Positions 1 through 64,000 of a DNA stretch of 64,000 nt are shown here, in pieces. Under the pieces are notes generated by a model. It ran no database searches, was not told the DNA's origin, and saw only the letters and a list, made by a program, of their open reading frames with translations. Source of the DNA: Clostridia bacterium. Its GTDB lineage: Bacteria > Bacillota > Clostridia > Acetivibrionales > DSM-27016. Location: positions 62,001 through 126,000 of the forward strand of contig JAOAIJ010000009.1 of the NCBI GenBank assembly GCA_026414765.1, given 5' to 3'. Both the position numbers and the translations under genes were made by a program. Position 1 is the first letter of the stretch; each line of letters opens with the position of its first letter.

Positions 1-530
1 CCTATATCATCCTTATGAAAACACATAAAAGCCAAGCCCCTAAACATGCCCGACAGGATTTCAGGATCGCACTCCCTAATAATACCTTTTTTATCCAGCA
101 TTTCGTAAATCAAGGTTGTGAAGTTTGTGTCTTCGTTCATATGTGACTGTAATTTTTCAGGCGGCAGCTTTCTCATCAGATACTCCAGCTCTTCCTTATT
201 CAGGCTTTTCATTATGGGGTGCGACGCCAGTACTTCCAAAGCATTCCTTACCAGAGTCTTAAAGCTGCTTTTAGTTACTTCCCCGGATTTTATGAAATCC
301 CCAAAAAGCTGTTCCTTGATTTCCTTTTCAAATTGTTCAAATATCTCAAAAAACAGTTCTTCCTTTGAATTATAAAAAACATAAAATGCACCTTTGGATA
401 TTCCTGCTGCTCTTGTAAGATCCTCAACACTTGTTTTCTTTATACCGTATATCGATAAAAATTCTTTACCTTTTTCAATAAGCTTTTTGTTTATGATTTC
501 CTTTTCGCGCTCAGTAAAACCTTTCGGCAT
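1..530 (-). CDS. TetR/AcrR-family transcriptional repressor (3' end cut by window edge)
   Basis: The frame opens at ATG 528-530 behind AGGAGGGAAT and runs off the left edge, so about 176 residues are visible. The N-terminus begins MPKGFTEREKEIINKKLIEK. A helix-turn-helix follows at about residues 27-55 (TSVEDLTRAAGISKGAFYVF then YNSKEELF), typical of TetR/AcrR proteins, where it binds a palindromic operator. The rest is helical and would be the ligand-binding and dimerisation domain; ligand unknown. A consensus promoter and a 9-bp inverted repeat lie directly upstream, so autorepression is likely. The regulated partner is probably to the left of the window. The family call is firm; the target is unknown. 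Confidence 0.9.
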   Translation of the reverse strand, partial: MPKGFTEREKEIINKKLIEKGKEFLSIYGIKKTSVEDLTRAAGISKGAFYVFYNSKEELFFEIFEQFEKEIKEQLFGDFIKSGEVTKSSFKTLVRNALEVLASHPIMKSLNKEELEYLMRKLPPEKLQSHMNEDTNFTTLIYEMLDKKGIIRECDPEILSGMFRGLAFMCFHKDDI

Positions 531-546
531 ATTCCCTCCTGTTTCT

Positions 547-575
547 ATATGACTATATTATTTATTTAGTCATAT
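547..575 (-). promoter_or_regulatory. Probable TetR operator (inverted repeat)
   Basis: ATATGACTA (547-555) and TAGTCATAT (567-575) are perfect inverted repeats with an 11-bp spacer. They lie between the -10 element and the ribosome-binding site of the TetR gene, over the likely transcription start and leader. TetR-family repressors typically bind such palindromes in their own promoters; that this protein binds this one is inference. Confidence 0.7.
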
Positions 576-579
576 GTAC

Positions 580-608
580 ATTATATTATGCTCCTTATTA
601 TTTGTCAA
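580..608 (-). promoter_or_regulatory. Sigma-A type promoter of the TetR gene
   Basis: On the minus strand TTGACA (603-608) is followed by exactly 17 bases and TATAAT (580-585), a full consensus match. The start would fall near 573, inside the inverted repeat, so a bound repressor would block it. Confidence 0.8.
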
Positions 609-883
609 TGTAATCGACTAAATATGGGTATACATTTTTATTGTCTTTCACTAAGTTACTTAGATTGTTTTGCTGATTGCCTGGAATTGTTGATGATGAT
701 GTGATTCTAAGGAAGGTATAAAATACAGACTGCCTATGACAGCGAAATAAAAGTTTTGGATTGTGCTGGGGAGGAGAATGATGCATTAAAGTTTTTCTAA
801 AAGCCCCTTCCAAAATCCTACATTCTGAAAAGTAGCATTCATGAATACATGTGTAAAGATAGTTTAGCCGGTTTATTTTTGTG
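609..883. other. Intergenic stretch, no gene supported
   Basis: Lies between the TetR promoter and the aat stop. A 71-codon minus-strand frame covers part of it but runs through the TetR promoter and resembles nothing known. No T-tailed hairpin for the clpS-clpA-aat transcript is evident. Confidence 0.4.
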
Positions 884-1558
884 CTAGAAATCGCTCCACA
901 TTCCCCTTATCGTCTCATAAGCAATCCCTCTTTCCAACTGTTCGAGAAAATCCTTGCGCGGGATTTTCACAGCACCCATTGATTCAAGATGCTCTGTATA
1001 AACCTGGCAGTCTATAAATAAAAAGCCTTTCTCCATAAGTTTTGAAGACAGAGTTATAAGTGCTGCTTTTGAAGCATTATCCATAGTAGAAAACATTGAT
1101 TCTCCAAAAAAACATTTTCCCAGTGATACTCCGTATAAACCGCCGACAAGCCGGTTCTGATACCAGGTTTCAACCGAATGTGCAAAACCTTCATAATGCA
1201 GTTTGCAGTAAGCATCTATCATATCTCCGGTAATCCATGTATCATCCGACCTCAATCTGCCGCATGCAGTCATTACTTCTTTGAAACACTTGTCAATAGT
1301 TATTGTATATACTTCCTTTTTAAGAAACTTCCTCATGGATTTTGACACCCTTATGTCTCCCGGAAAAAGCACAAACCTGGGGTCTGGTGACCACCAAAGT
1401 ATGGGCTGTCCCCGGGTATACCATGGAAATATGCCATTGAAATATGCCAGCAGCAATCTTTCAGAGGATAAATCTCCACCTACAGCCAACAAACCGTCCT
1501 TGTCCGCCAGCTCGGGATTTGGGAATATCAAGTCATTATTAAGCCTATATACAGGCAT
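884..1558 (-). CDS. aat: Leucyl/phenylalanyl-tRNA--protein transferase
   Basis: Aat transfers Leu or Phe from aminoacyl-tRNA to N-terminal Arg or Lys of proteins, creating N-degrons read by ClpS. The 224-residue product has family motifs in order: [19 protein letters not shown] at the start, [32 protein letters not shown] and [16 protein letters not shown]. The start is placed at ATG 1556-1558 because the MPVYRL start is typical and AGGAAAGG precedes it; an in-frame ATG nine codons upstream has no good ribosome-binding site. It follows clpA by about 44 bases and clpS before that, so the three appear to form one N-end-rule operon. Acts in the cytoplasm. Confidence 0.95.
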
Positions 1559-1602
1559 AACCCATCTGCCTTTCCTGTATGTCATTAGTAGTGGTTTGCT
1601 TT

Positions 1603-3858
1603 CTACTTTTCCTTATGGATGTCTATCTCCCCATCCTTTATATCTATAACTGCAGTTCCGCCTGCAGCCAGCTCTCCGAACAATACCTCATCCACAAAGT
1701 ATGTTTTTATCTTCTCCTGTATCAATCTCAGAATTTCCCTGGCTCCGTAAACTGATGAAATACCTTTCTCAGCAAGCCACTCATAACAAGCACCTGTAAC
1801 CTTTAGTCCAATCCCCTTAGCCGCAAGCTGCTCTTCAAACCTGCCAATTGCCTTCTTTGCAATCAAAAGTGCCATATCTATGTTTATGTGTTTGAAAACA
1901 ACTACATCATCCAGCCTGTTCCTGAATTCGGGAGAGAAGACTCTCTCAACTTCCTTAATAATAGCCCCATGGTCTATAACTCTTTTTTCAAAGCCTATCA
2001 TTGTACGCCCTATCTCTCTTGCACCTGCATTTGAAGTCATTATCACTATTACATTCCTAAAATCAGCCTTCTTACCATTATTATCCGTCAATGTAGCATA
2101 ATCCATAACTTGAAGGAGTACATTAAATATGTCCGGATGGGCCTTTTCTATTTCATCCAGCAGTAATACACAGTGCGGTGTTTTCCTGACAGAATCGGTT
2201 AATAGTCCACCCTCTTCATACCCTACATATCCAGGAGGAGCTCCTATTAACCTCGCAACAGTGTGTTTTTCCTGATATTCGCTCATGTCAAAACGTATCA
2301 GCGGAATACCCAGCAGCGAAGCTAGTTGTTTTGATAGTTCAGTCTTACCCACCCCGGTTGGTCCTACAAACAAAAGTGAAGCTACCGGTTTTTCTCCTTC
2401 GCTGAATCCTGCTCTAGATCTTTTTATCGCTTTAACTACAGTATCAACTGCCTGATCCTGTCCAAATATATTTTTTTTGATAAGTATATCCAATTCTTTT
2501 AGTTTTTGCGTCTCATCTCCTGATACACTTTGTTCCGGTATTTTTGCTATAAAAGATACTACTTTTTCTATGTCCTTCCCCGTTATGTCTACAATCTCAT
2601 TCTCATCGTCAGCTTCCAGCCTTGCTCTTGCACCTGCTTCATCAATCACATCTATGGCCTTATCCGGTAAATGCCTGTCATTGATATATCTGGCAGATAA
2701 CTCGGCAGCAAGTCTCAATGCATCCTCAGAATACCTCACATTATGATACTCTTCATACTTGTCCTTTAATCCAACTAATATTTTACACGTATCCTCAACT
2801 GAAGGTTCCTTAACCTCAATCTTTTGAAAGCGCCTTGATAGCGCCCTGTCTTTATCAAAATACTTTTTATATTCTTCATAAGTGGTAGAACCTATAAACC
2901 TGAGCCTACCCGATACAAGGAAAGGTTTAAGTATGTTCGATGCATCCATTGCACCACCCGAAACTGCGCCTGCCCCAACTACTGTATGAATTTCATCTAT
3001 ATAAATAATAGCTTTGCCTTGCTTTTCGATTTCATGTAAGACTTTTTTTATGCGTTCTTCAAAATCGCCTCTATACTTCGTCCCTGCTATCAGTGAACCC
3101 ATATCCAGATAGTATATTTTGCTGTCCTGTAAAATCCTAGGTACTTTCCCTTCAATAATCAGCTTGGCCAATCCTTCTGTTATAGCTGTCTTTCCGACAC
3201 CAGGATCCCCCACATGTACCGGGTTGTTTTTAAGCCTTCTGGATAAAATCTGTATAGTCCTCAGAAGTACGTCTTCCCTTCCTATCAGAGGATCAATCTC
3301 ACCTCTTCTGGCCTTTTCTGTAAGTTCTATGGTAAATAACCCGATAAACTCCTTTTCATTTTCACTTTTTTTCTCTTCTTCATATTTTATAGAATCTCTT
3401 GTCTCCCGGGAGCTTTCATCATCCTTTTTTGAAAAAACAGAAACACCGTGTGATATAAATTTAAGTACTCCCATTCTGGTAACACCGTTTTTCTGGAGAT
3501 AATAACCTGCAAAAGATTCCTTTTCCTCCAGGATTGCTGCAAATATATCCCCTACTTTTATTATCTTCTTTCCCGATGACACCGCATGAGATGCAGATAT
3601 CTGCATTATACTGCTTACCCCTGCAGACGCCACAGGCTCAGCATCTTCAATCACTGGTATGTTTTCATCCAAAAATTGGTGTATATCTTTTTTCAGAGCC
3701 TCGATGTCCCCTCCTGCGTTTTCTATTATCTCCACTGCTTCAATAAAAAACAATGAAGAATACAATATATGTTCAGGCGTAAAATACTCATGGCTGCGAA
3801 ATTTAGCTTCGTTATAAGCCGCAACCAGTATCTTGTCCATAGTGTTGTCCAGCCTCAA
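1603..3858 (-). CDS. clpA: ATP-dependent Clp protease ATPase subunit ClpA
   Basis: Hsp100 unfoldase that feeds substrates to ClpP. The 751 residues hold a Clp-N domain (about 1-140), first AAA+ domain with Walker A GDPGVGKT (217-224) and Walker [10 protein letters not shown], and second AAA+ domain with GPTGVGKT and [20 protein letters not shown]. There is no ClpB/ClpC-type middle coiled coil, which favours ClpA. An IGF tripeptide (RTMIGFEKR) sits where the ClpP-docking IGL/IGF loop is expected. The start is TTG at 3856-3858, five bases after AGGAGG; the next ATG (3840) is too far from it. clpP is not in the window. Sits between clpS (15-base gap) and aat. Confidence 0.95.
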
Positions 3859-3873
3859 ATTAACCTCCTCCTT

Positions 3874-4173
3874 CTATTCCTCTTCTATAATTGCCTTAAG
3901 AGGGAATTCCCTTTCTTTTGCCATATCCTCTACCTGAATTATTTTTGTTATGGCTACATCATAGGTATAAGTACCAACTATACCTTTCCCCTTCTCATGT
4001 ACATCTAGCATGATCCTTGTTGCATCTGCAGCTGATTTGTGAAATATGACTACAAGTACTTGTACTACAAATTCCATTGTAGTATAGTCATCGTTAAGCA
4101 ATATTACTTTATACATTTTAGGCCTTTTCAGCTCATATTTTACTTCATCTTTAAAAATAGCACGTTCTGTCAT
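3874..4173 (-). CDS. clpS: ClpS adaptor protein (N-recognin)
   Basis: Small adaptor that binds N-terminal Leu, Phe, Tyr or Trp and delivers proteins to ClpA. The 99-residue product has the core YKVILLNDDYTTMEFVV, then HKSAADATRIMLDVHEKG and YTYDVAITKI, matching the ClpS pocket (NDD, M-x-F and H residues). ATG 4171-4173 is chosen because AGGAG lies nine bases upstream; a TTG two codons earlier is too close. First gene of clpS-clpA-aat. Confidence 0.95.
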   Translation of the reverse strand: MTERAIFKDEVKYELKRPKMYKVILLNDDYTTMEFVVQVLVVIFHKSAADATRIMLDVHEKGKGIVGTYTYDVAITKIIQVEDMAKEREFPLKAIIEEE

Positions 4174-4418
4174 TAGCAAGCACTCCTGTTTTATAAAACT
4201 GTTTATATGATTACTTTATAGTGCTGATAAACTTTCTTATGGATTGTCCTACCTGATAAAATTATAGCAATGTATTTTGTAATACACAATATACCTTAAT
4301 ATTTGGCATAGTTTACAGATCGTTTGCCCAGATATTGAATAATACTCTATAAAAGTCTTACAACTCTTAGTAAAAGTGTTTTTAGAGTGCCTGATTATAA
4401 TTATTGCCATATAGTATA

Positions 4419-4457
4419 AAAAAAACCAGGTAACCAAATTCTTTTTTGGATTACCTG
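4419..4457 (-). terminator. Intrinsic terminator after the M15 peptidase gene
   Basis: CAGGTAACCAAA (4427-4438) pairs with TTTGG-A-TTACCTG ending at 4457, and a run of A on the plus strand (4418-4425) gives a T-tract on the minus strand. It lies about 55 bases past the stop at 4512. Confidence 0.8.
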
Positions 4458-4462
4458 AATCA

Positions 4463-4488
4463 ATCCGGCTAGCGTTACTAGACCGGAT
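4463..4488 (-). other. Second hairpin upstream of the terminator
   Basis: ATCCGG-CTAG ... CTAG-A-CCGGAT forms a 10-bp stem with one bulge between the 4512 stop and the terminator. It has no T-tail of its own; probably transcript-end structure. The rest of 4174-4511 holds only the clpS leader. Confidence 0.5.
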
Positions 4489-4511
4489 ATATAGGTACTA
4501 CAAGCTGCTAG

Positions 4512-5189
4512 CTAATCTATAACTGTTCCTGTTCTTCCTATTCCTACAGCCCTTGATGTCAGTGCCCTCCACGTAGCACATCCTGCTACGCCATCCGTAG
4601 TAAGGCCTTGAGTCCTTTGAAAGCCCATGAGGGCGTCTCTTGTACCAGGTCCAAAATATCCGTCAAGTCCTGCTCCTGGAAACCCTACTGCATTCAATGC
4701 ATCCTGAAGCACTAATACATAAACTCCCACACTGCCCTGCGCTAGTGTAGGAAAACCGGCGCCACATGCCGGAACTCCCGTCCTTTTATCTACATGGACC
4801 CATGTCGGAGTAAGATACGCGGGTTCCACATACGTCCATACTCCCAAGCTTTCGGCAAAATTCCGGAACCTGTTTCTAGTAGCAGGGTCATACGCTTGTG
4901 CTACATCCAGAGCAGTACCGGCATAATGTTGTGATTGGGGAGAATGCCCGCCTTCCCATATTCGCTTAAAAGCAAATCCAACAGGAATACTACGCCCCCA
5001 GGCACTTCTTGTAGCATTCCATGCGTCCATTGTTCTTCTGTCCGTCCATATTACGTTTGCTCTTGAGTTAGCACGGAATTCATCAACACTTAACGTATTG
5101 CCCCTATTATAAGGCATAGGCTCACTTAAGCCACGTATATAAGTTTCCATAGAGTTTGAAGCAGGATTATAAACATAAATAACTGCCAT
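4512..5189 (-). CDS. M15-type peptidase with C-terminal peptidoglycan-binding domain
   Basis: Predicted zinc D,D-peptidase (VanY/M15-like). The 225 residues carry the metal motif SQHYAGTALDV at about 91-101 and WVHVD at about 131, matching the SxHxxGxAxD and HxxD zinc ligands. A PG_binding_1 domain follows at about 150-215 (GSVGVYVLVLQDALNAVGF, DGYFGPGTRDALMGFQ, DGVAGCATWRAL). No signal peptide is visible, so it may act inside the mother cell or spore, or be released by lysis as phage-type enzymes are. Start ATG 5187-5189 follows AGGAGGTTGGTAAT. Lies downstream of the MutS-like gene on the same strand, 70 bases away. Confidence 0.8.
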   Translation of the reverse strand: MAVIYVYNPASNSMETYIRGLSEPMPYNRGNTLSVDEFRANSRANVIWTDRRTMDAWNATRSAWGRSIPVGFAFKRIWEGGHSPQSQHYAGTALDVAQAYDPATRNRFRNFAESLGVWTYVEPAYLTPTWVHVDKRTGVPACGAGFPTLAQGSVGVYVLVLQDALNAVGFPGAGLDGYFGPGTRDALMGFQRTQGLTTDGVAGCATWRALTSRAVGIGRTGTVID

Positions 5190-5259
5190 ATTACCAACCT
5201 CCTGTAAATATTACATTATATGCATAAACTTACAGTAGGTTTACTTATGTATACTAAGT

Positions 5260-7062
5260 TTAATCAAAATCTATCCCCGCCATCTTCATCAGATAGATGG
5301 CATTCCTGGTTTTTGATATACCCTGATGGAGCTTAAAATCGAAAAATATTTCATTTCCCTTGTAATACTCTCTGAAATGATAGTTTTTTATTCTTTTATC
5401 CTCATCCTCAAGCTCGCCTAGCTCAAGATCATGTGTTGAAACAAGACCTATCGAAGCACTCTCAGACAGCTTTTTAACCAGTACCTTAGCTCCGGTATGC
5501 CTGTCTGCTGAATTAGTCCCTTTAAAAATCTCATCCAGAAGGAAAAAAATCCTCCTTCCCTCGCGCGCTGCCGTAACTATAGCCTTTATCCGGATTAATT
5601 CAGCATAAAAGGACGAAATACTCTTTTCCAGATTGTCACTAACACGCATGCATGTATGAATATCAAAAATTGAACACGAAAACTCTGCAGCACAAACGGG
5701 TGACCCTGCATATGCCAAAACCAGGTTAATGCCTGCCGTCCTAAGAAGCGTACTTTTCCCGGACATGTTCGAACCGGTAATCAATAGAACTTTTGCATCC
5801 TGATCAAAAACCAAATCATTACATATCCTTTTATTACCTAACAAAGGATGTCCCATATGCCTCGCTTTAAACAAAACCAGTGACTCTTCCAGTCTAGGCA
5901 TTACCCAATCCGGATTGTCATACGCAAGTTGTGAGAGACTGGAAAGTGCCTCTATCTCCCCAATAACCTCAAGCCACCTTCTCAGGTAAACCCCTGACGC
6001 CTGTTTCCAATCCTCAAGTGAAATCTGGCATTGATAATCCCACAACGTAAAAATATCAAATACCATATAAAAAGCATTGTAGCGGTTTGAAATAGAGTCT
6101 ACCAGCTTTGAAAGCCTGTATATCTGTTTTGAAGCCGTAAGGCCGTTTTCATTAATAAGCTTTTCTTTTAAATCGACCAGGTATACGGATGAAAACTGTT
6201 TGCTTTCAACCAATTTAAACAGCCTGTCATAAACCTTTATACTATCCCTGTACCTGCTTACAGCCTCCAGTTCCTTACCTCTATCCTTGGAATTTATCTT
6301 TAGCACTACCAGCTGTACTGCCAAAAGAATCAAAGGTATATAAAAAGAAAGTATGCCGGTAACCAATGAAATTGAAAACAGTATAAATGTAAAAGCAGGA
6401 AATAACTTAAATGCAACCTTCACCCAGGTCTTACGGTAAAAAAGGTTTTCTTTTTCTGCCCAATCAAATAAAAACTGTGGGTCCAATGCTTCACTAGATA
6501 TACTCATTCCTTCAGCTGTAAACCGCTGCCTCCAACTCAGCTTTTGAGAAAGCTCTTCTATCGCCTGCTGCCTCTTTTCAATTTGACTAGCCTGTTTTTC
6601 AGGTTTGACAAGAGTATTTTTCAGTATTGTCCTGCCTGAAAATGTCTGAGTTACATTAATCATTTGAAACAATGAGCCCTTTCCGAATAAATCCAGGTCA
6701 AAAGAATACTCATGCTCCTTATCGGAGTACTCTTCTCCCGTATCTTCAAACTCTTTCCATTCACCAATCAGTCTTTTTAGCGAGTTTTCATTTATTTTGA
6801 CAATAGAAGTCGTACAGCTTCTATTATTTATCAATCTGATGTGGTTCCATACTATATAAATGAATGCGCATATAGCTGACAAAGCTGAGGCAATACTCAG
6901 AATACGCAATCCTATATAATAAACTACCAGCGTAACCAATATGCCGGCAATAAAAATCAAAAGCCTGACATTACTAATGGTATTTACCAGTCTGTTTTGT
7001 TTCCTGTTAAGCTTTTTATATCGTTCTATCCTCTTTTTATAGAATACTTCCGGCTTCTTCAT
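5260..7062 (-). CDS. Membrane-embedded MutS-family ATPase
   Basis: A 600-residue protein with the MutS C-terminal ATPase: Walker A TGSNMSGKSTLLRTAG (about 430), Walker B FFLLDEIFKGTNS (about 505) and VSTHDLELGEL. MutS core-type helices precede it. Unlike mismatch-repair MutS it has no N-terminal mismatch-recognition domain. It carries two hydrophobic segments near residues 27-72 and two more near 215-260, so it looks membrane-bound. Proteins of this build are widespread in Firmicutes and Bacteroidetes and usually annotated only as MutS-domain proteins. Whether it touches DNA is unknown. Start ATG 7060-7062 follows AAAGGA. Confidence 0.85.
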   Translation of the reverse strand: MKKPEVFYKKRIERYKKLNRKQNRLVNTISNVRLLIFIAGILVTLVVYYIGLRILSIASALSAICAFIYIVWNHIRLINNRSCTTSIVKINENSLKRLIGEWKEFEDTGEEYSDKEHEYSFDLDLFGKGSLFQMINVTQTFSGRTILKNTLVKPEKQASQIEKRQQAIEELSQKLSWRQRFTAEGMSISSEALDPQFLFDWAEKENLFYRKTWVKVAFKLFPAFTFILFSISLVTGILSFYIPLILLAVQLVVLKINSKDRGKELEAVSRYRDSIKVYDRLFKLVESKQFSSVYLVDLKEKLINENGLTASKQIYRLSKLVDSISNRYNAFYMVFDIFTLWDYQCQISLEDWKQASGVYLRRWLEVIGEIEALSSLSQLAYDNPDWVMPRLEESLVLFKARHMGHPLLGNKRICNDLVFDQDAKVLLITGSNMSGKSTLLRTAGINLVLAYAGSPVCAAEFSCSIFDIHTCMRVSDNLEKSISSFYAELIRIKAIVTAAREGRRIFFLLDEIFKGTNSADRHTGAKVLVKKLSESASIGLVSTHDLELGELEDEDKRIKNYHFREYYKGNEIFFDFKLHQGISKTRNAIYLMKMAGIDFD

Positions 7063-7341
7063 ACTATAGGTCCTTTCCGATTATTAGTAAGGCAGTTACT
7101 GCGTTACTTTAGAAAAAGGAAAATATGCCTGCAGGACATTATTTTCATAAGGCAACACAGTAAAACCGGTAAACTTCAACTCTTGTCTATTCTATCACTT
7201 AACTATATTTCCAACAACTTCAATAATATTATTGTCTGAACAGCTTAATATCTGAGATTTGCCTAAGCTGGTTCAGAAACTCAGAGTTTGTAAACTTAGT
7301 GATTTATTAATATAATGTTCTCTGCACTTTAAACAGGTAAT
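7063..7341. other. Intergenic stretch without a supported gene
   Basis: Between the MutS-like gene start and the phosphorylase terminator. AT-rich; short frames here show no family features. It should hold the minus-strand promoter for the MutS-like gene, but I could not place one confidently. Confidence 0.4.
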
Positions 7342-7381
7342 AAAAATGGTATGCAATTTATTTTATAAATTGCATACCATT
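7342..7381 (-). terminator. Intrinsic terminator of the maltodextrin operon
   Basis: Perfect 17-bp arms (7345-7361 and 7365-7381) around a 3-base loop, followed on the minus strand by TTTTTATTA. It lies 26 bases past the phosphorylase stop and so closes the mal operon. Confidence 0.9.
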
Positions 7382-7407
7382 CTTTAGTATCTCTTGGTTT
7401 AAATCAA

Positions 7408-9042
7408 TTAGTCAACCATATACATCTTGTAGTAATAATCTTCCACCATTCTGGCAGCTGAGAATTCCCACTGAGACATTTTTATACTGGCCATCATCAT
7501 TTCCAGCCACTTTTTATTATCATTGTAGAAGGTTGGTATTACTTCGTTTAAGAGAACTTTATATAATGACTCGGAATCTACCTTGTCACAATCATCGCCT
7601 TCATAGCCGTCTCCAATCTGCCATCCGGTTACTCCATGAACACACCCTTCTGGCCACCAGCCATCAAGTACGCTCAGATTAAGAACTCCGTTCATAGCAG
7701 CCTTCATACCGGATGTACCACTTGCTTCCATAGGTCTGATAGGGTTGTTAAGCCATACATCGCAGCCTCTTGTGAGAAGCTTTCCAATTTTCATATCGTA
7801 GTTCTGTATGAAAACTACACTTTCAGGGTACAGTTTTGACATTTCATAAAGATTCGATATTATCTTCTTACCTGTCATGTCATTTGGATGAGCTTTTCCT
7901 GAGAAAATTATCTGAAGCTTTCCATTTTTAAGTAAGGGCTCAATGATATCCTTTTTCCTGAATATCAAATCACTTCTCTTATATGGAGCAGCTCTTCTTG
8001 CGAAACCGATTGTAAGTACGTTTTCCTTAAGCTTGATTCCATTTCTCTTATATATTTCTTCTATCATTTCCCTCTTACCTGCAAGGTGAGCATCCCACAG
8101 GCCATTTCCGCCATCATTGTAAGCTTTTACAACTCTGCTGTCCTGCCATGTTCCATTATGAACACCGTTAGTTATAGCTATGATTTCTGATGAACCGGTT
8201 ACATCCTTCCACATCTTTCTTGCAGTTTCACCATGCAGCTGTGCCACTGCATTTGCTTTTCTTGAAAGCCTTAAGCCTGCAACAGTCATACTGAACGGAT
8301 CTCCACCAAGTCTCAACATCTGACCGTGTGTAAGGCCATTATAAGCGCCCATGTACTTAAGAAGCTCGTGATCATGTGTTTCATTTCCAGCCACAACAGG
8401 TGTATGAGTAGTGAATATTATCTTGCTTCTGGTATCTTCCCATGCCTCTTCAAAACTCATCCCGTCTACATCCATCTTCTGTCTTATCAATTCAATACCA
8501 GCAAGCACTGGATGGCTGTCATTAAAATGATATAATTCAATATCAAGACCTAATGCTTGTAAAGCCCTTAGTCCCCCTATACTGAGCAGCATCTCCTGTG
8601 CAATTCTCTCTTCAGAGAACCAGCCATATAACTGGCCTGTCAGTAACATATCATTGTTATCCGGTACAAATGTATCCAGCAGATAGAGCGGTACATTATC
8701 ATACTTGGTACATTTCCATACCTTTGCACTCACTTGTCTTCCACGGATTTTTACCTTAACAACTACACCTGTGTCTTCAAGGAAGTCATATCTGTATTCC
8801 GGATAGCTATCAAATGGTTTCCCATCTTCACCTATAAGCTGCTGCGTATAGCCCTGTCTCCACAGTATTCCTACCCCTACCATAGGGAATTCACAATCCT
8901 TGGCTGCCTTCATTATGTCTCCGGCTAATATACCAAGTCCTCCTGAATAAATCTTGAAATCCTCATGTAAACCGTACTCCATACAGAAATACGCTACTTT
9001 AGGCATCTTTTCGCGATTTTTTTCATTAATTTTAACCACCAT
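7408..9042 (-). CDS. glgP: Alpha-glucan (maltodextrin/glycogen) phosphorylase, GT35
   Basis: Releases glucose-1-phosphate from alpha-1,4-glucans using phosphate and pyridoxal phosphate. The roughly 544-residue product belongs to the short alpha-glucan phosphorylase type: VAYFCMEYGLHEDFKIYSGG at the N-terminus, FTTHTPVVAGNETHDHELL in the middle, and PMEASGTSGMKAAMNG, whose Lys should hold the cofactor. The start is taken at ATG 9040-9042, preceded by GGAGGTAAA; an in-frame ATG at 9057 that overlaps this ribosome-binding site is the alternative. Last gene of the maltodextrin operon, 29 bases after the cytoplasmic GH13 gene, fitting intracellular phosphorolysis of imported oligosaccharide. Confidence 0.92.
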   Translation of the reverse strand: MVVKINEKNREKMPKVAYFCMEYGLHEDFKIYSGGLGILAGDIMKAAKDCEFPMVGVGILWRQGYTQQLIGEDGKPFDSYPEYRYDFLEDTGVVVKVKIRGRQVSAKVWKCTKYDNVPLYLLDTFVPDNNDMLLTGQLYGWFSEERIAQEMLLSIGGLRALQALGLDIELYHFNDSHPVLAGIELIRQKMDVDGMSFEEAWEDTRSKIIFTTHTPVVAGNETHDHELLKYMGAYNGLTHGQMLRLGGDPFSMTVAGLRLSRKANAVAQLHGETARKMWKDVTGSSEIIAITNGVHNGTWQDSRVVKAYNDGGNGLWDAHLAGKREMIEEIYKRNGIKLKENVLTIGFARRAAPYKRSDLIFRKKDIIEPLLKNGKLQIIFSGKAHPNDMTGKKIISNLYEMSKLYPESVVFIQNYDMKIGKLLTRGCDVWLNNPIRPMEASGTSGMKAAMNGVLNLSVLDGWWPEGCVHGVTGWQIGDGYEGDDCDKVDSESLYKVLLNEVIPTFYNDNKKWLEMMMASIKMSQWEFSAARMVEDYYYKMYMVD

Positions 9043-9071
9043 TTTACCTCCATTCATAATCTCATCTGTTT

Positions 9072-11096
9072 TTATTCTAAACAGCCTATAATGATTTCTC
9101 CCGGCTGAAGCATTCCCTTCTTACCGTTTTCAAACTCAATATCACACAGACTGCCGTTTTGATATATTATTTTTATGTCCTTCTGCCTTGTTTTTAGTCC
9201 TTCAGGGATAAGTGATTTTAAATCTATCCTTGCCCTTGATTCCATACTTCTGTTAGCAACGAAGAACACATACTTGCTGCATTTACTATCATAATAACTA
9301 ATGAAAGTTATTTTTTTGTTTTTTGTTACTTCATCTCCGCCAATGAACAAATCTTTTCTAGAGATCAAATCTGTGAATCTCTTTCTCAAATCTGCCGCTA
9401 TGATCAGGAGGTTCTGCATCCATTCCAATTCACTGTTTTTCCAATGTATATAATAGTTATCAAAAAATGCAAGTTTTCCATACATCGGGTCATCTTTTTC
9501 CAATACAAACCTACCAGCTTCCGTATTATCCAATCCTAAATTCATCGGCTGCACTTCTACCGCTTCAAATCCATTATTGATAAAAGGAACTGCATTAGGT
9601 ATAAAACAGTTTAAGAATAAAAGAAGTTCAATCTTTTTCTTATCCTTGTGAACGTGAGCCGCTCGCGGAGTATCCGGCGTTTCCATAGCAGCAGTAATAG
9701 GCAATGCCGATTTCATAAGAGTATTTTCAAATAACTTTTTATTGAAGCTCGGCTTCTCAATATCCTTATAAATTGACCAAATAAATCCGCTTATGAAATG
9801 GAAACCGTCATCCTTTGCTCCCTGTGCCTTTTCAGGTTCAAATACTTCAGACCATAGAATAAACTGTTTGTTTATTGACTTCGTCCTTTCTACGATATCC
9901 CTGTTCAGCTCGGGGGGAAGCGCATGCCCCATATCTATCCTTGCGCCATCTATTCCGTAATTTTCCTGGTAATATGGTATTACATCAGAAACATATTTCC
10001 ACAAAACTTCATTTTTTATGCTTCCACGATACAGGTTCAAGCAGACTCCATCCTGTAATATATATGGAGGCTGATCTTTTTCAACAAATTTCGCAGCCTT
10101 CTCATGGTTATCAAAGTAAAATTTGAGGAAGGTAGCATCAGTCCATGGAGGCTGGGGATCATTTAATACGTTGGAAAATCCCGGTATAGTAGTAATTCCA
10201 TACTCTTTCTCAATCAGATCCAGAATATTCAATCCCTGCTCGGCTGCCTGCTTCTTTATGCTCTCCCACTTATCAGGATTCAGCTGATTAGGAGGAAGTG
10301 TGAACCATTTAAGATATTCAGCCATATCCTTTGATCTGTATAATCTTGAAAGATTCTTATCATTAAGATGTAAAGATTTTTTATCTATATCTATTGATGG
10401 TGTCATAAAACTGTCATTGTACTTTAAATCAATCCAATAGAACCAATCCGGATTGTTTTCTATCAATTCATTATCTCTGGATACAGTTCTGAAAACAAAA
10501 TCAACCATCACTTTTATTCCGAGAATATGACAAGCTTCTACAAATGCTTTAAATTCCGTCTCAATCATTTCTACCGAAAAATCCCCTAAAAGAGGATCGT
10601 GCATGTTGGGGTCGAGCCTGTAAATGTTTTTTATTGCATATGGGCCTCCTATTTCACCTTTTTTGTATTTATTGCTATACTCAAAAATGGGCAGGAGGTA
10701 TATAATATCTACGTTCATTTTCTTCAAATAAGGTAATCTGCATATTGCCTTTAAAAATGTACCCGAGCAAATGCTCCCCTGTTCGTAATGCTCCCATGCT
10801 GTAAACATTCTCGGAAGCATACTATAAATCGTATTCTTTGCCAAATCCAGTTCCTGATCATCTTCTTTACATGCCGCTGCTAAAGTGTAACTTTCACCTT
10901 TTTCAGGTATGATGTATTTTTCTATGCAAAAAGCTATAAAACTGTATGGATTGATACAAACCTCACCATTTCGTTTTTCATCTGTGGAGTATTTGTCATA
11001 TCCGGTAAAGTTCCATGCTTCAGGTATAAAAAACTGTCCTGAAAATGTCTTTTCTTTTTTCTTCAAAATGTCCAGTACACTAAATAAATTCTTCAT
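9072..11096 (-). CDS. Cytoplasmic GH13 alpha-amylase-family enzyme, specificity unknown
   Basis: A 674-residue GH13 protein without a signal peptide. The TIM-barrel motifs are present in variant form: GIKVMVDFVFRTVS (region I), GIDGARIDMGHALP (nucleophile Asp), FILWSEVFEPEKAQ (acid/base Glu) and AAMETPDTPRAA (third Asp). A long N-terminal section (1-120) is not a standard starch-binding domain that I recognise, and the C-terminus is a beta-type domain. The region I variant and MGHALP differ from ordinary amylases and resemble transferase or debranching subfamilies, so substrate is open. Sits between the anchored amylase and the phosphorylase, implying work on imported maltodextrin in the cytosol. 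Confidence 0.85.
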   Translation of the reverse strand: MKNLFSVLDILKKKEKTFSGQFFIPEAWNFTGYDKYSTDEKRNGEVCINPYSFIAFCIEKYIIPEKGESYTLAAACKEDDQELDLAKNTIYSMLPRMFTAWEHYEQGSICSGTFLKAICRLPYLKKMNVDIIYLLPIFEYSNKYKKGEIGGPYAIKNIYRLDPNMHDPLLGDFSVEMIETEFKAFVEACHILGIKVMVDFVFRTVSRDNELIENNPDWFYWIDLKYNDSFMTPSIDIDKKSLHLNDKNLSRLYRSKDMAEYLKWFTLPPNQLNPDKWESIKKQAAEQGLNILDLIEKEYGITTIPGFSNVLNDPQPPWTDATFLKFYFDNHEKAAKFVEKDQPPYILQDGVCLNLYRGSIKNEVLWKYVSDVIPYYQENYGIDGARIDMGHALPPELNRDIVERTKSINKQFILWSEVFEPEKAQGAKDDGFHFISGFIWSIYKDIEKPSFNKKLFENTLMKSALPITAAMETPDTPRAAHVHKDKKKIELLLFLNCFIPNAVPFINNGFEAVEVQPMNLGLDNTEAGRFVLEKDDPMYGKLAFFDNYYIHWKNSELEWMQNLLIIAADLRKRFTDLISRKDLFIGGDEVTKNKKITFISYYDSKCSKYVFFVANRSMESRARIDLKSLIPEGLKTRQKDIKIIYQNGSLCDIEFENGKKGMLQPGEIIIGCLE

Positions 11097-11160
11097 ACAC
11101 CACTTCAGGGAGGGTTTGGGAAATATGTATCAGCTATTTCCCCTCCCTTTACTCACCTCA

Positions 11161-12702
11161 TCAATTTTTAGTTTTTTTTCTTGCTCTAACAATAAGAATT
11201 GCAACTATAACCGCGACAACTATAACAACAGCTGCACACACAACTATAATTGTAATATTTGCCATATTTGTTTCTTTAACCTGAAAAACTTTTACACCCC
11301 TTGGAGCTACACTTAATTCAAATTTTCCTTTTTTGAATTTTGTCTCAGCCGGTTCAAGAAGGCTAGTCAGAAGACCGCTTTTACTGCCGATTTTATCATC
11401 AAATTGCATCTCTGTAGTCTTTTCTTTATCCGAAATGTTAAATGCAACTATTACTGTATTATCTTCAAAGCTTCTTCTATAACATATAAAATCATCTTCT
11501 AGCTTGATTATCTTGATATCACCATGAGTCAAGGCTTTATTGGCTTTTCTGACGGAAGCCAGTTTTTTCACATAATCCGTTACAGCTGATTTGGCATTCC
11601 AGTCCATATCCCTTCTGTTGTCCGGATCTGCTCCACCGTCTAAAGCTATCTCAGTACCATAGTACATAACAGGTATACCGGTATATGTCATTGTAAATGC
11701 TATTGCCTGTTTAAGCCTCTCTTCAGTAAAATCAGTTATCTGACTTATAAACCTAGGTACATCATGGTTGTCAATAAATGTTCCCATCAGGTACTTATTG
11801 GGATAGGCATTAGCTTGTTCAATACCTTCAGCCAATCTGCCTGCCGGTTGGTTATTCCCAAATACATCTCCGATAACATAGTGCATTGGAAAATCAACCA
11901 GTCCATCCATACCTGTCTTCTGGTATCCGGCAACATAGTTCCAGTTTCCGTCAAATACTTCGCCTATGAAATAAAAATCCGGATAGTCCTTCTTTATCTC
12001 ATTTACAAATTCAGTCCAGAAGCTTTTTGGTACGTGACGTACGGTATCAAGTCTGTATCCATCTATTCCGGTTTCCTTGATCCACCATTTTGCCATGTCT
12101 ATAAGATATTTCTTAACTTCGGGATTGTCCTGATTAAAATCTGGAAGTGATGACAACTTGCCTTTTTCAACCTCTTCCTGATTGCTATAGTCAGAAATAT
12201 TTCCCCAGTCATTGAACCAGCTTTCATACTTGGGATCATCATTCCATGGATGCATCAATCCTGTATGGTTTACAACTATATCAACAATAACCTTTATACC
12301 CTTTTCATGCGCTTTTTGAACCAATTCCTTAAGCTTTTCCAAACTTCCGAAGTGTTCATTCGTCTTATAGAAATCAGTAGCCCAATAGCCATGATATCCC
12401 GCTACCTGGTTTTCTACAACAGGAGATATCCATATTGATGTAAAACCCAGATCCTTAATATAATCGAGTTTATCGATTATCCCCTGAAAGTCTCCACCGT
12501 GGTAACCACTTAGACTGTCCGGCTTAATATCCTGGTCGTTGCTGTTATCACCATTGTAAAACCTGTCAGTCATTAAAAAATATATAAGGTCTTCCTGACC
12601 TATCTTTGTTGATTTACCTTCGGCAAGTGCTACACCAGGCATCGACAGTGTGAATATTACTGCCGCTAAAATTATCTTTACAAAAATGCCTCTGTTCTTC
12701 AT
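11161..12702 (-). CDS. Secreted, membrane-anchored alpha-amylase (GH13)
   Basis: A 513-residue extracellular starch- or maltodextrin-degrading enzyme. A signal peptide covers about residues 1-27 (VKIILAAVIFTLSMPGVALA). GH13 motifs follow: VIVDIVVNHTG, GIDGYRLDTVRHVPK (nucleophile Asp), FYFIGEVFDG (acid Glu) and FIDNHDVPRF (third Asp). The C-terminus has a single hydrophobic helix (NITIIVVCAAVVIVVAVIVA) ending in Arg/Lys-rich residues, so the enzyme is anchored in the membrane facing outward. Start ATG 12700-12702 follows TAGGGGGTAGAA. It lies 19 bases after malG, so its products can pass directly to the transporter. Confidence 0.92.
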   Translation of the reverse strand: MKNRGIFVKIILAAVIFTLSMPGVALAEGKSTKIGQEDLIYFLMTDRFYNGDNSNDQDIKPDSLSGYHGGDFQGIIDKLDYIKDLGFTSIWISPVVENQVAGYHGYWATDFYKTNEHFGSLEKLKELVQKAHEKGIKVIVDIVVNHTGLMHPWNDDPKYESWFNDWGNISDYSNQEEVEKGKLSSLPDFNQDNPEVKKYLIDMAKWWIKETGIDGYRLDTVRHVPKSFWTEFVNEIKKDYPDFYFIGEVFDGNWNYVAGYQKTGMDGLVDFPMHYVIGDVFGNNQPAGRLAEGIEQANAYPNKYLMGTFIDNHDVPRFISQITDFTEERLKQAIAFTMTYTGIPVMYYGTEIALDGGADPDNRRDMDWNAKSAVTDYVKKLASVRKANKALTHGDIKIIKLEDDFICYRRSFEDNTVIVAFNISDKEKTTEMQFDDKIGSKSGLLTSLLEPAETKFKKGKFELSVAPRGVKVFQVKETNMANITIIVVCAAVVIVVAVIVAILIVRARKKTKN

Positions 12703-12721
12703 TTCTACCCCCTACCGATTA

Positions 12722-13573
12722 TTACTCTTTTACACCACCAAGTGTCAAACCGTTTATCATAACCTTGGACATCGCCGAGAAAATGATAATTACCGGTATA
12801 GCTGTCACAACACACGCCGCACTGAATATACCCCAGTCAGAGCTGAGAGCACCAGTCATGGTAAAGAGTCCTACAGGGAGAGTATGCATTGTTTCGTTTG
12901 TAAATACGATGTTTGCCACAACAAACTCATTCCATGCAGCCATAAATGAATTCAGTAAAACCACACCTACAGCAGGTAAAGCCAGTGGTACCATTATACG
13001 TCCCAGTATCTGTACAATATTTGCACCATCTATATAAGCACTTTCTTCAATCGATTTTGAAATTGTATCGAAATACCCTTTTAAAACCCAAACGCTAAAA
13101 GGTACGGAAGTAGCAATATAGGGGATAATACCACCTGCATATGTGTCTATAAGACCAAAGTTCTTTAAAAGTACATAAGTAGGTAAAAGTGTCATAGGTG
13201 CAGGGAAAATCTGTGTTAACAGCATACTAACAAGACCTGCACTTCTACCCTTGAATTTGAATCTTGAAAAACCGTAAGCTGCGCTTATTGAAAAAATTAC
13301 ACCTACCACAGATGCTACAAGTGATATAAACAAGCTGTTCTTTAGCCATGTTGTATACGGTCTGTCTATGAGAGCCCTGTAATAATTGTCAATTGTCGCA
13401 TTTTCCGGTATAAGACTCAGGTCAGTTGAAAAAAGCGCACTTCCTGGTCTCAGTGATATTTTCACAACATCAAGAAGAGGATATAAGCATACAAGTACAG
13501 CTAGAGTCAGCATGATGTATATGAAAATGATTTTTCCATGTGAATCTCTTTTTTCAAACCTTTCACTCTTCAT
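12722..13573 (-). CDS. malG: Maltodextrin ABC transporter permease MalG
   Basis: Inner-membrane permease of a CUT1 sugar ABC importer. The 283 residues contain about six membrane helices and the EAA loop SIEESAYIDGANIVQILGRI, where the ATPase docks. The C-terminus GLTLGGVKE is typical of MalG-type proteins. Its ATG shares one base with the malF stop (TAATG), suggesting translational coupling. The order malE-malF-malG-amylase supports maltodextrin as substrate. No transporter ATPase gene is in the operon. Confidence 0.92.
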   Translation of the reverse strand: MKSERFEKRDSHGKIIFIYIMLTLAVLVCLYPLLDVVKISLRPGSALFSTDLSLIPENATIDNYYRALIDRPYTTWLKNSLFISLVASVVGVIFSISAAYGFSRFKFKGRSAGLVSMLLTQIFPAPMTLLPTYVLLKNFGLIDTYAGGIIPYIATSVPFSVWVLKGYFDTISKSIEESAYIDGANIVQILGRIMVPLALPAVGVVLLNSFMAAWNEFVVANIVFTNETMHTLPVGLFTMTGALSSDWGIFSAACVVTAIPVIIIFSAMSKVMINGLTLGGVKE

Positions 13574-14451
13574 TATTCATATACCCCCTCTCCGCCTTTC
13601 ATAGCTTTGATAATTGTTGATGAGAATATCAGGAGCAATACGAATATTATTACTGAGAATGCAGCCGCTTTACCGTAGTTAAAGAACGTGAACGCATCCT
13701 TATATACTCTTGAAACAAGAATCTGAGTGTCATTGTCACCATTTCTTGCTGTCATCATGTAAATAACGCTTACCATGTTGAAGGTCCAGACAGTTGAAAG
13801 TACTATTGCAGGCGTCAACACAGGCTTTATGAGAGGTATAGTTATTTTTAAATGCTTTGTCCAGCTCTTTACTCCATCCAGCTGACCAACCTCATAAAGC
13901 TCATGAGGTACACTCTGCATAGCGCCAAGAGTGATGATCATCATGAAAGGTACACCAAGCCATACATTAACGATTATACATGCAGTAAATATCCAGAACG
14001 GATCTCCAAGCCAGGAGATACCGGTAATTCCCATGTTATTCAAAACTATGTCAATGGTTCCGTACTGCTGTTGAAACATATTTCTCCAGGTAAGTACTGC
14101 AATATACTGCGGTACTGCCCATGGAAGCATCATAATTACTCTGAATATATTTTTTGATGGCAATTTTCTGTTATAAAATAAAGCAAATATAAAGCCGAGT
14201 GTAACCGTTAAAATAATATTTATTATAGTCCAGACAATAGTCCTGATTGTAGTGGTATACAGTTCAGTATCCTTGAATATATCCTTGTAGTTATCTATTC
14301 CGATAAATTCGGGATTTAAAAAAGTATAAAGATTCATGTTTGTAAATGATAACCTTATACCATAATACAGAGGATATGCAACCATGAATATCAGGACCAG
14401 GATTGCAGGAGCAATCAAAATATACGGGGTTATCTTACTTCTTCCTAGCAC
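13573..14451 (-). CDS. malF: Maltodextrin ABC transporter permease MalF
   Basis: Partner permease to MalG, 292 residues, about six membrane helices, with an EAA-type loop PHELYEVGQLDGVKSWTKHL. It starts with GTG at 14449-14451, nine bases after AGGAGG. It lacks the long periplasmic P2 loop of enterobacterial MalF, as is usual in Gram-positives. A strong hairpin lies between malE and this gene, which would lower malFG relative to malE. Confidence 0.9.
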   Translation of the reverse strand: MLGRSKITPYILIAPAILVLIFMVAYPLYYGIRLSFTNMNLYTFLNPEFIGIDNYKDIFKDTELYTTTIRTIVWTIINIILTVTLGFIFALFYNRKLPSKNIFRVIMMLPWAVPQYIAVLTWRNMFQQQYGTIDIVLNNMGITGISWLGDPFWIFTACIIVNVWLGVPFMMIITLGAMQSVPHELYEVGQLDGVKSWTKHLKITIPLIKPVLTPAIVLSTVWTFNMVSVIYMMTARNGDNDTQILVSRVYKDAFTFFNYGKAAAFSVIIFVLLLIFSSTIIKAMKGGEGVYE

Positions 14452-14474
14452 CTATTTACTCCTCCTTCCTATTA

Positions 14475-14510
14475 AGTATTGAGGGGAATAAATCTCTTTA
14501 TTCCCCTCAA
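14475..14510 (-). other. Intercistronic hairpin between malE and malF
   Basis: Perfect 16-bp arms (14475-14490 and 14495-14510) around a TCTC loop. On the minus strand it is followed by CTTAATAGGAAGGAGG, not a T-tract, so it is more likely an mRNA 3'-end stabiliser for malE or a partial terminator than a true end. Confidence 0.75.
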
Positions 14511-14551
14511 TAAACTACAGCTTTAATAGATTTATCATATTATTTTATTAA

Positions 14552-15880
14552 TTACTTTTTACCAAGCTGGTTCTTAGCTATCTTCTCTGCTTCAGCCTGG
14601 AATACTGCAGGTGCTTCTTCAGGTGTAAGTTTTCCACTCATAACAAGTGCAAACTTAGCTTTCAAAGCATCCCATACAGCTCTCATTTCAGGAGCGTTAG
14701 GCATTGGAGTAGCAAATTTCAACTGTTCCGATAATCCCTGTACGTCTGGATCGTTCTTAACGTATGGATCTTCAAGTGCTTGGAGGTTTGTAGGAATTTC
14801 TGCAACCATCTTAGCCATAGCGAGCTGTGATTCTGGTGAATTTAACCATTCAACAAACTTCTTAACAGCAGCAGCTCTTGCATCATCTTTAGCAACTTTA
14901 GGATTCAAGATGACAACCTTCGCACCACTGTAAGGAGCAGGCATTCCGCCACCGTTAAGTGTTGGGATAGGAGCAAGACCATATTCGATCTTTGAATCTT
15001 TCAACTGTTTGAAGAGCCATGGTCCACAAATTGTAAACGCTGCTTTACCTTCTTTGAAGAGAGCGTTAGCTACGTCTGAGTTTGCTTCCTTAGGAGTAAT
15101 CTTATGAGTGTACTTGAAGTCATATACGAGTTGTGCCATCTTTTTCATAGCGTCAGTATTAAGTGTGATGTTGTTATCATCATCTAATACCTTACCGCCG
15201 AATCCACCAAGGTAACCCATTATAAAGTATGGTTCTACCATGTCATAAACCAAACCGTACTGTTTAGGTGCATTTGTAAGTTCTTTTGCTTTTGCTATAA
15301 GCTCATCCATTGTCTTTGGAGCTTCTGCTACAAGCTTTTTGTTGTAGATAAGCATTACTGCATTACCTAATCTGTAAGGGATACCATAGATTTTATCTTT
15401 GAATTTATACTGATTTACTACATCCTGGTTTAACTGAGCATAGAATTCTGCAGGCATAAATGTGTCAAGTTCAAGAGCTGTACCAGCAGTTGCAAACAAT
15501 CCTATACTGTCATGTGGTGCAAGAGTGATATCAGGTCCCTGTCCAGCAGCAACCTGTGTCTGCCAGTTGGTTCTAATATCATTGTCATTGTTGTGGATTC
15601 TCTTTACTTTGATGTTAGGATTTGCATCTGTAAACTTAACAAGAAATGCCTTCCACCAGTCTTCTTTGAAAACGTTAGGATCATCAAATTCTGAGAATGA
15701 AATCTCAATAGGTTTTGCATCTTCCACTTTCTTTGTTTCTTCAGCCTTTGTGCTTCCACTGTTGTCAGTAGTTGTAGGTGTTTCTGTCTTGTCACCACAA
15801 CCTGCTGTACCTACTACGAGAGTGAAAACCATCATTACGGCCAACACAGCTGTCAATACCTTTTTTACTTGCTTTGACAT
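14552..15880 (-). CDS. malE: Maltodextrin-binding lipoprotein MalE
   Basis: Extracellular substrate-binding protein of the CUT1 importer, 442 residues. A lipoprotein signal (about 1-27) ends in VVGTAGC, so Cys is lipidated. A low-complexity Thr/Ser/Glu linker follows, then the bilobed binding fold with GQGPDITLAPHDSIG, KIYGIPYRLGNAVMLIYNKK, FTICGPWLFKQL and SGAKVVILNPKVAK. Start ATG 15878-15880 follows AAGGGGGAAAAATTAA. An operator for the LacI-type regulator lies about 70 bases upstream. First structural gene of the operon. Confidence 0.93.
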   Translation of the reverse strand: MSKQVKKVLTAVLAVMMVFTLVVGTAGCGDKTETPTTTDNSGSTKAEETKKVEDAKPIEISFSEFDDPNVFKEDWWKAFLVKFTDANPNIKVKRIHNNDNDIRTNWQTQVAAGQGPDITLAPHDSIGLFATAGTALELDTFMPAEFYAQLNQDVVNQYKFKDKIYGIPYRLGNAVMLIYNKKLVAEAPKTMDELIAKAKELTNAPKQYGLVYDMVEPYFIMGYLGGFGGKVLDDDNNITLNTDAMKKMAQLVYDFKYTHKITPKEANSDVANALFKEGKAAFTICGPWLFKQLKDSKIEYGLAPIPTLNGGGMPAPYSGAKVVILNPKVAKDDARAAAVKKFVEWLNSPESQLAMAKMVAEIPTNLQALEDPYVKNDPDVQGLSEQLKFATPMPNAPEMRAVWDALKAKFALVMSGKLTPEEAPAVFQAEAEKIAKNQLGKK

Positions 15881-15948
15881 TTAATTTTTCCCCCTTGTTA
15901 TATATTTTTCTTTTATAAAAAGACTTTAAAGTCCTTTTACCTATGTTT

Positions 15949-15966
15949 TGTGCACATATTTGCACA
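15949..15966 (-). promoter_or_regulatory. MalR-type operator A, upstream of malE
   Basis: TGTGCA (15949-15954), six bases, TGCACA (15961-15966): a perfect inverted repeat between the regulator stop and the malE start. The same architecture occurs at two more places near the regulator. The malE -10/-35 could not be placed confidently; a short palindrome GACTTTAAAGTC (15921-15932) followed by T residues on the minus strand lies between operator and gene. Confidence 0.75.
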
Positions 15967-15991
15967 GTTGGTAAATAATTCTCCTGATTCT

Positions 15992-17011
15992 CTATACTTT
16001 TCTGAGTGTCGACTGCCGAATCACCAGTTCTGCCGGTACTATAGCCCTGTTATAACTCTTATAGTCGCTATTAATACCCACTGTCAGCAGTTCAAATGCA
16101 TTGGAACCCAAGCTGAAAGCATTTACCTCTACAGATGTCAAAGGTGGAATAAAATGATCGGAAAGCGGAGTATTGTTAAACCCAGCAACTGCTACATCCT
16201 CCGGAATTTTCAATCCGGATTCTGTCAGATACTTGATTGCTCCAAATGCAAGGAAATCATCACATGCAATAACCCCGGTTGGTCCTGTTTTTTTGTCCAT
16301 CAGTTTCTTCATTTGTTCGTATCCTGTATCATCAATGAACTTACCTTCTATGGTAAGATCCTCATCGAAAGCAATATTGTGGTCCTCTAAAGCTTTTTTG
16401 TACCCCTTTAGACGGTCCAGAGTAACAACAACCCCTGAAGAAAATCCTATCAAAGCAATTCTTTTATGTCCCTGATCTATAAAATGTTTTGTTAAATTAT
16501 ATGCTATTGAATAATTGTTATTATCAACCCAGTTAACTGCCTGATCATTTGAAGGTCTGCCAACAACCACAAACGGAAATTCTTTCTTTGAAAGCTCAGT
16601 GATAGTGGGGTCATTCACCCTTGAGGCCAGAAGTATAATCCCCTCTGCTATCCCCCCATTTGCCAGATCGTTAACTATTTGTTTCTCTTCTTTAATACTT
16701 GTAGCACTGGATATCAGTATTTTATAGTCATTTTTATGTGCTACCGAGATTATTCCTCTTATTATCTCCGGAATAAAAGGATGTTGAAATGCTTTTTCTG
16801 TAGTACCCGGAACAACCAGACCGACTATCTTTGTAGATTTGTTTGCCAGCGAACGTGCTATCATGTTTGGATGATAATTCATATCCTTCATTATTTTCAA
16901 TATCTTTTCGCGAGTGGCAATACTGATTCTGGGATTGTTTGCGATTACCCTTGATACAGTTGAAGGTGACACATTAGCAACCTTCGCTATATCATTAATT
17001 GTTACCCCCAT
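15992..17011 (-). CDS. malR: LacI-family repressor of the maltodextrin operon
   Basis: DNA-binding repressor, 339 residues. The LacI helix-turn-helix and hinge are at the N-terminus: MGVTINDIAKVANVSPSTVS then RVIANNPRIS and YHPNMIARSLANKSTKIVGL. A periplasmic-binding-protein-like effector domain follows, with VNWVDNNNYSIAYNLTKHFI and GVIACDDFLAFGAIKYL. The start is ATG 17009-17011, preceded by GAGGTG; a longer in-frame version would run through operator B. It lies directly upstream of malE on the same strand. Effector is probably maltose or maltodextrin. The symbol is by context. Confidence 0.9.
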   Translation of the reverse strand: MGVTINDIAKVANVSPSTVSRVIANNPRISIATREKILKIMKDMNYHPNMIARSLANKSTKIVGLVVPGTTEKAFQHPFIPEIIRGIISVAHKNDYKILISSATSIKEEKQIVNDLANGGIAEGIILLASRVNDPTITELSKKEFPFVVVGRPSNDQAVNWVDNNNYSIAYNLTKHFIDQGHKRIALIGFSSGVVVTLDRLKGYKKALEDHNIAFDEDLTIEGKFIDDTGYEQMKKLMDKKTGPTGVIACDDFLAFGAIKYLTESGLKIPEDVAVAGFNNTPLSDHFIPPLTSVEVNAFSLGSNAFELLTVGINSDYKSYNRAIVPAELVIRQSTLRKV

Positions 17012-17033
17012 ACTACACCTCATCAGTTTAGTT

Positions 17034-17051
17034 TGTGCATCCGCTTGCACT
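17034..17051 (-). promoter_or_regulatory. MalR-type operator B, at the regulator's own promoter
   Basis: TGTGCA (17034-17039), six bases, TGCACT (17046-17051), one mismatch from perfect symmetry. It starts eight bases after the -10 element and covers the expected transcription start of the regulator, so binding would repress the gene. Confidence 0.75.
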
Positions 17052-17059
17052 ACATTTAT

Positions 17060-17088
17060 ATAATAGCACCAACTTTATCCACCGTCAA
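17060..17088 (-). promoter_or_regulatory. Sigma-A type promoter of the LacI-family gene
   Basis: On the minus strand TTGACG (17083-17088), 17-base spacer, TATTAT (17060-17065). One mismatch in each hexamer and ideal spacing. Confidence 0.75.
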
Positions 17089-17231
17089 TAGTATTTTTAG
17101 AAACAGCAAGCAAATCGCTAAATAATACGCAAACAGCTGAAACCCGCACAGTTATTGAGTATTTTAACACCCCTACTGTGCCGGCAAAACTTTTTTCCGA
17201 TAAAAATTTTCGAAATCTGTACCGAGTAGTT

Positions 17232-17249
17232 TGTGCCAACATTTGCACA
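17232..17249 (-). promoter_or_regulatory. MalR-type operator C, distal
   Basis: TGTGCC (17232-17237), six bases, TGCACA (17244-17249), inside the longer repeat TTGTGC/GCACAA. Its centre is 198 bp from operator B, near a whole number of helical turns, which would suit looping by a tetrameric or paired repressor (inference). Confidence 0.65.
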
Positions 17250-17680
17250 ATAATTTCAAAAAGGTTTCTATATAATTTACATACTATTATTATTTTCGTA
17301 TCTTGAGGAAACTCCAAAACTTGTGAATAAGAATTCTGCTTGTAACAATTAAGCTTTTTGAGTGGATTAATTAACAAATACACTTATTAAAGAACAAGTT
17401 CTATATTTTTTTTATTTATAATAATCTATTCTATGAATTAGTAAAAATTCCTTCTTTTTTTACAATATTTTTATATTCTATATATATTCAAAGCTATTTT
17501 AGTATATACTTAATAATGATATAATAGTCATAGATTAAGGAAGAATATGTTATGGTTTTTAGTTACAAGGTAATAGATTAATACTGTGCGCCTACCCGCA
17601 AGTCATGTTTATTATTAGTCAATTACCGACAAATAAAATTTAGCAATCAACATAATCCATAGTTTGAGGGGGTTTATAAA
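17250..17680. other. Intergenic stretch, divergent promoter region
   Basis: Very AT-rich. A TATAAT at 17520-17525 on the plus strand could be the -10 for the 17681 gene, but no good -35 stands at the right distance. No coding sequence is supported; a 102-codon minus-strand frame across 17075-17383 runs through the promoter and operator C. Confidence 0.4.
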
Positions 17681-18664
17681 TTGAAGCAAAAGATTTTCGT
17701 TTTTTTGCTGGCAGTAGTATTCCTGTTTTCGCAGGTGACAGTAGTTGAAGCCAGAGGATCAAGAGGCCGGAGTTTCGGAGGCGGTTTCTCCAAAAGTTCA
17801 AGTGGATACTTCGGTTCATCAAAATCTAAGAGTTCCGGAGGCCTATTCTCAAAGAAATCAAGCGGCTCTTCAAAGAGCAGCAGCGGCTATACGGGCAGCA
17901 GTAAAAAGAATTCCAGCTCATCAGGAGATTCATCAAGAAGTACACCTGGTTCCTATTCTACTGGTAGTAATACCAAGAGTAAAAACTCGTTTTTCTCAGG
18001 ATCAAAATCAAAAAAAAGCTCATACATGCAGGATACCTACAATAAACAAGCTTCAAGCTCCAAATTCAACTCATATAAGCAAAACTTGAATTCAGAGCAA
18101 AAGCGTGTATATGACAGTACAATGAATACAAACTACCGGGTTAAGGACAGGATGAGCTTTGAAGATGCGATGCAGTCCAGACCAACCAGAATAAATAACT
18201 TCAACAAAAGGCCGATCTTCATAAACGTGAACAGAGGTTATTTCGGCGGCCCGATGGGTTACGGCTCCGCATTTATCGGTCCGTGGGATATGTTTTTCCT
18301 GATGACTGCCTCCCACATGTTCTGGTATCATCACTGGAATGAAATCCGTCCATACAGGGATCATTTCAATCAAGCAGAGTTTGACAGGTTGGAAGCACGT
18401 GTAAAAGAGCTGGAAAGGGAAAACAACGGTATAAGAGATCCAAACTATATGGAACCGGGAATAGATCCGGATCTTCAATTTTCAAAAGAATACCAGCAAA
18501 AGCATCTTGACAACATATACTATACAAACAAGTATTCACAGCCTGCCACCAACCCTTTTGCTATTATTTTAGTTATACTGGTTATAGCAATAGTTTTGAT
18601 AATTATACTTAAGAAGGTTTCCAGGCCAAAACCCAAAAAGACGTATCACAGCAGACTCTACTAA
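17681..18664 (+). CDS. Secreted or anchored Ser/Gly-rich protein of unknown function
   Basis: Not recognised as a named family. The 327-residue product has an N-terminal signal segment (MKQKIFVFLLAVVFLFSQVT...EA). A low-complexity Ser/Gly/Lys tract covers about 25-115 (SSSGYFGSSKSKSSGG and similar). A conserved-looking middle has MSFEDAMQSRPTRINNF and a Gly/aromatic stretch GGPMGYGSAFIGPWDMFFL around MTASHMFWYHHWNEIRPY. A short acidic coiled coil (RLEARVKELEREN) and a C-terminal membrane helix (about 290-312) with a basic tail follow. The start is TTG 17681-17683 after GAGGGGGT. First of three co-directional genes ending with a DUF350-like protein, suggesting an envelope role. Confidence 0.75.
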   Translation: MKQKIFVFLLAVVFLFSQVTVVEARGSRGRSFGGGFSKSSSGYFGSSKSKSSGGLFSKKSSGSSKSSSGYTGSSKKNSSSSGDSSRSTPGSYSTGSNTKSKNSFFSGSKSKKSSYMQDTYNKQASSSKFNSYKQNLNSEQKRVYDSTMNTNYRVKDRMSFEDAMQSRPTRINNFNKRPIFINVNRGYFGGPMGYGSAFIGPWDMFFLMTASHMFWYHHWNEIRPYRDHFNQAEFDRLEARVKELERENNGIRDPNYMEPGIDPDLQFSKEYQQKHLDNIYYTNKYSQPATNPFAIILVILVIAIVLIIILKKVSRPKPKKTYHSRLY

Positions 18665-18723
18665 GTTCTGCCTGAAAGTTTAGCCCGGATATCTAATACA
18701 CATATGCAATAAGGAGGCAGCCC

Positions 18724-19308
18724 ATGTTTGATTCCAAAAACCAGATAATTTCAAAAATATTTAATCCTTTAAATATAAACAAGGATTCGAAAATAGAATT
18801 CAATATAGGGGATTTAAGAAATACAGGACTTTACAGTTTTGCATTAATAATTGAATTTGACGTGAATGGAAGAAAATATTCAAGATATGTGATCCATTCC
18901 CAAGTTGAAAATACGGAATATATATTTGAAGTATTTCCAGGCAATAACTCTCAGCTTGAAACGCACCTGTACAGTCTGGCAGATACCATTCCTTTCTCTG
19001 AAGAATTTCTTGAAGTAGTCGGTCAACTTTATCTTACTACTCCGGACGGTATTGAATATTCACGATGTGTCATGCCCGGCAACGAAGACAGAATTGAAGG
19101 TGTACGGGGAAGAGTCAGAGTTTATAACATAGAAACAGATGAAATAGAGAAAGAATACTGGGTAAAAATGTGGGATTATGAAAGAGAGGAAGATGGTCTT
19201 ACCGAATACCTCAATATCGAAATGTCTGAAGAAACAGGATTATTCAAAATTTTTACAGGTGAAATACTTGAAGATATTTTTTATAAATTCTATCAAAACT
19301 CAAAATAG
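18724..19308 (+). CDS. Conserved hypothetical protein, possibly YjfK/DUF2491- or DUF4178-like
   Basis: A 194-residue soluble protein with no signal peptide or membrane segment. Features visible: KDSKIEFNIGDLRNTGLYSF, a beta-rich middle (YSRYVIHSQVENTEYIFEVF), and a C-terminal half with MPGNEDRIEGVRGRVRVYN, KEYWVKMWDYEREED and LTEYLNIEMSEETGLFKIFT. The WxYxR and EYLxI pattern and the position next to a DUF350 gene recall the YjfK (DUF2491)-YjfL (DUF350) pair of Enterobacteria, but I cannot confirm family membership from sequence alone. Start ATG follows AAGGAGGCAGCCC. Function unknown. Confidence 0.7.
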   Translation: MFDSKNQIISKIFNPLNINKDSKIEFNIGDLRNTGLYSFALIIEFDVNGRKYSRYVIHSQVENTEYIFEVFPGNNSQLETHLYSLADTIPFSEEFLEVVGQLYLTTPDGIEYSRCVMPGNEDRIEGVRGRVRVYNIETDEIEKEYWVKMWDYEREEDGLTEYLNIEMSEETGLFKIFTGEILEDIFYKFYQNSK

Positions 19309-19320
19309 GAGGGTTAATTA

Positions 19321-20205
19321 ATGGATTATTTAAAATTACTGGGGTACAATTTCTTGTTCAGTTTTACCATTATTACCGTGACATTTGTTCTGGGCTGGTT
19401 ATTATATAACCACGTTGTTTTAAGAAAGATATGTCTTAAAGACTCTTTGTTTGAAAAAGATAATGTAGCTGCATGGGTAGAATTCATAGGTGCTTTTATA
19501 TTCCCTACATTATACCTTTCAGCAAAAGCTATCGAAGACTCTGCAGATATCATCTGGTGGAAAGATCTATTAATCTGCATTGGGTACGGAATCGCATACA
19601 TACTGATATTTACGGTATTAAGACTGTCCTCGAATCTTATAGTTAATTCACTCGGTCATAATGATGAACATGGAAAAGTCAATTTGAATAATGAAATATA
19701 TCATCAGAAAAACATTTCTGCCGCCTTGTTTTCCGTATCTCTTTCAGTTATTTTCGTAAGTTTTGTAAGATTTCTTGACATCATGCCAGGGTATTTTACT
19801 ACTTCAGTATTCAAAATGTTGAATGTATTGATATTTACCCTTGTCGCATTTATTGCCTACAGTCTTCTGCTAAGACGTAAAACGACACTATCGAAGGAAA
19901 TCTTTATTGATAATAATCCTGCGGCAGGTATAAGCCTGACAGGCTTCATATTCGCAGTAGAAATAATGCTCACGAATGCTGTAGCTTTACAGGTAGAATT
20001 CGACTTGATAGAATTGGCAATCACATCTCTTATTTGGGTTGTATTGTTCGGATTTCTTTCTGTTATATTCAAATGGGGTTTTACAAAACTGATAAAGGTA
20101 GACATATGGAAAGAAGTTTATGAGCAGAACAGTATAGGAGCTGCTATAGGCCAATGCGCTCTCTATATAGGGATTGCAAACGTAATAATACATTTCATCA
20201 AATAA
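19321..20205 (+). CDS. DUF350 (YjfL/UPF0719)-like membrane protein, duplicated domain
   Basis: A 294-residue integral membrane protein with about eight helices. Two similar halves are visible, each with an acidic N-terminal motif followed by helices: FEKDNVAAWVEFIGAFIFPT at about 43 and FIDNNPAAGISLTGFIFAVE at about 197, the hallmark DN-x-A pattern of DUF350. A further copy-like motif QKNISAALFSVSLSVIF lies between them. Molecular function of DUF350 proteins is not established; they occur with envelope-stress and polyamine-linked genes. Start ATG follows AGGAGGGTTAATTA, 12 bases after the previous stop, so the two genes are co-expressed. Confidence 0.8.
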   Translation: MDYLKLLGYNFLFSFTIITVTFVLGWLLYNHVVLRKICLKDSLFEKDNVAAWVEFIGAFIFPTLYLSAKAIEDSADIIWWKDLLICIGYGIAYILIFTVLRLSSNLIVNSLGHNDEHGKVNLNNEIYHQKNISAALFSVSLSVIFVSFVRFLDIMPGYFTTSVFKMLNVLIFTLVAFIAYSLLLRRKTTLSKEIFIDNNPAAGISLTGFIFAVEIMLTNAVALQVEFDLIELAITSLIWVVLFGFLSVIFKWGFTKLIKVDIWKEVYEQNSIGAAIGQCALYIGIANVIIHFIK

Positions 20206-20228
20206 TTATTCTGACATAATTAATTGAT

Positions 20229-20285
20229 ACAAGGCTGTTCGGAAGTTAAGCATTTGTAATACGCTTTCTCCCGGAACAGCCTTGT
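20229..20285 (+). terminator. Hairpin after the DUF350-like gene
   Basis: ACAAGGCTGTTC (20229-20240) pairs with GAACAGCCTTGT (20274-20285) around a 33-base loop, followed by AAGCTTTTTATAAAG. Large loop but perfect 12-bp stem and following T residues; probable end of the three-gene transcript. Confidence 0.6.
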
Positions 20286-20421
20286 AAGCTTTTTATAAAG
20301 CTTTAATCAAACTTCAATCAATGGAAAACATCTCTTTTATCCACTGTATTAGAAAATCCTGTTCTATTTTATTTTCTTTCATCCTATTATGTTAGAAGCA
20401 GAATAATTACCGGAGTATTAA

Positions 20422-21393
20422 GTGAATTCTTTTTTAGTCATACTCTACAACTTCATAGCAGGCGTCATATGCTTGATTATTGGCGTAAATATGATGAGCA
20501 GCGGACTTGAAAAAGCAAACCCGGGCATAATAAAAAGAATACTGTCCAAGCTTACATCCACTGCTCCTCTGGCACTATTAACCGGAACTGCTGTCACTGC
20601 TTTATTACAGAGCAGTACTGCCGTCACTGTAATAACAGTAGGTTTTGTGAATTCTGGCATGATGAAGCTGTCACAGGCAATAGGCATAATATATGGAGCA
20701 AATATCGGAACTACAATAACAGCTCAACTCATGTCTTTCAATCTGACAAATTTTGCCCTTCCAATTTTTATATTTGGATTTTTAACGAAATTTTTTTCAC
20801 CGAAAATTTCACTAAAAAGCATGGGTAATGCCTTGATGGGATTTGGATTGATGTTTATCGGTATCGGCATACTAAACTCCGGAGTTCCATACATAAAAGA
20901 CAGCGAGTTTGCCTACAACCTTTTTAAGAATTTTGGCCAAAACCCTTTTATAGGACTCTTGATAGGTATGGTGGCAACAATGCTTGTACATAGCAGCAGT
21001 GCTACCGTAGGTCTGACAATAATACTGTTCAACTCCGGTCTGATAAGCTTTGAAGCTGCTATCGGGCTCACCCTGGGAGATAATATAGGAACATGTATAA
21101 CAGCACAAATGGCAAGTTTCGGATCAAGTACAGCCGCACGCCGCACAGCATGGGCACATACCATATACAATATTATAGGGGTTTTGCTTGCAATAGCTCT
21201 ATTCACACCATTCGCTGGTATGGTAAGATATATTACATCAACTCTTGGTCAGGATAGTACAAGGCTCATAGCTAATACTCATACAATCTTCAATATTTTA
21301 AGTGCAGCTGTCTTTCTACCTTTTACCGGCAGCTTTATAAAACTTATTGAAAAGCTTATCCCCGGACGAAAAGAAGGCAGCAGGTCATTCTGA
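20422..21393 (+). CDS. Na+/phosphate cotransporter-like protein (NptA/PNaS family), short form
   Basis: Sodium-dependent phosphate transporter-type membrane protein, 323 residues. Family QSS motifs are in both repeats: ALLQSSTAVTVITVGFVNSG with GANIGTTITAQL, and VHSSSATVGLTIILFNSGL with GDNIGTCITAQMASFG. Only the membrane part is present; the C-terminal PhoU-like domain of many homologues is absent. The start is GTG 20422-20424 after CGGAGTATTAA. Its 3' end overlaps the convergent rarD gene by nine bases. Substrate could be phosphate or another anion. Confidence 0.85.
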   Translation: MNSFLVILYNFIAGVICLIIGVNMMSSGLEKANPGIIKRILSKLTSTAPLALLTGTAVTALLQSSTAVTVITVGFVNSGMMKLSQAIGIIYGANIGTTITAQLMSFNLTNFALPIFIFGFLTKFFSPKISLKSMGNALMGFGLMFIGIGILNSGVPYIKDSEFAYNLFKNFGQNPFIGLLIGMVATMLVHSSSATVGLTIILFNSGLISFEAAIGLTLGDNIGTCITAQMASFGSSTAARRTAWAHTIYNIIGVLLAIALFTPFAGMVRYITSTLGQDSTRLIANTHTIFNILSAAVFLPFTGSFIKLIEKLIPGRKEGSRSF

Positions 21394-22314
21394 CTCTACC
21401 TCTTTCAGTTTATTGACAGTACTGAACCTCTTTTTGAAAAAATTAAGTTGTGAAAGTGAGAATACTAAAATTCCGGTCCAGATAAATCCGAAACCAACTA
21501 TATGCGTTTTTGAGAAATGCTCTTTAAATATAGCTATCCCAAGTATGAGACTGATGCTGGGTGAAATATACTGCAGAAATCCTATAGTGGACAATTCTAC
21601 CTTTTTGGCTCCCTTAGCAAAAAGCAAAAGAGGTGTGGCCGTTACAAGTCCTGAACAAGCCAGCAGAATATTGACCGTCAATGATGAATTCAGAAAAGCC
21701 GCTGATCCTTCAGTTTGTTTAGTTATCAAAAAAACAACTGCAGCCGGAGCCAGTATTGAGGTTTCCAGGAAAAGCCCCACAGCCGATTCCAGCCGCACCA
21801 TCTTCTTAAAAAGCCCGTATAGAGCAAAACTGACAGACAGAGCTAAAGCAATCCATGGCAAACTTCCAAATTGGACAGTAATATATACGACTCCGCCTGC
21901 TGCAGATATTAAAGCTGTATACTGCCAAAAGCCGAATTTTTCTTTAAGAACAGTCATCCCAAACAAAATGGACATTAATGGATTTATATAGTAACCCATG
22001 CTTGATTCGACTATATGGTTGGAGTTTACAGCCCATATATATAAAAACCAGTTGATACCTATCATTAAAGAACAAATTGTTATGAAAAGCATACTTTTCC
22101 TGTCTTTAATTGCCTCTTTTACTTTTGCTGCCTTACTGCCGATTACAAGTATCATACCAACAAAAATAAAAGACCAGAATACGCGGTGAGCCAAGATTTC
22201 ATAAGCAGGTACTTTATTGAGCAGCTTCCAGTAAAGTGGCAGCAGTCCCCACATGCCAAAAGCTGATGCGCCGCATAAAACTCCTGAAGCTCTATCCGAT
22301 ATATCTATTCTCAT
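21385..22314 (-). CDS. rarD: RarD-type EamA-family transporter
   Basis: Ten-helix drug/metabolite-type permease, 309 residues. RarD features: GVLCGASAFGMWGLLPLYWKLL, EILAHRVFWSF, NWFLYIWAVNSNHIVESSMG, YYINPLMSILFG and GFLQYISPSISLILGIAIF. RarD proteins are named from chloramphenicol sensitivity in other bacteria; physiological substrate unknown. Start ATG 22312-22314 follows GAAGAGGCATA. Convergent overlap with the upstream phosphate-transporter-like gene. Confidence 0.9.
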   Translation of the reverse strand: MRIDISDRASGVLCGASAFGMWGLLPLYWKLLNKVPAYEILAHRVFWSFIFVGMILVIGSKAAKVKEAIKDRKSMLFITICSLMIGINWFLYIWAVNSNHIVESSMGYYINPLMSILFGMTVLKEKFGFWQYTALISAAGGVVYITVQFGSLPWIALALSVSFALYGLFKKMVRLESAVGLFLETSILAPAAVVFLITKQTEGSAAFLNSSLTVNILLACSGLVTATPLLLFAKGAKKVELSTIGFLQYISPSISLILGIAIFKEHFSKTHIVGFGFIWTGILVFSLSQLNFFKKRFSTVNKLKEVESE

Positions 22315-22386
22315 TATGCCTCTTCCTTTGCAATTATGTTAACCAAGTGATTATATCACTTTTTTTCAAGCGTATCAAATAAAAGT

Positions 22387-23556
22387 CTATTGCCGGGCCC
22401 ACATTTCACCTATTCTTTCAAAAGCTTCTTTCAACCTTTTTTCACAAATGGTCAGAGAAATACGTATATAGCCCTCCCCGGAGCTGCCATAACCACTTCC
22501 CGGAGCTACAACAACACCTGTTTTTTCAAGCAGCATATCAGTAAACGATTTCGAACTATATCCTTCCGGTACCCTTATCCATAGGTAAAATGCTCCTTTA
22601 GGCACCTCAAATTCCAGCCCCAGCTTCTTAAGCTCCTGCATAGCCAGATCCCTTCTACTCCTATATATCCGGCACATTTCATTTATGAAGCCGTCACCCT
22701 TCTCAAGTGCCTCTATTCCGGCTATCTGAACGGCAGTAAACACACCTGAATCAATATTTTCCTTCATCTTCTTAAGTTTGGATATGACTTCTCTGTTTCC
22801 TACTGCATATCCAAGACGCCACCCGGTCATATTATAGGATTTTGAGAGTGAATGAAATTCTACAGTATTATTTTCCATTGCACCTCCGGCCTGTAGTATG
22901 CTTGGAGCTTTTATCCCATCATATGTAAATTCGGAATATGCATTATCATTACACACAACTATATCATTTTCTATTCCATAATTGACTACTCTCTGGTAAA
23001 AATCAAGATCAGCCACAGTCCCCGTCGGATTATTGGGGTAATTAACAAAAAGAATTTTACTCCTTCTTGCAACTTCTTTCGGGATTACCGACAGGTCAGG
23101 CAAAAAACCGTTTTCCTTCCGCAGCGGCATTTCATAAGGTACACCCCCTGTTAAAGCCGTAGCAAGTTTATACACAGGATACTGTGGATCTGGAACAAGT
23201 GTAAAGTCACAATCATTTACAAGCGCAAAGAATATATGCGCAATTCCTTCCTTGGAACCCAGCAATGCTACAACCTCAGTTTCAGGGTCTATATCAACAT
23301 TAAATCTTCTCTTATAATAGCGGGCTACTGCTTCCCTGAATTCATCACACCCGCTATACTCGGGGTAAGCATGGTATCTTGAGTCTTTTATTGCTTCACT
23401 CATTTTATCAATGACAAAATCAGGAGTTGGCAGATCAGGATCTCCAATGCCCAGGTTGATTACATCAATTCCTTTTTCAAGAGCTCTTTTAATATTTGCC
23501 TCTATCTCAACAAAAAGATAGGGTGGTGCATTATCCAGTCTTCTTGCCTGTTTCAT
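22387..23556 (-). CDS. dapL: LL-diaminopimelate aminotransferase-like class I aminotransferase
   Basis: PLP enzyme of 389 residues. Visible motifs: NLGIGDPDLPTP, YPEYSGCDEFREAVARYY, VNYPNNPTGTVAD (Asn for cofactor), CNDNAYSEFTYDG and HSLSKSYNMTGWRLGYAVGN, whose Lys forms the Schiff base. The pattern fits the DapL branch that makes LL-diaminopimelate from tetrahydrodipicolinate in lysine and cell-wall synthesis; a related alanine/aspartate-type enzyme cannot be excluded. Start ATG 23554-23556 follows AGAGGGGGGATTAT. asd, an earlier step of the same pathway, is in the window but not adjacent. Confidence 0.8.
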   Translation of the reverse strand: MKQARRLDNAPPYLFVEIEANIKRALEKGIDVINLGIGDPDLPTPDFVIDKMSEAIKDSRYHAYPEYSGCDEFREAVARYYKRRFNVDIDPETEVVALLGSKEGIAHIFFALVNDCDFTLVPDPQYPVYKLATALTGGVPYEMPLRKENGFLPDLSVIPKEVARRSKILFVNYPNNPTGTVADLDFYQRVVNYGIENDIVVCNDNAYSEFTYDGIKAPSILQAGGAMENNTVEFHSLSKSYNMTGWRLGYAVGNREVISKLKKMKENIDSGVFTAVQIAGIEALEKGDGFINEMCRIYRSRRDLAMQELKKLGLEFEVPKGAFYLWIRVPEGYSSKSFTDMLLEKTGVVVAPGSGYGSSGEGYIRISLTICEKRLKEAFERIGEMWARQ

Positions 23557-23773
23557 ATAATCCCCCCTCTAACTACATGTAAAAAAGAACTCGCCTTAAC
23601 ACTTGAATCTTCTTTATACTAAATAATATATGCCTATTTTTACAATTTTCTTTGCTAAAGTTGTTTGTTTTATTGCAAAAGTTGTTATAAAACCCAGTTA
23701 GCTACCATAGCCTATAATATAACTCATATTGATACCACTTGTCTGCACTTTAACAATGATGAGGGAGGCCTGC

Positions 23774-24640
23774 ATGAAAAAAGGCAAACATACCCAATCT
23801 TCTATGAAGCATCTTAAAGAAGAGGATTTTGAATTTTTTCACTATAAAGACGAAGTATCAAGGTATTTTGAATTTAAGAATCATGATGTGTACGAAATAT
23901 TCTTTCTGATATCAGGCAAGGTAACCTACCTCATTGAGGGTAAATCCTACAAAATGAAAACCGGAGACATACTTCTGATAAACAGCAGTGAACTGCACAA
24001 ACCGGTTCTCGAATCTGGCGAAATCTATGAGAGGATCATCATTTGGATCAGGCCTGATTTTCTTTACAGGCACAGTTCGGAAAAGTGCGATTTGACACTA
24101 TGCTTCAATCTGGCTCTGGATAACAAGCACAATCTTATCCGTCTGAATCCCGAAATGCTTCGTACTGTCAGGAATGCAATAGTGCTCTTAGAGCAGTCCT
24201 GCGGTACTTCCGAATTCGGGAGTCATATACTGAAGAATGCATATTTAATGGAAATCATCGTTTATTTGAACAGGTACTTCATTTCAAGTGCAAGCAATGG
24301 TATTGAATTGGATATCAGCTACAATGAAAAAGTCGACAGGCTACTATCATATATTAACGGAAGCCTTTCGGAAAAACTCACTCTGGACAATCTTTCAGCC
24401 AGATTTTTCTTGAATAAGTATTACCTTCTTCATGAATTCAAAAAATTCACAGGTTACTCCTTACATCAGTATATTCTCAGAAAAAGGCTCATACTTGCAA
24501 AAAGTCTTCTTAAAGAGGGAAAGCAGATAAATGAAGTGTGTGAAGAATGCGGTTTTGGTGATTATTCAAATTTTATAAGAGCATTTTCGAAAGCCTTTGG
24601 AGTGTCTCCCAAAAAATACTATAAAACAGATATCCACTAA
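23774..24640 (+). CDS. AraC-family transcriptional regulator
   Basis: A 288-residue regulator with an N-terminal cupin-type sensor (HDVYEIFFLISGKVTYLIEG, KTGDILLINSSELHKPV) and two C-terminal helix-turn-helix motifs (LTLDNLSARFFLNKYYLLHE; INEVCEECGFGDYSNFIRAF then SKAFGVSPKKY). The start is ATG 23774-23776 after GGGAGGCCTGC; a longer in-frame frame has no ribosome-binding site. Ligand and targets unknown. It is divergent from dapL and convergent with the DUF3021-like gene. Confidence 0.9.
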   Translation: MKKGKHTQSSMKHLKEEDFEFFHYKDEVSRYFEFKNHDVYEIFFLISGKVTYLIEGKSYKMKTGDILLINSSELHKPVLESGEIYERIIIWIRPDFLYRHSSEKCDLTLCFNLALDNKHNLIRLNPEMLRTVRNAIVLLEQSCGTSEFGSHILKNAYLMEIIVYLNRYFISSASNGIELDISYNEKVDRLLSYINGSLSEKLTLDNLSARFFLNKYYLLHEFKKFTGYSLHQYILRKRLILAKSLLKEGKQINEVCEECGFGDYSNFIRAFSKAFGVSPKKYYKTDIH

Positions 24641-24654
24641 ACAATTCTTATTTC

Positions 24655-25116
24655 CTATTGTACATCTTTTCCAGCATGGTCACCCCTTAACAAAGCCTTC
24701 TTAATCTCCAGTTTCTGGTTGTATATATCTATTTGACGGTACCAGTAGACAACCAGGAATATGGAAAAACTCTCGACAACTGTAAAGATAACCAGCCATT
24801 TTGCATCTACCAGCCAATATCCTGTGGTTAAGCCTGTATGTACATAAACAGCTAATAATAATACTGCAATTATGAAAAAACTGAATATATACCCGATCAG
24901 CGGCTTCTTTTTAAACCTCATGGTCAATAGATGCAATAATACAACTACTGTACTAATGATCAGGCCTATAAAGAAATTAAAAACCAGCCTGCCTATGGGC
25001 AGATAATCCCGCCCGCTTACCAACATCCAGACAATTTCTATTGCAAAACTCACCAATATCGATCCCAGAAGCACCATAACTATGCTGTTTACAATAACAA
25101 ATTTCACCTTGTTCAT
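24655..25116 (-). CDS. DUF3021-like four-helix membrane protein
   Basis: A 153-residue integral membrane protein with four hydrophobic helices and a short cytoplasmic tail. Layout and genetic linkage (11 bases after a LytTR gene) match DUF3021 proteins, which pair with LytTR regulators; in streptococcal LytTR regulatory systems a membrane protein inhibits its cognate regulator. That this one inhibits the neighbour is inference. Confidence 0.75.
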   Translation of the reverse strand: MNKVKFVIVNSIVMVLLGSILVSFAIEIVWMLVSGRDYLPIGRLVFNFFIGLIISTVVVLLHLLTMRFKKKPLIGYIFSFFIIAVLLLAVYVHTGLTTGYWLVDAKWLVIFTVVESFSIFLVVYWYRQIDIYNQKLEIKKALLRGDHAGKDVQ

Positions 25117-25127
25117 AATTTACCTTC

Positions 25128-25673
25128 TTATAAACCCAAAAATTCTTTAAAACTTTTTGTATAGTTTTTAGATACTTCTATTTCCCGTCTATTGTCAGAA
25201 AATCTCAGTACCAGACGTCTTCCGAACCATGGAATGATTTCTTTTACATTCGCAATATTTGCGATAAAGGATTTCCCTACTCTAATAAACTTGTCCTGCG
25301 GCAATCTGGCCTCAAGTTCATACAATTTTTCCTTGACCTTGTATTCACCGTCCTGGGTAATACAATAAGTGTAATTTCCTCTTCCTTCAAAGTAGTAAAT
25401 CTGGTCAAAGGAAATAACATTAAACCGCTCATCGTTAAATCTTCCAATAATTTTGTTGCTGTCATCATTCACTTTTGCCAGCTTGTTAAGCAGTTCTATC
25501 AGGGCAAATATGTTGTCCGGCTGAAACAGGATGCACAATTTATTATCAGGAAGAGAGTACCCCGATTCTATAATGCATATGTCAGCCTGTCCATCAATAG
25601 ATATATTTCTCCCGGATAACAATTCTATCAGAATCGATTTTACGTTGTCTGAGCAAATCAGATTAGCTTTCAT
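25128..25673 (-). CDS. LytTR-domain transcriptional regulator without receiver domain
   Basis: A 181-residue protein. The C-terminal LytTR DNA-binding domain is clear at about 80-181: NVISFDQIYYFEGRGNYTYC, EARLPQDKFIRVGKSFIANI and WFGRRLVLRFSDNRREIEVS. The N-terminal 75 residues do not carry the Asp/Lys signature of a response-regulator receiver, so it is not a standard two-component regulator. Start ATG 25671-25673 follows GTGAGAGTATGGT. Paired with the four-helix membrane protein downstream. Confidence 0.85.
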   Translation of the reverse strand: MKANLICSDNVKSILIELLSGRNISIDGQADICIIESGYSLPDNKLCILFQPDNIFALIELLNKLAKVNDDSNKIIGRFNDERFNVISFDQIYYFEGRGNYTYCITQDGEYKVKEKLYELEARLPQDKFIRVGKSFIANIANVKEIIPWFGRRLVLRFSDNRREIEVSKNYTKSFKEFLGL

Positions 25674-25751
25674 ACCATACTCTCACAAGTTTCTACGAAT
25701 ATTTTACTACTATTACTATAATGATAACTCAACATCCAGCCGATTATCAAG

Positions 25752-25783
25752 TCCGGTACAGCAGTATCAGTTGCTGTACCGGA
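25752..25783 (-). other. Intergenic hairpin without T-tract
   Basis: TCCGGTACAGCA (25752-25763) pairs perfectly with TGCTGTACCGGA (25772-25783) around eight bases. It lies between the serine hydrolase stop and the LytTR start. No T-run follows on the minus strand, so termination would be inefficient. Confidence 0.6.
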
Positions 25784-25800
25784 TCATCCCTTTAAAACTC

Positions 25801-26901
25801 TTAACTATTGACCGTATCATATAAATCAGCTACCATTTCGTCCTTGTAAAAACCCTGGTTATTGCTTAAAATGACGATAATCATATTTTTATCAACCAGC
25901 TTATACATCCCTGTACTTATACCAGGTCCGCCACCTGTGATGAAGTATACTTTCCCGAGCTTTTTATCATTATTAAGCATCATACCGTAACCATAATGAT
26001 ATCCCCAATTAGTTTTAACCTTGGAAGTATCGTTTAAGAGCTTTTTCTCATCAAGGTTCCTAAAAAATCTGTATAAATCTTCCGTTGATGAGTATAATCC
26101 GCCAGCCCCGTAGAAATTGGATAAATCAAAACCGGTAACCTCAACAATCATGTTCAGACAATATCCTTTAGCTATATTGTCAACTTCACTTGTATCTTCT
26201 TCATAGCCTGTGTTCACTAAACCCGATGGCGTAAAAATGCTTTTATTTAAATAGTCAATATATTTATCACCGGATACCTTCTCTATGATTGCAGATAAAA
26301 TCATGTAGTTGGTGTTGCTGTAATTGAAATCAGTACCCGGCTTACACAACAAAGGTCTGTCTTTAAACCTCGAAATGATTTTCTCCGGGGTATTATGAGC
26401 AATAAAATATCTTATGTGGTCTATAACCGATTCATAATAGTTTTCAATACCCGAAGTATGGTTTAGAAGATTATGTATAGTAACATCCTCCCATCCTTTA
26501 TATTCTGGATAGTACTTGGTTACCTTATCTTCAAGGCTCAGCATCTTCCTTTCCTGTAATTGCATTACCGCCGATGCAGTAAAGCTTTTTGTCATAGAAG
26601 CCAGCACATACTTTGTGTCAGGTGTGTTTTTTGTTCTTCCCAAGTAACGTTTTGCATAACCATAACCCTCATTAAGTATGATTCTGTCCCCTTGTGCAAC
26701 CAGCACAGAACCGCTGAACTTACTTTTCTCCACATACTTCTTTACAACATTATTTAGCCTTATTTCCATCTCACTTTTGTTTTCTTCACTGAATGTACTG
26801 ACATAAAAGTTATTTCCAATATTGATAGTAGTAATGCTTATGATTAAGACAAGCAATAAAACTATAAGGACTTTAAAGACACCTTTCTTAGTTATCCTCA
26901 T
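25801..26901 (-). CDS. Class C beta-lactamase-like serine hydrolase
   Basis: A 366-residue protein of the beta-lactamase/penicillin-binding family (PF00144). One N-terminal hydrophobic segment (VFKVLIVLLLVLIISITTIN) exports or anchors it. The catalytic SxxK is ASMTKSFTA, the YxN motif is FNYSNTNY, and a C-terminal FITGGGPGIS stands where KTG/HTG is expected. Such proteins are often peptidases or esterases rather than antibiotic-degrading enzymes. Start ATG 26899-26901 follows GCAGGAGGGGAATCAAGT. Confidence 0.85.
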   Translation of the reverse strand: MRITKKGVFKVLIVLLLVLIISITTINIGNNFYVSTFSEENKSEMEIRLNNVVKKYVEKSKFSGSVLVAQGDRIILNEGYGYAKRYLGRTKNTPDTKYVLASMTKSFTASAVMQLQERKMLSLEDKVTKYYPEYKGWEDVTIHNLLNHTSGIENYYESVIDHIRYFIAHNTPEKIISRFKDRPLLCKPGTDFNYSNTNYMILSAIIEKVSGDKYIDYLNKSIFTPSGLVNTGYEEDTSEVDNIAKGYCLNMIVEVTGFDLSNFYGAGGLYSSTEDLYRFFRNLDEKKLLNDTSKVKTNWGYHYGYGMMLNNDKKLGKVYFITGGGPGISTGMYKLVDKNMIIVILSNNQGFYKDEMVADLYDTVNS

Positions 26902-27458
26902 ACTTGATTCCCCTCCTGCAGATCATTTCTTCCAAGCTTCTTGGTAAGTACTTAATATCAATTTCTATATGGATTATAGCATCATACAGTCAATATGACC
27001 TTCATATAGTGATATAAAGCACCTTTCTGATGGCAAGAAGGACAAAATCAAGTGTCAAAGTATAACTGCACATTCATGCCTATACCCATGGTCTGAAAAC
27101 CATATGAGGCTCCTACTTGTTATCTGAAGACTGTTTTTTATACCGTCCTGAATGTATCTTCCGTTCTATCCTTTGAGTGATACCATCCAGGATAATTCCA
27201 GAAATAAGAAAATGCGGCTAATCTAACATATCAGAAAAAAACACATTATAGTTCTTCAATCTGAGATATAGTCTGGCCTCATGTAATGCCCATCCTTAGT
27301 ACCCATCCTGGAAATGGGCACTGATTCTGCCATTTGTAAATATAACAGCCGTCTTTTTATTTCTCCCATTTGGGAGAACAAGAAAAAGAGTAATGTAAAA
27401 GTGACATACATTACTCTTTTCTTGAGATTTCTATTATATTGATTTTTGCTTATACCGG
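26902..27458. other. 557-base intergenic stretch
   Basis: No coding frame of family character seen on either strand. The right end holds two adjacent hairpins (listed separately). The remainder shows no tRNA, riboswitch or repeat I can recognise; it should include the serine hydrolase promoter. Confidence 0.4.
27361..27424 (-). terminator. Tandem hairpins after the rubrerythrin gene
   Basis: CAAGAAAAAGAGTAATGTA (27379-27397) pairs with TACATTACTCTTTTCTTG (27407-27424), one bulged base. TTCTCCCA/TGGGAGAA (27361-27378, 2-base loop) follows on the minus strand. The first stem ends in CTTTTTCTTG but there is no clean T-tract beyond it, so the terminator call is moderate. Confidence 0.55.
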
Positions 27459-28007
27459 CTATTTGCTGAAATAGCGTTCCAGCAGTCCTCTGAACGCCAT
27501 ACCATGCCTTGCTTCATCCTTGCACATTTCATGTACTGTATCGTGTATTGCATCATAATTCAACTGTTTTGCCTTGACAGCAAGATCTTTTTTCCCCTGA
27601 CATGCCCCAAACTCCGCTTCTACCCTTAACTGAAGATTCTTTTTAGTATCTGCATTCACCACTTCTCCGAGCAGTTCTGCAAATTTTGCAGCATGTTCGG
27701 CCTCCTCAAAAGCTATCCGCTTATATGCTTCGGCAATCTCGGGATAGCCTTCTCTATCAGCCTGCCGGCTCATAGCAAGATACATGCCGACTTCCGTACA
27801 TTCACCCATAAAGTTAGCTCTAAGCCCTGCTACCACTTCAGGGTCTACATCAACAGCAACACCTATCCTATGTTCATCAGCCCACTGCATTACAGTCTCT
27901 GACTTTTCCGCAAACTTTTCCTTTGGGGCTTTGCACTGTGGACAATAATCAGGTGCTTCATTTCCTTCATGAACATACCCGCAAATCTTACAAACAAATT
28001 TCTTCAT
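27459..28007 (-). CDS. Reverse-type rubrerythrin (rubredoxin domain first)
   Basis: Peroxide-detoxifying diiron protein of anaerobes, 182 residues. A rubredoxin-type Fe(Cys)4 site is at the N-terminus ([10 protein letters not shown] ... [12 protein letters not shown]), followed by a ferritin-like four-helix domain with diiron ligands in [34 protein letters not shown] and [18 protein letters not shown]. This order is the reverse of classical rubrerythrin and matches the clostridial revRbr type that reduces H2O2 with NADH-linked electrons. The start is ATG 28005-28007, seven bases after AGGAGG; a TTG just before it is not used. Confidence 0.92.
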
Positions 28008-28180
28008 CAATAAACCTCCTGAAATCGATATTTAAATAATTTTCTAATAAACTACCCGACCGGACAAAATATATATACCACAAAGCAAAATCTCTAAACT
28101 AAAATAACTGATTATTTTAGAAGCAAAAATTACATATCAGATCCGGATGCATTGGTACAAAGCTCGATAATCAGGAAATA

Positions 28181-28224
28181 AACAGGGTAAACAGTATGTA
28201 AATGCACATACCGCTTACCCTGTT
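28181..28224 (-). terminator. Terminator after the alcohol dehydrogenase gene
   Basis: AACAGGGTAA (28181-28190) pairs with TTACCCTGTT (28215-28224), with an inner GTATGT/ACATAC pair, followed on the minus strand by TATTTCC. It lies 27 bases past the stop at 28251. Confidence 0.7.
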
Positions 28225-28250
28225 ATTAATACACATGAAAGTGTCCTGGG

Positions 28251-29420
28251 CTATTCAGCAATTTTAAGTATATTGAAAACATCTTTTTTAGACAGTTTGA
28301 CAAAATTTCCTACCATCCAGCTGTCATCACCCGTACACTTGGATGCCATTTCCTCATACCTGTTGTCATTGATACCCAATCCCTTTAGTGTAACAGGAAG
28401 ACCGATACATTCAAAAAATTCTTCAAGTTTTCTTATACCCTCTAAAGCTACTCTTTCAGGTTCATCAAAATCTATATCCACATTCCATACCCTGTTTGCA
28501 AACTGTACAAACCTGTCCATATCATGCTTGTATACATATTTCATCCATGCAGGGAGTACAACAGACAGCCCTGCTCCGTGGGCAACATCGTATATACCAC
28601 TGATTTCATGCTCTATTCCATGAGATGCCCAATCGCCTTCCCTGCCTGTCCCCAGTATGTCGTTGTGCGCTATGGTTCCGGCCCACATTACTTCAGCCCT
28701 AGCCGGATAATTTTCAGGCTCCCGGAGTACAGCCGGGATATTGCGTATTATGGTTTTCATAGTGGCCTCACACAGCCTGTCCGTAAGGTCATTATTTTTT
28801 GTATTGGTAAAGTATCTTTCCATAATATGAGCCATTATGTCTGCTGCTCCGCAAGCTGTTTGATAAGGCGGAAGTGTAAAGGTCAATTCAGGATTCAAAA
28901 TGGAAAATACAGGGCGAATCATTTCAGTAGTCAGTGCCTTCTTGTACCATCCTTCTTCGTTAGTAATAACCGAGCTGGGACTGGCTTCACTTCCGGCTGC
29001 AGGTATAGTGAGGACGACACCCACGGGTAATGCTTCCGCAACCTCTGCTCTACCTGTATAGAAATCCCAAACATTACCTTTATACGGAACTCCTGCCGCT
29101 ATTGCTTTAGCCGAGTCTATTGCACTCCCTCCACCTACAGCAAGAATAAAGCCTATGCTGTTTTCACGGCATATGCTTATACCCTCCTGCACAAGACTTA
29201 GTCTGGGGTTCGGCATAACACCGGCAAGTTCAATAAATTCAACTCCTGCAGCATTTAGTGATTTTACTACTGTATCATATAGTCCGGATTTTTTTATACT
29301 GCCTCCCCCATAATGAAGGAGTATCTTATCAGCAAAAGCTCTTGTTTGGGCTCCAACCTGATTTTCTGTTCCATGCCCAAAAATTATTTTGGTAGGACAT
29401 TGAAATGAAAAGTTGTCCAT
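28251..29420 (-). CDS. Iron-containing alcohol dehydrogenase (butanol dehydrogenase/YqhD-like)
   Basis: NAD(P)H-dependent reduction of aldehydes to alcohols, 389 residues. It opens with MDNFSFQCPTKIIFGHGTEN, has the nucleotide-binding AVGGGSAIDSAKAIAAG, and metal ligands in TACGAADIMAHIMERYF and HGIEHEISGIYDVAHGAGLS. These match clostridial BdhA/BdhB and YqhD. Start ATG 29418-29420 follows AAGGAGGAATTAT. With buk and ptb nearby it suggests C4 or branched-chain fermentation, though the three are not one operon. Confidence 0.9.
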   Translation of the reverse strand: MDNFSFQCPTKIIFGHGTENQVGAQTRAFADKILLHYGGGSIKKSGLYDTVVKSLNAAGVEFIELAGVMPNPRLSLVQEGISICRENSIGFILAVGGGSAIDSAKAIAAGVPYKGNVWDFYTGRAEVAEALPVGVVLTIPAAGSEASPSSVITNEEGWYKKALTTEMIRPVFSILNPELTFTLPPYQTACGAADIMAHIMERYFTNTKNNDLTDRLCEATMKTIIRNIPAVLREPENYPARAEVMWAGTIAHNDILGTGREGDWASHGIEHEISGIYDVAHGAGLSVVLPAWMKYVYKHDMDRFVQFANRVWNVDIDFDEPERVALEGIRKLEEFFECIGLPVTLKGLGINDNRYEEMASKCTGDDSWMVGNFVKLSKKDVFNILKIAE

Positions 29421-29880
29421 ATAATTCCTCCTTAATTCTAGTTAGATAGAAATTGCACAATATGATTTCATTATATAAGTTAAGTGTTATCATATTTAGT
29501 CAAAATTTCTGTAATTATGATAGATTTTTTACCTGCCTGACCTTATTACATCTGTTTTCTGCTTATAGCACCGTATATGGGTATTCTCCAATATTTATAC
29601 ATTCACAAATATATATTTTTCTTTTATTATTAGTTAATAGCAGAGTAATCTATTTTTTTTGCAAGGTTACAAAGAGCAGAAATAAACAATACAATATAGT
29701 AAAATAGAAGAAAAAATAAATTACACTAAAAAAAATTCACTATATGTATTGTTTTTTGTAGAAGTTTTTGCTAAAATTACACCATATAAATACATTTGTA
29801 CTCCACACGCGTACAAATTAATAAAAAAGTATACAATCCAATGTCTATATATTAGACAAATATTTATAGGGGTGAGTCAT
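29421..29880. other. asd leader region with two inverted repeats
   Basis: Very AT-rich 460 bases. ATTTGTAC (29794-29801) pairs with GTACAAAT (29811-29818), and TGTCTA (29842-29847) pairs with TAGACA (29853-29858), both within 90 bases of the asd start. No lysine riboswitch or T-box hallmark was recognised. An in-frame extension of asd across this region has no ribosome-binding site. Confidence 0.45.
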
Positions 29881-30966
29881 ATGAGTAACAAATTAAGAGT
29901 AGGTATCGTAGGCGGAACAGGGATGGTAGGCCAGAGGTTCATAACCCTTCTTGATAATCATCCATGGTTTGAAGTAGTATGTATAGCAGCAAGTGAAAAA
30001 TCATCAGGTAAAACTTACGCAGAAGCAGTTGAGGGAAGATGGAAACTCAGCGCTCCGATTCCTGACAGTGTAAAAAATATAGTTGTGAAAAATGCTTCAA
30101 ACGTTGAAGAAGTAGCAAAAGAAGTAGACTTTGTGTTTTCCGCAGTTGATATGAAGAAAGAGGAAATCAAAGCACTTGAGGAAGCATATGCAAAAGCAGA
30201 AATTCCGGTAGTTTCAAACAATTCAGCTCACCGCTGGACTCCTGATGTACCTATGGTTATCCCGGAAATCAACGATTCCCATTTGGATATCATAAAAGTT
30301 CAACAAAAGCGCCTGGGCACTAAAAACGGATTTATAGCAGTTAAGCCTAATTGTTCAATACAGAGCTATGTTCCTGCGCTTCATGCACTGAAAGCTTTTG
30401 GAATCAGCAAAGTAACAGCATGTACTTATCAGGCAATATCCGGTGCCGGAAAAAACTTTTCGGATTGGCCTGAAATGATAGATAATGTTATCCCTTACAT
30501 TGGCGGAGAAGAAGAAAAAAGTGAACAGGAACCATTGAGAATATGGGGTACAATCGAAGGTAATGAGATAGTAAAGGCCAGCTCACCTGTAATTACAACT
30601 CAGTGCATCCGGGTTCCTGTAACAGATGGTCACATGGCTGCAGTGTTTGTTTCCTTCGATAAGAAACCATCAAAAGATGAGATAATTGCTCTGTGGGACA
30701 GCTATAAAGGAAAGCCACAAACACTTAACCTTCCAAGTGCACCCAAACAATTCCTCAAATACTTTACAGAGGACAACAGACCCCAGACAAAACTTGACAG
30801 AGATATCGAAAACGGCATGGGTATCACAGTAGGCAGGCTTAGAGAGGATATTGCATATGATTACAAATTCGTATGTCTTTCCCACAATACAGTAAGAGGT
30901 GCAGCAGGTGGAGCAGTTCTCATAGCTGAACTCCTCAAAGCCGAAGGATATATAAAAGCGAAGTAA
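29881..30966 (+). CDS. asd: Aspartate-semialdehyde dehydrogenase
   Basis: Reduces aspartyl phosphate to aspartate semialdehyde, the branch point to lysine/diaminopimelate, threonine and methionine. The 361-residue product has the Rossmann start RVGIVGGTGMVGQRF, the active-site Cys in KPNCSIQSYVPALHAL, and the signature ISGAGKNFSDWPEMIDN. It resembles the longer archaeal/fungal-type Asd rather than the common bacterial form. ATG 29881 is chosen because GGGGTGAG precedes it and residues 1-12 match the family start. Confidence 0.93.
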   Translation: MSNKLRVGIVGGTGMVGQRFITLLDNHPWFEVVCIAASEKSSGKTYAEAVEGRWKLSAPIPDSVKNIVVKNASNVEEVAKEVDFVFSAVDMKKEEIKALEEAYAKAEIPVVSNNSAHRWTPDVPMVIPEINDSHLDIIKVQQKRLGTKNGFIAVKPNCSIQSYVPALHALKAFGISKVTACTYQAISGAGKNFSDWPEMIDNVIPYIGGEEEKSEQEPLRIWGTIEGNEIVKASSPVITTQCIRVPVTDGHMAAVFVSFDKKPSKDEIIALWDSYKGKPQTLNLPSAPKQFLKYFTEDNRPQTKLDRDIENGMGITVGRLREDIAYDYKFVCLSHNTVRGAAGGAVLIAELLKAEGYIKAK

Positions 30967-30978
30967 TTAGATTTGTGT

Positions 30979-31015
30979 AAGGAACTTTCCTAAAAGGGGA
31001 GTTCCTTTTTATTTA
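30979..31015 (+). terminator. Intrinsic terminator of asd
   Basis: AAGGAACT (30979-30986) pairs with AGTTCCTT (31000-31007), followed by TTTTTATTT. It lies 12 bases past the asd stop, in the gap to the convergent buk gene. Confidence 0.85.
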
Positions 31016-31043
31016 CTTGCAAAATTCAATGTTTTATCAGTAA

Positions 31044-32114
31044 TTAATATTTCAGTGCTTTTTCTTTTCCTGAAAGCACATTGCAGACCCCCTCAGCCAT
31101 AGCCAACATTTCGTCTTCTCCCGGATATACCAAAACAGGTGCAATAAACCTTACTCTTTCCTCTACATGACTTACAATTTTCGTACTGTAGGCAAGTCCT
31201 CCGGTAAGCACTACGGCATCCACACTCCCGCGCATTACCGTACTGCAGCCTCCTATTTCCTTGGCTATCTGATATGCCATTGCCTGTAGCAGCATATCTG
31301 CCTCTTTGTCGCCTGCATTGGCTCTATCCTCTATAGTTTTGCAGTCGGCTGTTCCAAGGTAGCTCATCAGACCACCCTTCCCTACTGCCATTTTTTTTAC
31401 CTCTTGTACTGAGTATTTGCCTGAATAACATATATCTATCAGTTGAAGTACCGGAAGGCCTCCTGAGCGCTCAGGCGAAAAAGGTCCTTCCTCCAGTCCG
31501 TTATTTACATCAATTACACTCCCCCTGTAATGAGCAGCAACGGAAATCCCTCCACCCAAGTGCGCTACTACAAGGTTTGTATTGTTGTATTCCTTGCCTA
31601 AATCCTTTGCTGCCCTTGCAGCTACAGCTTTCTGGTTCAAAGCGTGAAAAACGCTTTTCCGGGGTATGCATGACAATCCCGAATATCTTGCTATGTCCTC
31701 CATCTCGTCCACTACTACCGGATTTACTATAAATGAAGGTATGCCTGCAGGTGAAGCAAGTTCATGCGCAATAAGCCCTCCAAGATTACTTGCGTGCTCA
31801 CCATATCTTAGGCTTCTCAAATCCTCAAGCATATTGTCGTTTGTATAATAAGTCCCTCCTCTTAGAGGTTTTAGCAAACCGCCTCTTCCTACGATTGCAT
31901 GCAGGCTCCCAATAGCTATGCCGTTCTCTTCAAGGTATCTGGTAACAGAATCCTTTCTATACTCGTACTGGTCAACGACAGACTTGTATTGAACCAACTC
32001 TTCAGATTCATGCCTGATAGTTATTGAAGATATACACTTGATATTTTCAAAATAAGCAACTTTTGTTGAAGTGGAGCCGGGATTAATTGCAAGGATTTTA
32101 TAAGTTTCAATCAT
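31044..32114 (-). CDS. buk: Butyrate kinase
   Basis: Converts butyryl phosphate and ADP to butyrate and ATP; branched-chain acids are also used by some homologues. The 356 residues show ILAINPGSTSTKVAYFEN at the start, HAIVGRGGLLKPLRGGTYY, VVAHLGGGISVAAHYRGSVI and STVMRGSVDAVVLTGGLAYS, all acetate/butyrate-kinase motifs. Start ATG 32112-32114 follows ATGAGGGTTAATAT. It lies 20 bases after ptb. Confidence 0.94.
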   Translation of the reverse strand: MIETYKILAINPGSTSTKVAYFENIKCISSITIRHESEELVQYKSVVDQYEYRKDSVTRYLEENGIAIGSLHAIVGRGGLLKPLRGGTYYTNDNMLEDLRSLRYGEHASNLGGLIAHELASPAGIPSFIVNPVVVDEMEDIARYSGLSCIPRKSVFHALNQKAVAARAAKDLGKEYNNTNLVVAHLGGGISVAAHYRGSVIDVNNGLEEGPFSPERSGGLPVLQLIDICYSGKYSVQEVKKMAVGKGGLMSYLGTADCKTIEDRANAGDKEADMLLQAMAYQIAKEIGGCSTVMRGSVDAVVLTGGLAYSTKIVSHVEERVRFIAPVLVYPGEDEMLAMAEGVCNVLSGKEKALKY

Positions 32115-32134
32115 ATATTAACCCTCATTGACAG

Positions 32135-33046
32135 TTATTTTGAATTGCCCGCGCTTACTATGGAAGCCAGAGCAATAGAATAGAGCTTAGCTATATAATC
32201 CTCAGCTCTTGAAGTCACCACTAAAGGCACTCTAGCTCCTGTAATCACTGCACAGGATTTTGCCCTGCCAAGGAAAACCAGCGACTTGTGTAATATATTT
32301 CCCGCTTCTATGTCCGGCACGACCAGTATATCCGCATCTCCGGCTACAGGGCTTTTTATGCCCTTGTGCACGGCAGCCTCCATATTAATTGCATTATCCA
32401 TTGCCAATGGTCCATCAACGATACAGTTTTTTATTTGTCCCCTGTCTACCATTTTAGAAAGCGCAGCAGCATCAAGAGTGCACTGCATATCAGGGTTTAC
32501 TACCTCTACAGCTGCAAGAATCGCTACCTTGGGAACATCTATACCCAGGGCGCACGCTACTTCAACCGAATTCTGTATTATGTCTGCCTTTCTTCCCAGA
32601 TCAGGCTGGATATTCAAGGCAGCATCCGTAAGAAAAAGCAGTTTATGGTAGCTTTGCAGTTCAAAAACACTTACGTGGCTTAGTACTCTGCTGGTGCGCA
32701 GACCTGAAGCCTTGTCAAGCACCACCTTAAGGAAGTCTCCTGTCATTATATTCCCCTTCATAAGGGCATTTGCTTCCCCGCTGCTGGCAATATCAACAGC
32801 TATCCTTGCCGCCTTATGAATATCATTCTCCTTAATTATTTCAAACTTCAGAACATCTAATCCTATTCTGTCGGATATCTCAAGAATCTTCTCCTTATCA
32901 CCAACAAGAACCGCATCTATAAGTCCAAGCTTATAAGCTTCATTTACAGAATGAAGAACACTTTCATCATGTGCCGCAGCAACAGATATTTTCTTCCTGC
33001 CGAACTTCTTTGAAACCTCCACAAATTGATCCATTGACCTGATCAT
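32135..33046 (-). CDS. ptb: Phosphate butyryltransferase
   Basis: Exchanges CoA for phosphate on butyryl-CoA, giving butyryl phosphate for Buk. The 303 residues carry KKISVAAAHDESVLHSVNEA, NALMKGNIMTGDFLKVVLDK, LLFLTDAALNIQPDLGRKAD and VVPDIEAGNILHKSLVFLGR, typical of the PTA/PTB family. The start is ATG 33044-33046, eight bases after GGAGGG; an in-frame GTG nine bases earlier is too close to that site. First gene of ptb-buk. Confidence 0.93.
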   Translation of the reverse strand: MIRSMDQFVEVSKKFGRKKISVAAAHDESVLHSVNEAYKLGLIDAVLVGDKEKILEISDRIGLDVLKFEIIKENDIHKAARIAVDIASSGEANALMKGNIMTGDFLKVVLDKASGLRTSRVLSHVSVFELQSYHKLLFLTDAALNIQPDLGRKADIIQNSVEVACALGIDVPKVAILAAVEVVNPDMQCTLDAAALSKMVDRGQIKNCIVDGPLAMDNAINMEAAVHKGIKSPVAGDADILVVPDIEAGNILHKSLVFLGRAKSCAVITGARVPLVVTSRAEDYIAKLYSIALASIVSAGNSK

Positions 33047-33169
33047 TATGCACACCCTCCTGAAAAAGCGGTAGACAACAGTTATTATTAATCTTCCAAC
33101 ACTATATTATATAAAAAAATATTTTGGTATTCTATAGGTATGTTATGGAGAAAAAAGGCATACACGCAG

Positions 33170-34990
33170 TTATTTCACCCATTCCTTCTCAATAAGCTGA
33201 TCCTTGAGGTATTTTGCCTTAGGGTTCAGATTTCTGAGGGTGGTTCTGTATATATTCTTTAGTTCGGCAACCTCCCTGAGATACGATTCATCTCCCGAGG
33301 AGCGAAATAGCTGAATAAGGTGTTCATAATATGAATCATAAAGCTGGGCATTATATTTTTGAATACTTATAGCCTTTTTATAGTATCTGATAGCTTCATC
33401 ATTTTTGTTTAATACACTATTTACAAAAGCCAGGTTGGCAGCGATCCTTGGATCATCCCCATTTATTTTTTCCGCTGTTTTCAGATACTCTGTACAGGTG
33501 GCAAGAAGCTCCTCAGATATTGTATTGTCGCCATCTATCCCTTTATTATAATAATTCTGTGCCATCATACAGTAAACATCAGGATTTTTATATGTAATAG
33601 TCCGATTAAATGAATATATATTATTTGCTTTATCAAAACTGCCCTCGGCTGCATACTTATCCCCAATATATAGCGAAAAAAGGCTTAAGAATGTATATGA
33701 GCCCATGAGTATTATCACAGCCGATAATACTGACACAGTACTTTTCAGTCTGTTCTTGGGTACAAGAGTATTTTTTGTGCAGAACGCTGCTTGCATTGCA
33801 AACAATACTATAATGGAAGCAAAGGAAAAGTCAAAATCCAGAAAGCTGTGGAATATTACTATTGAGAAAATTAACAGCCTCCTGCCCCTGTATCCATTCC
33901 GTTCTCTGGAAATTGTAATAAAGAATACAACCAGCAATGCAATGAAGCTAACAGCACTTAATACCCCGGTATCATATGCAATTTGCAGTATGGAATTATG
34001 AATATATCTCACATCATAAAAAGCAGTTTGTTGTGCATATTGAGAATATTCAAAGGAGTTTATGCCATAACCCAATGGATTTTTTGCTATACTTTTGAGT
34101 ATATCTGAGAATATCAGCAGTCTTTCCTGCAAAACTCCGCTTTGTAGCGAAACATTATATAATCTTGCTTTAAAATTAGTAGGGATGAGCATAAAAAGCA
34201 GAATGCATAAAGGAATAATTAGATAAACAGAATAAGTTAATATTTTTCTGCCTGTTTTTCCCATACTCTTCACTTTCCTGAGTACGACGCCTTCACATAT
34301 TGCAATGAGTAATACTATAATAACAGGCATCACAGGTGATATATATTTAAACGCATACACTGTTAGGGCTGTAAAAATCAAAAGCATAAGGCCTGGTACC
34401 TTTTTGTTCCTGATTTCACTCACGGTTCTGAAAACTGCATACAGTGCGAGCAGCAGGAAGGTTGTCCTGGAACCGGTAAAAATAATCCCTGATGTAATAA
34501 TCAGCTGTTTCCAGAAAGGTGTATCACCCATATACTCAGAATCTCCTGCATACAATGCAAACAGAAGTAATAGAGCATATGTATTTACATAGGAGAAATG
34601 AGCCCCTATCCTCACATCTTTCAATAATCCCTGAAAAACAATGGATACAGCTGCAGTAAATAAAACGGTATTATAAATCAGCCTAATAGCTTTATTTTTT
34701 TCCATCCTGAAGTTTAGAAAAACTATATAGTATAAAAACATTGAAATGTAGATATTGAATCCTTCAAGTGATTTGGGAAAGCTTTTTGTAATGAGTAAAG
34801 AAGGTATGGAAAACAGTACAAAAGCAGAGAACAGTATAATGGTTTTCCTTTCCGGAAGGACAATGTCTTTTCTTTTTCTCATCAGATAGGCAGCTCCAAT
34901 GATACACAAAACAACAGCTCCCGCATCCTGTCCAAAAAGGTTGTATGGAAAAAGAATAAGTATCAGTAAAATGACAGTTTCAAAAATCAT
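33170..34990 (-). CDS. O-antigen ligase (Wzy_C)-like membrane protein with C-terminal TPR region
   Basis: A 606-residue protein with about twelve membrane helices up to residue 440 and the O-antigen-ligase core (ISGIIFTGSRTTFLLLALYA-type helices, then GYGINSFEYSQYAQQTAFYD and IHNSILQIAYDTGVL). A soluble C-terminal part (about 440-606) has helical tetratricopeptide-type repeats, such as DDPRIAANLAFVNSVLNKND and EAIRYYKKAISIQ. Likely a polysaccharide or glycan ligase/polymerase acting outside the membrane; substrate unknown. Start ATG 34988-34990 follows GTGAGGAAGATTCC. Confidence 0.85.
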   Translation of the reverse strand: MIFETVILLILILFPYNLFGQDAGAVVLCIIGAAYLMRKRKDIVLPERKTIILFSAFVLFSIPSLLITKSFPKSLEGFNIYISMFLYYIVFLNFRMEKNKAIRLIYNTVLFTAAVSIVFQGLLKDVRIGAHFSYVNTYALLLLFALYAGDSEYMGDTPFWKQLIITSGIIFTGSRTTFLLLALYAVFRTVSEIRNKKVPGLMLLIFTALTVYAFKYISPVMPVIIVLLIAICEGVVLRKVKSMGKTGRKILTYSVYLIIPLCILLFMLIPTNFKARLYNVSLQSGVLQERLLIFSDILKSIAKNPLGYGINSFEYSQYAQQTAFYDVRYIHNSILQIAYDTGVLSAVSFIALLVVFFITISRERNGYRGRRLLIFSIVIFHSFLDFDFSFASIIVLFAMQAAFCTKNTLVPKNRLKSTVSVLSAVIILMGSYTFLSLFSLYIGDKYAAEGSFDKANNIYSFNRTITYKNPDVYCMMAQNYYNKGIDGDNTISEELLATCTEYLKTAEKINGDDPRIAANLAFVNSVLNKNDEAIRYYKKAISIQKYNAQLYDSYYEHLIQLFRSSGDESYLREVAELKNIYRTTLRNLNPKAKYLKDQLIEKEWVK

Positions 34991-35091
34991 GGAATCTTCC
35001 TCACTAAAATACAGATTAAAATCAGAACCATTTTATATCAATCTTTTTTATCCAAATACAATTATAATGTTAATTCATCAATTTGAAAACT

Positions 35092-35138
35092 AAAAAAAAC
35101 CGGCTTTGTCAGTTGTGAATCCACAACTGACAAAGCCG
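35092..35138 (-). terminator. Intrinsic terminator after the DUF5050-like gene
   Basis: Perfect 17-bp arms (35101-35117 and 35122-35138), loop AATC, followed on the minus strand by eight T. It lies 31 bases past the stop. Confidence 0.9.
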
Positions 35139-35169
35139 ACCAGTGTCTTGTATAGTATCCTATATGGAA

Positions 35170-37389
35170 TTAAAGTTTTTCTGCTGCCTTCTGACCTGCT
35201 TTGATCCTATACGTATCTGCATTATATGTCCCATATGAAATATAGAAAATCCATTCCCCGGCAACATTATAATATGGATAGTTTTCTAACTGACTTGTTA
35301 CAGTAGTCTTTGCAGTACCATCCAGCTTAATGCTGTACAGCCCCTTTGCATTATTAATCGTATAATAAACAGTATCATCTACGACTTTCCAGTCGTTAAT
35401 ATTGTCTGTAGTTATTGCAACGTCCTGGGATCCGTCCAGCTTTATCCTCATAAGTTTGCCGGTAAAACTATCCGTGTATATTATCCAGTCACCCGCAAGC
35501 TTTACATTATAATTCAGGTATATAGACTTTGAAGCAACTTTTGTTTTTTCACTTCCGTCAAATTTTACCTTGTAGAGGAAGGAATCATCGGCAATATTGT
35601 TATAGAAAATCCATCCATCACCGATCAATACCGAATCTGTTTCAAGTTGGGTAACAGTTTTTGTTTCACTTCCGTCCAAAGGCATGCTTACCAGCGCATT
35701 ATTTTCTTCCTTGCTGTAGAATAGATATCCTTTTGCCAGCTTCCATGTAACTACATTATCACTGATCTTTTCTTCTGCTTTTGTATCAAGGTTCATCCTT
35801 GAAAGAGCTCCACTGCTTCTGTCAGTGTAATACAACCACCCGTTATATATGTTATCGATATTTGTATATTTGGTATTTATCTTTTCGGGTTTTGCATTAT
35901 TACCATCTGCTTTTATTCTGTAAACGTTCTGTTCGTATGTAGAATAGTCATAATTGGAAAAATAGACCCATCCGCCGTCAATTCTGAAGTAATCAATACT
36001 TCCTTCATACAGCCTGGTCGTACCTGTGCCGTCAAGCTTAGTCCTGAAGATATTTGCTCCCATGTCTGTATAGAATGCATAGTCTCCATAGAGAGTATAC
36101 ATATAGTGAGAATCTCCAACTATTTCCTTCTTCTCGCCTGTTGAGGCATCTATTTTGTACAGAGCACTTTCAGTTTCTCTAGAGTATATCCAGACGAATT
36201 TGTTGTTTGTAGTATCCGAATCGACTAAGAATTGCTCATAAGTTATCTTTTCTTTCTTTTGCTTACCATCTGCCTTTACCTTTATCCATGAGTTGTCTTT
36301 ATAGTTATAGAAATACACGTTATCTTTTGCGACTATGAACCCATAACTACTAAAATCACACACCTTGATCTTTGAACTGCCGTCAGTTTTCATCCTAGAA
36401 ATTGATGTACCTTTTACATCCGAGTAGTATATGTAGTCACCCTGCACTTCAAAGTAGCCTACTCCCGTACTGAGTGCTTTTTTATTTCCTATGCCGTCAT
36501 ATTTTACTCTGAAAAGAGAATAATTCTTTGCTCTGTTTGTGTAGTAGACCCACCCCTTGGATACACCTAAATTATTAATGGTTTCGCTAACTACAACAGA
36601 AGCCTTCTGTGATCCGTCCACTTTCAGTTTGACTACTTTCCCACCATTGCTGAAATCTCTGTAGAAAACATATCCGTCTGCGTATGTGAGACTGTACAGA
36701 GAAATATAACTGTCTGTAAGTTTTTTATTACCCTTGCCATCGATTTTTACAGTGAATAATTTACCATCGCTTGGGTTAGAGTACAATATATAGCTGCCAA
36801 ATACCCTGAAGCTGTCAATATTTTTTGTGCTTAGTACAGCAGCCTTTGCAGTACCATCACCTTTCATTCTGTAAAGGGTATTATTCTTGCTTGTATTGGA
36901 ATATATGATCCAGTCGCCTGAAATCTCGTAATTATAGATTACATCGTCGCTTACTTTCTTTTTGCCTGTTCCGTCATTCTTTACTCTATAAAGCTTGTCT
37001 TTATCACTACCGTTTTGATAATATACCCATTGCCCTGATGTATACATGCTCCTTGTAGGATCGGAGTATGCAACGGATTTACCGGGTGCGGATTTCTGAA
37101 CTCTCGAAATACCGTAATTAAAAGATGATTTATTGTAATAAATCCAGTTACCTACTTTTTTTGCAAGATCTACATTAATCGGAGAGCTTGTATCATTGTA
37201 TGACATACCTATGTTGTCGTTTTCCCATACACGTATAGAGTTGATAGGTCCATAAGATTTAGTCGCATCAGCCTCTGTTGAAAGATCACCTTCAACCTGT
37301 TCTGATTCAGCAAAAACAGAGATTCCGCTAAAACTCAGGAGAAGTATTAATGCAAGCACCATACTCATTTTCTTTGTAAATTTGTACAT
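35170..37389 (-). CDS. Secreted DUF5050-like repeat protein (beta-propeller type)
   Basis: A 739-residue exported protein. The signal peptide is about 1-27 (MVLALILLLSFSGISVFA). The rest is built from about fifteen repeats of 40-50 residues, each with W-I/V-Y-Y/F-N/S and L-Y/F-R/K-V/I-K-x-DG (for example GDWIIYSNTSKNNTLYRMKG, KGWVYYTNRAKNYSLFRVKY). This is the DUF5050/propeller-like pattern of Gram-positive surface proteins. No sortase motif or catalytic residue was recognised, so a binding or structural role is likely. Start ATG follows TGAGGAGTGAAAAACG. Confidence 0.8.
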   Translation of the reverse strand: MYKFTKKMSMVLALILLLSFSGISVFAESEQVEGDLSTEADATKSYGPINSIRVWENDNIGMSYNDTSSPINVDLAKKVGNWIYYNKSSFNYGISRVQKSAPGKSVAYSDPTRSMYTSGQWVYYQNGSDKDKLYRVKNDGTGKKKVSDDVIYNYEISGDWIIYSNTSKNNTLYRMKGDGTAKAAVLSTKNIDSFRVFGSYILYSNPSDGKLFTVKIDGKGNKKLTDSYISLYSLTYADGYVFYRDFSNGGKVVKLKVDGSQKASVVVSETINNLGVSKGWVYYTNRAKNYSLFRVKYDGIGNKKALSTGVGYFEVQGDYIYYSDVKGTSISRMKTDGSSKIKVCDFSSYGFIVAKDNVYFYNYKDNSWIKVKADGKQKKEKITYEQFLVDSDTTNNKFVWIYSRETESALYKIDASTGEKKEIVGDSHYMYTLYGDYAFYTDMGANIFRTKLDGTGTTRLYEGSIDYFRIDGGWVYFSNYDYSTYEQNVYRIKADGNNAKPEKINTKYTNIDNIYNGWLYYTDRSSGALSRMNLDTKAEEKISDNVVTWKLAKGYLFYSKEENNALVSMPLDGSETKTVTQLETDSVLIGDGWIFYNNIADDSFLYKVKFDGSEKTKVASKSIYLNYNVKLAGDWIIYTDSFTGKLMRIKLDGSQDVAITTDNINDWKVVDDTVYYTINNAKGLYSIKLDGTAKTTVTSQLENYPYYNVAGEWIFYISYGTYNADTYRIKAGQKAAEKL

Positions 37390-37667
37390 CGTTTTTCACT
37401 CCTCATTCAATTTTATTACTTTTTGTGGGAATTTGTGTAAACTGAATACAGCACACTCTAAGCAACAAACAATTCATTCTACATACTGCTTAAGAAAAGA
37501 AATATTGTATGTTAAAATATACCTTTCGATATTATACGTCAGAATAGTTTATACTGTCAATCAAGCTTTAGGACAAAAAATGCTCTTTTTATACGTTTTT
37601 TATGTGCTCACACTTACATAATTTGCAAAAATTCGATATAATTAAATAAAAACAGCAGGTGGTTAAT

Positions 37668-40160
37668 ATGAGCATAGTCCTGAATGGAAATTACTCTGCA
37701 AAAAAAAATCAAACTATACTTGTCGAGGGACAGGAAGCTCAATCTCTAAACATCTTGCTTCAAGGCAAGGTTGATGTTTACCTTTCTCCTTTTGAAAAAG
37801 TATCGGATATTAAGCAGGAAAATATTCTTAAAAACAGCTATAAGCTATTCAGTCTCAGTGGAAATACGTTTTTAGGGCCAAATGATTTATTCATATCTGG
37901 CAAATACTCCTTCAGTTATGTCGCTTCCGAGGATAGCAATGTATTTTCTTATGCCGCACAAAATCGTGAACAGCTGGAAACACTATTGAATACCCAAAAA
38001 GATTATGCAGCCTATATAGTAAATTCTACTACTTTACTAATCAGTAATGCTTTTTCATCATTAAGCAAGGTTAACGGCCTGATAAGATCATTAAGCGTAC
38101 TCACAGATAATCTGATTACATTTTACTGGTCTATAAAAGAATTTTTCGGGTTTCCCTGTACACCTTCAGGGAAGTTCTTCAGGGAAGGCTGGAATATCAT
38201 AGAGAAGCTGAATGAAAAGGGTGTTGAACTACCCAGGGAATATGATCCGGATTTCTTTGAGCAGGATCATTCAGAATTATTTGATATTGATTATACAAGT
38301 ATACCAGATATCAGTATGCCTAAGCTGGAATATTACAGGCATTTTTCTACTCTACCTGCCGAGCTTAAGAAAAGTTTTTTAAGTTTCAATCCATTTATTA
38401 CGGCTTATCACTGTGAGGAAGCTTCTACCCTTCTGTCAGAAATCCAGTCTGATCTAAAAGAAGCATTCAATACTCTTGAAAGCTGTATAAAAAAGCTTTA
38501 TTCAGAGGATAATGACTGTATTTTAAATGAGTATTTACGTGCAGCCCTTGAAATGAAAAAAATTAACTCGGATATTCCCGTGATTACCAGAGTAATTGAC
38601 TATATATTGAATAAAGTTAAAGAAATCTGGGGCTTATTTGAAAGTGATTACAACCATAGATTGAAAATAGATATCAACCACATAAACGGGTTACAAAACG
38701 AATTGAAAGCTTTGGAAAAATCCCAGTTTCAAGTCACTCCTGCATGTTTCAAAAATGTCGTAGAGGTGCACGACGGCACCGGCAGCATTCCGGTAGAGCT
38801 GGAAAACAGCGCACAAAAAATCCTTGAGTATTCAAGAATTCCTTATGACCGTATGGAATACTTTATGACGAATCTGGAATTATTCCGTAAAATGAAAGAC
38901 AGGCTGTCATCTGACAATGAAGCCAGAGAAGTAAGGAAAGCAATTACTTCCGTTTTCTTTGAAGTTTATGAAGGTGTATTAAAAAGAGTAATTGCTGAAA
39001 AAAATACCAGCAGGCTTTACCACATGTTTCTCAGTTTTGCATTTATGGATGAAAAGCTGCTAAGTACCGAGCACATAATTAATCTTTACAAGCTGGTTGA
39101 TAATCCGTCTTCTGGGGGTTTCTGCCCTGTTCATACCATGAGGGACTGGCTTATAAAAATATTCAATATGGAGAAGGACCCATCGATCAACGAGTTTGGA
39201 CAGGATTATTTCGATGTTTTCAGAGAGTTGAAAAGACGTAGAGACATTAGTGAAAAGGAAAAGATAGATTATGAAAACGACAGCTATGGAAGGTTAGAAT
39301 TTGAAATAGCAAACATGTTTAAAACCAATCACAGGTTGTGTTACGGCCAGATAAGCATTTATGTCCCCATACTCCATGATGAAATGATAACAAGAGATCT
39401 TTCAAAAGCTCTGATTACTTCAGAAAAGATAAGTGAAAGTGTCAGGAAGATACTGGATGTTGATTTTTCAGTTTTCCACAGAGAAGTATCCTACAGGAAT
39501 CCTGATTCGGGGATAGAGAAGGAACTGATTATGAAAGCTGTAATACCGGACTTTATACTTGTTCCTATATTCGGCTCCCGGGCATTCATGTGGCAGGAGC
39601 TGACAGGAAGAAACAGAAGTACTCCCGGACGCTTCATACTTCCTCTATTCACTGATGAAAATCCTGATGACCTTATAATAAAGCTTATCGGCAACTTCAG
39701 GTGGGAGCTGTGCAGAACCATGATGGGAGTATCATGGAATGACATAACTCAGAAATCACTTACCTCTGAATATATGGATTATATACAATTCTACAAAAAG
39801 AACAGGGATTTGTCTGAAGAAGCAAAAGAAAAAATAAAATCACAAATACAAAAATACCATAATATGACCAGAGATATCTTTACAGCAGATTATGAAACCT
39901 GGATCAACTATGAATCCAAGGGAATAATGCGCCTGAACAAGGTAGTACGCGGGATACTGTATAAACACTGCCCTTTCCCCAGAGAGATAAGAGCTACGCT
40001 TGAAAAGCAGCCTCTTTTAGGTGATATTGCAGTCCAATTCAAAAATACCCGCAGCAAGTATGCCCGTGAATTAGAAAATCATTACAATAAATTAACTAAG
40101 AGCGGATTGTCACTGGATACTGAATTAATAGAAAACCTCAGGTTCTATAAGGAAATGTAA
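37668..40160 (+). CDS. Large protein with N-terminal cyclic-nucleotide-binding-like domain
   Basis: An 830-residue soluble protein. The first 130 residues resemble a cNMP-binding fold: QTILVEGQEAQSLNILLQGK then VDVYLSPFE, a GNTFLGPNDLF turn and SYVASEDSNVF. The canonical FGE...RxA phosphate cassette is not evident. The remaining 700 residues are helical, with aromatic- and acid-rich segments (ITRDLSKALITSEKISES, GSRAFMWQELTGRNRSTPGR, YETWINYESKGIMRLNKVVR), and match no family I recognise. No DNA-binding motif or membrane helix seen. The start is ATG 37668, five bases after AGGTGG, rather than the GTG nine bases earlier. Function unknown. Confidence 0.7.
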   Translation: MSIVLNGNYSAKKNQTILVEGQEAQSLNILLQGKVDVYLSPFEKVSDIKQENILKNSYKLFSLSGNTFLGPNDLFISGKYSFSYVASEDSNVFSYAAQNREQLETLLNTQKDYAAYIVNSTTLLISNAFSSLSKVNGLIRSLSVLTDNLITFYWSIKEFFGFPCTPSGKFFREGWNIIEKLNEKGVELPREYDPDFFEQDHSELFDIDYTSIPDISMPKLEYYRHFSTLPAELKKSFLSFNPFITAYHCEEASTLLSEIQSDLKEAFNTLESCIKKLYSEDNDCILNEYLRAALEMKKINSDIPVITRVIDYILNKVKEIWGLFESDYNHRLKIDINHINGLQNELKALEKSQFQVTPACFKNVVEVHDGTGSIPVELENSAQKILEYSRIPYDRMEYFMTNLELFRKMKDRLSSDNEAREVRKAITSVFFEVYEGVLKRVIAEKNTSRLYHMFLSFAFMDEKLLSTEHIINLYKLVDNPSSGGFCPVHTMRDWLIKIFNMEKDPSINEFGQDYFDVFRELKRRRDISEKEKIDYENDSYGRLEFEIANMFKTNHRLCYGQISIYVPILHDEMITRDLSKALITSEKISESVRKILDVDFSVFHREVSYRNPDSGIEKELIMKAVIPDFILVPIFGSRAFMWQELTGRNRSTPGRFILPLFTDENPDDLIIKLIGNFRWELCRTMMGVSWNDITQKSLTSEYMDYIQFYKKNRDLSEEAKEKIKSQIQKYHNMTRDIFTADYETWINYESKGIMRLNKVVRGILYKHCPFPREIRATLEKQPLLGDIAVQFKNTRSKYARELENHYNKLTKSGLSLDTELIENLRFYKEM

Positions 40161-40182
40161 AAAGATACTTATTTGCACATGA

Positions 40183-40215
40183 AAGCGGCTTTCCCGCTTT
40201 AGAGAAGCCGCTTTT
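40183..40215 (+). terminator. Terminator of the cNMP-like gene
   Basis: AAGCGGCTT (40183-40191) pairs with AAGCCGCTT (40205-40213), followed by TTCC. It lies in the 65-base gap to the convergent glgA and may serve both. Confidence 0.7.
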
Positions 40216-40225
40216 CCAATTCACA

Positions 40226-41665
40226 TTATCTCAGCAATTTGTCATATACGTTTTCATACTCCTTTGCAGAAGTATCCCAGCTAAAATCCTGTTCCATGCA
40301 CTTTAAGACTAGTTTTCTCCATATTTCCTTTTGTTTGTAAAAACCGACTGCACGCCTGATCGTATAGAGCATGTCATGAGCATTATAGTTTGAAAAACTG
40401 AATCCATTGCCTTCCTGAGTCTGTTCATCAAAAGACTTTATAGTATCATTCAGCCCTCCGGTCTCTCTTACTATAGGCACCGTTCCATATCTAAGGCTGA
40501 AGAGCTGGCTTAATCCGCAAGGTTCAAACAAGGAAGGCATAAGGAACATGTCGGACCCTGCATATATTCTTTGAGCCAGAACAGCATCGTACTTGATATT
40601 TGCAGAAACCTTATGAGGGTGGATAGCGGCTGCATGCCTAAACATGCTTTCGTATTTATATTCCCCTGTTCCAAGAATAACAAGCTGCAAATCAATATCA
40701 AGGATTTCCCCGAACACGCATGATATTAAGTCAAATCCCTTCTGATCCACTAACCTTGATATTATCCCTATGACAGGTATATCTTTTTTCTGGGGAAGTC
40801 CAAGGTCTTTCTGCAGCATTTTCTTGTTTATATATTTCCCCTCTACATTATGTATATCAAAGTTTGCATATAGCCGTCTATCTACAGCAGGATCATTTTC
40901 CTCAAAATCAATACCGTTTATAATACCGAACAAGCTGTCCGAACGTTTATTTAGTAGCGTATTGAGGCTTTCTCCAAAAAAGTCGTATTTTATCTCTTGA
41001 GCATAGGTTCTGCTGACTGTTGTTATGACGTCTGAATAAGCAAGTCCCGCCTTCAGGAAGTTAACACAATCATAAAACTCTATACCCTCAGGAGAAAAAT
41101 ATTCCCACCCCACTCCCATCAGCTCCGTAAGTACTTGTTTAGGGAAAATACCCTGATATTTGAGGTTGTGTATTGTAAATATTGTCTTGATACTACGGTA
41201 AAAATTCAGATGGCTGTAATGGGCTTTTAATAACAAACTGATGATTCCTGTCTGCCAGTCATTGCAATGTATAATATCAGGTTTGAAACCTATAACAGGA
41301 AGAATCTCTATTACAGCTTTACAATAGAAGGTAAACTGCTCAGCTTCATCGCCATACCCGTACAATCCTTCTCTCTTAAAGTAGTATTCATTGTCTAAAA
41401 AGTATACTGTCACACCATTATTCACAAGTTTAAAAATACCACAGTACTGGTGTCTCCAGCCAACATTCACATATGTGTAACCTACATACTCCATGTTCTG
41501 TATATACTCCTGTGCTATACAGCCATACTTCGGCATAACAACTCTTACATCATGTCCAAACTTCTTCAGTGCTTTAGGAAGAGAACCTGCTACATCTGCC
41601 AGCCCACCGGTTTTGGCAAATGGTGCTACCTCCGATGCTGCAAATAATACCCTTATATTTTCCAT
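40226..41665 (-). CDS. glgA: Glycogen (starch) synthase
   Basis: GT5 enzyme extending alpha-1,4-glucan from ADP-glucose, 479 residues. It starts with VLFAASEVAPFAKTGGLADV (KTGGL nucleotide-sugar motif), has DIIHCNDWQTGIISLLLKAH, and PSLFEPCGLSQLFSLRYGTV and IVRETGGLNDT at the C-terminal half. Start ATG 41663-41665 follows CAGGAGGTCTGTA. Stands alone, without glgC, glgD or glgB beside it. It makes the glycogen that the 7.4-kb phosphorylase could degrade. Confidence 0.95.
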   Translation of the reverse strand: MENIRVLFAASEVAPFAKTGGLADVAGSLPKALKKFGHDVRVVMPKYGCIAQEYIQNMEYVGYTYVNVGWRHQYCGIFKLVNNGVTVYFLDNEYYFKREGLYGYGDEAEQFTFYCKAVIEILPVIGFKPDIIHCNDWQTGIISLLLKAHYSHLNFYRSIKTIFTIHNLKYQGIFPKQVLTELMGVGWEYFSPEGIEFYDCVNFLKAGLAYSDVITTVSRTYAQEIKYDFFGESLNTLLNKRSDSLFGIINGIDFEENDPAVDRRLYANFDIHNVEGKYINKKMLQKDLGLPQKKDIPVIGIISRLVDQKGFDLISCVFGEILDIDLQLVILGTGEYKYESMFRHAAAIHPHKVSANIKYDAVLAQRIYAGSDMFLMPSLFEPCGLSQLFSLRYGTVPIVRETGGLNDTIKSFDEQTQEGNGFSFSNYNAHDMLYTIRRAVGFYKQKEIWRKLVLKCMEQDFSWDTSAKEYENVYDKLLR

Positions 41666-42009
41666 TACAGACCTCCTGATTTTACAAGTAGAAATCCGGC
41701 TTAATTATTACTTTCATCCAATGGTATATTTACGTAATATACTATATAATTATACCATTAAAACCCATCGTTATCAAACAGGGAACTATAGTTTGATTTG
41801 CATACCTTAATCACACTCTGAATAATCCGCTTAATATAGCAAAAATATTTTTCCGGGTAATATATCTGCTCCCCGGTAATAAAAATCCTGAAAAAGTAAT
41901 TTTATGTAGTTTTTTGTTGAAGAATATCAGCATAGGATATAGAATAGATATATAATTCTACAATAATCACTTCATGGTAATATAGTTAATCTTATTTTGG
42001 AGGGATCGC
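41666..42009. other. Divergent intergenic region, glgA / chemoreceptor
   Basis: AT-rich, no coding frame supported. It must hold both promoters; I could not place convincing -35/-10 pairs. Confidence 0.4.
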
Positions 42010-43494
42010 ATGAATAATTCTACACAGATTCAAAGCACCAACAGAGTTGTTCTTATTATCAACTGTCTCCTAAGCTCACTGCTTATATTCGGCTATGTAG
42101 GAGAGTACTTTAAGGGTCTCAAGGAATTCTCTTATGTATTGGTATTTCTATTGATTGTAAGTATCCCCATTATCTCTGCCTCAGTAATTTACTTCAGAAA
42201 CAAAGGAAGCATCTATATGAAGTTCTTTACTCTTGGCGGCTATTTTATCATGTATATTTTTGCAATGTTTACGTCTGACAGACTTATCGTTTATGTATAC
42301 CTCTTTCCTATAATATTAATGTATTTCCTTTATTTTGACCTGAAACTGATGGTATACTGCTGTAGTGCTGTATTTGCAATCAACACCGTAAAAATACTCA
42401 GGGATATATTTATCAAGAAACTTAATGATCCTTCAATGATTACAGATTATACTGTACAATTCGTATCAGTACTTTTATTCAGTATAGCTTTGATAATTTC
42501 AACAAGGCTTTCCAACAGGTTCAATGCCGAAAAACTAAAGAGCATCGAAACAGAAAAGAAAAAGGAACAAGCCATACTGGCTGATGTATTGAAAATAGCA
42601 TCAATTCTGGATACCAACTCAAAAAAGGTGTATGGAATCGTTGATGAGTTATCTGCAACAACAGAATCAGTAACAAACGCAGTATCAGAGATTGCCAAAG
42701 GTGCTTATGAAACTGCCCAGAATATACAGAAACAATCTGAAATGGCTGGAAATATCCACTCAGTAATTGTAGATGCATCCAGTCTTGCCAATAAAATGGG
42801 AGGTTTGTCGAACCATTCGGCTGAAGCACTTGATGAAGGAATCAGTATAGTCAACCAGTTAAGCGATAAAACCACAGTTGTAAATGAAAACAGCGGACAT
42901 GCATACAAGGCTATGATAGAACTCCGTGAAAAATCAAATGAAATCCAAAATATCACCAACATAATCAGAGGCATATCAGATCAGACAAATTTGCTTGCAC
43001 TGAATGCTTCTATCGAAAGTGCCAGGGCAGGTGAAGCAGGAAAAGGCTTTGCCGTGGTTGCGGAGGAAATCAGAAAACTTGCTGCGCAGAGCAGAGATTC
43101 AGCCGGTAACATAGCAAGCATAATCAGTGAGCTTCATCTTAAGGCAGATAATGCAGTGGAAGCTGTTGTCAGCTTGAAAAACATTAATAGTGAACAAAAT
43201 GAACTGATTGTACAGACAAAGAATATATTTGATGATATCATCCAGAAGATGCTTCAGGTCAATGAGAATGTAAACCTCGTCAACACCAAGATAACTCAGA
43301 TAGTTTCCACTAACAACCAGATAGTGGAAAGCATAGGTGAAATATCCTCTGCAAGCCAGCAGGCAACAGCAAACGCCGAAGAAGCAAGTTCCATGACTAC
43401 TATAAACATTGAAAAAGCAAATACAGCCAAGTCTCTTGTAGAAGAACTCATTCATACATCTAAGGAAATGGATAAATATCTGAATCACAACTAA
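42010..43494 (+). CDS. Methyl-accepting chemotaxis protein
   Basis: Chemoreceptor of 494 residues. The N-terminal 170 residues are about six membrane helices with almost no extracytoplasmic domain, so ligand sensing is probably within the membrane or indirect. The C-terminal signalling domain has the conserved hairpin [40 protein letters not shown] and [19 protein letters not shown] methylation-type helices. No HAMP is obvious. ATG follows GGAGGGATCGC. Confidence 0.9.
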
Positions 43495-43561
43495 AAAAAC
43501 CCATATAACAAGAAGAAGGATGCACTGTTGTGCATCCTTCTTCTTGTTATATGGGTTTTTT
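43494..43561 (+). terminator. Very long perfect-stem terminator between mcp and cooS
   Basis: A 32-bp uninterrupted stem: 43494-43525 pairs with 43530-43561 around the loop TGTT, ending in TTTTTT. It begins at the last base of the chemoreceptor stop. The matching A-tract on the other side makes it bidirectional in form. TTGTTA (43544-43549), 16 bases, TAATAC (43566-43571) could be a cooS promoter overlapping the stem; this is only a possibility. Confidence 0.85.
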
Positions 43562-43628
43562 CCTCTAATACATGAAAAGTTTATTTCTAGAAAAACTAAA
43601 CATGACTATACTAAAAGGAGATGAACAC

Positions 43629-45761
43629 ATGTCCGATAACGAAATAAAAAAATCATATGAGAACAGTGCTGAAAGAATGGAAGGCAGTGAAAAAACACTT
43701 GCATCAACCTTAACTCCTTCCGATACTAACGATCCTGCTTTTCATGAAGATATTCACCAAAAGGTAAAAGTAGATTATGAAAAAATAAAAAAGTCGCCAC
43801 CGATGGAAGAAATCCATAAATGGCAGCGTGAACACATTAAAAAGGCAGATCAGTCAAAAGAAGGATATCCTCTGAATGTAATCATTGACCCTGCCATGAG
43901 AGAAATGTACCAGGCAGTGCATGATTCAGGAATGACTAACGTATTTGACCGTTTCAGCCAGCAACAACCAATTCAATGCAAATTCTGCATAGAAGGCCTT
44001 TCATGCCAGTTATGTGCCAACGGCCCATGCCGCATAAGTTCCAAAACCCCGCGAGGCACTTGTGGAGTAGATGCACACACAATGGTGTCAAGGAACTTTG
44101 TTTACAGGCATGTTACAATAGGCACATCTGCCAATATATTTCACTGCCACCAAGCTGCAAGAACATTAAGGGCGGCTGGCGAAAAGCCTGAGAGCGGACT
44201 TAAGATAAGAGATTCCGAAAAACTTAAGAAATATGCTGAAATGGCCGGATTGGATAGCAGCAAACCGGTTAATCAGCTGGCAATAGACTTTGCAGACTGG
44301 GTTATAGAGGATATACACAAACCTTTTCACACCCCTTCTTCTGCAGTGGAAGCCTTTGCTCCTGCAATGCGCAAGGAGCTATGGAGAAAACTGGATTTAT
44401 TTCCCGGAGGAGGATATAGCGAGGTTGCTTTTGCACAAACCCAGTGCATGACAAATTTCACATCAGACCCTGTCGAATTCCTGTTAAGAAGCGTAAGGTT
44501 AGGCGTCGCAAATGAATATCAGGGTTTATTCCTGCTGGATATATTACAGGAAATACTTATGGGCACGCAGGAAATCTCAATGAAAAAGCAAAATATGGGA
44601 CTCTTAAAAGAAAACATGATTAATATTGTTACAAACGGACATATGCCTCTGCTTGCTCATGTAGCGATTGATCTGGCTTCAAGCGAAGAATGGCAGAATA
44701 AAGCAAAAGCTGCCGGCGCTGACGGCATACAAGTGCTGGGTCATGTCTGTGAAGGCCAGCAGCTTATCAACTATGAAGGCACACATAACCAAAAGGGTTA
44801 TGGAGGACAGGAAGGTGAATGGTTATCCCAGGAATACCTGCTTGCTACAGGCGTTGTAGACTTGTTTATGTTTGACTATAATTGCACAGTTCCTACTATG
44901 CCTCTTTTTGCAAAGCGCTTTGGAACAAAACTCTTGAGTACACACCCTGTAATAAAACTCCAGGGCACTGAAGCGCTGGATTTTATTCCGGAAAAGATGA
45001 GTGAACAGGCAGCCAAAGCACTGGAGAAGGCTATTGATTCCTTCAAACTGCGTAGATCGGAAAACAGAAAATCATATATTCCTCCTCACGTATCCGAGTG
45101 CATGACAGGCTTCAGTACTGAATCGGTAAAAAAAGCACTTGGCGGAAGTTTCAAGCCGCTGCTCGATCAGATAGCCGGTGGAAACATACGTGGAGTCGCA
45201 ACTATTGTAGGCTGCACTACAGCCCGGTACGGACAGGGTGGAAGTAATATATTCAAGATAACAAAAGGGTTGATAGAAAATAACATATTGGTCCTTTCCG
45301 GCGGCTGCACCTCCAGTGTTATGGAATATACAGGCCTTACCAATCCAAAGGCGGCAGATGAAGCCGGTGAAGGTCTGAAAGCTGTTTGCAAACAACTCGG
45401 TATACCTCCGGTCCTTACATATGGTGCATGTGTGGATATAGGAAAAATGACTCAGACAGCAAAGGAACTGGCGGATGCCCTAGGAGTGGATACCAATAAG
45501 CTTCCCTTAGTGATTGGCGCTCCCGAATACCTGGAGCAGAAAGCAGTAGCAGATGCATGTACAGCTGTTGCATTGGGTTGGCTGGTACATGTAGCACCTG
45601 TTCCTTCAATCACAGGGAGTGATGTTGTAGTAAAAACCCTGACCGAAACTACAGAAACTCTGGGCTTAGGCAAAGTAGTCGTTGAAATGGATGCAGAAAA
45701 AACCATACAAATATATAAGGATCATATAGAGAAAAAGAGAAAAGAATTGGGATTGAATTAG
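43629..45761 (+). CDS. cooS: Ni-containing carbon monoxide dehydrogenase catalytic subunit, divergent
   Basis: Oxidises CO to CO2 at a NiFeS C-cluster, or the reverse. The 710-residue product has B-cluster ligands C126, C129, C134 and C145. The D-cluster motif is C117-K-F-C120 (CX2C), with Ser125 where the usual second D-cluster Cys stands, the form linked with a 2Fe-2S D-cluster. C-cluster ligands appear conserved: TNGHMP (His), LGHVCEGQQ, FDYNCTVP, IVGCTTARYG, SGGCTSS and YGACVD, and catalytic Lys in LEQKAVADA. An N-terminal 90-residue extension precedes the domain. ATG 43629 follows GGAGATGAACAC. No cooF, cooC or acs genes are adjacent. Confidence 0.92.
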   Translation: MSDNEIKKSYENSAERMEGSEKTLASTLTPSDTNDPAFHEDIHQKVKVDYEKIKKSPPMEEIHKWQREHIKKADQSKEGYPLNVIIDPAMREMYQAVHDSGMTNVFDRFSQQQPIQCKFCIEGLSCQLCANGPCRISSKTPRGTCGVDAHTMVSRNFVYRHVTIGTSANIFHCHQAARTLRAAGEKPESGLKIRDSEKLKKYAEMAGLDSSKPVNQLAIDFADWVIEDIHKPFHTPSSAVEAFAPAMRKELWRKLDLFPGGGYSEVAFAQTQCMTNFTSDPVEFLLRSVRLGVANEYQGLFLLDILQEILMGTQEISMKKQNMGLLKENMINIVTNGHMPLLAHVAIDLASSEEWQNKAKAAGADGIQVLGHVCEGQQLINYEGTHNQKGYGGQEGEWLSQEYLLATGVVDLFMFDYNCTVPTMPLFAKRFGTKLLSTHPVIKLQGTEALDFIPEKMSEQAAKALEKAIDSFKLRRSENRKSYIPPHVSECMTGFSTESVKKALGGSFKPLLDQIAGGNIRGVATIVGCTTARYGQGGSNIFKITKGLIENNILVLSGGCTSSVMEYTGLTNPKAADEAGEGLKAVCKQLGIPPVLTYGACVDIGKMTQTAKELADALGVDTNKLPLVIGAPEYLEQKAVADACTAVALGWLVHVAPVPSITGSDVVVKTLTETTETLGLGKVVVEMDAEKTIQIYKDHIEKKRKELGLN

Positions 45762-45770
45762 TTCTACAAG

Positions 45771-45827
45771 AAACAGGGACACTACCCGGTATAAATTTAA
45801 CTTTTAAAGAATAGTGCCCCTGTTTTT
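45771..45827. terminator. Terminator between cooS and the PAP2 gene
   Basis: AAACAGGGACACTA (45771-45784) pairs with TAGTGCCCCTGTTT (45812-45825), one mismatch, followed by T residues on the plus strand. It overlaps the stop codon of the convergent PAP2 gene. Confidence 0.75.
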
Positions 45828-46698
45828 ATTCAATTGAACCAACTGATTTATTTCCCCCTGACAGGTTTGTTCTCAACATATACTTAAAAAGTATGGGGGC
45901 CAGAACTGTAACCCACAGTCCCATTAAGAAATATCTGAGAAAGTTGCATATGAGCCAATCGGGAAGTAAGGCTTTGACTCCGGATTTTATGCACACAATT
46001 ACAGAAATGCCGATAACAAACTTTAATATCTGCCGTATAAAAGTAGCCCTGGTTTCATACCGTATAAAGTACAAATCAGCAACATAGCCTAAAATGAAGC
46101 TGCATACTACACCTGCAGCCTTATAGTAATCAGCAGAACTAAAAAACAGCATACCCGCCAAAACCGGTATCATTAATAAAAGCACCATATGCTTCCTTTT
46201 GCTTTTTTCATGCAACTCAAATATCCTGTTTGAAATGATTACTATTACTATACCAAATACGGCTCCTGCAACAACATCCTGAGGCCAATGCACTCCCAGA
46301 TATACTCTGGAGAGAGCAACCAGAGTTATTGCAATAGCCCCGGCAATATAAACCCCTTTCTTCCTCACCTCCAACATTACTGAGGTCCAGAAGGACGCAG
46401 CAGATTCTGTATGTCCGCTGGGGAATGAATAGCCTGTAGCTGTTTCGGTCCATAATGAGAAAATTCCGGGCTGCCCTATCGGCCTCTGGACTGCCAGTAA
46501 TTCCTTAATTGAGCTGTTTATAGCTCCATTCATCATAAACGCAAAAGCCAGTTTATATGCAAATCTTTTATTTACACACCAGAAGGTAAAGGTTATTACT
46601 ATAATAAAGAATGTATCCTCCCCCAGCATAGTAAACAAGATAAAAATACGATCCAGTATTGGGTTTGAAAACTGCTGTAAAAATTTTATCACTTCCAC
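45826..46698 (-). CDS. PAP2-family membrane phosphatase
   Basis: Integral membrane phosphatase, about 290 residues, with the three PAP2 motifs: KELLAVQRPIG (K-x6-RP), YSFPSGHTESAASF (PSGH) and SRVYLGVHWPQDVVAG (SR-x5-H-x3-D). Substrates of this group include undecaprenyl pyrophosphate and phosphatidylglycerophosphate; the exact one is open. The start is best placed at GTG 46696-46698, eight bases after GGAGG; a TTG 15 bases earlier overlaps that site. Confidence 0.88.
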   Translation of the reverse strand: MEVIKFLQQFSNPILDRIFILFTMLGEDTFFIIVITFTFWCVNKRFAYKLAFAFMMNGAINSSIKELLAVQRPIGQPGIFSLWTETATGYSFPSGHTESAASFWTSVMLEVRKKGVYIAGAIAITLVALSRVYLGVHWPQDVVAGAVFGIVIVIISNRIFELHEKSKRKHMVLLLMIPVLAGMLFFSSADYYKAAGVVCSFILGYVADLYFIRYETRATFIRQILKFVIGISVIVCIKSGVKALLPDWLICNFLRYFLMGLWVTVLAPILFKYMLRTNLSGGNKSVGSIE

Positions 46699-46722
46699 CT
46701 TACTATCCTCCAACCTCGCCTG

Positions 46723-47556
46723 TTATGCGATTTTTCTCTTCAAAAAGAAGGTTGCAAAATAAAATCCTGCTGAAATGAGTACTATGGTAGCACCTGTAGC
46801 AGTACCCCAGTAATACGAAAGAATAAGGCCGGAAACTCCTGATATAATGGCTATAAGCAAGGATATTACATGGTACTGCCGGACATTTCCGGAAATATTA
46901 CGTGCCGCTGCCGCAGGTAAAACCAAAAGCGAATTTATAATCAACAAGCCCACCCATTGAATAGATATCGTTACAATAACAGCAATGATAACAGTAAAGA
47001 CGATTTCCATCAGCTGTACATTCAGCCCTCTGCTGCTCGCAAGCGACTGGTTTATGCTCACAATCATAAGCTTATTGAATATAAAAATCCAAAAAAACAT
47101 TACAACACATAATACAATAAACAAAAGCAAAATGTCAAAGGCTGTGATACTTAAAATATCCCCTATCAGATACTTCTGCAAATTTGCAGAGTTCTTCAGT
47201 ATTATCACAAGTCCGAGCGAAATGGCAATAGAAGAGAATACTCCTATTACAGTATCAGTCGAAGCAGTATTTGCATTCTTGAAAACTACTATAAACACTG
47301 CAAATATAGCAGAAAAGACTATCATGGAAAGCAGGGGGCTTTTTACCCCAAGTATGACTCCTATACCTACCCCGGTGAGTGTAGAATGTCCTATAGAATC
47401 GGAAAAGAATGCCATCCTGTTATTGACTATCATTGTGCTTAAAATGCCGAAAACCGGTGTTATTATCAAAACAGCCAGAAGTGCATTTTTCATAAATTCA
47501 TATTGTGTCCACTCAAAGGGTAGAAACGTGTTTACCAATGCATACCAGATATCCAT
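46723..47556 (-). CDS. znuB: Zinc/manganese-type ABC transporter permease
   Basis: ABC-3 family permease, 277 residues, about eight helices, with the conserved MAFFSDSIGHSTLTGVGIG, PLLSMIVFSAIFAVFIVVFK and VQWVGLLIINSLLVLPAAAA-type segments. Its ATG (47554-47556) overlaps the znuC stop (TGATG). Last gene of znuA-znuC-znuB. The metal is most likely zinc, judged from the His-rich binding protein and the Fur-type box upstream. Confidence 0.9.
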   Translation of the reverse strand: MDIWYALVNTFLPFEWTQYEFMKNALLAVLIITPVFGILSTMIVNNRMAFFSDSIGHSTLTGVGIGVILGVKSPLLSMIVFSAIFAVFIVVFKNANTASTDTVIGVFSSIAISLGLVIILKNSANLQKYLIGDILSITAFDILLLFIVLCVVMFFWIFIFNKLMIVSINQSLASSRGLNVQLMEIVFTVIIAVIVTISIQWVGLLIINSLLVLPAAAARNISGNVRQYHVISLLIAIISGVSGLILSYYWGTATGATIVLISAGFYFATFFLKRKIA

Positions 47557-48353
47557 CAATCCTCACTACCACCTTTTCTTTTTTCAGCATCTGCCGGATG
47601 AAAATACCCAAAGGTTTCAACTGCACGGGGATGGCTGAATACTTCCTTCGGGCTGCCGCTGCAAATAATAGTCCTGTTTAGAAATATCACATGGTCAGCA
47701 AACTTGGAAACCAGTGGCAAATCATGTGAAACCAGTATGATCGTCATATCATAGCTCTTCCTTAGCTCGGAAACAGTATTGTAGAACATTTCCATTCCGC
47801 AGTAATCAATGCCGGAAACAGGTTCGTCCAACAGCAGTATATCCGGCACAGGATCGAGAGCCAGAGCCAGCAGTACTCTCTGCAGCTCACCCCCTGACAG
47901 CGCACCCAGCTTCCTGTCTATGGCATATTCTGCCTGCACTCTTTCAAGAGCATCAGAAACGCTACTGCGGAGTTTTTTACTGCGAGAAAGCCATACAGGT
48001 ATTTTTGATTTGCATGCAGCAAACAAATCTAGTACACTGACGGGCGAGCTTCTGTCAAAACTGAGCTGCTGGGGAACATACCCTATTACTGGATGCCCCG
48101 TATGAACACCTTTTTCATCTAAAAATTTCAGTTCGCCCTTATGCTTTATTTCTCCAAGCACTGCTTTAAGCAAAGTACTCTTTCCTGCTCCGTTAGGCCC
48201 TATTAAAGCTGTAAGCTCCCCGCAGTGAATGTGAATGTTTATATCATCCAGTATCCTGGTTCCTCCTCTTATTACACTGAAATCCTCAATCTTAGTGCAA
48301 CAAAGCCCACAGGATTTGCTGTTTTTGTTATTAGAAGATATATTGTTTGTCAT
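47556..48353 (-). CDS. znuC: Zinc/manganese-type ABC transporter ATPase
   Basis: A 265-residue ATPase energising the metal importer. Walker A is GPNGAGKSTLLKAVLG, signature LSGGELQRVLLALAL, Walker B ILLLDEPVSGID, and switch His in VSHDLPL. The start ATG overlaps the znuA stop (ATGA), indicating translational coupling. A Cys-rich N-terminus (KSCGLCCTKIED) is unusual for the family and could touch metal. Confidence 0.93.
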   Translation of the reverse strand: MTNNISSNNKNSKSCGLCCTKIEDFSVIRGGTRILDDINIHIHCGELTALIGPNGAGKSTLLKAVLGEIKHKGELKFLDEKGVHTGHPVIGYVPQQLSFDRSSPVSVLDLFAACKSKIPVWLSRSKKLRSSVSDALERVQAEYAIDRKLGALSGGELQRVLLALALDPVPDILLLDEPVSGIDYCGMEMFYNTVSELRKSYDMTIILVSHDLPLVSKFADHVIFLNRTIICSGSPKEVFSHPRAVETFGYFHPADAEKRKGGSED

Positions 48354-49291
48354 TTCAGTGCCTCTCGTAATACATCCAGGTTTTTATCCATTATTTTTAT
48401 ATAAGCATCGGTATCGCCGTTTGCTTCCCCAGTAACTGCAGGGTCGAGAGTGAATACTTTCGCCCCCGTCTCCCGCGAAATAGTCTCAGCGGCTCCGGAA
48501 GAATACTGTGGCTCAGCAAACAAAGCCTTTATATTATTCTTCCTGACAGTTTCTATGGTATCTTTAAGCTCCTGCGCGCTTGGATCAGACCCCGGTTCTC
48601 TTTCAATAACTGCCGCTATATCAAGGACGAATTCTTTGGCGAAATATGTAAATGCTTCATGGAAAGTCACAATCCTTCTGTTTTTCAAATCCTTAAGAGC
48701 TTTATGCATCTTTTCTTTTTGCTCTTCAAGCCTCTTTACATATGCCTCAGTATTGGCCTTATATCCCGATTCGTTGTCAGGATCATATTCAGCCAGCTTT
48801 CTTCCAATGTTTTGAACCTGCTGAATTGCCTTTGATATACTTACCCATACGTGAGGATTCACTTCTTCAATATGTTCTTCAGCTTTTTCGGTATCTTCAT
48901 GGTTATGTTTTTCTTCAAGAAGCTCTATACCCTCCGAAGCCTCTATTACCTTCAGGTCTGGAAGCTGTTTTGTGACCTTGTCCATAAAAGCTTCAATCCC
49001 GGCACCGTTTATAACAAATATCTGTGCATCGTTCAAGGTTTTCATATTATCGGTAGTCAAGGAATAATCATGAAGACATCCTTTTTGTGGCTCTGTCAGG
49101 TTTACAACTTTTATTCCGGGAATATCCTTGACAACATTAATTGTATGAACATACACCGGATAAAAAGACGTCACTATTGTAAGCTTATTGCTGCCGGCTG
49201 CGGGCTCTGACTCCATTTTCTGACCGCATCCTGCCATAAGTATAATAATAGTAGTTATCAAAACACATAAATTGAACTTTTTGAGTCTCAT
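48350..49291 (-). CDS. znuA: Zinc-type ABC transporter binding lipoprotein
   Basis: Extracellular metal-binding protein of the A-1 cluster, 313 residues. A lipoprotein signal ends in ILMAGC. Metal ligands are expected in LHDYSLTTDN, NPHVWVS, TFHEAFTYFAKEF and the C-terminal Asp. A His/Glu-rich loop (EEKHNHEDTEKAEEHIEEVN) near residue 120 is characteristic of zinc rather than manganese binders. Start ATG 49289-49291 follows GGGGAGGATATAA. Confidence 0.93.
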   Translation of the reverse strand: MRLKKFNLCVLITTIIILMAGCGQKMESEPAAGSNKLTIVTSFYPVYVHTINVVKDIPGIKVVNLTEPQKGCLHDYSLTTDNMKTLNDAQIFVINGAGIEAFMDKVTKQLPDLKVIEASEGIELLEEKHNHEDTEKAEEHIEEVNPHVWVSISKAIQQVQNIGRKLAEYDPDNESGYKANTEAYVKRLEEQKEKMHKALKDLKNRRIVTFHEAFTYFAKEFVLDIAAVIEREPGSDPSAQELKDTIETVRKNNIKALFAEPQYSSGAAETISRETGAKVFTLDPAVTGEANGDTDAYIKIMDKNLDVLREALK

Positions 49292-49324
49292 TTATATCCT
49301 CCCCAGAAATATATCGGTAACTTT

Positions 49325-49349
49325 AATGCAAATCATTTGCATTTGCATT
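49325..49349 (-). promoter_or_regulatory. Fur-family (probable Zur) operator upstream of znuA
   Basis: AATGCAAAT-C-ATTTGCATT (49325-49343) is a perfect 19-bp 9-1-9 palindrome, and a second overlapping ATTTGCATT half ends at 49349. A TATAAT on the minus strand (49353-49358) puts the start inside this box, so a zinc-loaded repressor would block transcription. The zinc assignment comes from the gene downstream. Confidence 0.7.
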
Positions 49350-49603
49350 AATATTATATACCAATATTATAAATTTAAAAACTATTCAATAAATTTTTTT
49401 TACAGAAATTACCCATTTTTTATAAATAAATTCTTACCCTCAAATTGACTTATTATCCTTATATAGTAGGAAAATAAAATAGTTTTTTCCTGGAAGAAAA
49501 AGTGTAAATATTTTTTAGAAATGACAATGCTCATACAAAGGCTATATTCCGACATTCTGTGACCTAATTCGCTTTAAAGCAATTTATGTACTAAATTAAG
49601 TTC

Positions 49604-49632
49604 TTGATTTTCTATATATTGTGAAATATAAT
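49604..49632 (+). promoter_or_regulatory. Sigma-A type promoter of nrdDG
   Basis: TTGATT (49604-49609), 17 bases, TATAAT (49627-49632). The spacer contains the first NrdR box. The rest of 49359-49603 holds no feature I can name. Confidence 0.75.
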
Positions 49633-49655
49633 ATTCTATGCACAAGATATAGTGG
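49609..49655 (+). promoter_or_regulatory. Tandem NrdR boxes
   Basis: The known NrdR box core is CwAtATaTwG. CTATATATTG (49612-49621) fits fully and CAAGATATAG (49643-49652) fits with one deviation. The two are exactly 31 bp apart, three helical turns, as in characterised NrdR pairs. The first lies between -35 and -10, the second over the expected start. Confidence 0.75.
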
Positions 49656-49765
49656 AAACTATATCTAACATGGCCATCATTATGCAATATAATAATAGCA
49701 GCATCTTCGCAACAGCCTGATCTAAACAAAAGAGAAAGTCTTTCAATTCGAGGGGGTAATTTACA

Positions 49766-52090
49766 ATGATCACAAAAATCAGAAAAAGGGATGGAAGAGA
49801 AGTACCTTTCAACATTGAGAAAATAGCTAATGCTATTTTTAAAGCAGCAGGAGCGACAGGAGGTAAAAACTACGATACTGCACTCAAGCTGGCCGAAAGG
49901 ACAATTGAATATCTTGAGACCAAGCTGGATAAAAGAACCCCAACTGTCGAGGAAATTCAAGATGCTGTAGAACAGGTACTTATTGAAACCGGACATGCAC
50001 GCACTGCTAAGGAATTTATCCTCTACAGGGCTGAAAGGACCCGTGTCAGAGAAATGAACACCCGACTGATGAAAGTGTTTGAAGATCTGACATTCAAAGA
50101 AGCAAAGGATAATGATACTAAACGTGAAAATGCAAATATTGATGGCGATACGGCAATGGGTACCATGTTGAAGTACGGGTCTGAAGGTGCTAAGCAGTTT
50201 TATGAAATGTATATACTGAAACCCGAGCATTCAAAAGCCCATAAAGAGGGCGATATACATATACACGATATGGACTTCCTTACACTTACCACTACCTGCT
50301 GTCAGATTGACATACTGAGCCTGTTCAAGGGAGGCTTCAGTACAGGCCACGGTCATCTAAGGGAGCCAAACGATATACACAGTTATTCTGCATTGGCGTG
50401 TATTGCCATACAGTCAAATCAAAACGACCAGCATGGAGGACAAAGTATCCCTAATTTTGATTATGGAATGGCACCCGGAGTTGCTAAAACCTTTGCCAAG
50501 CTGTACAAGCAGAATATGATTAAAGCTTTGGAATTGCTGACTGATAAGTCTGATGTGGAATCTTTTGTTAAAAACATGTTTAAGGAATTGGAAGAAAAAC
50601 ACGGACTGACTCCTGCATTAAGCATTTCAGATCAATTCATCAAGCTTGAGAGTAATTATCTCACTGAATATATAAAGGATGAAGCTGTTGTACAAAAAGC
50701 TCAAAGCTTCACCCGGGAAAAGGCAGAAGCAGAAACTAACAGAAATACATACCAGGCTATGGAGGCATTTGTTCACAACCTGAATACCATGCACAGTAGG
50801 GCTGGAGCCCAAATCCCTTTCAGTTCGATAAACTATGGAATGGATGTGTCACCGGAAGGCAGACTGGTAATCAAAAACATACTTCTTGCTACTGAAGCCG
50901 GCCTTGGAAATGGTGAAACTCCCATTTTCCCAATACACATTTTCAGAGTAAAGGAAGGGGTAAATTATAACCCCGGTGAGCCTAATTATGACCTGTTCAA
51001 ACTGGCTTGCAGGGTAAGTGCCAAGAGGCTGTTCCCTAACTTCGCATTTTTGGATGCCCCATATAATCTAAAATACTATGTACCAGGAAAGCCCGAAAGC
51101 GAAATTGCATATATGGGCTGCAGAACAAGAGTAGTGGGCAACGTCCACGATCCAGACAGAGAGATCATATATGGAAGAGGCAATCTGAGCTTTACTACGA
51201 TAAATCTTCCAAAAATAGCTTTAAGAAGCAATAAGAACATTAATATATTCTTTGAAGAACTTGATAAAAAAATTGATCTTGTTATAAATCAGTTATTAGA
51301 GCGGTTTGAAATACAGGCACGTAAAAAGGTTAAAAACTATCCGTTTTTGATGGGACAGGGCATCTGGATCGATTCCGAAAAACTGAACTGGGAAGATGAA
51401 GTACGGGAGGTTCTTAAGCATGGCACTTTGACTACAGGTTTTATCGGACTTGCAGAATGCCTTAAGGCTTTGACCGGAAAGCACCATGGTGAATCTGAAG
51501 AATCCCAGAACCTTGGTATCGAGATCGTGGGCTATATGCGCAAACGTATGGATGAAGCCAGCCAAAAATATAATATGAATTTCACAGTAATTGCAACTCC
51601 TGCTGAAGGTACTGCGGGACGTTTTGTGAAGATGGACAGGGCTATTTTCGGAGAGATAGAGGGAGTTACGGACAGGGAATATTATACCAACAGCTTCCAC
51701 GTACCTGTTTACCATGAGATAAATGCCTTTGATAAGATCAAAATAGAAGCGCCCTATCACGAATTGACCAATGCCGGGCACATAACATATGTCGAGCTGG
51801 ACGGCGACCCTACAAATAATATACAGGCCTTTGAAAAGGTTGTAAGAGCCATGAAGGAGGCCGGTATAGGATATGGATCCATTAACCATCCTGTAGACCG
51901 TGACCCCGTATGCGGATACACCGGTATTATCGGAGATACTTGCCCTGCATGCGGCAGAAAGGAAGGAGAAATCAAGTTTGAAAGGATCAGACGCATCACT
52001 GGCTACCTTGTAGGCACACTTGACCGTTTCAATGACGCAAAAAGGGCGGAAGAAAGAGACAGGATAAAACATCTTGCCTGTTCTATTTAA
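49766..52090 (+). CDS. nrdD: Anaerobic (class III) ribonucleoside-triphosphate reductase
   Basis: Glycyl-radical enzyme reducing NTPs to dNTPs without oxygen, 774 residues. An ATP-cone is at about 1-90 (KIRKRDGREVPFNIEKIANA). The catalytic body includes HIHDMDFLTLTTTCCQID, NTMHSRAGAQIPFSSINYG and MGCRTRVVGNVHDPDREI. A C-terminal zinc site has PVCGYTGIIGDTCPACGRKE. The glycyl-radical loop is in RRITGYLVGTLDRFNDAKRA. ATG follows GAGGGGGTAATTTACA. Needs the activase NrdG encoded next. Confidence 0.96.
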   Translation: MITKIRKRDGREVPFNIEKIANAIFKAAGATGGKNYDTALKLAERTIEYLETKLDKRTPTVEEIQDAVEQVLIETGHARTAKEFILYRAERTRVREMNTRLMKVFEDLTFKEAKDNDTKRENANIDGDTAMGTMLKYGSEGAKQFYEMYILKPEHSKAHKEGDIHIHDMDFLTLTTTCCQIDILSLFKGGFSTGHGHLREPNDIHSYSALACIAIQSNQNDQHGGQSIPNFDYGMAPGVAKTFAKLYKQNMIKALELLTDKSDVESFVKNMFKELEEKHGLTPALSISDQFIKLESNYLTEYIKDEAVVQKAQSFTREKAEAETNRNTYQAMEAFVHNLNTMHSRAGAQIPFSSINYGMDVSPEGRLVIKNILLATEAGLGNGETPIFPIHIFRVKEGVNYNPGEPNYDLFKLACRVSAKRLFPNFAFLDAPYNLKYYVPGKPESEIAYMGCRTRVVGNVHDPDREIIYGRGNLSFTTINLPKIALRSNKNINIFFEELDKKIDLVINQLLERFEIQARKKVKNYPFLMGQGIWIDSEKLNWEDEVREVLKHGTLTTGFIGLAECLKALTGKHHGESEESQNLGIEIVGYMRKRMDEASQKYNMNFTVIATPAEGTAGRFVKMDRAIFGEIEGVTDREYYTNSFHVPVYHEINAFDKIKIEAPYHELTNAGHITYVELDGDPTNNIQAFEKVVRAMKEAGIGYGSINHPVDRDPVCGYTGIIGDTCPACGRKEGEIKFERIRRITGYLVGTLDRFNDAKRAEERDRIKHLACSI

Positions 52091-52218
52091 ATAAAAATCC
52101 AGTTAAATTTTAGCATGAAATGCCGATATTTTATTCAGGAAGAACATATAATACAGAAGGACTCGGTTCAAATCCGCGATATGCTTGACTATACATATGA
52201 TAAAAGGAATGATTTCAA

Positions 52219-52734
52219 ATGAGCACTGAATTAAGAGTTGCAGGTATCATAAAGGAATCTATAGTTGATGGTCCAGGTATACGAATGGTGGTATTTGCTC
52301 AGGGATGCAATCACAAGTGTCTGGGATGTCACAACCCTCATACCCACTCCTTTGTCGGAGGAACTGTAGTAAGTGTAGATTCACTGTTGGAACAGGCCAG
52401 AAGAAATCCTCTTCTGGATGGACTAACCTTCAGTGGAGGAGAGCCTTTTGAGCAGGCGGAAGCTTTTGCGGTACTCGCCCGTAAAGCAAAAGCGATGGGG
52501 TTAGGTATAATGACCTATACAGGGTATACTTATGAGTTTCTCACACAGCATTCAAATAAAAAGAATGCCTGGAGTGAACTGCTTAACGAAACAGATGTGC
52601 TAGTAGACGGCAGATTTGATATCCAGAAGAAAAACGCCCTTCTCAAATTCAGGGGCTCTACTAACCAGCGTATAATTGATTTGAAAAGGACCAGGATATA
52701 TAAGAATTTAATGCTGGCTGAAGATATAGGATAA
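52219..52734 (+). CDS. nrdG: Anaerobic ribonucleotide reductase activating protein
   Basis: Radical-SAM enzyme that places the glycyl radical on NrdD, 171 residues. The iron-sulfur motif is C-NHK-C-LG-C (AQGCNHKCLGCHNPHTHS), followed by the SAM-binding FSGGEPFEQ. ATG 52219 follows AAGGAATGATTTCAA. It lies 128 bases after nrdD and is closed by a terminator 12 bases on, so the two form one operon. Confidence 0.95.
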   Translation: MSTELRVAGIIKESIVDGPGIRMVVFAQGCNHKCLGCHNPHTHSFVGGTVVSVDSLLEQARRNPLLDGLTFSGGEPFEQAEAFAVLARKAKAMGLGIMTYTGYTYEFLTQHSNKKNAWSELLNETDVLVDGRFDIQKKNALLKFRGSTNQRIIDLKRTRIYKNLMLAEDIG

Positions 52735-52746
52735 TATTTCAGATAA

Positions 52747-52782
52747 AAAACAGGGGTACATATCATTATGTACCCCTGTTTT
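52747..52782 (+). terminator. Intrinsic terminator of nrdDG
   Basis: CAGGGGTACATA (52751-52762) pairs perfectly with TATGTACCCCTG (52767-52778), flanked by AAAA and TTTT. It can also serve the convergent metH. Confidence 0.9.
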
Positions 52783-52815
52783 GTTTATCTATCCTACTTT
52801 GACGATACCTGGTAT

Positions 52816-55239
52816 CTATTTCACTCCCGCTAGCTTCTGTGCCAGCTTGACCGCCTCATACGCGTCTCTGGAGTATCCGTCGGCTTCTATCTCATCTGCA
52901 TATTTTTCATCGACAACAGCTCCACCGATCATAAACTTGCTTTTGATGCCTTCCGCTCTGGCCAGATCTATTACATTCTTCATTTCTACCATAGTTGTTG
53001 TCATCAGCGCAGACAAACCTATTATTTGAGCATCCAGTTCCTTCGCTTTGGCTACAATCACCTCTGCACTAACATCCTTTCCAAGATCATGTACTTTAAA
53101 TCCATAATTTTTAAGCATTAATGCAACTATGTTTTTACCTATATCATGTATATCTCCCTTCACAGTAGCCAGAACTATGACTGCACCACCCATACTGTTC
53201 TGACTTTCCGTAGTTTTAAGGAGTGGCTCGATTCGCTCGAAAGCAGTTTTCATCGTCTCTGCACTCTGTATCAACTGAGGAAGGAAATATTTTTTTTCGT
53301 CAAAGAGTTTTCCTACCTGGGTAATAGCAGGAATCAGATAGCTGTCAACAATTTCTGCCGGTTTTATGCCTTCACCCAGAGCAATGTCAATAAGTCCGGT
53401 AATACTATCCTTGCTCCCTTTCACCACTGCATCATATATTTTTTGAACTGTTGGGATGTGATCCTTTTGCAGTTTACTATCGTGGATTGTATTTTCACCT
53501 GTATCCTTGGAGAAAAAGCCTATATAGTTCAAGCTGTTTTTATCTTTCGCAGTTAAAACGTCACAAGCAAACTTAATATTCATAAGTATGTCACTGGATG
53601 GGTTTGCTATAGCCATAGTCAATCCCCTGTCTATAGCCATTGCAAGGAAAGCAGTATTTATCCAGCTTCTCTCAGGAAGGCCGAAGGACACATTTGATAA
53701 ACCCACTACAGTCCCACACTTAAAAATATCCGAACACCACTCGATTACCTTAAGCGTTTCCAGTGCCGCCTTTTGATTTGAGGAGACTGTCATCACAAGT
53801 CCATCTACCACTATATCATTTTTCCCATAACCATACTTGCACGCTTCGCAATATACCTGCTCTATTAATTTAATCCTGTCTTCAGCCTCTTCAGGAACCC
53901 CCTCGTCACTCAACGGAAGAAGTATGAACATTGCTCCATATTTTGCCGCTACCGGAAGTAGTTTTTCAATCTTTGCCTTTTCTGCAGAAACTGAATTTAT
54001 CAGGGCCCTCCCGGGATATATCCTTAAAGCAGCTTCCAACACTTCGGGTGATGATGAATCCAGGCAAAGCGGTACTTCAGAAACATTGCTCAGCAGTCCT
54101 ACCACCTTAACCATTGTTTCCTTTTCATCTATTCCCGGCATGCCTACATTTACATCCAGAACTGCAGCACCCTTTTCAGCCTGTTCAATTGCAAAGCGCC
54201 TTACTTCTGTCATTTTGCCTTCTTTGAGTTCTTCCTTAAGCTTTTTCTTACCCGTAGGGTTTATCCTTTCTCCTATGACCGATACAGGTTTATCATATCC
54301 GAAAAACACTGTACTTCTTGCTGAAGTAAGCGCACTGAATATTTCGGTCTCTACCTTCGACGGTACCAGCCCGCTTATCCCCCGTTTCATTTCACTTATA
54401 TACGCAGGTGAAGTTCCGCAGCAGCCTCCTATAAGATTTACTCCTGCCTCCACAAATGCATCTGCATATCTCCCAAACGCTACGGGCTCCATGTCAAAAA
54501 CCGTTTTCCCATCGATCAGTTTTGGTAGTCCCGCATTCGGTTTTGCCATAAGAGGGACTTTTGCAAAAGGCTTCATCATATTCAAAACTTCCAGCATATC
54601 TTCAGGTCCTGTAGAACAATTGCATCCTACTGCATCAGCTCCGAGACTCTGTAGTGTAATAAGAGCCGTAACAGGATCAGTTCCCGTCAAGGTTCTTTTA
54701 TCCTTATCGAAGGTCATACTGACCATAACAGGCAGATCACAACTTTCCTTTACAGCCAGCAAAGCCGCTCTTGCTTCCTGTATATCCATCATGGTTTCAA
54801 TAACAAATAAATCAACGCCACCTTCCAGCAGACCTTTCACTTGCTCCTTATATATATCCACACACTCCTCAAAGGGCAAATCTCCGAAAGGCTCTACGAA
54901 TCTTCCCGTAGGAGCCAGGTCACCGGCAACAAAACAATTCCCTCCTGCTGCTTTTTTTGATAACTCAGCAAGTTCTCTATTTATCTCTACTACTCTGCCG
55001 CCAAAACCAAATTCCTCAAGCTTAACCCTATTTCCACCAAAAGTGCAGGAATAAACTATATTCGAACCCGCTTTAATATACTCATCCTGCACATCAAGAA
55101 TAACCTCTGGATTTTCGATTACCCATTGCTCCGGACACACACCTTGAGGCATCCCCCTTTTTTGCAGTTCGGTTCCGGTAGCACCGTCAAGCATCACTAT
55201 TCTTTCACGTAAATACTGTCTAAAAGACTTCCTATCCAT
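52816..55239 (-). CDS. metH: Cobalamin-dependent methionine synthase without reactivation domain
   Basis: Transfers methyl from methyltetrahydrofolate via cobalamin to homocysteine, 807 residues. Domains in order: homocysteine-binding (about 1-290, VIETMMDIQEARAAL and zinc Cys in GGCCGTSPAYISEM), pterin-binding (about 315-560, VIGERINPTGKKKLKEEL, VVDGLVMTVSSNQ), cobalamin cap and Rossmann-type binding domain with the lower-ligand His in VKGDIHDIGKNIVALML (to 807). The AdoMet-dependent activation domain of E. coli MetH is absent; a separate gene upstream on the strand encodes it. ATG 55237-55239 follows GATGGAGAAAGC. Confidence 0.95.
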   Translation of the reverse strand: MDRKSFRQYLRERIVMLDGATGTELQKRGMPQGVCPEQWVIENPEVILDVQDEYIKAGSNIVYSCTFGGNRVKLEEFGFGGRVVEINRELAELSKKAAGGNCFVAGDLAPTGRFVEPFGDLPFEECVDIYKEQVKGLLEGGVDLFVIETMMDIQEARAALLAVKESCDLPVMVSMTFDKDKRTLTGTDPVTALITLQSLGADAVGCNCSTGPEDMLEVLNMMKPFAKVPLMAKPNAGLPKLIDGKTVFDMEPVAFGRYADAFVEAGVNLIGGCCGTSPAYISEMKRGISGLVPSKVETEIFSALTSARSTVFFGYDKPVSVIGERINPTGKKKLKEELKEGKMTEVRRFAIEQAEKGAAVLDVNVGMPGIDEKETMVKVVGLLSNVSEVPLCLDSSSPEVLEAALRIYPGRALINSVSAEKAKIEKLLPVAAKYGAMFILLPLSDEGVPEEAEDRIKLIEQVYCEACKYGYGKNDIVVDGLVMTVSSNQKAALETLKVIEWCSDIFKCGTVVGLSNVSFGLPERSWINTAFLAMAIDRGLTMAIANPSSDILMNIKFACDVLTAKDKNSLNYIGFFSKDTGENTIHDSKLQKDHIPTVQKIYDAVVKGSKDSITGLIDIALGEGIKPAEIVDSYLIPAITQVGKLFDEKKYFLPQLIQSAETMKTAFERIEPLLKTTESQNSMGGAVIVLATVKGDIHDIGKNIVALMLKNYGFKVHDLGKDVSAEVIVAKAKELDAQIIGLSALMTTTMVEMKNVIDLARAEGIKSKFMIGGAVVDEKYADEIEADGYSRDAYEAVKLAQKLAGVK

Positions 55240-55319
55240 GCTTTCTCCATCCCTTTCATTGTTTTCAAATCAAAAAATCCCGAGGCGGCTTCTACGCTTA
55301 AATCAACCTATGGTGCCAG

Positions 55320-55955
55320 TCAAGCCTCTTCTACACCTGCTATGGCAATAACAGACTTTTCCGGCATAAGCATAAAACTGTCTGTAAGCTCCATATCCAA
55401 TTTACCAAGTCCAAGTAATTCAAATATTACCCTTTGATATGACAGCGGCAAATCACCAAAACCCGGGCTATATCTATGCTTTGTAAGTTTCCTGCCTTCT
55501 CTTGATAATATCTTGTTCAAAAAATTGCTCAACCAGTTCAGTCCTGCATCTGCTGTCTGTGAAGCTACTGAATCAAGAATTACTCCAAATGCAGCATTCC
55601 CGCTATTTATCTCCCGTGATATTCTTTCCACTACATCCTTACCGGCAGTAGAAGCCATTAATACCACTTCACTGCTCATACTCAGCAGCTTTGAAAGATT
55701 TTCACTCTTAAAAATAACGCCATTCATAAGTTTTATATGTGACTCACTTCTGTCAACGATGCCAAAACGTCCATATGCACCTCTCACATTGCACAAGAGT
55801 TCTCCCGTCCTGATTCCTTCATCGATCATTTTAGTATTGCGCTCATCAAGCACAGTCTTATCTTTTTTATAGCCTATCCGCGCCAGAATCATTTCTCTCC
55901 CAGGTACAGCAGAAATATGTTCCAGGTACTTAATATTATTCATTTTATATTCCAT
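55320..55955 (-). CDS. Separate MetH reactivation-domain protein
   Basis: A 211-residue protein related to the C-terminal AdoMet-binding activation domain of methionine synthase. The diagnostic stretch is KHRYSPGFGDLPLSYQRVIF then ELLGL...ELTDSFMLMPEKSVIAIAG, corresponding to the RxSxGYP and LT-x-S-x-M-x-P motifs; an upstream ILDSVASQTADAGLNWL helix is also typical. It should repair the oxidised cobalamin of the adjacent MetH, 80 bases downstream. ATG 55953-55955 follows GGTGATATCGT. Confidence 0.85.
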   Translation of the reverse strand: MEYKMNNIKYLEHISAVPGREMILARIGYKKDKTVLDERNTKMIDEGIRTGELLCNVRGAYGRFGIVDRSESHIKLMNGVIFKSENLSKLLSMSSEVVLMASTAGKDVVERISREINSGNAAFGVILDSVASQTADAGLNWLSNFLNKILSREGRKLTKHRYSPGFGDLPLSYQRVIFELLGLGKLDMELTDSFMLMPEKSVIAIAGVEEA

Positions 55956-56116
55956 ACGATATCACCAACTTACCAACTTTGCAATAATTATACTATTAAT
56001 TACAACTATTTTCAACTATATTCACTCATTTTCATTTAAAAAAATGAATTTATTCAAACTCCTATTTCCCGTCACATGAACCACAGGTGATACAAAGGCT
56101 TCAAGTACTAAATATT

Positions 56117-56151
56117 ACAAAAAACAAAGGGATGAGTACAAAACACATCCC
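56117..56151 (-). terminator. Orphan minus-strand terminator
   Basis: GGGATG (56129-56134) pairs with CATCCC (56146-56151), followed on the minus strand by TTTGTTTTTTG. It may end the nudC transcript or that of the lost gene. Confidence 0.55.
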
Positions 56152-56311
56152 CCCTTATTGATTCACCAAATATTATAGTTTTATTCTCTCACTTAAGTTA
56201 GCTATAATAGGTTCCATTACAGAAAGCTCTTCTTTTAAGACATTTTATAGATCATACTGATGTAACTTTGGAAAAAGCAAATTCTTGTTTGAGTAAAATG
56301 AGCTTTTACTT

Positions 56312-56452
56312 TCAATAAAGTAAATAAGTACTTTCCCACCAGTAAAACCCTTTCATTTCTGGCGTCTTCAGCCTTCTTTTCCGGGCATATCCCAGTACTG
56401 TTTCGTAATTATTCTATTCAGCTCTTCCATTATGCTCACAGTATTCTACCCA
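56312..56452 (-). pseudogene. Decayed coding fragment, family unknown
   Basis: Reading the minus strand from 56452 gives WVEYCEHNGRAE, a TAG at 56414-56416, then NNYETVLGYARKRRLKTPEM and KGFYWWESTYLLY before the next stop. The amino acid make-up on both sides of the TAG looks like real protein, possibly a transposase or regulator remnant. No start, ribosome-binding site or flanking repeats were found. Confidence 0.3.
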
Positions 56453-56642
56453 AGCTCAATTTAGATAGAAATCACTCTGCTTGTATCAGTTATATCATTA
56501 TCTTCTTCCTATATCACAAGAAGTTTTGACGGCTCATCGATCTGGAGCCGCCATTTTCCTTTTATGTATGAGTATATATATTCTGTTTTGCCACAGGCAA
56601 TCCTACAAAATAATTATCTTTCAGGCAAAACTTTTAGTTCTT

Positions 56643-57476
56643 TTAATAGTTTTCCTTAAACCAATTTATCAAGCGTCCACCAATACTCATTCTTGATGGT
56701 ACATGTGGAAGCTCATCCTTTCCATACCAGCCTGCATCACTGATTTCCTTTCCGTCAACCTTAATATCTCCGCTCTCATATTCAGCGGTAAAAGCTACCA
56801 TTAAAGAATCGGGGAAAGGCCATGGCTGACTACCAAAATACTTGGGATTTGCTATCCTGATCCCCACTTCTTCCATCACTTCACGTTTTACACATTCTTC
56901 AAAGGTTTCACCCGGCTCTACAAAGCCCGCTATAACACTATATAACCCCCCCGGAAAATGTGCCGAGTGTGCCAGAAGCAGTTTTTTTTCCTTCACAACA
57001 GCTACAATTATCGCAGGAGAAATCCTTGGATAACTCACAAGTCCGCATCCTTTACAAATCTTTGCTCTTTCATCACTCTTGGTTTCTGTAACGTTACCAC
57101 ACCTTCCACAATAGCTGTGGGTACTATCCCAATGCAGCAGTTGTGAAGCTCTCCCTGCTAATAAAAATGTATCATCTTCGATCATCCCGAACAGGGATCT
57201 TAAGTCTCTATACTCCATACCCTCCGGTGCTTTCAATTGTGAATCAACCTCTGCAGAATAACAGGGTAGTCCGTCAAACTCACCCAGAAACAAGATCCTC
57301 AAAGTTTTCAAACCTATTCCTTCCAGATTTCTATATATCGGTAAAGTGTATCCATTATCTTCCGGCTTTACAAGCATCTTCCCTGAGTCAAACAAAAACC
57401 AGAATGCTTCCCCCTTGGTTTCTACCGGCGGCATAAAAGCAGGTATATATCTTTTATAAATACTGTCAATTGTCAT
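56643..57476 (-). CDS. nudC: NADH pyrophosphatase / NAD-cap hydrolase NudC
   Basis: Nudix hydrolase that cleaves NADH, and in known homologues removes NAD caps from RNA. The 277 residues show a zinc ribbon (HSYCGRCGNVTETKS ... CKGCGLVSYPRISPA), the Nudix box GFVEPGETFEECVKREVMEE and the NudC signature SQPWPFPDSLM. Start ATG 57474-57476. Confidence 0.94.
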   Translation of the reverse strand: MTIDSIYKRYIPAFMPPVETKGEAFWFLFDSGKMLVKPEDNGYTLPIYRNLEGIGLKTLRILFLGEFDGLPCYSAEVDSQLKAPEGMEYRDLRSLFGMIEDDTFLLAGRASQLLHWDSTHSYCGRCGNVTETKSDERAKICKGCGLVSYPRISPAIIVAVVKEKKLLLAHSAHFPGGLYSVIAGFVEPGETFEECVKREVMEEVGIRIANPKYFGSQPWPFPDSLMVAFTAEYESGDIKVDGKEISDAGWYGKDELPHVPSRMSIGGRLINWFKENY

Positions 57477-57594
57477 ACTATATCCCTTTTCCCCCTGAAT
57501 TCAAATTATAAAGTCTATTATACCATTTTTTATTTATATTGCTTACAAAATTGATAATATATGATAATCCATACCTTTCACCTGCATTCCAGTA

Positions 57595-58311
57595 TCAGAA
57601 TATTTGCCTAAACAGAATAATTGTCCCTACAATCAGAGGCTGATGCAAAATATAGAATAGCAGTGTTTTCCTTCCGGCCCGGCTGATCAAATTATCCTTC
57701 ATTCTAAACCTAAATACACTCTTTTTATGTTTATACAGCATTTTACCCACAGCAAGCCCATATAAAAATATACCCAACCATGGTACCATGGGATAATAAT
57801 CGGATGATGTGAATTTCTCACCGACCACCCCGAAAATAAAGTATATGTCATTTGGTACATGTATCCTCTTAACAAAAACCCCGGCCATAATAACCAATGT
57901 GCCACTGAAAAGAAGAAGATAGTTTTTTATCCTGGAAAATAACTGTGTAAGGATCATACATACCCCTAGAAAGTGCAGAATTCCGAAAATAATTATAAAA
58001 CGGGGGTTATAGATCCAGGTCGCCAAAGTAATGGCACCAGCAAAAAATAATACTTTAAATCCTCTTTTCAAATTATTTCTGCTTATGGAACTGCTGACTC
58101 CAGAAATGAATATGAAGAGTATAGCTGACATCTTACCTATTAAGTGATTTACCCCACTGCTATAATTGATTCTATAGTCAAACATCTCACTTAAGTCATA
58201 TATAATATGAAAATAAATCATAAAAACCAGAGCTATACCCCTAAGGAAATCAAGCTCCCAGATACGGTCGCTATACCTGGAGTTATCCGTATGTATCCTC
58301 TCTATGGACAT
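57595..58311 (-). CDS. DUF1624 / heparan-alpha-glucosaminide acetyltransferase-like membrane protein
   Basis: A 238-residue membrane protein with about seven helices. The opening WELDFLRGIALVFMIYFHII and SDYYPMVPWLGIFLYGLAVG are typical of DUF1624. Family members are presumed membrane acyltransferases; substrate unknown. ATG 58309-58311 follows AGGAGTAAAAGCA. Confidence 0.82.
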   Translation of the reverse strand: MSIERIHTDNSRYSDRIWELDFLRGIALVFMIYFHIIYDLSEMFDYRINYSSGVNHLIGKMSAILFIFISGVSSSISRNNLKRGFKVLFFAGAITLATWIYNPRFIIIFGILHFLGVCMILTQLFSRIKNYLLLFSGTLVIMAGVFVKRIHVPNDIYFIFGVVGEKFTSSDYYPMVPWLGIFLYGLAVGKMLYKHKKSVFRFRMKDNLISRAGRKTLLFYILHQPLIVGTIILFRQIF

Positions 58312-58526
58312 TTGCTTTTACTCCTGTATTATATTTGAGTATGCGGTTAAGCAATACATGTTCTTACCAACCCCTGCCGGATTGCTTTTTACTAGATTTA
58401 TTATTTGTTAATAGGTACGCATAAATGTAAAATCCTGCTGTAACATCTGAAAATTATATGGTATAATTTGTTTAAGCAATATGAATCTAATCTCACATTT
58501 ATAAAATTTATTACTGTGAGGAAAAA

Positions 58527-59618
58527 ATGATAAAAAAGATTCTTTCTTACATATCTGGCTCTTTTGCAAACACAACTATAACAAATAAATATTACAGGTT
58601 TTATCTGGTTATTAATTATACGTCAATAATCGGCTTTATCGCACATGCCAGCTTTATCCCCTTATTTGCATTTTTGGAGGTCAAGTTCCTGGTATTTGTA
58701 AACATATTAAGCTGCATAAGCTATGCTGTCTGTTTCTTCCTGAACCGTAAAGGAAAACAAAACATTTCATTTTTTATTGGAATCATAGAAGTTGTTATCC
58801 ACGCCGTTTTAGCTACATATTTCCTAGGGTGGAACAGTGGCTTCCATATGTATGTAATATGTCTAATCCCTCTTTTATTTTATGCCTCAACTATATGCAA
58901 CACAGCAAAAAAACTTTTAATTATTACTTTAAGCTTAGTATATCTTTTTATGAACTACTTTTCACTCAACACTGCACCGGTGATAATACTGCCTCAAACC
59001 CCTCTGAGTAGGTTGAACTATATGAATATTTCCATGTGTTTTGTCGTACTTGCATTGCTCTCATACTATTACAGCAAAGCTGCAAGTAAATTTGAAGACA
59101 AATTGAAAAGTGTAAACAAGGAACTGGAATTTTTGGCTTTCACTGATCCACTGACCGGGCTGCATAACAGAAGAAGAATGCTGGATGAAATAGAAAATCA
59201 GATACAGTTTTCCCGGATGAGTAGCAAGCCTTTCACACTGATAATTGGTGATATTGATGATTTTAAAAACTTTAACGATGAACACACCCACGATTGCGGT
59301 GATTTTATACTTGTACATATCGCTGCCATAATGAAAAAAATCGTAGATACAAAAGGTAAGATTGCACGCTGGGGTGGAGAAGAATTTATGATAGTACTTC
59401 CCGACACAGACCTTGCAAAAGGCAAGGAAATTGCTGAGGCACTACGGAAAGAAATATGCAGTGACAGCGCCAGCTACCATGGTAACAAACTCTTTGTATC
59501 CATAACCTTCGGTATTTGTGAGTATAAAAGAAACCTGAAGGTACAGGATATTATCAGCATCGCGGACAAATATTTATATATAGGTAAAAAAAGCGGTAAG
59601 AACTGCGTTATGGGATAA
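58527..59618 (+). CDS. Membrane diguanylate cyclase (GGDEF domain)
   Basis: Makes cyclic di-GMP from GTP. The 363-residue protein has about six N-terminal helices (20-185), a short coiled coil (KFEDKLKSVNKELEFLA) and a GGDEF domain with FTDPLTGLHNRRRMLDEIEN and the active-site loop ARWGGEEFMIVLPDTD. The allosteric inhibitory RxxD is not in the usual place (TKGK there), so product inhibition may be absent. ATG follows GTGAGGAAAAA. Confidence 0.9.
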   Translation: MIKKILSYISGSFANTTITNKYYRFYLVINYTSIIGFIAHASFIPLFAFLEVKFLVFVNILSCISYAVCFFLNRKGKQNISFFIGIIEVVIHAVLATYFLGWNSGFHMYVICLIPLLFYASTICNTAKKLLIITLSLVYLFMNYFSLNTAPVIILPQTPLSRLNYMNISMCFVVLALLSYYYSKAASKFEDKLKSVNKELEFLAFTDPLTGLHNRRRMLDEIENQIQFSRMSSKPFTLIIGDIDDFKNFNDEHTHDCGDFILVHIAAIMKKIVDTKGKIARWGGEEFMIVLPDTDLAKGKEIAEALRKEICSDSASYHGNKLFVSITFGICEYKRNLKVQDIISIADKYLYIGKKSGKNCVMG

Positions 59619-59620
59619 GA

Positions 59621-60973
59621 TTACCTACCTGCATACTTTAACCTCTTTCTTTTCATATACCTGATTACCATATAGCATATGGAATAGAATACCAAAAGGA
59701 TTATCCCCGCTGCCAGCCCCAACCCCTGTCCCGGTACTAAGGGCATACTGACAATTATTCCTGTCACCGCAATAATAGCTGCCCATGATGTATAGGGAAA
59801 CAAAGGTAATTGGCACTTGCCTCTCGGGGGACACCCATGATTTTTGCGGAACTTATTGTGAGTGAGAAGGATAATTAAGTAGGTAAATAATAACGAAAAA
59901 CCTCCCGAACTTACCAGGAATATATATACCTCCCTGGGTAGAAAAAAACTCATCCCCAGCCCTATCAGCATAGCAGATCCGGAAAACAGAATACCCCTGT
60001 AAGGAACTTCTCCGCTGTCTTTAATCCATGCCGGTGCATGCCCCTCATCGGTTAATGAGCGCATCATCCTCCCAAGTCCGAAAGTAGCAGCAAGCATAGT
60101 AGATATTATAGCAGTAACCAGCACTATATTTATTGCTCCAGCTGCCCACCTTATTCCTCTATACTCCAGAGCAGCTACAAAAGGGCTTACTTCCTCACTT
60201 ATATTTTCTATAGGAATCAACGGGAGTACAAAAGCGATGGCACAAATATATAGTATTGTCAACGTCAGTACAGTATACAAAATAGCTTTCGGTATTGTCT
60301 TTACAGGTTCACGGGCTTCTGATGCTGCAAGTCCTATTATCTCAAAGCCTGCATAAGAAAACATGACTATGAGCATGCTTCCTGCTATACCGGTCATTCC
60401 CCCTGATAAGAACGGCTGTGCATCCATTAACTCATATCCTGCAGCCGGCTTGCCGGGAAAAAATCCAAATACAAGTGCCATAGCGATAACAATAAATGCA
60501 GCAATAGCGAAAACCTTAACACCGGCAAGACTACTCTCCAGCCTGCTCAAATGCTCAGCTCCCAACAGATTGGCAAGGGTAATCAAAATAATTATTAAAG
60601 AACCCAGTACCGGAACAGATACCCCGGGAAACCACAATCTGAAAAATATTGACACAGCAATAGCTTCACTTGACATAGCAAGTACAAGACCGGTCCAATA
60701 AACCCATCCGGTGACAAACCCTACTGCCGGCCCGAATTCACGCTGGGAAAAAGTACGGAATGAACCGGGATGCGCATCTGCTACTGTCATTTCGGAAAGA
60801 GCAAAAAGTATGAAATATACAAGCGCTCCTCCTAAAACATATGATATTATTATTGATGGTCCGGCTGACTTTATGGGAATAGCCGTGCCCAGAAAAAAAG
60901 AACCTCCGATTACGGTACCTACTGCCATCATAGTCAGTTGAATTGCTGACAGCCCGCCTTTTTTATTTACCAT
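59621..60973 (-). CDS. APC-superfamily amino acid permease
   Basis: Amino acid transporter of 450 residues, about twelve helices. Family motifs: MMAVGTVIGGSFFLGTAIPI at helix 1 and IVMFSYAGFEIIGLAASEAR in helix 6, followed by REPVKTIPKAI. Substrate not predictable. ATG 60971-60973 follows GGAGGTTGGT. Convergent with the diguanylate cyclase gene, two bases apart. Confidence 0.88.
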   Translation of the reverse strand: MVNKKGGLSAIQLTMMAVGTVIGGSFFLGTAIPIKSAGPSIIISYVLGGALVYFILFALSEMTVADAHPGSFRTFSQREFGPAVGFVTGWVYWTGLVLAMSSEAIAVSIFFRLWFPGVSVPVLGSLIIILITLANLLGAEHLSRLESSLAGVKVFAIAAFIVIAMALVFGFFPGKPAAGYELMDAQPFLSGGMTGIAGSMLIVMFSYAGFEIIGLAASEAREPVKTIPKAILYTVLTLTILYICAIAFVLPLIPIENISEEVSPFVAALEYRGIRWAAGAINIVLVTAIISTMLAATFGLGRMMRSLTDEGHAPAWIKDSGEVPYRGILFSGSAMLIGLGMSFFLPREVYIFLVSSGGFSLLFTYLIILLTHNKFRKNHGCPPRGKCQLPLFPYTSWAAIIAVTGIIVSMPLVPGQGLGLAAGIILLVFYSICYMVIRYMKRKRLKYAGR

Positions 60974-61318
60974 ACCAACCTCCAGCTATAAATTTATGTA
61001 AATTCAGGTTTTATTCTATCATAATTTATTATTTGCACTTTTATAATCCTTATTAATTTAATTCCTCCGATATGCCAGCTCGATAATTTTTATTTGAACA
61101 AAGCGGATACACATGCTGTTGGAACTAAGTCTGCAACAGCTAAGTTCTTATAACTAAACTCATCTAAAAAAACAAATTAGGTTAACTATTCCGGATCGTT
61201 TATAAAGAAAATAAATACTGCATTATAAATAATTACTTGACATAAAGTGTGCATTCAAACAGAAAATATTCATGTGTATAAGAATCTTTACTAAACTTTA
61301 AAAGAAAGGTGAATATCT
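60974..61318. other. Divergent intergenic region
   Basis: AT-rich, no coding frame supported. TTGACA at 61237-61242 on the plus strand could be a -35 for the LysM-CAP gene, but the -10 region is poor. Confidence 0.4.
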
Positions 61319-61942
61319 ATGAAAAGTATAAAAAGATTTTTATTCTTATTACCTCTGTTTGTAGTTTTGTTCACTGCACAGGCACACGCACAGTCAACTA
61401 CTCACATAGTCCAACCCGGTGACAGTATGTGGAAAATAGCATCAAAGCATCAGATTGGAATAAGTGAAATAATATCTATTAATCCGCAGATTAAAAATCC
61501 GGCACTTATATACCCCGGTCAAAAAATATTAATACCAAACATCGATGCCGTTAAGACACAGGAAAATGAGGTTATACGTCTTGTAAACATCGAGAGGGCA
61601 AAAGCAGGACTGCAGCCATTAAAAGCAAACTGGCAGGTTTCGAGAGTAGCAAGGTATAAATCACAGGATATGGCAACAAAAGGATACTTTTCTCATACCT
61701 CTCCGACTTATGGATCTCCGTTTAGCATGATGGAGAGCTTTGGAGTGAGATTTTCTGCTGCAGGTGAAAATATTGCCATGGGGCAGAGAACCCCCCAGGA
61801 AGTCATGAGCGGCTGGATGAATTCACCAGGGCATAGAGCAAATATTATGAACCCATCCTATACCGAGATAGGAGTAGGGTTGGCCAAAAACAGCACTGGA
61901 ACCAATTATTGGACTCAAATGTTTATAAAACCTTTAGCATAA
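61319..61942 (+). CDS. Secreted LysM-CAP domain protein
   Basis: A 207-residue exported protein. Signal peptide about 1-23 (FLLPLFVVLFTAQAHA). A LysM peptidoglycan-binding domain follows (THIVQPGDSMWKIASKHQIG, NPALIYPGQKILIP), then a CAP/SCP domain (VIRLVNIERAKAGLQPLKAN, GYFSHTSPTYGSPFSMMESF, GENIAMGQRTPQEVMSGWMN and SPGHRANIMNPSYTEIGVG). It resembles YkwD/spore-associated proteins of Firmicutes. Start ATG follows AAAGAAAGGTGAATATCT. Confidence 0.92.
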   Translation: MKSIKRFLFLLPLFVVLFTAQAHAQSTTHIVQPGDSMWKIASKHQIGISEIISINPQIKNPALIYPGQKILIPNIDAVKTQENEVIRLVNIERAKAGLQPLKANWQVSRVARYKSQDMATKGYFSHTSPTYGSPFSMMESFGVRFSAAGENIAMGQRTPQEVMSGWMNSPGHRANIMNPSYTEIGVGLAKNSTGTNYWTQMFIKPLA

Positions 61943-61945
61943 GCG

Positions 61946-61997
61946 GCAAATAAAAAATGAGGGCTGGGTAGGTATCCAGCCCTCATTTTTTATTTGC
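61946..61997. terminator. Bidirectional terminator shared by convergent genes
   Basis: A 22-bp perfect stem (61946-61967 with 61976-61997), loop GTAGGTAT, with A and T tracts inside the arms. It terminates the LysM-CAP gene and overlaps the stop and last codons of the FMN-binding gene. Confidence 0.9.
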
Positions 61998-62898
61998 TTT
62001 CCGCATCTTTAAATGCATTTTCTACAGCTTTCATAAAAGCTTTACTGGTAGTCGTAGCCCCGGTTATTACATCCGTATTTGCATTCTGGTCTCTTATTAT
62101 TTTTTTGAATACACCCTCAGCATAGGTTACATAAGGGCTTCTTCTATTATCTACAGACCGGATTCCTGTAATCTTTTTGTCCTTAACGTCTACGTCAACT
62201 TTATATATGTAACTTCCTACCTTCGCTTCACCATGGTATGTTCCGTCACTGATATCAGTAAGTTCCGTATCCTGAATGGCCATATTTCTATAACTGTTCA
62301 AACGTACCGAGTTATAACCGGAATATATAAGAAGTGCTAATACTAGCGGTAATACCACCGCAAGGATTTTTTTCCTGTTTACGGCTTTAGCACCTTGTCT
62401 TTTCCCCCAGGGCTTATTGACTGAAATAAAGATCAATAGCAATACCCCGGCTATCTCACTCAGCGTAAAGATCAAAGCCTTTTGTAAAAACCCGGAGTAT
62501 TCTGAGCTTAAGGTTGTAGTATTCAATGCCGCATCAGAAATCGATGTCATACCTCCTACGGCTGGACCCAATCCAAACCATGTAACAAGAAACATGCAGA
62601 TTATTATAGCCCACTTGCCAATTAACCAGAAGTGTTTCAGAAACCCCCATTCTGTAAACAGTTCAAATACAAATGAAGTCACAAGTATTCCAAAAAAACT
62701 GTAATTGACTACCCATGTGTATATTTTGAGTATAGCCAAATCCAAAGGAAACACTTCCCCATCAAAAGCACCATACTTTTTAAGCAGCAGCAAAACAAGA
62801 ACAGATACCAGCCCTCCCGACATACACGCAGCAAACAGCAGATGAAAACCTTTCAGTATCTTTCTTGCAGAAGTATTAAGTGTCCATACTTTTTCCAT
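61990..62898 (-). CDS. Membrane protein with C-terminal FMN-binding domain
   Basis: A 302-residue protein with about four N-terminal membrane helices, a fifth near 180-200, and an extracytoplasmic FMN-binding domain (DGTYHGEAKVGSYIYKVDVD ... DVITGATTTSKAFMKAVENA). The (S/T)GAT-x-(S/T) motif is the covalent FMN-threonine site of RnfG/NqrC-type domains. Likely an electron carrier on the outer face. ATG 62896-62898 follows AAAGGAGAGCTGCT; 16 bases after the EFR1 gene, so the two should work together. Confidence 0.85.
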   Translation of the reverse strand: MEKVWTLNTSARKILKGFHLLFAACMSGGLVSVLVLLLLKKYGAFDGEVFPLDLAILKIYTWVVNYSFFGILVTSFVFELFTEWGFLKHFWLIGKWAIIICMFLVTWFGLGPAVGGMTSISDAALNTTTLSSEYSGFLQKALIFTLSEIAGVLLLIFISVNKPWGKRQGAKAVNRKKILAVVLPLVLALLIYSGYNSVRLNSYRNMAIQDTELTDISDGTYHGEAKVGSYIYKVDVDVKDKKITGIRSVDNRRSPYVTYAEGVFKKIIRDQNANTDVITGATTTSKAFMKAVENAFKDAESK

Positions 62899-62914
62899 AG
62901 CAGCTCTCCTTTGT

Positions 62915-63694
62915 TCATTTTCCCATAATTTTACGCCTGATATTTATATCAGGATGGTGGTATCGGTAGACCTCAGTACACTTACCATTATAGCATATAG
63001 CTTTTTGGGGACAATAATGGAAACATGCCAGACACATCTCACACTTGCTTTTCCATTCCGGATTTCCATCCACAAGCTCAATATTTCCTACGGAACATAC
63101 ATCTGCACATATATTGCAGCCCGTACAATTTTCATTGACCGAGTAGTACCTGTCAAGAGTATTGACACGCTCGATAAAAGGCTTATTTCTCTTGTCCAGC
63201 ATAAAGGCAATAGGCTCAAAATCGAATTTTTTTCTGTTCAGGGAAATCAGATTTATTATCCTGTCTACCTGAGTGCTGAAGGTTCCCAGTATTTTTTTCT
63301 GCTTATGAGGCTCCGGCACATTTGCAAGAGTGAAATCATTCATTGGCATATGTATATATGCCCCCATATCAAGCCTCATACCTTTTATACGCAGTAAGCG
63401 TTTCATTTGTCTGATAGCTCCCCCAACCAGCGGCCACCCTCTGGTAATAACTGTATATGTATAATCCGTCTCTTTTAGTTCAAGCTTGTTTATAAACTCC
63501 TGAACTATCTTTGGCAAACCTAGATAATACAAGGGGAAAATGAAACCTGCCCGTCGGCCTTTAAACTCATACCTCCCTTGTAGGACGGCATCAGCTATGG
63601 ACACCAATTCACAATCACCTATGCCTTCGCATATCTTTTCAGCAGCCCTTAGTGAATTCCCGGTGCCGCTGAAGTAAAATACCAAATCTCCCAT
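62915..63694 (-). CDS. EFR1-type flavodoxin/ferredoxin fusion protein
   Basis: A 259-residue cytoplasmic redox protein. A flavodoxin-like domain starts with VFYFSGTGNSLRAAEKICEG (phosphate loop SGTGNS). Two 4Fe-4S motifs are at about 190-235: ENCTGCNICADVCSVGNIEL and SKCEMCLACFHYCPQKAICY. This build defines EFR1-type proteins of Clostridia. Partner and physiological role unknown; linkage to an FMN-binding membrane protein suggests electron export. ATG 63692-63694 follows AAAGGGAGAGATCCAAT. Confidence 0.88.
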   Translation of the reverse strand: MGDLVFYFSGTGNSLRAAEKICEGIGDCELVSIADAVLQGRYEFKGRRAGFIFPLYYLGLPKIVQEFINKLELKETDYTYTVITRGWPLVGGAIRQMKRLLRIKGMRLDMGAYIHMPMNDFTLANVPEPHKQKKILGTFSTQVDRIINLISLNRKKFDFEPIAFMLDKRNKPFIERVNTLDRYYSVNENCTGCNICADVCSVGNIELVDGNPEWKSKCEMCLACFHYCPQKAICYNGKCTEVYRYHHPDINIRRKIMGK

Positions 63695-63754
63695 ATTGGA
63701 TCTCTCCCTTTCAAAAATACCCCAGCCTGTGAATTAAGAACAACTTATACACTT

Positions 63755-64000
63755 TCAGGGTGTAATCCATGGTCTTAACACCTCAATCATTCCTGATAAG
63801 TGGTATTTATTGATAATTCTCAAATCATTCGTTATTTTTTCTACACTTGAGTTCTGGCGCATGGTTCCGGAATATATATTAATCAGATTCTCAAACAATA
63901 CTCTTAATATTGGCACTAAATCATGTACTAAAAAATACTGCCCCTCATCTGAATTCATATAATTTCTTTTTACTGTTTCTATCAGAAAATCTACCAAATC
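63755..64000 (-). CDS. Hypothetical protein, 5' end cut by window edge
   Basis: The frame is open to the right edge and ends at 63755; about 81 residues visible, helical, no signature (VDFLIETVKRNYMNSDEGQY ... INKYHLSGMIEVLRPWITP). Likely the C-terminal part of a longer protein. No function can be inferred. Confidence 0.5.
   Translation of the reverse strand, partial: DLVDFLIETVKRNYMNSDEGQYFLVHDLVPILRVLFENLINIYSGTMRQNSSVEKITNDLRIINKYHLSGMIEVLRPWITP

Follow-up and report, generated by a model that had tools for sequence, protein, structure and literature searches.

A group D-2 member of the CO dehydrogenase family with complete C-cluster ligands and a putative hybrid-cluster-like pocket

The 710-residue protein encoded in the 64,000-nt stretch of DNA analysed here (the window) is a further member of structural group D-2 of the CO dehydrogenase (CODH) family, a group already named and phylogenetically placed in 2019 (Inoue et al., PMC6344411). 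Judged from aligned residues, group D-2 keeps the complete set of C-cluster cysteines within a pocket that otherwise appears to resemble a hybrid-cluster pocket. Our preferred reading, which we regard as evenly poised between right and wrong, is that the D-2 protein takes electrons from ferredoxin and acts, through a Ni-independent Fe-S(-O) cluster, as a low-potential reductase or redox protein.

Gene structure and group assignment

The gene lies in an uninterrupted ORF of 729 codons (43572–45761, plus strand). The start at 43629, used already in the initial annotation, was preferred over that at 43572 because M1-S-D is common to the relatives and AGGAG precedes it (Table 1). The hexamer AGGAGG was found in 47/69 D-2 upstream regions and in 138/760 controls, a difference to which no weight is given, as the control starts are crude ORF calls. 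The near-perfect 20-bp hairpin only ~80 bases 5′ of the start codon is likely the terminator of the upstream chemoreceptor gene, parting it from the CDS, and the promoter of the D-2 gene must overlap or follow it. The next downstream gene is on the opposite strand, and the D-2 gene is monocistronic. Profile-search annotation of the window placed no cooF, cooC, hydrogenase or acs gene next to it, in agreement with its first description as an orphan. The adjacent metal transporter (46723–49291) was rejected as a partner, being of the zinc/manganese type, on the opposite strand and not conserved beside other D-2 genes. Elsewhere in the window, a MetH-like protein (52816–55239, minus strand) is short (806 aa), its match to the 1182-position methionine synthase model being limited to the first 857. 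The N-terminal extension was likewise real, the solved CODHs aligning only from about residue 78–104; its ~80 residues are family-specific, those of the C-terminal half being conserved among family members.

Table 1. Features of the D-2 gene and its upstream region, in window coordinates
Feature	Position	Strand	Remarks
Hairpin, 20 bp, with T-run	43504..43551	.	Scored on both strands
Shine-Dalgarno AGGAG	43616..43620	+	8 nt 5′ of ATG
CDS, 710 aa	43629..45761	+	Prismane/CODH superfamily, clade D, structural group D-2
N-terminal extension, residues 1–84	43629..43880	+	No Cys; predicted helix 59–70, pLDDT about 84–87
C117-K-F-C120	43977..43988	+	Type III (CX2C) D-cluster ligands, predicted subunit-bridging [2Fe-2S] (PMC9311411, PMC6344411)
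C126, C129, C134, C145	44004..44063	+	B-cluster [4Fe-4S] ligands
N169	44133..44135	+	Acid-base His position (His113 of M. thermoacetica CODH); Tyr in CooS-V and HCP
N295	44511..44513	+	Second-shell Asp position (Asp241 of M. thermoacetica CODH)
H338	44640..44642	+	Active-site ligand (His259 of CooS-V)
C374-E375	44748..44753	+	Cys at CooS-V Glu295 position, then Glu found only in D-2
N418-C419	44880..44885	+	Asn337-Cys338 of CooS-V; Gln-Cys in canonical CODH
C529	45213..45215	+	Active-site ligand (Cys449 of CooS-V)
C560	45306..45308	+	Active-site ligand (Cys480 of CooS-V)
C601	45429..45431	+	Active-site ligand (Cys521 of CooS-V, persulfide Cys)
E636-Q-K638	45534..45542	+	E636, hybrid-cluster Glu (Glu556 of CooS-V); K638, conserved Lys
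D642	45552..45554	+	Ile591 position (M. thermoacetica), lining the CO site in canonical CODHs

The protein matched the CODH catalytic subunit family TIGR01702 with E = 2e-199 and 664 bits (cut-off 478) and the Prismane family PF03063 with 483 bits (cut-off 27). Group D-2 of Inoue et al. (PMC6344411) is confined to bacteria and defined by a type III D-cluster, an H-C-C-C-C-C ligand set, Asn for the acid-base His, and a retained Lys. All of these were found: C-X2-C-X5-C (C117, C120, C126), H338, C374, C419, C529, C560 and C601, N169, and K638; no tested feature differed. The assignment combines this motif set (Table 2 of Inoue et al. 2019) with a position beside CooS-V in a tree that holds no D-2 reference sequence. 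No biochemistry of group D-2 was found in the literature searched, and papers on the Ruminiclostridium cellulolyticum proteome mention only an archaeal CODH.

In the maximum-likelihood tree of 52 proteins, for which the program warned of long branches, the window protein and 24 D-2 relatives came together in a single clade with 100/100 support, and this clade grouped with that of CooS-V (94/92). Clade C-like proteins fell outside, and clades B, E and F lay beyond a 100/100 branch, the clade letters of paralogues being taken from residue signatures. The tree placement called for in the initial annotation is thus clade D, next to the CooS-V clade. Among solved structures, the sequence search ranked CooS-V (7b7q) at 453 bits, CODH-IV at 375, and D. 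vulgaris CODH, fourth among distinct enzymes, at 330. The AlphaFold2 model (mean pLDDT 80, pTM 0.85) had CooS-V as its first Foldseek hit, although VIA-align Z scores (48 for CooS-V, 51–53 for canonical CODHs) showed no preference for it. The closest relative of known structure is CooS-V, and not D. vulgaris CODH, with which the protein had first been compared. The plain label "CO dehydrogenase" fares no better, given that CooS-V shows neither CO oxidation nor CO2 reduction (PMC9311411).

The D-cluster motif was present as originally described, with S125 at the second canonical position; the D. vulgaris equivalents are C45 and T50 (PDB double mutant C45G/T50C). The motif set is not a chance occurrence, since C117, C120, S125 and all the ligands are invariant in 41 relatives. 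As the initial annotation had stated for D. vulgaris CODH, this D-cluster type holds a [2Fe-2S] cluster, and it does so in CooS-V as well (PMC9311411). D. vulgaris CODH (group E-2, PDB 6B6V) shares with the window protein the CX2C D-cluster, the non-Cys residue at the second canonical position and the complete C-cluster ligands. It belongs to another clade, however, keeps the acid-base His, the Asp and the Ile, lacks the hybrid-cluster Glu, and has cooC in its operon. Because D-2 groups with CooS-V and far from clades B, E and F, the CX2C motifs of D. vulgaris CODH and D-2 arose in parallel, an origin already argued for CooS-V in PMC9311411.

Residues of the active-site pocket

The segments GHVCEGQQ (371–378), DYNCTVP (416–422) and GCTTARYG (528–535), singled out in the initial annotation, do differ from the canonical GICCTGNE, DVQCIMP and VGCNNPK. 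CooS-V from Carboxydothermus hydrogenoformans (group D-1, PDB 7B7Q, PMC9311411) resembles the window protein in its fold, CX2C D-cluster, B-cluster and eight of the nine hybrid-cluster residues. His259, Asn337, Cys338, Cys449, Cys480, Cys521, Glu556 and Lys558 of CooS-V correspond to the identical H338, N418, C419, C529, C560, C601, E636 and K638. The sole change is Glu295, the CooS-V-type replacement of the first C-cluster Cys, where the window protein and all its relatives have Cys (C374). The window protein further differs in having Asn169 for Tyr, Asn295 for Cys, and the N-terminal extension; the identity is about 34–37% in structure alignments.

Glu556 of CooS-V is a hybrid-cluster ligand and the counterpart of Glu494 in HCP (PMC9311411). 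At the E636 position, canonical CODHs carry Ser or His, mostly as S-x-K, and they have Q-C at N418-C419. The short, class III-like HCP encoded in the same genome as the window protein shares the Asn-Cys and Glu-x-Lys motifs, as N-C and E-Q-K at the corresponding places. HCPs differ in having Glu at the place of C374 (PMC9311411) and Tyr at that of N169, and the identity of the window protein to a class III HCP structure is ~19%.

Asp241 and Ile591 (M. thermoacetica numbering) shape CO catalysis in canonical CODHs. His113 in the same numbering has the acid-base role (PMC6344411). N169, N295 and D642 replace the His, Asp and Ile in every compared D-2 sequence that covers the site, so the trio found in functional Ni-CODHs of clades E/F is missing. 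Across 41 D-2 proteins, eight residues showed little or no variation (N169, N295, E296, H372, V373, E375, Q378 and C644); they occurred in 0/27 other CODH-family sequences. We also observed two clade D-like proteins (L115 and L116) in which Asp replaces the first C-cluster Cys, the D-cluster is of type II and the hybrid-cluster Glu is present, a combination absent from the structural-group table of PMC6344411.

Distribution and genomic context

A pattern scan of the genomes of 84,980 species returned 94 D-2 loci. The 80 loci listed are all from Bacillota as far as titles tell, with 70–88% identity, and their hosts include Ruminiclostridium, Clostridium, Anaerocolumna, Alkaliphilus, Sporomusa, Pelosinus and Desulforamulus. 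In five closer species pairs, dN/dS was about 0.01–0.06, with synonymous sites near saturation in two of them. Distant species match the D-2 protein more closely than they match the anaerobic ribonucleotide reductase NrdD, also encoded in the window (identities of, for example, 86% versus 68% in Petroclostridium sp. X23, 84% versus 45% in Clostridium sp. C8-1-8). D-2 is thus under strong purifying constraint, to which gene transfer was possibly added, the data not separating the two. Geosporobacter ferrireducens carries two D-2 genes for near-identical proteins, 1.5 Mb apart on one chromosome. One further D-2 gene (L016/L059), 83% identical to that of the window, has an in-frame TGA at about codon 67 with the remaining frame open, which could be a nonsense mutation, a sequencing error or the sign of a later start. 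Selenocysteine was rejected, as the codon sits in the N-terminal extension at an Arg, away from the ligands.

D-2 was the only TIGR01702 protein in 22 of the 45 D-2 genomes examined, a set of 22 that includes some drafts along with four complete chromosomes (Petroclostridium sp. X23, Anaerocolumna AGMB13025, A. sedimenticola and Anaerocolumna MB42-C2). The acsB family (PF03598) was absent from 36/45 genomes, including all 22 with D-2 alone. CooC homologues were found in 14/45, namely in 14/23 genomes with a further CODH and in 0/22 with D-2 alone (Fisher p = 7e-6); the search used one CooC query at E ≤ 1e-8, confirmed by a match to 3kje (E = 2e-50), and could miss a very divergent CooC. The window's own genome (97% complete) has D-2 as its sole CODH homologue and one short HCP. 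The initial annotation had reported that no cooC was linked, which holds but understates the case: no CooC homologue was detected anywhere in this genome at E ≤ 1e-8. A cooC gene is a mark of E/F-type Ni-CODHs, though not a strictly defining one. The acsB search suggested at that stage was also negative, PF03598 and with it the sign of a CODH/ACS (Wood-Ljungdahl) system being absent from the genome. D-2 departs from the statement that the CooS-V group occurs only alongside other CODHs (PMC9311411). Nor is D-2 the only kind of CODH homologue to occur without CooC; some genomes with a second CODH that looks like clade C, as seen at loci L137 (G151) and L124, also lack cooC (G151, G152, G179 and G182).

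No conserved neighbour was found among 73 D-2 loci, the commonest Pfam family occurring in 4/117 flanking genes, in line with the 64% of clade D genes reported to have no associated neighbour (PMC13056359). The D-2 gene of Thermohalobacter berrensis has as its immediate neighbour the gene of a short HCP with a class III-like sequence (locus L058, 8445–9797, minus strand). This arrangement and the Crp/Fnr-type regulators located within 10 kb of 11/73 loci are suggestive, not general. A nitrosative-stress regulon was considered and rejected: HcpR-, FNR-, Crp- and Rex-like palindromes upstream of the 73 genes were no commoner than in shuffles, except for a near-match to TGTGA-N6-TCACA upstream of four genes (0.2 expected), and no common operator emerged from an unbiased dyad search. 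An association with HCP (15/18 D-2 genomes in the relatives set versus 79/130 others, counted by hand) was not convincing. Neighbours, motifs and co-occurrence gave no link to nitrosative stress.

Proposed function and its alternatives

We read the D-2 protein as a reductase or redox protein because its pocket mostly matches that of CooS-V, which is unable to use CO. By analogy, it would be a homodimer in which a single [2Fe-2S] D-cluster bridges the subunits, with two B [4Fe-4S] clusters and a catalytic cluster in each subunit. The catalytic cluster is probably Ni-independent and of the Fe-S(-O) type known from CooS-V and HCP, except that Cys374 stands where these have the first Glu. Ferredoxin or another general carrier would supply electrons, which would follow a V-shaped path through the D- and B-clusters to the catalytic cluster. 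There, a small N- or O-containing molecule, such as a hydroxylamine/NO-type stress molecule, may be reduced, or the protein might serve as a redox reporter; CO turnover would be minor or absent. The sequence score, the first Foldseek rank, the tree grouping, the pocket residues shared with CooS-V and HCP, the replaced CO-site residues and the lack of cooC and acsB in genomes with D-2 alone argue for this reading. Against it stand the six canonical C-cluster ligands, all present unlike in CooS-V, the VIA-align Z scores, the negative search for a link to nitrosative stress, and the clade C-like proteins, which also have the Glu and Asp. Some clade C enzymes affect growth on CO (PMC13056359).

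A genuine Ni-CODH is unlikely, but keeps a substantial minor chance. Ni would enter the complete His + 5 Cys site without CooC, trace CO would be oxidised or CO made, and Asn169 or other residues would stand in for the acid-base His. The six ligands and the Lys are invariant, and the C295A and C295E variants of CODH-II were Ni-deficient (PMC9311411), so that the retained C374 may mean that Ni is used. Moreover, lack of cooC is no proof of lack of Ni, since at high Ni both CODH-II and CODH-IV acquire the metal without CooC, and mature in this way in E. coli (PMC6006190). The D-cluster type also fits, having been tied to O2 tolerance in D. vulgaris CODH according to work cited in PMC9311411. All three CO-site residues are nevertheless replaced, the hybrid-cluster Glu is present, cooC and acsB are missing wherever D-2 is alone, and no CO-metabolism genes are found nearby. 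It is the retention of C374, together with the CooC-independent Ni uptake of CODH-II and CODH-IV, that keeps our preferred reading at even standing and the Ni-CODH in contention.

Less probable still is a third kind of active-site cluster with its own chemistry, built on the complete Cys set and E636, possibly with E375 or H372. C374 and E636 do occur with the eight D-2-specific residues, but the proposal is drawn from residue patterns, and the pairing of Cys and Glu is not unique, as clade C-like proteins combine both, with Gln for Lys. A related and somewhat less doubtful, though still improbable, conjecture is that D-2 holds a previously undescribed cluster of full C-cluster cysteines and hybrid-cluster carboxylates (E636, possibly E375), which would be intermediate between Ni-CODH and hybrid cluster and, across many fermentative Bacillota, might carry out a conserved reaction other than CO conversion. 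That the protein is a redox sensor or regulator that catalyses little, a role suggested for clade D generally (PMC13056359), is very improbable, for the lone gene without a conserved partner and the scattered Crp/Fnr-type regulators must be set against the lack of any fixed regulator neighbour or shared upstream motif, and invariance of the full pocket fits catalysis equally.

As far as the literature consulted goes, the hybrid-cluster Glu and Asn shared by D-2, the pocket residues found only in D-2, and the fact that D-2 often stands as the only CODH homologue of a genome lacking both cooC and acsB are new. Its strong conservation in genomes with no other CODH homologue suggests that D-2 has its own function and is not a spare copy of an active CODH. 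The CO dehydrogenase model used to name genes matches D-2, and non-acetogenic genomes may thus be credited with a CO metabolism that they lack. In CooS-V, the exchange of Cys for Glu goes together with the other features of the hybrid-cluster pocket; D-2 separates the two, and could thereby show whether Cys295 alone decides between a Ni-Fe-S and an Fe-S-O cluster.
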